A DNA stretch of 34,214 nucleotides, from contig JANYBQ010000020.1 of NCBI GenBank assembly GCA_025360705.1, forward strand, positions 1-34,214. Reading direction: 5' to 3'. The notes under the pieces were generated by a model, which ran no database searches, was not told the DNA's origin, and worked only from the letters and a program-made list of their open reading frames with translations. The first letter of the stretch is position 1; each line of letters begins with the position of its first letter. This DNA is from Betaproteobacteria bacterium. Lineage in GTDB: Bacteria > Pseudomonadota > Gammaproteobacteria > Burkholderiales > Burkholderiaceae_C. Positions 1-34,214 of this stretch are shown here, piece by piece. A program made the position numbers and the translations under genes.

Positions 1-3
1 CCG

Positions 4-522
4 ATGCACCGTCCATTCAAGGTATTGGGTATCCAGCAAATCGCCATCGGCGGGCCGGATAAAAATCGGCTGCGCCGTTTGTGGGTGGACATGCTGGGCC
101 TGGAGGTGACCGGGAATTTCGTGAGTGAACGCGAAAACGTGGACGAGGATATATGCGCCATGGGCCGCGGGGCGTTCAAGGTCGAGGTGGATCTGATGCA
201 ACCACTCGACCCCGAGCGTAAACCGGCGGTTCACACCACACCGCTGAACCATGTTGGCCTGTGGATCGACGACCTGCCGTTAGCAGTCGCATGGCTGCAG
301 GCGCAAGGCGTACGGTTCGCACCCGGTGGCATTCGCAAGGGCGCGGCGGGCTTCGACATTTGCTTCCTCCATCCCAAGGCAAACGACGAGTTTCCGGTGG
401 CGGGGGAGGGCGTGTTGATAGAGTTGGTACAGGCGCCGCCTGGAGTGATTGACGCATTTGCCTCGCTGGCGGCGAATGGATCATCCGAACGCCATGCGGC
501 AGCGTCACCGGATCCGCTTTGA
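4..522 (+). CDS. VOC (glyoxalase/bleomycin-resistance superfamily) protein
   Basis: 172 aa ORF; '[30 protein letters not shown]' and '[26 protein letters not shown]' are typical VOC betaalphabetabetabeta modules. The start is 3 nt from the window edge, so the true start could lie upstream. Confidence 0.8.
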
Positions 523-593
523 CGTTTTTATGTAACGTTGTGGAAACCTTCGCAGGCGGAGGAAATCCCCCAGGAGCTCTTCAGGTTTAGACT

Positions 594-624
594 GTTGACC
601 AGCTAAGCCACATAAGTGGTCAAC
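594..624. repeat. 8-bp inverted repeat GTTGACCA-N15-TGGTCAAC upstream of the korCAB-like operon
   Basis: Perfect arms 594-601 and 617-624, about 20 bp upstream of the TTG start at 645 and just before the RBS AAGGAG (632-637). Confidence 0.6.
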
Positions 625-644
625 AAACGGCAAGGAGACAAGTT

Positions 645-2477
645 TTGCAGCCAACCGATATCGCCAATCCCGCCTATTTTCACAAGGTCGTCGATTGCCA
701 GCTAGCCTGTCCAGCCCACACCCCGGTTCCCGAATACATACGTCTGATCGCCCAGGGGCGCTATACCGACGCATATATGGTCAACTGGGTTTCCAACGTT
801 TTCCCAGGCATATTGGGCCGCACCTGCGACCGCCCTTGCGAGCCGGCCTGCCGACGCAGCCGCGTGGAGGAAAGCAATGGCGCGAAGCCCGAGCCGGTTG
901 CAATCTGCCGGCTTAAACGCGTTGCCGCCGACCTGAAAGACGACATCGGCAAACGGATGCCAAAGATCGCGCCGCGCAACGGCAAACGCATTGCCTGTGT
1001 CGGTGCCGGACCGGCATCGTTGACGGTCGCGCGGGACTTGTTGCCCTTGGGTTACGAAGTCACGGTGTTTGACGGTGAGAGCAAGGCGGGCGGATTTATC
1101 CGGACCCAGATACCGCGTTTCCGTCTGCCCGAGACCGTGATCGATGAAGAGACCGGCTACATCCTGGACCTGGGTGTTGACTTTCGCAGTGGCCAGCGCG
1201 TGGAGTCGGTCAAAACCCTGTTGACCCAGGGCTACGACGCGATTTTTGTCGGCTGCGGTGCGCCGCGTGGACGCGATCTGGAATTGCCGGGCCGCAAGGA
1301 CATCCGGGACAACATTCACATCGGCATCGACTGGCTGGCATCGGTCTCATTCGGTCACATCACCAGCATCGGTAAACGCGTCATCGTGTTGGGCGGTGGC
1401 AATACCGCCATGGACTGCTGTCGCTCGTCTCGCCGCCTGGGCGGCACGGACGTCAAGGTAATCGTGCGCAGTGGCTTCGATGAGATGAAAGCATCACCCT
1501 GGGAGAAAGAAGACGCGCAGCATGAAGGTATTCCGATCCTCAATTTTCATGTTCCCAAATCGTTTGAACATCTGGACGGCAAGCTGACAGGCATGAAGTT
1601 CGAGGTGGTGAAAGCGGTCTACGACGAGAAAGGCCGCCGCAGCCTGGTACCAACCGGCGATCCCGAAGTGTTTGTCGAATGCGACGCGGTCCTGATCGCG
1701 GTCGGGCAGGAGAACGCGTTTCCATGGATTGAAGCGGACAGCGGAATCGAATTCGACAAATGGGGTTTACCGGTGCTCGGCAAGGACAGCTTTCAGTCCA
1801 GCGTGGCCAACGTGTTTTTCGGTGGCGACTCCGCATTGGGCCCGAGAAACATCATCACCGCCGTGGCACACGGCCATGAGGCGGCGGTGTCGATCGACCG
1901 CCTGCTGAATGGCCAGGACGTCGCATCGCGGCCCGCGCCACGGACCAATCTGATGTCGCAAAAGATGGGTATTCATGAATGGAGCTTCGACAACGACGTG
2001 TCGATCGACGAACGCTTCAAGGTGCCATGGGCAAAAGCGGCCCAGGCTTTGGCGAGCATCAAGGTTGAGGTCGAGTTGGGCTTCGATGCAGCAACCGCTT
2101 TCAAGGAAGCCGCGCGCTGCTTGAACTGTGACGTGCAGACCGTGTTCACCAAGGACACCTGCATCGAGTGCGACGCCTGTGTCGACATTTGCCCAATGGA
2201 TTGCATCACCTTTACCGCGAATGGCGACGAGACCGATCTGAGGTCCCGGCTCAAGGCGCCGGCGTTGAATCTGGCGCAGGACCTGTATGTGTCAGGCGAA
2301 TTGAAAACCAATCGTGTAATGGTCAAGGACGAAGACGTTTGCCTGCATTGCGGCTTGTGCGCCGAACGTTGCCCGACGGGTGCGTGGGACATGCAGAAGT
2401 TTCTGCTGATCACGACGCAGGCCGGGCCTGCCTGTCACGATCGGGCGGTCACGCCACGGGTGCCGGAGCTTGTATGA
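645..2477 (+). CDS. korC: FAD-dependent NAD(P)H oxidoreductase (GltD-like) with N-terminal Fe-S domain and C-terminal 2x[4Fe-4S] ferredoxin domain; predicted electron-transfer subunit of a 2-oxoacid oxidoreductase (KorC-like)
   Basis: 610 aa, TTG start with RBS AAGGAG. Dinucleotide folds 'CVGAGPASLTVARDLLPLGYEVTVFD' and 'VIVLGGGNTAMDCCRSSRRLG'; ferredoxin motifs 'CIECDACVDICPMDC' and 'CLHCGLCAERCPTGAW'. Confidence 0.85.
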   Translation: MQPTDIANPAYFHKVVDCQLACPAHTPVPEYIRLIAQGRYTDAYMVNWVSNVFPGILGRTCDRPCEPACRRSRVEESNGAKPEPVAICRLKRVAADLKDDIGKRMPKIAPRNGKRIACVGAGPASLTVARDLLPLGYEVTVFDGESKAGGFIRTQIPRFRLPETVIDEETGYILDLGVDFRSGQRVESVKTLLTQGYDAIFVGCGAPRGRDLELPGRKDIRDNIHIGIDWLASVSFGHITSIGKRVIVLGGGNTAMDCCRSSRRLGGTDVKVIVRSGFDEMKASPWEKEDAQHEGIPILNFHVPKSFEHLDGKLTGMKFEVVKAVYDEKGRRSLVPTGDPEVFVECDAVLIAVGQENAFPWIEADSGIEFDKWGLPVLGKDSFQSSVANVFFGGDSALGPRNIITAVAHGHEAAVSIDRLLNGQDVASRPAPRTNLMSQKMGIHEWSFDNDVSIDERFKVPWAKAAQALASIKVEVELGFDAATAFKEAARCLNCDVQTVFTKDTCIECDACVDICPMDCITFTANGDETDLRSRLKAPALNLAQDLYVSGELKTNRVMVKDEDVCLHCGLCAERCPTGAWDMQKFLLITTQAGPACHDRAVTPRVPELV

Positions 2478-4336
2478 AACGTATTGAAGCGGTCAACGAC
2501 TTCGTGATCAAGTTCGCCAATGTCAATGGCTCGGGTTCGGCTTCGGCCAACGAGTTGTTCGCCAAGGCGATCCTGCGCATGGGGGTATCGGTAAGCCCAC
2601 GCAATATCTTCCCGAGCAACATCCAGGGCTTGCCGACATGGTATGAAGCGCGGGTTTCCGCCAAGGGTTACCAGGGCCGGCGCGGCGGCATCGACATGAT
2701 GGTGGCAATGAACCCGCAGACCTGGGATGCGGACGTGGCGGAACTTGAGCCAGGCGGTTACCTGTTCTACGACAGCACGCGGCCCATGCCTCCCGAAAAA
2801 TTCCGCGCCGATATCCATGTGCTGGGCATGCCGCTAACAGAGATTTGCAATGCCGTTTACTCCGATCCGCGGCAACGCCAATTATTCAAGAACATCGTTT
2901 ATGTCGGTGCCTTGTCGGTGCTGCTGGAAGTTGAAGCCGGGGTAATAGAGCAGCTGTTTGCCGAACAATACAAGGGCAAGGAAAAATTGCTGGACTCAAA
3001 TGTGCGCGCGCTGCATCTGGGTCGCGATTTCGCCAGCGAACACCTGGACGCGCCACTGGGTATTCGCGTGCAACGCTCAAATCAGGTCGGACAACAAATA
3101 TTTGTCGATGGCAACAGCGCGGTTGCGCTGGGGTGTCTATTCGGCGGCGCTACCGTGGCGGCCTGGTATCCGATAACGCCGTCCTCGTCGGTCGCGGAAG
3201 CGTTTCAAAAATACTGCGCCAAGTACCGGGTCGATCCTGTGAGCGGGCAGAATAATTATGCAATTGTGCAAGCCGAGGACGAGATCGCGTCGATCGGCAT
3301 CGTAGTCGGTGCGGGATGGAATGGCGCGCGGGCGTTTACCGCGACATCGGGTCCAGGTGTATCGCTGATGACCGAATTTATCGGACTGGCCTATTTCGCC
3401 GAGATTCCGGTCACCATCATCAATGTGCAGCGCGGCGGACCTTCCACCGGCATGCCGACGCGAACCCAGCAGGCCGACATCATCTCGTGTGCCTATGCTT
3501 CGCACGGCGATACCAAACATGTAATGTTGTTTCCGCAGGATCCACACGAATGTTTCGAACACGGTGCCGCGGCGCTGGACCTGGCCGACCGGCTACAAAC
3601 GCCGATATTCCTCATGACCGATCTGGACATCGGCATGAACCAGCGCCTGTGTGCGCCATTTGTCTGGGACGACGCCCGGTTATACGACCGGGGCAAGGTC
3701 ATGACAGCCGAGGAACTGGAAGCCGGCAAGGACTTCGGCCGCTACAAGGACGTGGACGGCGACGGCATCCCCTGGCGAACGTTGCCCGGCACGCATCCGA
3801 GCAAAGGCAGCTACTTTACGCGCGGCACTACACGCGACTCGTATGCGCGTTATTCTGAGCGCGGGCCGGACTACATCTACAACGTCGAACGGTTGCTGCG
3901 CAAGTTCAGAACGGCGGCCGATCTGGTGCCGCAGCCGGTCATACGCAAGGCCGCGACCCGGAGCCGGCTCGGCGTAATTTATTTCGGTTCCACCAGCCCG
4001 GCCATGCACGAGGCCCTGGACGTATTGCCAGAGGCTGGAATTCATCTTGATGCGTTGCGTTTGCGCGCGTTCCCCTTTTCCGATTCCGTGAACCAATTTA
4101 TTGCGGAACACGAGGTTGTGTACGTGGTGGAACAAAATCGGGACGCGCAAATGCGCCAGTTGCTTGTCAACGAACTCGAAATCGATCCGGCCAAGCTCGT
4201 TCGGGTACTGCACTTTGACGGCACGCCGATCACGGCACGGTTTATTACCCACGCCATTACCGATCACGTGAACAAGGCGGCCGCGAAATCACTTGGCGTC
4301 GTGCGCGGCCAGCAAGCCGCGAAGGAATCCGCATGA
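2474..4336 (+). CDS. korA: 2-oxoacid:acceptor oxidoreductase, fused gamma/alpha subunit (2-oxoglutarate:ferredoxin oxidoreductase-type)
   Basis: ATG at 2474 overlaps the korC stop (ATGA). Gamma-like N-terminus 'NDFVIKFANVNGSGSASANELFAKAILRMG'; alpha motif 'TATSGPGVSLMTEFIGLAYFAEIPVTIINVQRGGPSTGMPTRTQQAD'. The longer ORF from 2168 includes out-of-family N-terminal sequence. Confidence 0.9.
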   Translation: MKRIEAVNDFVIKFANVNGSGSASANELFAKAILRMGVSVSPRNIFPSNIQGLPTWYEARVSAKGYQGRRGGIDMMVAMNPQTWDADVAELEPGGYLFYDSTRPMPPEKFRADIHVLGMPLTEICNAVYSDPRQRQLFKNIVYVGALSVLLEVEAGVIEQLFAEQYKGKEKLLDSNVRALHLGRDFASEHLDAPLGIRVQRSNQVGQQIFVDGNSAVALGCLFGGATVAAWYPITPSSSVAEAFQKYCAKYRVDPVSGQNNYAIVQAEDEIASIGIVVGAGWNGARAFTATSGPGVSLMTEFIGLAYFAEIPVTIINVQRGGPSTGMPTRTQQADIISCAYASHGDTKHVMLFPQDPHECFEHGAAALDLADRLQTPIFLMTDLDIGMNQRLCAPFVWDDARLYDRGKVMTAEELEAGKDFGRYKDVDGDGIPWRTLPGTHPSKGSYFTRGTTRDSYARYSERGPDYIYNVERLLRKFRTAADLVPQPVIRKAATRSRLGVIYFGSTSPAMHEALDVLPEAGIHLDALRLRAFPFSDSVNQFIAEHEVVYVVEQNRDAQMRQLLVNELEIDPAKLVRVLHFDGTPITARFITHAITDHVNKAAAKSLGVVRGQQAAKESA

Positions 4337-5388
4337 CCTACATCACCAAGCCGAGAATGCACCATCCGTCGCTGACCGTCAACAAAGTCGGGTACACGCG
4401 ACGCGACTACGAAGGCAAGGTTTCTACCCTGTGTGCCGGCTGTGGCCATGACTCCATATCGGCTGCCATCGTGCAGGCCTGTTGGGAACTGGACATCGCG
4501 CCGCATCGCGTTGCGAAACTGTCCGGTATCGGCTGCAGTTCCAAGACGCCGGACTATTTCCTCGGTGCCTCCCATGGCTTCAACACCGTGCATGGACGCA
4601 TGCCGTCAGTGTTGACGGGCGCCAACCTGGCGAACCGCGAGTTGTTGTATCTGGGGGTGTCGGGAGATGGCGATTCGGCGTCGATCGGTCTGGGCCAGTT
4701 CGCGCACAGCATGCGCCGTGCCGTTCATATGGTGTACATCGTGGAAAACAACGGTGTATACGGGTTGACCAAAGGGCAGTTTTCCGCCACTGCGGACCAA
4801 GGGTCGAAGAGCAAGAAAGGCGTGGTCAACAGCGACAGCCCGGTGGACCTGGTTGCAATGGCGCTGCAGCTGGGTGCAACCTATGTGGCGCGCAGTTTTT
4901 CCGGGGACAAGGAGCAGCTGGTGCCACTTATCAAAGGCGCGATAGGCCACGGGGGTGCCGCTTTCATCGACGTCATCAGCCCCTGCGTGGCTTTCAACAA
5001 CCACGCCGGAAGCACCAAAAGTTACGACTATGTGCGCCAGCACAATGAGGCGGTGAGCCGCATCGACTTCATCACGCCGCGCAGCGAGATCAAGACGGAA
5101 TATGCGCCTGGTGAACTCGTCGAAGTTCAGCAACACGACGGTGTCATGCTGCGCCTGCGCAAGTTGCATTCCGGTTATGACCCCACCGACCGCTACGCCG
5201 CAATGGCTTTCATGCAGGCGCATCAGGCACGTGGCGAGGTCGTCACCGGACTGCTCTATGTGGATCCGCTGGCGACCGACTTGCACACCGCGTTGAACAC
5301 GCGCGACACGGCGCTCAACGCATTAGGCTCCGCACGGCTTTGCCCGGGCGTCAAGGCCCTGGGTAAGATCAACGATTCCTTGCGTTGA
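4333..5388 (+). CDS. korB: 2-oxoacid:acceptor oxidoreductase, beta (TPP-binding) subunit
   Basis: 351 aa, ATGA overlap with korA. 'TLCAGCGHDSI', 'KLSGIGCSSKTPDYF', 'GVSGDGDSASIGLGQFAHSMRRAVHMVYIVENNGVYGLTKGQ' is the TPP-binding beta-subunit signature. Confidence 0.92.
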   Translation: MTYITKPRMHHPSLTVNKVGYTRRDYEGKVSTLCAGCGHDSISAAIVQACWELDIAPHRVAKLSGIGCSSKTPDYFLGASHGFNTVHGRMPSVLTGANLANRELLYLGVSGDGDSASIGLGQFAHSMRRAVHMVYIVENNGVYGLTKGQFSATADQGSKSKKGVVNSDSPVDLVAMALQLGATYVARSFSGDKEQLVPLIKGAIGHGGAAFIDVISPCVAFNNHAGSTKSYDYVRQHNEAVSRIDFITPRSEIKTEYAPGELVEVQQHDGVMLRLRKLHSGYDPTDRYAAMAFMQAHQARGEVVTGLLYVDPLATDLHTALNTRDTALNALGSARLCPGVKALGKINDSLR

Positions 5389-5424
5389 CTCGGTCAATCC
5401 AGGCGGATAAAGCTTTCATCCAAC

Positions 5425-5883
5425 TTGAGAAGGGGCGCAATCATGGCGGAACGCACCATTTTTCAATCGATGCCCCGCAGGCATGTCGTCAGTCTTGGGC
5501 CGCAGGCCAGCATATGGGAATCCGCCTGTGTCATGACCAAGGCAAATTGCGGCAGCGTGCTGATCGTGGACACGCCGGGCAACTTGCTGGGGATCCTGAC
5601 CGAACGCGATTTGATGACGCGCGTATTGGCGAAGGCGCTTGATCCCAAGACCACGCTGGTGGGCGACATCATGACGCGCAATCCGCGTTGCGCAGCGCCC
5701 GATTTGCGAGTGTCCGACGCGGTGCTGATAATGATCGAGCGCGGATTCCGGCATTTGCCGGTCATCTCCTCAGCCGGGAAAATTCTGGGCGTTTTTTCGG
5801 TTCGAGACGCCTTGCCGCGGGAAATCGGCAACGCCGTCAGCCTCGCGGAGTTTCACGACTCCGTAAAGGATGTACTCGGTTGA
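5425..5883 (+). CDS. CBS-domain pair protein
   Basis: 152 aa; two CBS repeats ('GSVLIVDTPGNLLGILTERDLMTRVL', 'GFRHLPVISSAGKILGVFSVRDAL'); RBS gagaaggggcg. Confidence 0.88.
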   Translation: MRRGAIMAERTIFQSMPRRHVVSLGPQASIWESACVMTKANCGSVLIVDTPGNLLGILTERDLMTRVLAKALDPKTTLVGDIMTRNPRCAAPDLRVSDAVLIMIERGFRHLPVISSAGKILGVFSVRDALPREIGNAVSLAEFHDSVKDVLG

Positions 5884-5906
5884 GGCGATCCGGCCGCTCA
5901 CCACGC

Positions 5907-6569
5907 CTATTTGGCACCCGGCTCCAACTCGCTATTGGCACGGGCACGTTGTATGGCCGCTTCAATCACGGCGCTTTTCCTGTTCGGAATTTCAGGATAG
6001 GTTTGAGCCGCGTTGACCGGTGGGTCGACCAGATCGGGAGGCCCACCTTCCTCCGGTGCTACGAAGTTTTCGCTATTTTCAAGGCCACGCCGGTGACGAT
6101 TGAATTTGTAACGCGCTCGTGCCCAGTCAGCTTGCAAACTTGACCAGGCATTCCAGCCGGTCGCACTGCCCGACAGGTTTTCAAGCTGAATGCAATCGAC
6201 CGGACAAACCGGAATGCATAACTCACAGCCGGTGCAATACGACTCGATAACGGTATGCATCAGTTTGTTGCTGCCCAATATGGCGTCGGCTGGGCAAGCC
6301 TCGATGCACAAGGTGCAACCGACGCACCAATTTTCATCGATGACGGCAAGCACGCGTGGCGATTCCACGCCGTTTTCCGGATTTAGCGAGATCACCGCAT
6401 GGCCGGTAACAGCCGCCAGCCGCGCGATGCCCTCAGCCCCGCCGGGTGGGCACTGGTTGATGCCGGCATGACCCTGCGCGATGGCGTTTGCGTAACCTGC
6501 GCAATCCGGATAACCGCAGCGCGTGCACTGGGTTTGGGGCAGGGCGGCCAAAATCCGGGTCGCCAGCAT
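5907..6569 (-). CDS. rnfB: RnfB/RsxB-type electron transport ferredoxin, without other Rnf subunits in the window
   Basis: Start set to ATG at 6569 ('MLATRILAALPQTQCTRCGYPDCAGYANAIAQGHAGINQCPPGG'). Four-Cys N-terminal cluster plus two [4Fe-4S] motifs 'CVGCTLCIEACPADA' and 'CTGCELCIPVCPVDC'. Confidence 0.87.
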   Translation of the reverse strand: MLATRILAALPQTQCTRCGYPDCAGYANAIAQGHAGINQCPPGGAEGIARLAAVTGHAVISLNPENGVESPRVLAVIDENWCVGCTLCIEACPADAILGSNKLMHTVIESYCTGCELCIPVCPVDCIQLENLSGSATGWNAWSSLQADWARARYKFNRHRRGLENSENFVAPEEGGPPDLVDPPVNAAQTYPEIPNRKSAVIEAAIQRARANSELEPGAK

Positions 6570-6573
6570 GAGA

Positions 6574-7908
6574 CTACGCCGTGCGACCGACCTTATTTGC
6601 CGCACCGGGGACCCTCAACGCTTTTTTTGCGATCCGCAATTGGGTTGGCTGGTGGCCCAGAATAAATGCCTTTACCCGTGGATACACCATTTCACGCCAG
6701 CGCCGGCCAGCAAAAATGCCGTAGTGACCGGCTCCTGTAACTTGCATGTGTTTTTGCAGTGCCTTGGGAACGCCACTACATATCCCATGCACGGCTTCGG
6801 TCTGGCCCGAGCCCGAGATGTCGTCCAGTTCGCCTTCAATCGAAAACAGAGCCGTAGTCTTGATGTCCTGCGGCCGTACCCGTTCCAGCGTGCCGTCTAT
6901 ACCCTTCACATCCCAAGTGCCGTTGACCAGCATAAAGTCCTGAAATACGACCTTGATGGTGTCCAGGTAGTAGTCGGCGTCCATGTCGAGTACCGCGTTG
7001 TACTCGTTATAAAACTTGCGGTGCGCTTCGGTGCTCGCATCGTCGCCTTTGACCAGATCCTGGAAATAGTCGTAATGGCTCTTGGCATGATTGCTCGGGT
7101 TCATTGCCACAAAGCCCGAATGTTGCAGAAACCCCGGATAAACGCGCCGTCCAGCACCGGGAAAGTTGCTCGGTACGCGATAAATCACGTTGTTCTCAAA
7201 CCATCGGTAGCTTTTGTTCATGGCGAGATTGTTGACTGCCGTGGGCGACTTGCGCGCATCGATCGGCCCACCCATCATGGTCATGCTAAGAGGTGTAGTC
7301 TCACCGCGGCTGGCCATCAGGGAAACTGCCGCCAGCACAGGAACGGTAGGCTGGCAGACACTTATGACATGGCAATTGCCATAGGTCTTTTGCAGGTGGC
7401 GAATGAATTCCTGAATGTAATTAACGTAGTCATCGAGGTGAAATTCACCTGCCGACAATGGAATCAGCCGCGCATTTTTCCAGTCGGTAATGTATACCTT
7501 GTGGTCCTTGAGCATGGTCTGCACGGTGTCGCGCAGCAAGGTTGCGTAGTGCCCGGACAAGGGTGCCACAACCAGCACCGCCGGTTGCCCTTTCAGACGG
7601 TCAAGCGTTGCCGGATCATCGGTAAAACGCTTGAAGCGGCGCAACTCGCAAAACGGTTTGTCGATTTCCACGCGCTCATGGATGGCAACACCCACGCCGT
7701 CAACATCGACCGTGCGAATGCCGAATTCCGGCTTTTCATAGTCCCTGCCCAATCGGTGCATCAGGTCGAACCCGGCCGACATGCGCTGTGCAAACGGGTT
7801 TTGCCCCAATACCGATAATGGGTTTGCCAAGGCCTTGGCAGCGGCATTTGCCATGTCGGAAAAAGGCTCCATCATGGAGCGCTGGGTTTCGTACATTTGG
7901 TACAACAT
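6574..7908 (-). CDS. phaZ: intracellular polyhydroxyalkanoate (PHB) depolymerase
   Basis: 444 aa; 'MLYQMYETQRSMMEPF', 'VISVCQPTVPVLAAVSLMAS' with Cys in place of the lipase-box Ser, and 'VTGAGHYGIFAGRRWREMVYPRVKAFI'; typical PhaZ family. Confidence 0.9.
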   Translation of the reverse strand: MLYQMYETQRSMMEPFSDMANAAAKALANPLSVLGQNPFAQRMSAGFDLMHRLGRDYEKPEFGIRTVDVDGVGVAIHERVEIDKPFCELRRFKRFTDDPATLDRLKGQPAVLVVAPLSGHYATLLRDTVQTMLKDHKVYITDWKNARLIPLSAGEFHLDDYVNYIQEFIRHLQKTYGNCHVISVCQPTVPVLAAVSLMASRGETTPLSMTMMGGPIDARKSPTAVNNLAMNKSYRWFENNVIYRVPSNFPGAGRRVYPGFLQHSGFVAMNPSNHAKSHYDYFQDLVKGDDASTEAHRKFYNEYNAVLDMDADYYLDTIKVVFQDFMLVNGTWDVKGIDGTLERVRPQDIKTTALFSIEGELDDISGSGQTEAVHGICSGVPKALQKHMQVTGAGHYGIFAGRRWREMVYPRVKAFILGHQPTQLRIAKKALRVPGAANKVGRTA

Positions 7909-7930
7909 CGGAACTTCGCTTTATATGAAC

Positions 7931-7942
7931 TTGTGCAGTGCA
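7931..7942 (-). promoter_or_regulatory. candidate PhaR-type operator (TGCACTGCACAA on the minus strand)
   Basis: TGC-N3-GCA type motif 22 bp upstream of the phaZ start. The resemblance to published PhaR sites is from memory, not computed. Confidence 0.3.
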
Positions 7943-8100
7943 ATATAACAGCACGCTTGGGGCAAGTGTTGTAGTTGCACTCCAATGCGAGGCCAGGGCG
8001 ACGATTTCCATCCAAACGGCTTTATTGGCAGTGCCAATCTGGCTCCGATGCTTGATGCTCTAAACTGCAAACGCCGCCAAGAATCGGGAGAATACAGGGC

Positions 8101-9015
8101 ATGAGTGTTCAGACTACCGTTGTGTTCGCAGACCTGATGGGAAGCACAGGGGTGTTTGAAACGATAGGCAATGTCCGGGCCTCCCGTGTGGTAACTCGAC
8201 TCACACAGTGGATTGCAGAGATCTGCGTGACCCATAACGGTCAGGTTATCAAAACACTGGGGGATGGGGTCTTGGCGGTGTTTGCGCAGGCGCCCGACGC
8301 CATTGACGCCGTGGTTGAGTTGCAACGTAACCATCACAAACGGATCGCCAATTCCACCGCCGGTACCAAAATGCCGATCCGGATAGGTGTTGCGCGTGGC
8401 GACGTCGAGTTTGTCGACGGCGACTGCTACGGAGACGCCGTCAATGTTGCCTCGCGTCTCAGCGACTTGACCGGGCCCCACCAGATTTGGGCCAACAGCT
8501 TTGCTTTGGAAAACGCAACCGAGACGGACGGTGTTCGTTTTCGTCCGTTGGGGCCAATCACTATAAGGGGCAGGGCAGAGCCTTGCGCGGTATTCCAGGT
8601 CGAATGGCACGAAAATCTGACAAGCGATTTTCTCACGGTGCAGGCGTTAGCGGATTCGCAGCGGGACCAACTCGAAAAGGAACTGCTTGGCGGCGAGATC
8701 GAACTGGTATGGCTGGATGTCCACAAACAGTTCAGGTCGTTTCAACTGCCGATCCATATTGGACGCGTTAGCCAAGCCGAATTCGTGGTCAACGATCCGC
8801 GCGTATCCCGAGCGCATGCCCGGATTGACTGGCGCAATGGCAGCATATTGCTGGTTGACGTCAGCACGTACGGCAGCTGGATTCGATTTGCAGGCGGCGG
8901 CGCGGATTTGCTGCTGCGACGTGAAGAGTGTGTGCTGCACGGTCGAGGTGAAATCGCGCTGGGAGCGTCGTTTTCAGACCCAAGCGTGCCTACGGTAATG
9001 TTTTCGGTTTCCTGA
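8101..9015 (+). CDS. class III adenylate/guanylate cyclase domain fused to FHA domain
   Basis: 304 aa; 'VVFADLMGST', 'VIKTLGDGVLAVF', 'YGDAVNVASRLSDL' (metal Asp, Lys and Asn/Arg positions present); C-terminal FHA 'LPIHIGRVSQAEFVVNDPRVSRAHARIDWRNGSILLVDVSTYGSWI'. Confidence 0.9.
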   Translation: MSVQTTVVFADLMGSTGVFETIGNVRASRVVTRLTQWIAEICVTHNGQVIKTLGDGVLAVFAQAPDAIDAVVELQRNHHKRIANSTAGTKMPIRIGVARGDVEFVDGDCYGDAVNVASRLSDLTGPHQIWANSFALENATETDGVRFRPLGPITIRGRAEPCAVFQVEWHENLTSDFLTVQALADSQRDQLEKELLGGEIELVWLDVHKQFRSFQLPIHIGRVSQAEFVVNDPRVSRAHARIDWRNGSILLVDVSTYGSWIRFAGGGADLLLRREECVLHGRGEIALGASFSDPSVPTVMFSVS

Positions 9016-9083
9016 ATCAGCAGCCACCATCGGATATACGACGCTCTTTAAGTTAACATAATAAACATCGTATGAAGTACAAA

Positions 9084-9788
9084 TTACCATTTTCCCCTCG
9101 GCTGCTTGGACCGGACAAACGTGGCAATTAGCTCGGCGGAACCGGCTCGGTTGTTCCTCTGCGCGAAATCGATGGCCGTCAAGCCTTGGGTATTCTTGAT
9201 TAAGGGATCGGCGCCAGCCTCCAGCAGTTGCTGGACCGCCTGCGGGGTTCCATAAAAAGCGGCCATCATGAGCGGCGTGGTGCCATTGGGCGAAGACGCA
9301 TCAATGTAGGCGTAATTGTCGAGCAGCAAGGTGATCATCTGCGTGTGGCCGCGGGTCGCTGCATAGTGCAACGGCGCCCACCCGGTCTTGTTGACGTCGG
9401 CACCTTTGGCGATTAATTTTTGCGCCAGATCGGTCGTCCCGTTCAGCGCCGCGATCATAAGCGGGCTCTCGTCGGTTGTCGTACGAGCCTCCACATCGAT
9501 CTTGCGCCAATCCATCAACGCAGCGGCGGCTTTAAGCGACTTGTCACGAACTGCCAAGTACAAGCCAGACTGGCCCCGAGCGTCCCGCGTATTGCCGTCG
9601 AATCCGCGTGTCAAAAGTAATGTCAGCGAGGATGCATCGTCCAACTGGATAGCTTTGAAAAAGTCATCGTATGAGCCTGCGTTACATATAGAATACGTAA
9701 AAAAAACAATAAGATAGATAACACTTCTAATGTAAATTATTGATTTTGCAAGGTGCTTGGTGAAGGAGTTGGAGGCAGCTTGAGTCAT
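9084..9788 (-). CDS. ankyrin-repeat protein with N-terminal signal peptide/TM segment
   Basis: 234 aa; hydrophobic 'SIIYIRSVIYLIVFFTYSICNA' followed by ANK repeats ('GWAPLHYAATRGHTQMITLLLDNYAYIDASSPNGTTPLMMAAFYGTPQAVQQLLEAGADPL'). Confidence 0.9.
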   Translation of the reverse strand: MTQAASNSFTKHLAKSIIYIRSVIYLIVFFTYSICNAGSYDDFFKAIQLDDASSLTLLLTRGFDGNTRDARGQSGLYLAVRDKSLKAAAALMDWRKIDVEARTTTDESPLMIAALNGTTDLAQKLIAKGADVNKTGWAPLHYAATRGHTQMITLLLDNYAYIDASSPNGTTPLMMAAFYGTPQAVQQLLEAGADPLIKNTQGLTAIDFAQRNNRAGSAELIATFVRSKQPRGKW

Positions 9789-10606
9789 TGCGTCACCGCA
9801 GAAAAAAGAGTGTTGAAATTACGGCTCGTGACTTCAGCGATTTGCTGCACTTCACAATGCTTGACAAGGGCGATTTGCTGCGCCACGAACGGTACATAAG
9901 ACGGATTGTTGGTTTTGCCCCGGAATGGCACCGGCGCCAGATACGGGCTGTCGGTTTCAATCAACAAACGGTCCATCGGGACGTACGCGGCCACGTCGCG
10001 CAGGTCCTGCGCGTTTTTGAACGTCACGATGCCGGAAAACGATACATAAAAACCCATGTCCAGCACCGCCTTTGCCACCTCCAGGCTTTCGGTAAAGCAG
10101 TGAAAAACACCTCTCAGATCCGTCGGCGCCAGTCCGCCCTCTTCCCGCAGAATGGCTAGCGTGTCGCGAGCTGCGCTGCGCGTGTGGATTACCAAAGGCA
10201 GCGAAAGAGTCTGAGCCGCTCGAATATGGATCCTGAATCGCTGCCGCTGCCATTCCATATCCGTCACTGATCGCCCATTGAGACGGTAGTAGTCGAGACC
10301 GGTTTCACCGATACCCACTACACGCGGTAAACGGCCACGCTCCAGCAGATCGTCAAGAGTTGGTTCGGTTACTCCCTCGTTGTCGGGATGAACCCCCACA
10401 GTTGCCCAGAAGTTATCGTAACCGCAGGCCAGCGAGTGGACAGAGGCGAACTCCTCCAGCGTGGTACAGATACACAAAGCCCGGCTGACTTTGGCAAGCT
10501 CCATCGCCACGCGGATGCGCGACAGATCGGCTGTGAGCTCGGGAAAGCTTAAATGGCAGTGGGAATCCGTGAACATGGCTGCTGCGGGGCCACCGCTTGA
10601 CGTCAA
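9785..10606 (-). CDS. tatD: TatD family hydrolase (metal-dependent DNase)
   Basis: 'MFTDSHCHLSFPEL', 'TVGVHPDNEG', 'VGIGETGLDYY', 'LPLVIHTRSA', 'GVFHCFTES', 'LLIETDSPYLAPVPFRGKTNNPSYV'. Start may be the internal Met at 10576. 4-bp overlap with both neighbours. Confidence 0.92.
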   Translation of the reverse strand: MTSSGGPAAAMFTDSHCHLSFPELTADLSRIRVAMELAKVSRALCICTTLEEFASVHSLACGYDNFWATVGVHPDNEGVTEPTLDDLLERGRLPRVVGIGETGLDYYRLNGRSVTDMEWQRQRFRIHIRAAQTLSLPLVIHTRSAARDTLAILREEGGLAPTDLRGVFHCFTESLEVAKAVLDMGFYVSFSGIVTFKNAQDLRDVAAYVPMDRLLIETDSPYLAPVPFRGKTNNPSYVPFVAQQIALVKHCEVQQIAEVTSRNFNTLFSAVTQ

Positions 10607-10962
10607 ATAGTCTGGGTTGGCCTATCCGACCCCAGCACAGATCCCAGAATTTCTTCGATCTTGGATTTAAGCAACTTCGATTTTTCGTCTTTGGGAAACT
10701 GGATTCCTACGCCTTGGGTCCGGCTGCCGGCCGCTTTGGGGGGAGTCACCCAGGCCACCTTGCCGGCCACCGGATAACGCTGCGGATCTTCTGGCAGCGA
10801 CAACAACACATAGATGTCGTCTCCCAGTTTGTATTCACGCGCGGTCGGAATGAATATGCCGCCTTCCACGAACAGCGGGATATAGGCCGCATACAGGGCC
10901 GCTTTTTCCTTGATGGCCAACTGGATGACGCTTGGACGGGGAGCGCTGGATGGTGTACTCAT
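10603..10962 (-). CDS. pilZ: PilZ domain protein
   Basis: 119 aa; 'LFVEGGIFIPTAREYKLGDDIYVLLSLPEDPQRYPVAGKVAWVTPPKAAGSRTQGVGIQF'; located between holB and tatD as in Pseudomonas pilZ loci. Confidence 0.87.
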   Translation of the reverse strand: MSTPSSAPRPSVIQLAIKEKAALYAAYIPLFVEGGIFIPTAREYKLGDDIYVLLSLPEDPQRYPVAGKVAWVTPPKAAGSRTQGVGIQFPKDEKSKLLKSKIEEILGSVLGSDRPTQTI

Positions 10963-10971
10963 GGTGCTTGG

Positions 10972-12009
10972 TCAATCTATCGAGTTTAGGGCGATTTTTG
11001 CCTCGCTGATCAAGGCCTCCTGCATCAACCCCGGATTGAAGGGGTGTTCCATCGTGCGTGTAGTCCGCGCCAAATCTCGACCCCACTGGCTGAGAACGCT
11101 ATGTGAAGCGGGATTGGGCAAATCCTGGGGGGCAAAAAATCGGGGGGTAGCGCCTTGTCTCAGGAGCTGCAAATCGTGACAAATTTTATGCAAGGCATGC
11201 ACCATTTCGGCGATCGTCCAGTCCTGCATCGAGGTGAGGTCTCCGCGCTGCACGGCTTTTGGCAACAAGGCCCACATCTTCGGATCTCTACCGCTGCGCG
11301 CCAATAACAAGGCGTCGTCTGGCCGCCCGCCGGACGCGCGCAACAAGGTTCGCGCCGCCGTGGCGTCGACACCGTTCGCCACCAGCCAGTCGATTGCATG
11401 TTCCGCCTGCGGCCAGACCATCGCGTGACCCTGGCAGCGGCTGCGGATGGTGGGCAGCAATTGGTGTGCAGCTTCACTGGCGAGAACGAACTTTACGTCA
11501 CCCGGCGGTTCCTCAAGGGTTTTCAGCAGTGCACTGGCGCTCACGGTGTTCATGCGCTCCGCCGGAAACACCAATACCGCTTTGCCGCGGCTCCAGGCGC
11601 TGGTGCGCTGCGAAAACTCGATGGCTTCGCGCATGGCGTCGATGCGAATTTCCTTGCTGGGCTTGCGTTTTTTATCATCCAGTTCGGCCTGTGCTTTTTC
11701 TCCCAAAGGCCAGCCACGCTCCAGCATCACTGTTTCCGGCATCAGTACAAACAAATCGGCATGGGTTCGAACATCCGTTGCGTGGCAACTGGCACAAACT
11801 CCGCAGGCACCGCTGACACGGTTGTCACCCGGGTTCTGGCACAACCAGGCGCGCACCAGTTGCATGGCCAAGTCGTATTGCCCCAGTCCGGATGGACCGT
11901 GCAACAACCAGGCATGTCCGCGTTGTTCCAACAAGCCGATGGTCTGGTCGGCAATCCACGGCGCCGCTGAGGTTTGCCCAACCGTATTTGCGTTTGTCGC
12001 CGCGCTCAT
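10972..12009 (-). CDS. holB: DNA polymerase III subunit delta prime
   Basis: Start 12009 ('[57 protein letters not shown]'); Cys cluster '[19 protein letters not shown]'; '[33 protein letters not shown]'. Overlaps the tmk stop by 4 bp. Confidence 0.92.
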
Positions 12010-12650
12010 CCCAGCCAACCTCGTGCACGAACTGCCTGCTCTACATCCGCCCACACAGCCACGCGTTCGCGGTCGGCCTCTATCCGAAAAAAACGGCCCG
12101 GAAATTCGCGCGCCCGCATTTCGTATCCCTTTGCAACCCGGGCAAAAAACTCGGCTCCCTTGGCCTCGAATTTGTCCGGCGCGCGCGCTTGCGAAAGACG
12201 GGACGCCGCTATTGCTGGCGGCAAATCGAACCACAAGGTCAAGTCGGGCTGGCGGACCGCCCCGCCGGTTACAGGCATACTTTGAACCCAGCGCTCCAAC
12301 ACCGACAAGACCGCCAGATCAAGACCTTGGCCGCCGCCCTGATAGGCGAAACTGGAGTCGGTAAAACGATCGCACACCACCACGTCGCCGCGTTGCAGGG
12401 CCGGCTCGATGACTTGTATCAAATGGTCGCGACGCGCGGCAAATACCAGTAACGCTTCCGACAGAACATCCATGCGGTCGCCCAGCACCAGGGTCCGCAA
12501 CTTCTCCGCCAGAGGCGTGCCGCCCGGTTCGCGTGTAAGCGTCGTCGCGCGTCCTGCGCTGCGGAAAAGCTTGGCGAGTGCATCGATGTGCGTGGATTTG
12601 CCGGCACCGTCCATGCCTTCGAACGTGATGAAAATTCCTCCCGAACTCAT
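12006..12650 (-). CDS. tmk: thymidylate kinase
   Basis: Start 12650 ('[29 protein letters not shown]'); '[14 protein letters not shown]', '[17 protein letters not shown]'. Confidence 0.95.
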
Positions 12651-12654
12651 GGTC

Positions 12655-13650
12655 CTATTGCTTTCGCTGGTACTTGTCAACCGCACGATTGTGCGCTTGC
12701 AGACTGGTGCTGAACTCGCTGCTACCGTCGCCGCGCGCAACGAAATACAGGGCACTGGACGGGGCTGGCGCCACCGCCGCCAGCAAGGCGTCCTTGCCAG
12801 GCATCGCGATTGGCGTTGGAGGCAAGCCGGCGCGGGTATAGGTGTTCCAGGGGGTGTCCGTCAGCAAATCCTTCTTGCGCAGGTTGCCATCGAACTTTAG
12901 GCCCATCCCGTAGATTACGGTGGGGTCGGTCTGCAACATCATGCCCAGACGCAGGCGGTTGGCCAATACGGCGGCAATCATGGGCCGGTCCGCGGCTCGC
13001 CCGGTTTCCTTTTCCACGATGCTCGCCAGCACCAGCGCCTGCTCGGGGCTTTGCAGAGCCGTGTCGGGCGCACGCACGCCCCACGCGGCTTGTAGATGTT
13101 TGTCCATCGCCCGCATGGCACGCGCCAGCACGTTCAAGTCCGCGGAACCCTTGGCATAACTATAGGTATCGGGGAAAAAGCGGCCTTCGGGATGCAGGCC
13201 CGGGTGATCCAGCTTTGCCATGATGGCCCCGTCAGACAGGCCTGCGGTTTCCGGCGCCAGCTGATCGGCCTTGGCCAATGCGTCACGCACCTGCCTGAAA
13301 GTCCAACCCTCGACCAGGACCACGGTTCTCAACGCTTCTTCACCGAGGACCAGCTTGCGCAGCAGACCGCGTGGCGTGGTGCCGCGTTCCACTTCGTAAC
13401 TTCCGGCCTTGATCCGGCGTGCCTCGCCTGAGAGGCGAATCCATGCATACAGAATTTCCGGCGTCGTCTGGATACCGGACTGCGCCACCGCTAGCGCAAC
13501 GCCACGCGCACTGGTTCCAGGTTCGATGGCCAGGTCGATGGAAGCAGCGGCCATATCCAGCGGCTGATTCATCCACCAGGCACCGAGCCCGGCCAGGACT
13601 GCCGCAAGCAGCACAAGTAAACCCGCCAAAGTCACAACAACGCGTCGCAC
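12655..13650 (-). CDS. mltG: endolytic transglycosylase MltG
   Basis: '[37 protein letters not shown]', '[15 protein letters not shown]'-like, '[43 protein letters not shown]', '[17 protein letters not shown]'. GTG start at 13650 chosen so that the protein begins just before its N-terminal TM. Confidence 0.92.
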
Positions 13651-13695
13651 AACCTTACCGCCCGAATAAAAATAGAGGCGATGATAATTGACTGC

Positions 13696-14613
13696 ATGAA
13701 CACTGCATTGAATGGAATTGCCTTGCTGCCGCATCTGGGCGTGATCCGGGTGGAGGGTGAAGACGCGGCCACATTTCTGCATGGCCAGTTGACACAGGAC
13801 TTTGCGCTGCTGGGTCTGTCCGAGGCCCGGTTGACCGCGTTTTGCTCGGCCAAAGGACGCATGCTGGCCAGTTTCATTGGTTTCAAACGCAGTCATAACG
13901 AAATCCTGCTGATCTGCAGCCGGGACATCCTTGCGCCAACCCTCAAGCGCTTGTCGATGTTCGTAATGCGTGCAAAAGCCAAGCTCACTGATGCGACCGA
14001 TGCGTTTGAGTTGCGCGGATTGACCGGCTCCGCGGTTGCGCGGTTTGCCGAAATTGCTGCTGCTCCGTGGAGCAAGCTGGACATCGGCGCCGCCAGCCTG
14101 GTTCTCCTGTACCCGGCCGACGGGGCTTCGCGCGCGTTGTGGATTGCGCCGGTCGGTGAGACGGTTCCGGTGGAAGAGCCTTTAAGTATTGCGAGCTGGC
14201 AACTCGGCGAGGTACATAGCGGCATCGCCACGATTACCGCCGCTACGGTCGAGGCCTTTGTACCGCAGATGCTGAATTACGAGTCCGTGGGAGGCGTCAA
14301 TTTCAAGAAGGGCTGTTACCCCGGACAGGAGGTGGTGGCGCGCAGCCAGTTTCGTGGCACTTTGAAGCGCCGCGCATTTTTAGCCCATTCGGATGCACCG
14401 ATGGCAGCCGGTGAAGAAGTGTTCCGGGCCGACGACGCAAGTCAACCCTGCGCCACGGTAGTTCAGGCGGCAAGCGCGTCATTGGGCGGATTCGACGCGA
14501 TTATTTCCGGGCAGGTGGCAGCGTTGCAATCGCAGCCGTTGCGGCTCGGTTCAGCCGGCGGTGCGGCAGTAGAGATTCGGACAATGCCGTATGCGTTGCT
14601 GGACGACATCTAG
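13696..14613 (+). CDS. ygfZ: YgfZ/GcvT folate-binding protein
   Basis: 'GVIRVEGEDAATFLHGQLTQDFALL'; signature 'KGCYPGQEVVARSQFRGTLKRRAF'. An in-frame alternative ATG lies at 13681. Confidence 0.93.
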   Translation: MNTALNGIALLPHLGVIRVEGEDAATFLHGQLTQDFALLGLSEARLTAFCSAKGRMLASFIGFKRSHNEILLICSRDILAPTLKRLSMFVMRAKAKLTDATDAFELRGLTGSAVARFAEIAAAPWSKLDIGAASLVLLYPADGASRALWIAPVGETVPVEEPLSIASWQLGEVHSGIATITAATVEAFVPQMLNYESVGGVNFKKGCYPGQEVVARSQFRGTLKRRAFLAHSDAPMAAGEEVFRADDASQPCATVVQAASASLGGFDAIISGQVAALQSQPLRLGSAGGAAVEIRTMPYALLDDI

Positions 14614-14648
14614 TGATTTGTCCCATCAAGAGTGCAACACTCCACTAG
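14610..14648. terminator. nested inverted repeat between convergent genes; possible bidirectional transcript end
   Basis: Outer CTAGTG (14610-14615)/CACTAG (14643-14648), inner GAGTG-CAA-CACTC (14630-14642). No U-tract. Confidence 0.3.
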
Positions 14649-14654
14649 CGCTGT

Positions 14655-15551
14655 TCAAGGGAATCTGCGCGGCTCCAGCGCGCGGGCCATCTCGATGTGC
14701 GGCACGTCCGCCTCCATAAACGGCTTACCGATTGCGTTGAACCCCAAGCGGGAATAGAACTCCTGCGCACTGCATTGGAAAGACAACACCACGCGGGTAT
14801 CGCCGCGTTCAGCAGCATGCTGCATCAGCAAATGCACAACCGTGCGGCCAAGACCGGTGGCACGCAGAGCACTGCTGACAGCCACCCGGGCAATTCTCGC
14901 TATGCCCGGACCCTCCTGCATCAAGCGCCCTGTCGCCACCGCCTGGCCCAGGCGATTCAAAACCAGCGCGTGTACCGAATCGAGATCGGAGGCATCCTGC
15001 CCCAAGCCCGGATCGATCTTGAACTCCTCCACAAAAACCGACTGGCGCAGCGCGCCGGCTTGCGTCCCGAGATCGCCCCACGAACCCAGGCGCACCTCCA
15101 TCGGCGACAAGTTGGCTTCATACGACTCCAACAGATCGCGCAGGACCGGCGGAACCGGTTTCGGCATTTGTGTTGCCGGGTCGGCAAACACATAAACCAT
15201 TTCAGCGTCGACCAGCAATGTATCGCCCCGGAAAATTGCGCCGCGAAAAAGCACGGATGAATTACCGATACGCTGGCACTTCATGCCTATATCCAGCAAG
15301 TCGTCCAAGCGCGCCGACCCGTGATATTCGAGGCTTGATTTTTTTACATACAGGTCCCCTCCCAGCGCTGCCGGTATGGACTCGTAGGGGATGGCCAGCG
15401 CGCGCCAATAATCGGTGAAAGCCACGTCGATGTACATCAGGTAATGCGGATTGAAAACAATACGCTGCATGTCCACCTCTGCCCAGCGCACGCGCAGGCG
15501 GTGGTTGAGGCGGAAATCCTCTCGGCTCGGTTGGCGGGTCGGTGCATTCAT
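14655..15551 (-). CDS. YbgC/FadM-type acyl-CoA thioesterase fused to GNAT (ElaA-like) N-acetyltransferase
   Basis: Start 15551 ('MNAPTRQPSREDFRLNHRLRVRWAEVDMQRIVFNPHYLMYIDVAFTDYWR' is a hotdog thioesterase start); C-terminal 'GIARIARVAVSSALRATGLGRTVVHLLMQHAAERGDTRVVLSFQCSAQEFYSRLGFNAIGKPFMEADVPHIEMARAL' is GNAT. Confidence 0.88.
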   Translation of the reverse strand: MNAPTRQPSREDFRLNHRLRVRWAEVDMQRIVFNPHYLMYIDVAFTDYWRALAIPYESIPAALGGDLYVKKSSLEYHGSARLDDLLDIGMKCQRIGNSSVLFRGAIFRGDTLLVDAEMVYVFADPATQMPKPVPPVLRDLLESYEANLSPMEVRLGSWGDLGTQAGALRQSVFVEEFKIDPGLGQDASDLDSVHALVLNRLGQAVATGRLMQEGPGIARIARVAVSSALRATGLGRTVVHLLMQHAAERGDTRVVLSFQCSAQEFYSRLGFNAIGKPFMEADVPHIEMARALEPRRFP

Positions 15552-15617
15552 GAAGTGGATTGGGGCCGGGCTTGTTGTTGCTACAGTGTGTCGCTTCATC
15601 CTACATCGCGAATTGCC

Positions 15618-16754
15618 ATGGCATTGATCTATTACCTGACCCAGATCCAGTTTGAATTTGGCGCCATCAAGCTGCTGCGCCAGGAGTGCGATAGGGTCGG
15701 CATATTGCGCCCTTTGATCGTGACGGACCAGGGCGTCAAGGCGGCCGGCATTCTGCAAAAGGCGCTGGACGTATTGCCCGGCATGCCGGTGGCGGTATTC
15801 GACCGGACGCCGTCCAATCCAACCGAGGCCGCCGTGCGGGCCGCAACCGAACTGTTTCACTCCAAGTCGTGCGATGGGCTGATCGCCGTTGGTGGCGGTT
15901 CGGCCATCGACTGCGCCAAAGGCGTGGCGATCGCCGCCCGGCACGAAGGACCGCTGAAAAACTACGCCACGATAGAAGGCGGTTCCACACGCATCAGCGA
16001 TCGTGCCGTGTCACTGATCGCCGTGCCCACCACCAGTGGTACCGGCAGCGAAGTCGCGCGTGGCGCGATCCTGATTCTGGACGATCACCGCAAGCTCGGC
16101 TTTCATTCCTGGCACCTGCTGCCAAAGGCCGCCATTTGCGACCCCGAACTCACACTCGGCTTACCGGCCCGTCTGACCGCCGCCACCGGCATGGACGCGG
16201 TTGCGCACTGCATGGAAACTTTCATGGCGCCGGCCTTCAATCCGCCGGCCGATGGCATCGGGCTGGACGGGCTGGAACGGGCCTGGCATTTTATTGAACG
16301 CGCCACCAGGGATGGCGACGACCGCGAGGCGCGCTTCAACCTGATGAGTGCGTCCATGCAGGGCGCCATGGCCTTCCAGAAGGGCCTGGGCTGCGTGCAT
16401 TCACTGAGTCACAGCCTGGGCGGCATCGACCTGCGGCTGCACCATGGCACGCTCAATGCGATGTTCCTTCCGGCCGTGGTTGCATTCAATTCGCAGGCCG
16501 AGTCGGTTCAAAAGGAACGGCGCCTGGAACGGATGGCGCGGGTCATGGGATTGAAGTCGGCGGGTGACATACCGGCTGCCATAACCGATATGAATGCCCG
16601 CCTGGGGTTGCCAACCGGGCTCGCCGCCATGGGTGTGCACGCGGCGCAGTTCGAGCAGATCGTCACCGGAGCGCTGGTGGACCACTGCCATAAAACCAAT
16701 CCGCGCATCGCCACCGCGGATGAATACCGGGCGTTGCTGGATCGGGCCATGTAG
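15618..16754 (+). CDS. iron-containing alcohol dehydrogenase
   Basis: 'DGLIAVGGGSAIDCAKG', 'AVPTTSGTGSEV', metal ligands 'GMDAVAHCMETF', 'CVHSLSHSLGG', 'LHHGTLNA'. Confidence 0.93.
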   Translation: MALIYYLTQIQFEFGAIKLLRQECDRVGILRPLIVTDQGVKAAGILQKALDVLPGMPVAVFDRTPSNPTEAAVRAATELFHSKSCDGLIAVGGGSAIDCAKGVAIAARHEGPLKNYATIEGGSTRISDRAVSLIAVPTTSGTGSEVARGAILILDDHRKLGFHSWHLLPKAAICDPELTLGLPARLTAATGMDAVAHCMETFMAPAFNPPADGIGLDGLERAWHFIERATRDGDDREARFNLMSASMQGAMAFQKGLGCVHSLSHSLGGIDLRLHHGTLNAMFLPAVVAFNSQAESVQKERRLERMARVMGLKSAGDIPAAITDMNARLGLPTGLAAMGVHAAQFEQIVTGALVDHCHKTNPRIATADEYRALLDRAM

Positions 16755-16801
16755 GGCCATCGCGCAGGCCGGTACACGCGCCGCAAGTGGCGTCAGCGCA
16801 C

Positions 16802-17752
16802 TTATTTCCTGGCTGGCATTCTGGCGCCGACGTGTGCCTGATTGCGCGAGCGCGCGAGTTCTACCTGGCGCTGGCGCTCCGCAAAACCACGCTTTTGCGC
16901 CTCGGTCTTGAAATCGAAACAGTGGGGGCACGTAATGCCCTTTTCATACCGAGGCGAAGCCTTTTCGACTGTACCCAGCGGCCGGCGGCACGAGCGGCAT
17001 AACTCCAGCGGGCCTTGCAGCAGTCCATGGCCCACTGACACGCGTTCATCGAAAACGAAACATTCACCTTGCCACTGACTGCTGTCTTGCGGCACCTGCT
17101 CCAAATATTTCAGGATGCCGCCCTGCAAATGGTAGACATCGTCGAAGCCGCGTTGACGCAACAGCGCAGTCGATTTTTCACAGCGGATGCCACCGGTGCA
17201 AAACATGGCGATCCGGGGTTTCTTGCCATCCACGGCAGCCAGCGCATTTCCAGATTTTGATTGCTCCTCGATCCATGCGGGCAAATCTGAAAAGCTCTTT
17301 GTCTTTGGGTTCAGCGCGCCGGCAAAGGTGCCGATTGCCACCTCGTAGTCGTTGCGCGCGTCAACCAGTACTACGCCGGGTTCGGAGATCAGCGCGTTCC
17401 AGTCCTGAGGTTTAACGTATTGTCCCGCCGTTCGGGCTGGGTCGAGACCGGCCACCTGCATCGTCACGATCTCCGCTTTCAGCCGTACCTTCATGCGATA
17501 AAACGGCAACTCCGCAGCCCACGATTCCTTGTGTTCCAGGTCCGCGAGGCGAATGTCCGCATGCAGCCACTTCAACACCGCAGCCACACCGCCGGGCGCT
17601 CCGGCAATCGTGCCGTTGATGCCCTCAGAGGCCAGCAATATTGTTCCCTTGACCTGGTTATCCTGGCATACCGTCAGAAGAGGAGTCTGGATTTGCGCGA
17701 AGTCGGGCAAGTCGACAAACTTGTAGAAGGCGGATGTCAGAAAACGGGACAT
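16802..17752 (-). CDS. trhO: tRNA uridine(34) hydroxylase / rhodanese-related protein (TrhO, YceA)
   Basis: 'YKFVDLPDFAQIQTPLLTVCQDNQVKGTILLASEGINGTIAG', rhodanese domain with 'MFCTGGIRCEKSTALL', C-terminal Cys motif 'CRSCRRPLG'. Confidence 0.92.
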   Translation of the reverse strand: MSRFLTSAFYKFVDLPDFAQIQTPLLTVCQDNQVKGTILLASEGINGTIAGAPGGVAAVLKWLHADIRLADLEHKESWAAELPFYRMKVRLKAEIVTMQVAGLDPARTAGQYVKPQDWNALISEPGVVLVDARNDYEVAIGTFAGALNPKTKSFSDLPAWIEEQSKSGNALAAVDGKKPRIAMFCTGGIRCEKSTALLRQRGFDDVYHLQGGILKYLEQVPQDSSQWQGECFVFDERVSVGHGLLQGPLELCRSCRRPLGTVEKASPRYEKGITCPHCFDFKTEAQKRGFAERQRQVELARSRNQAHVGARMPARK

Positions 17753-17803
17753 GGAGTTGGAGGGTCAGTGCAAGATGGAGATTCGACCGCGTGGCTGCAA
17801 ATG

Positions 17804-18616
17804 TCATCGACGGTTCTGCAAGGTCCAGTCGATCGGATCCTGCTGCAACACCATGTCGATGTCCAGTGCCAGCACTTCACCGACCGCACCTGGAAAACTG
17901 ACGGCCATTTGACGCTGGTTCATGCGTGCATCCTTGGCGCGGGCGCGCCAAGCCGCCAAATGGATCACGCCGGCCAGCGGTTCGTAAGCATCCTGGTCGA
18001 ACGGCGCGTCCTGATGCTCCAGCGCCTCGACGATTGGCAGCGGAAACAGCCACTTGCGCGCCAGTCCCGCGCCAACCTGAGCATAGCTGTAACCGAACGC
18101 CCGGCACTCGGCCATTGCGCGCCGCGGATCCAGGGCCGGCACGTCAGCGTCGAGCGTGGCCATGTCAGCCGGCATCGCGATGCGCATTGCCAATTCACCC
18201 ATCAGATGAATCAGACCGGCGGTAAATGCCGCTTGCTGGTGCTGCTGCACCACGCCTGCCAGCGAGCGGGAGACCTTGGCAACGTCCAGGCTGTAGTTCC
18301 AGTAGTGCTGCAAGTTGATGCCAGGCACCGCTTTCATCGAAGCGCTGGTAGCCGAGGCCGTCACCATGGTACGAACGTGGCCGAGGCCAACCAGCGCCAG
18401 CGACTCCGACACACTGTGAATACGCTGGGACAGCTGGAAAAAACCTGAATTGGACAGTTGCAGCAGGCGTGTCGTAAGCGCCGGGTCGGTGCTGATGAGC
18501 AGCGTAATTTTTTTCAGATCCGGCTCCTCCCGCTCCAGTTCACTCAGCAACAAGGCTACTACTTTGGGGATGCTGGGGAGGGTGAACTGGGAGGCCAGGA
18601 GGGAATTCAGTTGCAT
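17804..18616 (-). CDS. HDOD domain protein
   Basis: 'FTLPSIPKVVALLLSELEREEPDLKKITLLISTDPALTTRLLQLSNSGFF' and 'FTAGLIHLMGELAM' are HDOD features. Confidence 0.87.
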   Translation of the reverse strand: MQLNSLLASQFTLPSIPKVVALLLSELEREEPDLKKITLLISTDPALTTRLLQLSNSGFFQLSQRIHSVSESLALVGLGHVRTMVTASATSASMKAVPGINLQHYWNYSLDVAKVSRSLAGVVQQHQQAAFTAGLIHLMGELAMRIAMPADMATLDADVPALDPRRAMAECRAFGYSYAQVGAGLARKWLFPLPIVEALEHQDAPFDQDAYEPLAGVIHLAAWRARAKDARMNQRQMAVSFPGAVGEVLALDIDMVLQQDPIDWTLQNRR

Positions 18617-18654
18617 GGAACGCAGGCTCCGGTCAGGTTAAAGCGCAAACGTCG

Positions 18655-18707
18655 AATTATCGATGGCTTGCATCGATTCGCAGTGTCGATGCAAGCCATC
18701 GATAATT
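18655..18707. repeat. perfect 22-bp inverted repeat with 9-nt loop in a divergent intergenic region
   Basis: AATTATCGATGGCTTGCATCGA (18655-18676) - TTCGCAGTG - TCGATGCAAGCCATCGATAATT (18686-18707). Verified base by base as exact reverse complements. Confidence 0.95.
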
Positions 18708-18773
18708 GGCAGTAAGATTTTGCGCCAAAGGCAGACCTAGTTCCCATCAAGCAAATCCATCGAGAGAGAAGTA

Positions 18774-19532
18774 ATGGTTCATTGCATTGTTCAAGCCTTG
18801 GCATGTGTTGCCTGTGCTTCAGCGGCGAGCGCATTTGCGATGGCAAATAGCTGCATTGCGCAGTCCGGCGCAGGCATTACGCCGGTGGTGGAGCTCTATA
18901 CCTCTGAGGGGTGCAGCTCATGTCCGCCGGCGGATCGCTGGGTTTCGGGCCTGAAGCGGCAGGCAGGCGACAGTCCGATGCCAGTTATAGAAGCTTTTCA
19001 TGTGGGGTACTGGGACTACATCGGCTGGATCGACCGTTTTGCCAGCCCGGAATACACCGCACGTCAGCGGCAAATCGCCAGTTGGAACCAGCAGCGTTCC
19101 ATCTATACCCCGCAGGCAGTGTTCAACGGCCAGGACTGGCGCGACTGGAATTCGGCCGGCAATACCTTGCCGGTGAGCAAGGAGCCAGCCCATGCTTCCA
19201 TCAGTTTGAAACAACTCGGCGCTGACCAGTTCGAAGCAGTTGTCACGGCGGACACAAAAGCGCCCGCTTCGTGGAGCGCTTACTGGACCGTGACCGAACA
19301 CGGCCATAGCTCCAAAGTGAAAGCCGGCGAAAACGCCGGTGAGTTGCTGCAGCACGACTATGTGGTGCGCCAGTACACGCCGGCCGGCGACTATCGCAGC
19401 GACCCAGCTACATCACAGAAGCTGACGTTGCGCTCCATCAGCGCCACACCGGGCCACGCACGTCAGATCAATCTGGTAATTTTCGACAACCGGACCGGCA
19501 GGACACTACAGGCGGTCTCAGCCGGTTGTTGA
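18774..19532 (+). CDS. DUF1223 family (thioredoxin-like, probably exported) protein
   Basis: 'VVELYTSEGCSSCPPADRWVSGL' CxxC motif, 'FHVGYWDYIGWIDRFASPEYTARQ', 'IYTPQAVFNGQ'; N-terminal signal-like segment. Confidence 0.9.
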   Translation: MVHCIVQALACVACASAASAFAMANSCIAQSGAGITPVVELYTSEGCSSCPPADRWVSGLKRQAGDSPMPVIEAFHVGYWDYIGWIDRFASPEYTARQRQIASWNQQRSIYTPQAVFNGQDWRDWNSAGNTLPVSKEPAHASISLKQLGADQFEAVVTADTKAPASWSAYWTVTEHGHSSKVKAGENAGELLQHDYVVRQYTPAGDYRSDPATSQKLTLRSISATPGHARQINLVIFDNRTGRTLQAVSAGC

Positions 19533-19552
19533 ACCGAGGGATATTGGCTGAG
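19517..19552. terminator. nested hairpin spanning the DUF1223 stop codon
   Basis: CTCAGCC (19517-19523)/GGCTGAG (19546-19552) enclosing CGGTT-GTTG-AACCG (19523-19536). No U-tract. Confidence 0.3.
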
Positions 19553-19615
19553 CGAGTAATGGGCTATGCTTGACGTGGTCAGTCGCGGACTACTGTTCAA
19601 GGCTGGTCCCTTGCC

Positions 19616-20653
19616 GTGGCAAATACCCAGTCCCTCCCACCGCTTCAGCAACATTCCGCCGCATGGTACGGCCCCGATATGGCGCGGCGGGAGGCTGAGT
19701 GGTTGCATTGCCTCAGTGCGCGGGAAGTACGCGAGCTTGAGAACGCGGCAGAGCCATGGATCAACCTGCCAGACGGACTCACGGCAATTGGCGCCGACGC
19801 TTTCAAGCTGCCAACGCTGGGGGTCAAATTGCTGGCACTGCGCCAGGAATTGATCCACGGTCGAGGGTTCGGAATGCTGCGTGGGCTTCCCATAGAGCGT
19901 TACACCGAACACCAAATACAACTAATTTTTCGCGGTTTGGGCAGCCATCTGGGTATGGCGAGATCACAAAACGCGCAGGGCCATCTATTGGGTCATGTAC
20001 GCGATCTTGGTTTAAGCAGCCAGGATCCCGGCGTGCGGGTCTACCAGACCAATGAACGTCAGACCTTCCATACGGATTCAGCCGATGTCGTAGGGTTGTT
20101 GTGCTTAAAAAATGCCATGTCGGGCGGAGATTCACTGCTTGTGAGTTCGTCCACGATTTTCAACGAGTTGCGGCATCAATGCCCCGAATTGCTCTCTTTG
20201 CTGCTGCAACCCGTCGCTACGGACCGGCGCGGCGAAGTGCCCGTCGGACAGGCGCCGTATTTCCTGATTCCGGTTTTCAGCTACTACAAGCACCACCTGA
20301 CCGCGATCTACCAAAGGCAATACATAGACTCGGCCCAGCGTTTCAGCGATGCGCCACGCCTCGGCGAGCAACAGTTGCAGGCGCTGGACCGGTTCGATGG
20401 ACTTGCCAATAACCCCGAATTGCATTTTTCGATGCGCCTCGCGCCCGGTGACATGCAGTTCGTCTACAACCATGCCCTGTTGCATGACCGCACCGCATTC
20501 GAAGATTGGCCGGAGCCCCGGCGCAAACGCCACCTGCTGCGCTTGTGGCTTGCCGTGCCGGGTGACCGGCCGCTGCCTGCATGTTTTGCCGCGCGTTATG
20601 GCTCGCTGGAGATCGGCAAGCGCGGCGGCGTGATGACCGGGCAAAGCGGGTAA
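19616..20653 (+). CDS. TauD/TfdA-like Fe(II)/2-oxoglutarate dioxygenase family protein
   Basis: 345 aa; 'TFHTDSADVVGLLCLKNAMSGGDSLLVSSSTIFNEL' (HxD), distal 'FVYNHALLHDRTAFEDWPEPRRKRHLLRLWLAV' (H, R). GTG start at 19616 or ATG at 19679. Confidence 0.87.
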   Translation: MANTQSLPPLQQHSAAWYGPDMARREAEWLHCLSAREVRELENAAEPWINLPDGLTAIGADAFKLPTLGVKLLALRQELIHGRGFGMLRGLPIERYTEHQIQLIFRGLGSHLGMARSQNAQGHLLGHVRDLGLSSQDPGVRVYQTNERQTFHTDSADVVGLLCLKNAMSGGDSLLVSSSTIFNELRHQCPELLSLLLQPVATDRRGEVPVGQAPYFLIPVFSYYKHHLTAIYQRQYIDSAQRFSDAPRLGEQQLQALDRFDGLANNPELHFSMRLAPGDMQFVYNHALLHDRTAFEDWPEPRRKRHLLRLWLAVPGDRPLPACFAARYGSLEIGKRGGVMTGQSG

Positions 20654-20669
20654 AGCGGAGTAGAAGCGC

Positions 20670-20692
20670 GCCAGCCGATCGAGTCGGCTGGC
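20670..20692 (+). terminator. 9-bp perfect GC-rich hairpin downstream of the TauD-like gene
   Basis: GCCAGCCGA-TCGAG-TCGGCTGGC, 17 nt after the stop codon. No clear U-tract, so the terminator call is tentative. Confidence 0.45.
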
Positions 20693-20827
20693 CATGGACA
20701 TTTGTAATCCGAATTCTTACAGACGGTCTAGTCAAACGGCGACTTCCGCATTTGGCGCCGCGAACTAAAGTTGGGTCCAGGGGCGCCGTGCCCGTTTTGA
20801 GTGTTCGACCCAATCCAAGGAAACATC

Positions 20828-21625
20828 GTGAATCCACTAATCCGCGCCCCCTCTCCTGCCCTAGGTTCAGCAAAAATTGGCGCCTTCCGGACACCGGCTT
20901 TGACGGACGCCACGCCCATCACCGAGGAGCGCCTGCCGTTCTCGGTGAGGATCGTAAGCAACGAAGAAGACTTGTCCAAAGCGGTAGTAATCCGGCATGC
21001 GGCTTATGCGCGCCACATGCCCATATTCGCGGAAAAGTTACGCGAGGCCGAATCGCTGGATGCCGCGCCGGGCGTGGTGGTGCTGTTAGCCGAATCCCGG
21101 CTCGATGGTTCAGCTCTCGGTACTTTGCGGATCCAGACCAATGCCCACATGCAGCTCACGGTCGAGCAGTCCATCGAGTTGCCGCGCTGGATGCGCGACC
21201 GGCCATTGGCCGAGGTCACGCGGCTCGGAATAACCGGCGGTTCCATAGGCCGTCTGGTGAAAATGGTGCTCATCAAAGCGGCTTTCCAGTATTGCGAACA
21301 CGAAGATATCGAGTGGGCCGTGGTGGTGGCCCGTCCGCCGCTCGACCGGCAATACGCACAACTCATGTTCGAGGACCTTTACCCCGCGCAAGGACTGGTT
21401 CCCGTGCGCCACGTCGACAACATTCCCCACCGGGTGATGGCATTCGAGATCGAGACCGGACACCAGCGCTGGGCTGAAGCGGAACACCCGCTTCTCAATT
21501 TCTTCAGCTACACACGCCATCCGGACATCGCCTTGCAGTTCTCGCAGCCGATGCATACCGGCGAACTGTTTCCCCATCCTTCCATGGCGCGGGTTTCACA
21601 ACCGCTGGGCCGCATACCTGTCTGA
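20828..21625 (+). CDS. N-acyl amino acid synthase (FeeM-like) / autoinducer-synthase-fold acyltransferase
   Basis: GTG start with RBS AAGGA (20817-20821). 'VIRHAAYARHMPIF', 'ESLDAAPGVVVLLAESRLDGSALGTLRIQTN', 'LAEVTRLGI', 'KMVLIKAAFQYCEHEDIEWAVVVARPPLDRQYAQLMFEDLYP' match FeeM/LuxI-like organisation (R, D, R, ExxR). Confidence 0.75.
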   Translation: MNPLIRAPSPALGSAKIGAFRTPALTDATPITEERLPFSVRIVSNEEDLSKAVVIRHAAYARHMPIFAEKLREAESLDAAPGVVVLLAESRLDGSALGTLRIQTNAHMQLTVEQSIELPRWMRDRPLAEVTRLGITGGSIGRLVKMVLIKAAFQYCEHEDIEWAVVVARPPLDRQYAQLMFEDLYPAQGLVPVRHVDNIPHRVMAFEIETGHQRWAEAEHPLLNFFSYTRHPDIALQFSQPMHTGELFPHPSMARVSQPLGRIPV

Positions 21626-21683
21626 TTGGCGCCACGCCAGGAGACCTACGGCAGTCACGGAGGCCGGCGGGGCGATCTTCAGG

Positions 21684-21711
21684 TTGACTAAAACCCGGGC
21701 GTGCGTAGACT
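21684..21711 (+). promoter_or_regulatory. candidate sigma70 promoter TTGACT-N16-TAGACT
   Basis: -35 TTGACT 21684-21689, -10 TAGACT 21706-21711, 39 bp upstream of the GGDEF-EAL start. Confidence 0.4.
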
Positions 21712-21750
21712 ACCCCAACGTTGGATGGGTTCCAATGATGACAAGGGCGC

Positions 21751-24729
21751 ATGTCGGAGCGGATTTTGTTTTGGAGTGCATCAACGACTTCGCGCCTTCG
21801 CGTGGCGCTGGAGTTGGTGCTATGGGTCCTGTCGATTTATGTAGTGCCGATTTTCATCGCGCTGGTATCGATTGCCGCACTGGTGTTGTGGAGCGATCAA
21901 TATCCGGTTGGCGGCGGCAAACCCCTTGAATTGCGCATAGTCGATTCCGGCCCCGCCAGCCTGACACCAGCCCAGGCGCGCAGCCAACTCCAGTCCGCGC
22001 GCCTTACCCCTTTCTTCGATACCCAGCGATCCGAAGCTCCGGTCTGGTTCGGTTTGAATGTCGCCCGACAAGCCGATGGTGACGTGATGGTCGAATTTCC
22101 GTCGCGCCATGGAGTTGATCTTGCTTGCTGGGACGCGGCCTCGCTGCGGCCCCTGGGCGAGTCTTCCCGATCCGGCTTCCAGGGATTGCTGGAGCCCGTC
22201 AAGGCTGGTTTCGCGCTGCGGCTCGGCGGGACGGAAAACGCCGTGTTGTGCCGCGGTTCATTTGTCGGACCAGCGCGTCTGACCGCGATTGCATGGTCGG
22301 ATGACGATTTAAATCGATCCATCAACGAGTTCCACCGCAATTCCGGCCTGCTGGACGGCGGATTGATCGTGCTGGCCGCATTCGTGTTGATGACGGCTTT
22401 GATCAACCGGCAAATTCTGTATGTCCTGTTTGCCGCGTGGTTGGTCGTTACGCTGCGTATGGGCGCCCTTTCCGCCGGCTGGGACATTCAGTGGCTGGGC
22501 CACCAGGTGCCAGCGCAGTGGTTGTCGCAAGGCCGGTCGGTAACCATGGCTATCTACGCCCTGTTGACGTTGTCCTTATACCGCGCGCTGTTCCAGGACG
22601 AACTCACCAAAACCCGCTATGCAACGCCGATCAGCGTTACCCATTGGTTGTGCCTGCCTTTTCTGCTGACATCCTTTTTTCTGCCGTACAAATTCTGGTT
22701 GCCCGCGATGTGGCTGGTCGCCGGCTCGGGACTGGTCCTGATGACCTTCAGCCTGGTCAGCATTTTGCGGCGCACGCACTCACGCGTGGCGATGTGGTAT
22801 GGCGCTTCGCTGACGGTTATTTTCCTGTCGGGTCTGTCCGAGATACTGGCCGCGGCCTGGGGACTGAAGCAGTTGGTAGGTGCCGCCAACTTCGTCACCG
22901 TTGCGCTGTTCTCGAGTTTGCTGGCGGCGCTGGCGATTGCCGAGCAGATGCGACAGGAACACGAGCAGCGGCTGCAGGTGCAGGCTGAACTGGAGCACAA
23001 CTTCCATGCCATGCCGATCGGCCTGTTCACGCTCGATGCGCAGGGCCGTTTTCTGAGCGCGAATCCAGCATTGCAGGGCATGCTTGGACGCAATGTGCTG
23101 GCCATCGGAAGCAACTCCTGGCAGCAGCATTTCGATCAGGGCGCCTGGACGCAGTTGCACCACTTCGTTTACAACCAGGTGGACGGCGAACTGGAGATCA
23201 AAGGCAAGAAGCCGCTTGACGCAAGCGAGCCGCGTCGTTTCCTGGTCAAGGCAACCCTGGCAAATGACAAGATTGAAGGGTCTTTGCAGGACGTCACGGA
23301 AAAATCCCGCGCCGCGGAAGACCTGAATTTCCTGGCTTACAACGACCCGTTGACAAAGGTCCTGAACCGACGCGGCATAGAAAACGCCTTTAACGAGGCG
23401 TCCGCGCTTTCGACTCAGGGCAAACCGTTTGCGCTGGCCTATCTCGATCTGGACCGCTTCAAACTGATCAATGACCTGTACGGCCACAGCGTCGGGGACG
23501 AAGTTTTGCAGCAGGTCTGCAGACGCGTCACAGACGTGATATCGGGCGCCATACTTGTCGGCCGGGTCGGCGGCGACGAATTTGTCGTGCTCTTGCCCGA
23601 TACCAAGATGCCGCTGGCCGCGCTGGTTTGCCAGGGCATTGTGCGCAGCATCGTCAGCGCTCCGTTTCGCGTCGGCGAGAAGGCCTTCCACGTGCGCGGG
23701 TCGATCGGGCTGATCGAAGTCAGCCCCGGCACCATGATCAAGGACGCCTTGTCCACGGCGGACCGCGCTTGTCGTGAAGCCAAACGTGGCCACAGCGATG
23801 GACTGGTCGTTTACGAGCGCACCGCCGTGGCTTTCCGCGAACACGAAGCCGAACTGCAACTGGTCGAACTTCTTTCGACCAGCGCCGCGACGGATGGCCT
23901 GTTTCTGGTCATGCAGCCCATCATGTCGCTCAAGGCGCCACACGATTCGCTCAACTTCGAGGTTTTGCTGCGCATGAAGGGAGCGGACGGCAAGCTCGTG
24001 CCAACCGACAGGCTGATCTCGGCGGCCGAGAACAGCGGACGCATGGGCGTGATCGACCGCTGGGTTCTGTCCACCACGCTGGCCTGGCTCAGCACTTACC
24101 AGAGGCGCCTTACCAATACCCGTTTCGTCTGCATGAACCTCAGTGGCGCATCGCTTAACGACGAAAAATTCATGCAGGACGTCTTCGGCATGCTGGCCGC
24201 CAATATCGACATCGCGCGTCACCTGTGCATCGAGATCACCGAAAGCGTGGCGTTGCACGACCTCAACAACACGCGCCATTTCATCGACACCGTGCGCAGC
24301 TATGGCGCCAAGGTCGCGCTGGACGACTTCGGCGCGGGTTACACCTCGTTCTCGTACCTCAAGGAATTGCCAGCCGATCTGTTGAAGATCGATGGCAGCT
24401 TCATCGTCAACATGAACGGCCACCCGGCTAACGTGGCCATCGTCGAGGCGATCGTCAACCTGGCTGGCAACCTCGGTATGCAGACCATCGCCGAGTGGGC
24501 CGAAGATACCGCGACAGTGCAGACCCTGACCGAAATCGGGGTCGATTATGTGCAGGGTTATATCGTGGCGCGCCCGATGTCGCCCGAGATGCTGCTGACC
24601 GCGGAGTCTTCCGCGAGTTTCATCCGCGACGAGCAGTTGCTGAGCTTCACCAACATCCTGGGCAAGACCGAGGACATCCGGGCACAGGTCGATCTGTTCG
24701 ACCAGAAAACCGCCCGGCAGGTGCACTGA
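21751..24729 (+). CDS. 7TM (DISM-like) sensor with PAS, GGDEF and EAL domains
   Basis: 992 aa; N-terminal TM, an extracytoplasmic region of about 150 aa, multiple TMs, PAS ('NFHAMPIGLFTLDAQGRFLSANPALQGMLG'), 'DPLTKVLNRRGIENAF...VGRVGGDEFVVLLPD', EAL-type 'NFEVLLRMKG', 'CMNLSG', 'EITESVALHD', 'DDFGAGYTSFSYLKELPADLLKIDGSFI'. Confidence 0.93.
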   Translation: MSERILFWSASTTSRLRVALELVLWVLSIYVVPIFIALVSIAALVLWSDQYPVGGGKPLELRIVDSGPASLTPAQARSQLQSARLTPFFDTQRSEAPVWFGLNVARQADGDVMVEFPSRHGVDLACWDAASLRPLGESSRSGFQGLLEPVKAGFALRLGGTENAVLCRGSFVGPARLTAIAWSDDDLNRSINEFHRNSGLLDGGLIVLAAFVLMTALINRQILYVLFAAWLVVTLRMGALSAGWDIQWLGHQVPAQWLSQGRSVTMAIYALLTLSLYRALFQDELTKTRYATPISVTHWLCLPFLLTSFFLPYKFWLPAMWLVAGSGLVLMTFSLVSILRRTHSRVAMWYGASLTVIFLSGLSEILAAAWGLKQLVGAANFVTVALFSSLLAALAIAEQMRQEHEQRLQVQAELEHNFHAMPIGLFTLDAQGRFLSANPALQGMLGRNVLAIGSNSWQQHFDQGAWTQLHHFVYNQVDGELEIKGKKPLDASEPRRFLVKATLANDKIEGSLQDVTEKSRAAEDLNFLAYNDPLTKVLNRRGIENAFNEASALSTQGKPFALAYLDLDRFKLINDLYGHSVGDEVLQQVCRRVTDVISGAILVGRVGGDEFVVLLPDTKMPLAALVCQGIVRSIVSAPFRVGEKAFHVRGSIGLIEVSPGTMIKDALSTADRACREAKRGHSDGLVVYERTAVAFREHEAELQLVELLSTSAATDGLFLVMQPIMSLKAPHDSLNFEVLLRMKGADGKLVPTDRLISAAENSGRMGVIDRWVLSTTLAWLSTYQRRLTNTRFVCMNLSGASLNDEKFMQDVFGMLAANIDIARHLCIEITESVALHDLNNTRHFIDTVRSYGAKVALDDFGAGYTSFSYLKELPADLLKIDGSFIVNMNGHPANVAIVEAIVNLAGNLGMQTIAEWAEDTATVQTLTEIGVDYVQGYIVARPMSPEMLLTAESSASFIRDEQLLSFTNILGKTEDIRAQVDLFDQKTARQVH

Positions 24730-24730
24730 G

Positions 24731-24748
24731 CGGGCGCTTATTCGCCCG
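24731..24748. terminator. short hairpin CGGGCG-CTTATT-CGCCCG between convergent genes
   Basis: 6-bp perfect stem; the loop contains the SDR stop codon. Possible bidirectional terminator, no long U-tract. Confidence 0.35.
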
Positions 24749-25652
24749 AACGCAGAGCCTGTTTCAGGCTGGCGCCGATTTCCGGCCTTTCGGCAAATGG
24801 GTCGGTTGGATTACGTGCCAGCATGACGTCATCGAGCCTGTTTTGCACCGACTTGATGCCCTTCGGATGGCTGTAGATATAAAAGCGATTGGCGGCGACC
24901 GCGTCAAACACCAGTTGTGCAACGTCGGCAGCCGATACTTTCCCGGACCCCACCGCTTTTTTGGACATGGCCTCGCCAATCAACTGGCTTTTGGTTGGCT
25001 TGGCATCCGTTTCCTGTAGCTCCAGCGGGCGATTGCGCTGGCTTTGGGTAATGCCGGTGGGAACGAAAAACGGGCATAAGACGCTGGCACCGATCCGGTC
25101 GGTGACGAGCGCCAGGTCCTGGTACAACGTCTCCGACAAGCTGACCACCGCGTGTTTACTCACGTTGTAAACGCCCATATTGGGGGGGTTTAACAAGCCC
25201 GCCATGCTGGCGGTATTGACGATGTGGCCGCTGTAAGCAGGGTCGCGCCGCGCTGCTTCCAGCATCATCGGCGTAAACACGCGCACGCCGTGGGCGACAC
25301 CCATCAGATTGACGCCCAGTACCCACTCCCATTCCTTGACGCTGGTTTCCCAAATCAGCCCTCCAGCCCCAACTCCGGCGTTATTGAATACAAAATGGGG
25401 CGCACCGAATCGCTCGAAGACCTTACGGCCCAGCACTTCGACTTCCGCCGCTTTTGAGACGTCCAGCCGGACCGCAAGTACCGGCGCGCCCGTTGATTGC
25501 ATTTCCTGCGTTGCCTTTTCTAGTGCGTCCTGTTGCACGTCGGCCAATACCAGGTTCATGCCCAGCCGTGCGCCGATACGCGCGCATTCCAGGCCGAAGC
25601 CTGAGCCCGCGCCGGTGAGGACGGCGGTCTTGTTTTTAAAGTCGGTGATCAT
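24738..25652 (-). CDS. SDR family NAD(P)-dependent oxidoreductase
   Basis: 'AVLTGAGSGFGLECARIGARLGMNLVLADV', 'VFNNAGVG', 'YNVSKHAVVSLSETL'. Confidence 0.93.
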   Translation of the reverse strand: MITDFKNKTAVLTGAGSGFGLECARIGARLGMNLVLADVQQDALEKATQEMQSTGAPVLAVRLDVSKAAEVEVLGRKVFERFGAPHFVFNNAGVGAGGLIWETSVKEWEWVLGVNLMGVAHGVRVFTPMMLEAARRDPAYSGHIVNTASMAGLLNPPNMGVYNVSKHAVVSLSETLYQDLALVTDRIGASVLCPFFVPTGITQSQRNRPLELQETDAKPTKSQLIGEAMSKKAVGSGKVSAADVAQLVFDAVAANRFYIYSHPKGIKSVQNRLDDVMLARNPTDPFAERPEIGASLKQALRSGE

Positions 25653-26152
25653 TTCCGTTCCGGGGTCTTAAGGGTTTCAGGTGTTCGAGGATGCGGGTGC
25701 CAGAGCATTTCCAGGTGATCTATGCCGTCTTCGATATACGGCACGCCGGCGTCGGAAAAACCATGGCCCTGGTAAAACCGTGCAAGCCGGGCCTGGGCGC
25801 CGATGCGGATGACTTGCCGGCCCCACAGTTCTCCGATCGAGGCCATCGCGCGCTCCACAAGAACACGCCCGATACCGGCACCGCGGCAGCTGCCGCGAGT
25901 GACGATGCGCCCTATGCTGGCTTCCGCGAATTTGACGCCGGGTCCGAAGCAACGCGCATAGGCCACAAGCTCGCCGCTGATGTGGCCCTGCAAATGCATT
26001 GCCAGCGCATCCGAACCGTCAAGATCCTGAAAAGCACAGTTCTGCTCAACCACGAACACTTCGCCGCGCAACTGCAGCAACGCGTACAACTCGGGCACGT
26101 TCAGACTATCGAAAGGCGACAGCTTCCAGCGAATATCAGGTTCAGAACTCAT
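25649..26152 (-). CDS. GNAT N-acetyltransferase, ElaA family
   Basis: 'LYALLQLRGEVFVVEQNCAFQDLDGSDALAMHL', 'IGRIVTRGSCRGAGIGRVLVERAM', 'RLARFYQGHGFSDAGVPYIEDGIDHLEM'. 4-bp overlaps with both neighbours. Confidence 0.92.
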   Translation of the reverse strand: MSSEPDIRWKLSPFDSLNVPELYALLQLRGEVFVVEQNCAFQDLDGSDALAMHLQGHISGELVAYARCFGPGVKFAEASIGRIVTRGSCRGAGIGRVLVERAMASIGELWGRQVIRIGAQARLARFYQGHGFSDAGVPYIEDGIDHLEMLWHPHPRTPETLKTPERK

Positions 26153-27126
26153 GCGGCCCGCACGGCTCGCATCACGTAGCCGATACGCGGGAAATGAACA
26201 TGTACGGTTCCGGCGCGTTGATCCACCCGGCGCAGCGTGTAGTGCATACGCGTGGCGGCGATCAATTCGCCTGTCGAAGGTTCTGGACCAAAGCTGTCGC
26301 TGATGATGGTCACCTGGCTGCCCAGAGGTATGCCATGGTCGTCTTGGAACACCGCGTCGTGTAACGCCGCCGGGGTGGCGTTGGCCGCGACGGTGATGGC
26401 TTCACTGGCTTGCAGGTCGCTCCCCTGCGTGCTGGCAATAGCGGCGATACGGTCCATCCAGGCCAGCACCACCGGTGTTGCATCCAGAATGCCGGCCATG
26501 ACGCTGGTGCGATTGCGCGTAAACCACAATGGGTGATAGGCCGCGAAATCCGCCACGCAGGCCTCCTGCCCCAGCAGATACGGGTGCTCTTCCAGCATAT
26601 TGGCCAGCCGTCGCAGGTAGGACTTGTAAGCCGCTGCCGCATCGGCGGGGCCCAGGCGAGGCACGGCAACACGCATTTTGGCGCGGTCTTCGGCGAACGA
26701 TTTTCCAGTTTCGGGCGATGAACCGGCAAACAGTTGGGCAACCCCGGCGGCGCTGAAGTTGTAGCCCATCGAGGCCCAGAAAAGGGTGTTGTCGGACCAT
26801 TGCGCGATCAGCCGCGCGGCGCCCTTGTTGCGCGCCGGATACAAGGGCGGCGCCGGCTGGATTTGTTCCAGCACATCACAGATCAAAGCGGTGTCGCAAT
26901 AAATGTCCGCGCCGATCTGCAGGATCGGTGTCTTGCGGTAACCGCCGGTCAGAGCCACCACTTCGGGCTTTGGCATCACCGTCGGGATCACAACCGACTT
27001 CCACGGCAGCTTTTTGTACCCGAGGACCCGGCGAATTTTTTCGGCGAACGGAGAAGTCGGGTAGTGGTGAAGAATCAGATCGCGCATCGCGCCTCGGTCG
27101 ACAGGAAAAGAAGAATGGTGGTTCAT
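26149..27126 (-). CDS. glutathione S-transferase family protein with C-terminal extension
   Basis: 'LILHHYPTSPFAEKIRRVLGYKKLPWKSVVIPTVMPKPEVVALTGGYRKTPILQIGADIYCDTALICDVLE'. Start 27126 or the internal Met at 27087. Confidence 0.88.
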   Translation of the reverse strand: MNHHSSFPVDRGAMRDLILHHYPTSPFAEKIRRVLGYKKLPWKSVVIPTVMPKPEVVALTGGYRKTPILQIGADIYCDTALICDVLEQIQPAPPLYPARNKGAARLIAQWSDNTLFWASMGYNFSAAGVAQLFAGSSPETGKSFAEDRAKMRVAVPRLGPADAAAAYKSYLRRLANMLEEHPYLLGQEACVADFAAYHPLWFTRNRTSVMAGILDATPVVLAWMDRIAAIASTQGSDLQASEAITVAANATPAALHDAVFQDDHGIPLGSQVTIISDSFGPEPSTGELIAATRMHYTLRRVDQRAGTVHVHFPRIGYVMRAVRAA

Positions 27127-27130
27127 GGTT

Positions 27131-28777
27131 TTAATACGGTCGTGCCCGCTCCAGAATAGCGTCGAAGTCAATCCCGCTGCCCAATGTGCCAAACGCCTGC
27201 CCCCAGTTACCCGCCAGACGCGAGTCGCAGAAGGCGCCGAAGACCGCGTCCGGAGCACTCTGGTACAGCAGCGCGGCCTGTATCGTCAGCGCCAGATCCT
27301 GGGCCAGCCGCCGGGCCTCCAGTTCAGAAGTCATCTCCTCGACCCGATCGGGCAAGGATCGCGCCATCCGGTCCAGCGCCGGATGTGCGCCCCTGGCAGG
27401 AGCCAGTTCCTGCATCAGCGCCGCAACGGTGTCGGCCTTGCGCAGCGCACGCAACAGGTCGATGGCCATGATGTTGCCCGCGCCTTCCCAGATCGAGTGA
27501 AGCGGCATTTCGCGGTAGATGCGCGCCATGATGCCTTCGCCGCCCTCCTCCACATAACCATTACCGCCCAGGCATTCCATCGCTTCCTGCGAAAAATGGC
27601 TGCCGCGTTTGCAAATCCAGAATTTGGCGATTGGCGTCAGCAGGCGCGCCACGGCGCGTTCATGCGGATCGTCAGGCGTGTCGAACGCCCGCGCAAGCCG
27701 AAGCGCCAGCGCACACGCGGCCTCGCTCTCAAGCGCGAGATCGGCCAGCACATTGCGCATCAGCGGCTGCTCGATCAGCGGTTTGCCGAACGCCTTGCGC
27801 TGCGTCGTGTGATGCAAGGCGATGCTAAGGGCCTGGCGCATCAGTCCACTCGTGCCCAAGGCACAGTCCAGCCGGGTCATGCTGCCCATCTCCAGGATCT
27901 GGGCGATGCCGCGCCCCTCGGCACCTACAAGCCATGCAGTGGCATCGACAAACTCAACCTCGGAGCTCGCGTTCGCCTTGTTGCCCAGCTTGTCCTTGAG
28001 GCGCTGGATACGAATGTCGTTCTGGGTACCGTCCGGCAGGACTCGCGGCAAGAACAGGCAGGACAGACCGCTTGTGGTCTGGGCCAGGATCAGGAATGCG
28101 TCGCACATGGGCGCCGAGAAAAACCATTTATGCCCGGTGACGCGGTAACGGTCGCCCCAGCGGTCGTCGCCGTCTGCCATCGCCTGGGTGGTGTTGGCCC
28201 GTACATCCGAACCACCCTGTTTTTCGGTCATGCCCATGCCCATCGTCACGCCGGGCTTGTTGCTCCATAAAGTGGGCGTGGGGTCGTAGGCGCGGCTGGC
28301 AAGTTTGGGTCCCCAGTCCGCATAAACGCCAGCATTGCCGCGCAACGCCGGCGTGACCGCGTAGGTCATGGAAATGGGACACAGGGTGGACGGCTCCAGT
28401 TCGGTGAACAGCATGAAGCCCGCAGCCCGCTGAACGTGCGCCCAGGCCCCTGGCTCCGCGGTCCACGGCGTACCGTGCAGGCCGGCCCCGACCGCCAGAT
28501 CCATCAGCGCGTGGTAACTTGGGTGAAACTCCACCTGGTCGATGCGCTGGCCGACCCGGTCGTGGCTGTGCAACACGGGAGTATGGATGTTGGCGAGCCG
28601 CGCGTGCCCCTGCATCTCGCGGCTGCCGAGCACGGCACCGAGCGCGGCCAACGGGGCCGTGTCCAGCCCGGGTGTGTTGAATTTGAGCGCCGCGTGCAGC
28701 CCCTGGTTGCCGGCAAACAAGTTGTAGTCGGCCAGCGCCAGCGGCTGGTTGAAGACTTCGTAGGTGGTGTGGTGCAT
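27131..28777 (-). CDS. aidB: AidB-like acyl-CoA dehydrogenase family protein
   Basis: 'TYEVFNQPLALADYNLFAGNQGLHAAL', 'GMGMTEKQGGSDVRANTTQA', 'RVTGHKWFFSAPMCDAFLILAQT', 'IWEGAGNIMAIDLLRALRK'; 548 aa, typical AidB length. Confidence 0.92.
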   Translation of the reverse strand: MHHTTYEVFNQPLALADYNLFAGNQGLHAALKFNTPGLDTAPLAALGAVLGSREMQGHARLANIHTPVLHSHDRVGQRIDQVEFHPSYHALMDLAVGAGLHGTPWTAEPGAWAHVQRAAGFMLFTELEPSTLCPISMTYAVTPALRGNAGVYADWGPKLASRAYDPTPTLWSNKPGVTMGMGMTEKQGGSDVRANTTQAMADGDDRWGDRYRVTGHKWFFSAPMCDAFLILAQTTSGLSCLFLPRVLPDGTQNDIRIQRLKDKLGNKANASSEVEFVDATAWLVGAEGRGIAQILEMGSMTRLDCALGTSGLMRQALSIALHHTTQRKAFGKPLIEQPLMRNVLADLALESEAACALALRLARAFDTPDDPHERAVARLLTPIAKFWICKRGSHFSQEAMECLGGNGYVEEGGEGIMARIYREMPLHSIWEGAGNIMAIDLLRALRKADTVAALMQELAPARGAHPALDRMARSLPDRVEEMTSELEARRLAQDLALTIQAALLYQSAPDAVFGAFCDSRLAGNWGQAFGTLGSGIDFDAILERARPY

Positions 28778-28802
28778 GGTTTCAGACCGTTAACAGCCGT
28801 GT

Positions 28803-29819
28803 TCAAACCAGCTTGACCAGCTGCTTGCCGAAATTATGCCCCTTGAGCAAACCCAGGAACGCCCGTGGCGCCGTGGCGATACCTTGTGCGATGCTTTCGC
28901 GCGGGCGCAGTTTGCCGCTTATCGCCAGAGTGCTCAATTCCTTCAGTGCGCCAGGCCAGAGTTCGGTGTATTCACTCACCGTAAAGCCCTGCAATTTAAG
29001 CCGGCTCGTCAGTATCAGTTGTGGATTGGCCATGGGTATCGGCGTGCCGTCGTAACCGGCCACCAGGCCGCAAACCGCGATGCGTCCGTGCATATTCATC
29101 AGCGGCAATACAGCGTTCTGCACCATGCCGCCAACGTTCTCGAAGTAGCTGTCGATACCTTGCGAACAAGCTTGTGCCAGCGCGCGGGACAGGGATGCGG
29201 CATCCTGGTGCGGCTTGTAGTCGATACACGCGTCGAACCCCAGCTCTTGCATGGCGTAGCGGCATTTATCCGGACCGCCGGCGATGCCCACGACCCGGCA
29301 GCCACGCGCCCGGGCCAGGGCCGCCACGGCACTGCCCACCGCGCCGCTGGCCGCACTCACCACCACTGTTTCGCCAGTTCTGATTTCGCAAATCTTCACC
29401 AGCCCGAGCCACGCCGTGATGCCGGGCATGCCGACCGCACCCAGGTATTGGCTCAACCCAATGGCGCTGGTGTCTACCTTGCGCAGCCCGTGTTGCGCAT
29501 TGGAATCCATGACGCAGTATTCCTGCCAGCCGCCCCGCCCCACCACCGTGTCCCCGACCTGGTAATACGCACTGCGCGACTCGACCACCTCGCCTGCCGT
29601 GGCGCCTACCATGACCTGGCCAAGCGCTTGCGGAAGCGCGTAACTTTTAGCGTCGTTCATGCGACCGCGCATGTAGGGGTCCAGGCTCAGGTAATGGTTG
29701 CGCACCAATACCTGTCCTTCGCCTAAAACCGGCGTTTCGACCATCACCAGCTTGAAATTGCTTTCGCTTGCCGGACCGGACGGGCGATTGTCCAGAAGAA
29801 TCTGGCGATTGGCGGGCAT
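28803..29819 (-). CDS. NADP-dependent MDR oxidoreductase (prostaglandin/alkenal reductase-like)
   Basis: Start 29819 ('MPANRQILLDNRPSGPASESNFKLV'); 'NHYLSLDPYMRGRMND', 'VVVSAASGAVGSAVAALARARGCRVVGIAGGPDKC', 'YFENVGG'. Confidence 0.92.
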   Translation of the reverse strand: MPANRQILLDNRPSGPASESNFKLVMVETPVLGEGQVLVRNHYLSLDPYMRGRMNDAKSYALPQALGQVMVGATAGEVVESRSAYYQVGDTVVGRGGWQEYCVMDSNAQHGLRKVDTSAIGLSQYLGAVGMPGITAWLGLVKICEIRTGETVVVSAASGAVGSAVAALARARGCRVVGIAGGPDKCRYAMQELGFDACIDYKPHQDAASLSRALAQACSQGIDSYFENVGGMVQNAVLPLMNMHGRIAVCGLVAGYDGTPIPMANPQLILTSRLKLQGFTVSEYTELWPGALKELSTLAISGKLRPRESIAQGIATAPRAFLGLLKGHNFGKQLVKLV

Positions 29820-29836
29820 ACGATCTTTCCGTGGCT

Positions 29837-30265
29837 TCAGTCGGTGGCAATGACACCGGCGGCGGCACCGTTGCCAGGCTTCGCGTCGGCGCGCCGAACA
29901 TATTTGAAAGTACCGGTGCCATGTGCGCAAAGCCGGCCCTGTGCGTCGGTGATTTTTGCTTCTACAAAAGCCAATGTTTTGGTGCGCTGCATCAGGTGGC
30001 CCCGGGCCGTCAGTGGGCCTTTCGCCGGCAGCATGAAACTGGTTTTCATTTCTATAGTCACCACACCCATGTCTTTTTGCACACTGCGCGCGGCGGCCGC
30101 CATCGCAACATCCATCAGGGTCATCGACGCGCCGCCATGCGTGACGCCAAATGAATTGAGATGTTCGTCCCGCGCCTGGTAGATGATTTCAGACTCGCCG
30201 GCATCGAACAGCGCCAGCTCAAAGCCGAGATGGGTAACAAAAGGAACCTCGACGCCGAATTTCAT
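29837..30265 (-). CDS. PaaI/hotdog family thioesterase
   Basis: Start 30265; 'HLNSFGVTHGGASMTLMDVAMAAAARSV' (HGG motif), 'TIEMKTSFMLPAKGPLTARGHLMQRTKTLAFVEAKITDAQGRLCAHGTGTF'. Confidence 0.9.
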   Translation of the reverse strand: MKFGVEVPFVTHLGFELALFDAGESEIIYQARDEHLNSFGVTHGGASMTLMDVAMAAAARSVQKDMGVVTIEMKTSFMLPAKGPLTARGHLMQRTKTLAFVEAKITDAQGRLCAHGTGTFKYVRRADAKPGNGAAAGVIATD

Positions 30266-30278
30266 GGGGCGCTTGCGT

Positions 30279-31070
30279 TCAGCCGCCGGTGACGATCGAC
30301 ACGCCACCGTCCACAGCCATGTATTGGCCGGTGATGTGCTTGCCGGCGTCCGACGCATATAACAGGGTGATGCCCTTGAGATCTTCGTCGTCGCCCAGGC
30401 GCAGCAAAGGGGCGTGCGAGGCCATCGCTTTCTCACCGATCGATTTGATGGTGCTGGCTGTCAATCGGCTCGGGAAGAAGCCCGGACAAATCGCGTTCAC
30501 CGTGATGTTGTACTTGCCCCACTCCGCGCCCAGCGCACGCGAGAAATTGATCACCGCGCCCTTGGATGTGTTGTAGGCAATCATCTGCAACTCGGGCGGA
30601 TTGCCGCCCAGGCCCGCGATCGACGCGATATTTATGATGCGTCCGCTGCGTTGTTCGATCATGCAGCGTTTGGCGATGTGCTGGCACATGATGAAGTAAC
30701 CGCGAATATTGAGGTTCATCACCTTGTCCCATGCCGCTACCGGGTGGTCTTCGGCTGGCGCGCCCCAAGAAGCGCCGGCATTGTTGACAAGGATATCGAC
30801 CCGGCCCAAACGTTCGAGTGTTTCATCGGCCAGCCGACGTATGTCGGCCTCAACCGCGCAGTCGGCAGCGATCCAGCGTGCGTCTATGCCCGCCGCCTGC
30901 AGTTCGGCCACCGCATCTTCCAGGTCGGCCGCCTTGCGCGAGCTCAGCATCACGCGGGCACCGGCTTCGCCCAACGCATGGGCCATTTGCAGCCCCAGGC
31001 CGCGTGAGCCGCCAGTTACCAGGGCGGTCTTGCCCGTCAAGTCGAAAAGTTGTTGTACCGTACGTGCCAT
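30279..31070 (-). CDS. SDR family oxidoreductase
   Basis: 'ALVTGGSRGLGLQMAHALGEAGARVMLSSR', 'VNNAGASWG', 'YNTSKGAVINFSRALGAEWGKYNITVNAICPGFF'. Confidence 0.94.
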   Translation of the reverse strand: MARTVQQLFDLTGKTALVTGGSRGLGLQMAHALGEAGARVMLSSRKAADLEDAVAELQAAGIDARWIAADCAVEADIRRLADETLERLGRVDILVNNAGASWGAPAEDHPVAAWDKVMNLNIRGYFIMCQHIAKRCMIEQRSGRIINIASIAGLGGNPPELQMIAYNTSKGAVINFSRALGAEWGKYNITVNAICPGFFPSRLTASTIKSIGEKAMASHAPLLRLGDDEDLKGITLLYASDAGKHITGQYMAVDGGVSIVTGG

Positions 31071-31088
31071 AGTGCAACTCCAAACGTC

Positions 31089-31316
31089 TCAGGGCTCTTC
31101 GCGCAGTCGCGATCGAACGTAGACAAGGCCTGCTCCGATCAGCGCCACAAAGCCTCCCACCAGCATCATTTCAACACCCGCGCCGTCCTGCTCGCGCGCC
31201 ATGAACCCGCCAAGCACCAGCGTCAACAGGCCGCCGTAGATCAACACCCAGATCAGTGCTTCTAGCCGCATCAACCCGACGTGGGCGGTACCGTTGTATT
31301 TCTTGAAGAATGACAT
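31089..31316 (-). CDS. small conserved-looking membrane protein, two predicted TM helices, unknown function
   Basis: 75 aa; 'LEALIWVLIYGGLLTLVLGGFM' and 'MMLVGGFVALIGAGLVYV'. The ATG overlaps the upstream ACAD stop (TGATG), supporting translation. Confidence 0.75.
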   Translation of the reverse strand: MSFFKKYNGTAHVGLMRLEALIWVLIYGGLLTLVLGGFMAREQDGAGVEMMLVGGFVALIGAGLVYVRSRLREEP

Positions 31317-33148
31317 CAGAAGGCCCCTTCCGGCAAGTTGGCGCAGGTCATGTCGCGGCTTTCAACCGCACGCAGCCAGGCGCCCGTTTTCGGCAATTCG
31401 TAGTGGTAAAAATAACGCGTTGCCGCAAGTGTGCCAGTGGTCGCCAGCTGGCTCGTGTGAGGATCGAACTTTAGCGCCGCCAGTGCTACATCGAGCCAGA
31501 TCCATGCCAGCACACCATGGCCAAAGGCCTGCATATAAGGCACCGCATTGGCCAGTGCCTCGGTCGGATTGCCGGTAACCCATGCGGCTTGGGCCGCTGC
31601 GGCGATATGCTCCCAGGCGGCCGCCAGGTCGCGTGCATAAGGCGCCAGATTGGCTAGCAATCCTGCGTGGTCACCGGTCGCCTTGATACGCGCCAACAGC
31701 AGCGCCAGCGCCCGGCCGTTTTCCATCACGACCTTGCGGCCTAGCAGGTCCGTGGCCTGAATGCCGTGCGTGCCCTCATGAATCATGTTGAGCCGGTTGT
31801 CGCGCCAATACTGCTCCACCGGGAAGTCGCGCGTATAACCGTAACCGCCGTGAATCTGGATCGCCAGCGAGTTGGCCTCCAGGCACCATTCGCTGGGCCA
31901 GCTCTTGGCGATCGGGGTTAACACCTCCAGCAGTAAACGCGCTTCGTCCGCCGCCTGTGCTTGACCGGTGTGGTGTTCATCGACCAGGCGCGCGCAATAC
32001 AACTCCAGCGCCAGGGCGCCTTCGCAATAGGACTTCTGCGCCAACAACATACGTTTTATGTCCGCGTGTTCGATGATTCGCACCTGGGCCCTGGACGGGT
32101 CCTTGCCGCCGATCCCAGGGGGCCTGCCCTGCGGACGGTGGCGCGCGTAGTCGAGCGACGCGTGATAACCCGCCATGCCCAGCATGGTGGCTGCCGTGCC
32201 GACACCGATACGTGCCTCGTTCATCATGTGGAACATGCAACGCAGCCCCTCATGCGGCCGCCCCACCAGATAACCCACGGCACCGGCGCGGCCTCCCACC
32301 CGGTACTTGCCTTCGCCAAAATTGAGTAGCGTATTGGTGGTGCCGCGCCATCCCAACTTATGGTTGAGTCCGGCCAGCGCAACGTCGTTGCGTTCACCGG
32401 TCAGCTGGCCTTTGATGTCCACGAGTTTCTTGGGCACGATAAAAAGCGAGATGCCCCGGGTGCCGGGGATCAGCTGGCCGTCCGGCCCCGGAATTTTTGC
32501 CAGCACCAGATGGATGATGTTCTCGGTCAACTCGTGTTCGCCCGAAGAAATCCACATCTTGTTGCCGGTCAGACGGTAACGCGGTCCCAGCGGATCGTCC
32601 GGGAAACCATCACCATCGGCGACAGCACGGGTCGTGATGTCGGACAAGCTGGAGCCGGCTTGCGGCTCGCTCAGGCACATGGTGCCGGCCCAGCGGCCCG
32701 AGAACTCGTTGACCGCGAACACTGCTTTTTGCGCCGGTGTTCCGTGCACCAGCAAAAGGTTCGCATTGCCGACCGTGAGGAGATTGCTGCCGATGCTGAC
32801 CGACGCCAAAGCAAAGAAGGCATTGGCGCTGGCGTTGACGGTGTACGGCAGCTGCATGCCGCCGAGTTCATAGTCCTGTGCGGCGCCAAGCATGCCGGAC
32901 TCCACATACGCCCGGTGGGCGTCGTGCGTGGCTTGCGGAAGAATTACCCGCTCGCCATCGAAGCGCGGCTCCTGCGTATCCACAAGACGGTTGAACGGCG
33001 CATATTTTTCACGCGCTATCCGTTCGCAGGTGTCCAGCACCGCGTCGAAAGTTTCGCGCGAATGGTCGGCAAAACGCGGGCGCTGGTTCAGCGACTCGAT
33101 ATCCAGCCACTGGTAAAGCAGGAAGTTGAGAGTGGACCGCAGGCTCAT
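31316..33148 (-). CDS. acyl-CoA dehydrogenase with extended C-terminal domain
   Basis: 'MCLSEPQAGSSLSDITTRAV', 'YRLTGNKMWISSGEHELTENIIHLVLAKI', 'QIHGGYGYTRDFPVEQYWRDNRLNMIHEGTHGIQATDLLGRKV'. Start 33148 (MSLRSTL) or 33157. Confidence 0.93.
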   Translation of the reverse strand: MSLRSTLNFLLYQWLDIESLNQRPRFADHSRETFDAVLDTCERIAREKYAPFNRLVDTQEPRFDGERVILPQATHDAHRAYVESGMLGAAQDYELGGMQLPYTVNASANAFFALASVSIGSNLLTVGNANLLLVHGTPAQKAVFAVNEFSGRWAGTMCLSEPQAGSSLSDITTRAVADGDGFPDDPLGPRYRLTGNKMWISSGEHELTENIIHLVLAKIPGPDGQLIPGTRGISLFIVPKKLVDIKGQLTGERNDVALAGLNHKLGWRGTTNTLLNFGEGKYRVGGRAGAVGYLVGRPHEGLRCMFHMMNEARIGVGTAATMLGMAGYHASLDYARHRPQGRPPGIGGKDPSRAQVRIIEHADIKRMLLAQKSYCEGALALELYCARLVDEHHTGQAQAADEARLLLEVLTPIAKSWPSEWCLEANSLAIQIHGGYGYTRDFPVEQYWRDNRLNMIHEGTHGIQATDLLGRKVVMENGRALALLLARIKATGDHAGLLANLAPYARDLAAAWEHIAAAAQAAWVTGNPTEALANAVPYMQAFGHGVLAWIWLDVALAALKFDPHTSQLATTGTLAATRYFYHYELPKTGAWLRAVESRDMTCANLPEGAF

Positions 33149-33177
33149 GGCTGCCAAAGCGTATCTACAACGCGCGA

Positions 33178-34214
33178 CTACAAAACTTCAAACACGCCCG
33201 CCGCACCCATGCCGCCGCCAATACACATGGTGACGACGACGCGCTTGGCGCCGCGGCGCTTGCCTTCGATCAGCGCATGACCCGTCAGGCGCTGGCCGCT
33301 GACGCCATAAGGGTGTCCCACTGCAATCGCACCGCCGTTGACGTTGAGCCGGTCCGCCGGAATAGCCAACTTGTCGCGGCAATACAGCACCTGCACCGCG
33401 AATGCCTCGTTGAGTTCCCACAGGTCGATGTCGGCGACCGTGAGTCCGAGCCGCGCGAGCACCTTGGGCACGGCGAACACCGGACCGATGCCCATCTCGT
33501 CGGGTTCGCAACCGGCCACGGCAAAGCCCAGAAAACGTCCAATCGGTTTTAGGCCCTTCTTCTGCGCCACCGACTCGTGCATGACGACTACCGCGCCAGC
33601 CCCATCCGAGAACTGACTGGTATTGCCGGCCGACATCAGGCCCCCGGGCAGGGCCGGTCGTATGCCACTGATGCCCTCCTTGGTGGTGCCTTCGCGTATG
33701 CCTTCGTCCTGACTGACGGTGACCTGTCTGGTGGTCAGCCCCATGACCTTGTCGGCCACGCCCGCCGTGACGGTGATGGGCGCGATTTCCGCATCGAACA
33801 GACCTGCGGCGCGCGCCGCAGTGGCCTTTTGCTGGCTCGCCGCGCCGTATTCGTCCATGGCGTCGCGGCCGATGTTGTAGCGCTTGGCCACGTTCTCGGC
33901 GGTTTGCAGCATGCCCCAGTAAATCTCCGGCTTGTTTTTGCCGAGCCATGGGTCGACCAGCATGTGTTTGTTCATTTCCTGTTGAACGCAGGAAATACTT
34001 TCCACGCCGCCAGCCACATAAATATCGCCTTCTCCGGCAATGATGCGCTGCGCCGCCATTGCAATAGTCTGCAAGCCTGACGAACAAAAACGATTCACCG
34101 TCATGCCGGAGACCGTCACCGGACAGCCGGCCCGTAGCGCGATCTGGCGCGCGATGTTGGCGCCCGTCGCGCCCTCAGGGTTGGCGCAACCCATGAGCAC
34201 GTCTTCCACTTCGG
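33178..34214 (-). CDS. acetyl-CoA C-acyltransferase (thiolase), N-terminus cut off by the window edge
   Basis: '[19 protein letters not shown]' (nucleophilic Cys), 'ELNEAFAVQ', '[54 protein letters not shown]'. Confidence 0.94.

Follow-up and report, generated by a model that had tools for sequence, protein, structure and literature searches.

A perfect 22-bp inverted repeat between two conserved divergent promoters of a Rhodoferax-like bacterium: a candidate lineage-specific inverted duplication

Introduction

Several described systems bear on a perfect inverted repeat that lies between divergent genes. In E. coli, replication template switching that turns quasi-palindromes into perfect ones is documented (PMC7202029). 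The products there, like the sequence described here, are short inverted repeats that are perfect or closer to perfect than before, but those mutations are seen from a known precursor, whereas in the present case the precursor is not at hand and the origin has to be deduced. Bidirectional promoters with symmetric -10 elements (Warman et al., cited in PMC12825309) also carry -10 boxes on both strands of symmetric DNA. There, however, the start sites lie on either side of one shared -10 element, whereas our locus has two outward -10 boxes about 40 bp apart and, unlike those promoters, what appears to be a separate ECF-like promoter for one of its genes, DUF1223. The operators of dimeric repressors at divergent promoters share with it the presence of palindromic half-sites between divergent genes; our repeat differs from them in having no visible regulon, no conservation in the relatives searched and no candidate regulator among the window ORFs scanned, and in that its non-contact positions are complementary as well. 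REP/BIME and MITE repeats are likewise intergenic palindromes, but they are multicopy, and the repeat studied here occupies one locus.

Results

The window analysed is a stretch of 34,214 nt from the genome of an uncultured Rhodoferax-like member of the Comamonadaceae (a 94% complete assembly with 5.18 Mb on 701 contigs); the features discussed below are collected in Table 1. As a preliminary description of this DNA had claimed, nucleotides 18655-18707 form a perfect inverted repeat, with 22-bp arms complementary at 22/22 positions around a 9-nt loop, and no ORF accounts for it. The TCGATG/CATCGA half-sites begin at 18660, 18671, 18686 and 18697, in agreement with the earlier positions, and the possible fifth CATCGA does begin at 18758. 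Both arms are in turn interrupted palindromes, TCGATG-N5-CATCGA, and the centres of these two dyads are spaced 26 bp apart, which places them on opposite faces of the helix. The 10 of the 22 arm positions that fall outside the half-sites, spacer and AATT positions among them, are likewise perfectly complementary.

Table 1. Positions of the inverted repeat, the flanking genes and their promoter elements in the window
Feature	Position	Strand	Remarks
HDOD-domain gene	17804..18616	-	PF08668, E 2e-44
Left arm of perfect inverted repeat	18655..18676	.	
GATAAT, -10 box of HDOD gene, outer edge of left arm	18656..18661	-	ATAAT conserved in relatives
Loop, 9 nt, TTCGCAGTG	18677..18685	.	
Right arm	18686..18707	.	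exact reverse complement of left arm
GATAAT, mirror copy of -10 box facing DUF1223	18701..18706	+	possible second promoter
GTAAG-N16-AGAC, ECF-sigma-like DUF1223 promoter, GTAAGATTTTGCGCCAAAGGCAGAC	18712..18736	+	motif in 50/70 relatives' loci
DUF1223 gene	18774..19532	+	PF06764, E 2e-47

The repeat is genuine and statistically extreme, far above chance. When 40 sequences matching the window in length and dinucleotide composition were simulated, the arms of their longest perfect repeats measured 8-13 bp, and in 642 kb sampled from the host genome the runners-up were two repeats with 17-bp arms, so that 18655-18707 alone is longer. The hairpin-forming ability proposed earlier was borne out: folded as single-stranded DNA, the sequence gives -25.4 kcal/mol (z = -8.2). 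The two 17-bp-arm repeats of the same genome (L177:15140-15177 and L229:3122-3173) contain no T runs, lie just upstream of or between genes, and are unrelated in sequence to 18655-18707.

The repeat does lie between divergent genes, as had been described, but at 38 bp from the HDOD start codon (18616) and 66 bp from the DUF1223 start codon (18774) rather than at 39 and 67 bp. It is upstream of both genes and we found no terminator-like site, which upholds the earlier exclusion of an intrinsic terminator. The gene order itself has a history. A tex gene adjoins the HDOD gene in four related genomes (G001, G002, G004 and G006), in G002 and L037 the far side of tex carries an intact DUF1223 gene, and G003 has a gap of a size that would fit tex. 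In the host genome and in G005, the HDOD and DUF1223 genes are adjacent, divergent and 157-158 bp apart. No tex homologue was found in these two assemblies; weak matches only (38-39% identical over 69-118 residues, in the C-terminal part) were seen, and they are probably S1 domains of other proteins. Because both genomes have the two genes adjacent and divergent without tex, the G005 junction (L151, also L039) is the right comparison for the window. Elsewhere in the window, on the minus strand at 14655-15944, a single ORF joins thioesterase (4HBT) and GNAT acetyltransferase domains.

The preliminary description had overlooked that the repeat is positioned exactly between two conserved promoters. 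On the left, the GATAAT at its outer edge is the conserved -10 box of the HDOD gene itself, as judged from comparison of sequences. In 23/36 relatives ATAAT is present 30-66 nt ahead of the HDOD start codon, against 0.5 in shuffled sequences, and rearranged versions of the same five letters occur in at most 2 of these 36; in the nearest relatives the box is GATAAT or CATAAT, at almost equal distance. On the right, the DUF1223 promoter motif starts 5 bp past the edge of the repeat. GTAAG-N16-VGAC was found upstream of DUF1223 at 50/70 loci, compared with 0.2 in shuffles, and 48 DUF1223 loci have the CGAC form with a spacing of exactly 16. The consensus is approximately TGTAAGAA-N15-CGACCAA, and the motif precedes DUF1223 in most Comamonadaceae loci (L035-L100); the window motif departs slightly from it, with AGAC instead of CGAC, and the L151 version is GTAAGATTTTTCGCCGGCAGCCGAC.

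A stricter form of the motif gave seven sites in 41 genomes, none of them in the window's genus; besides the DUF1223 loci, the motif was noted on L278, L280, L281 and L283. Three of the stricter sites are upstream of MsrP-like genes (periplasmic methionine sulfoxide reductase), one precedes a DUF2282-like gene, and one precedes the gene of a short protein that contains cysteine and resembles an anti-sigma factor, all named by our reading of the sequences. A two-block motif of fixed spacing, present upstream of both DUF1223 orthologues and stress genes, is the pattern looked for in an ECF-sigma promoter, and its sharing suggests that DUF1223 belongs to a set of genes controlled by an ECF sigma factor in response to oxidative stress of the envelope.

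The mirror copy of the -10 box, at the right-hand outer edge, is of a different kind. ATAAT is found upstream of the DUF1223 gene at 1/69 loci in relatives, so the most natural interpretation of the right-hand GATAAT is that it was copied from the HDOD -10 box. It forms part of the sole sigma-70 consensus match in the region, TTCGCA-18-GATAAT, and possibly adds a sigma-70 promoter facing DUF1223; if the box is active, a further plus-strand start would be expected near 18713. We had at one stage considered it the sole DUF1223 promoter, and dropped that view once the conserved GTAAG-N16-CGAC motif appeared.

From the positions of these elements, transcription is predicted to start near 18649 (minus strand) and 18743 (plus strand). 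Both putative start sites are outside the repeat, which would therefore be promoter DNA and not mRNA. The repeat was also rejected as a structured RNA: the best Rfam score, 33 bits against 50 for 23S-methyl, was below the gathering score. The strong fold, together with this placement outside both predicted transcripts, could be taken to mean that the hairpin is itself functional, a cruciform or single-strand hairpin selected because it separates the promoters or senses supercoiling. Its extrusion in the cell is putative, however, and relatives do not conserve it; we think such a role improbable.

We observed no inverted repeat with arms of at least 8 bp at the matching G005 junction (L151). 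The distance from ATTATCG to GTAAG is 12-13 nt there, compared with about 50 in the window, where nearly all of it is repeat, and on alignment of the two a 36-nt block of the repeat faces a gap. With up to 3 mismatches allowed, the 22-bp arm was matched nowhere else in the host genome or in six congeners. The preliminary description would have counted its readings refuted by absence from close relatives' orthologous regions and from the rest of the genome, combined with a deletion that affects neither gene; of these, the two absences were found, the first in the one relative compared. Its suggestion of a dispersed repeat fails on the same data, the single genomic locus ruling out a multicopy REP/MITE. 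An artefact of assembly or library might be suspected in so fragmented an assembly, but a 53-bp element is short enough for one short read, and sequence homologous to L151 is collinear again on both sides. The return of normal sequence after the right arm makes a snap-back library chimera unlikely, and we regard an artefact of either kind as very improbable indeed.

The extra block relative to L151 can also be parsed as a very small mobile element, a remnant or an insertion: a 33-bp unit, GGCTTGCATCGA...TCGATGCAAGCC, that ends in 12-bp inverted repeats and is flanked by ATCGAT duplications in direct orientation. ATCGAT is palindromic, however, and its direct repetition follows automatically from a perfect inverted repeat. 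There is, moreover, no second copy in the host genome or the six congeners, and searches of phage, plasmid and IMG/VR viral-contig sequences returned no match to the repeat. We give this reading little credence.

An operator, which the preliminary description had also put forward, merits fuller consideration. A dimeric repressor bound at the two TCGATG-N5-CATCGA sites, over the spacer and -10 box of the HDOD promoter and beside the DUF1223 -35, would co-regulate both genes, and both the symmetric array of four half-sites and its position over one promoter and next to the other are in keeping with such a protein. Yet TCGATG-N5-CATCGA has one additional site in the host genome, and this site and the thirteen congener sites examined all fall within ORFs 100 or more codons long, so that no regulon is visible. 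The repeat is missing from G005 and the congeners; palindromes are not enriched in the HDOD promoters of relatives (mean arm 4.0 versus 3.9 in shuffles, with none comparable); and the window ORFs scanned, which took in part of the short ones, yielded no regulator. The dyad centres also face opposite sides of the helix. Finally, the spacer and AATT positions are perfectly complementary too. A protein that reads the half-sites would not require 10 extra complementary positions. The data lend the operator no support, and we consider it unlikely, although less remote than a functional hairpin. A family-wide operator had been set aside as well: among 401 family genomes, the 17-mer at up to 1 mismatch is found in 27 (host included), scattered and nearly always as a single site, and the one exact match outside the host, on L123, falls in what looks like the end of a coding sequence for a PhoU-like protein.

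Discussion

We propose, with about even confidence, that the repeat is a lineage-specific inverted duplication, produced most likely by a replication template switch (snap-back) at a quasi-palindrome between the HDOD and DUF1223 promoters. The short stretch between the promoters would have undergone the switch, with the left outer edge as source and the right as copy, so that the HDOD -10 region was copied outward. Complementarity through the whole of both arms, including the positions beyond the half-sites, is what such an event would leave. Its presumed effects would be to push two promoters that had all but touched some 38 bp away from each other and to set a second outward -10 box before DUF1223, and no dedicated binding protein would be necessary. 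By comparison with G005, where the promoters almost touch, the repeat would indeed separate them; any effect on expression is putative.

Several observations weigh against an inverted duplication. The sole relative sharing the junction (L151) is too diverged in its intergenic DNA for the ancestor to be rebuilt, and the interrupted palindrome within each arm is not explained by duplication alone. No imperfect precursor was seen, this diverged junction being the only comparable one. With a single, diverged relative the ancestral state is unproven, and possibly the repeat was lost in G005 instead of gained in the host. The arms are still perfect; therefore, either the event is recent or the repeat is maintained.

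A more elaborate account would have the vegetative HDOD promoter and the DUF1223 stress promoter nearly overlap after the loss of tex, with the duplication then fixed since it separated them and gave DUF1223 a copied promoter of the sigma-70 type. We regard this birth of a promoter by inverted duplication as improbable; if true, it would be a compact natural case in which a -10 box was copied and rewired a neighbour after gene loss. The repeat looks confined to one lineage and of a known mutational class; it resembles a copying error of recent date, perhaps with local consequences, rather than a regulatory switch conserved among relatives. The case illustrates how even a conspicuous palindrome among promoters can be an accident of sequence in one lineage and not an operator.

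The DUF1223 promoter is of interest apart from the repeat. DUF1223 is a little-studied family, reportedly named in one paper about peroxiredoxin-like domains (PMC3091736), and the conserved motif would tie it to a probable envelope oxidative-stress regulon.
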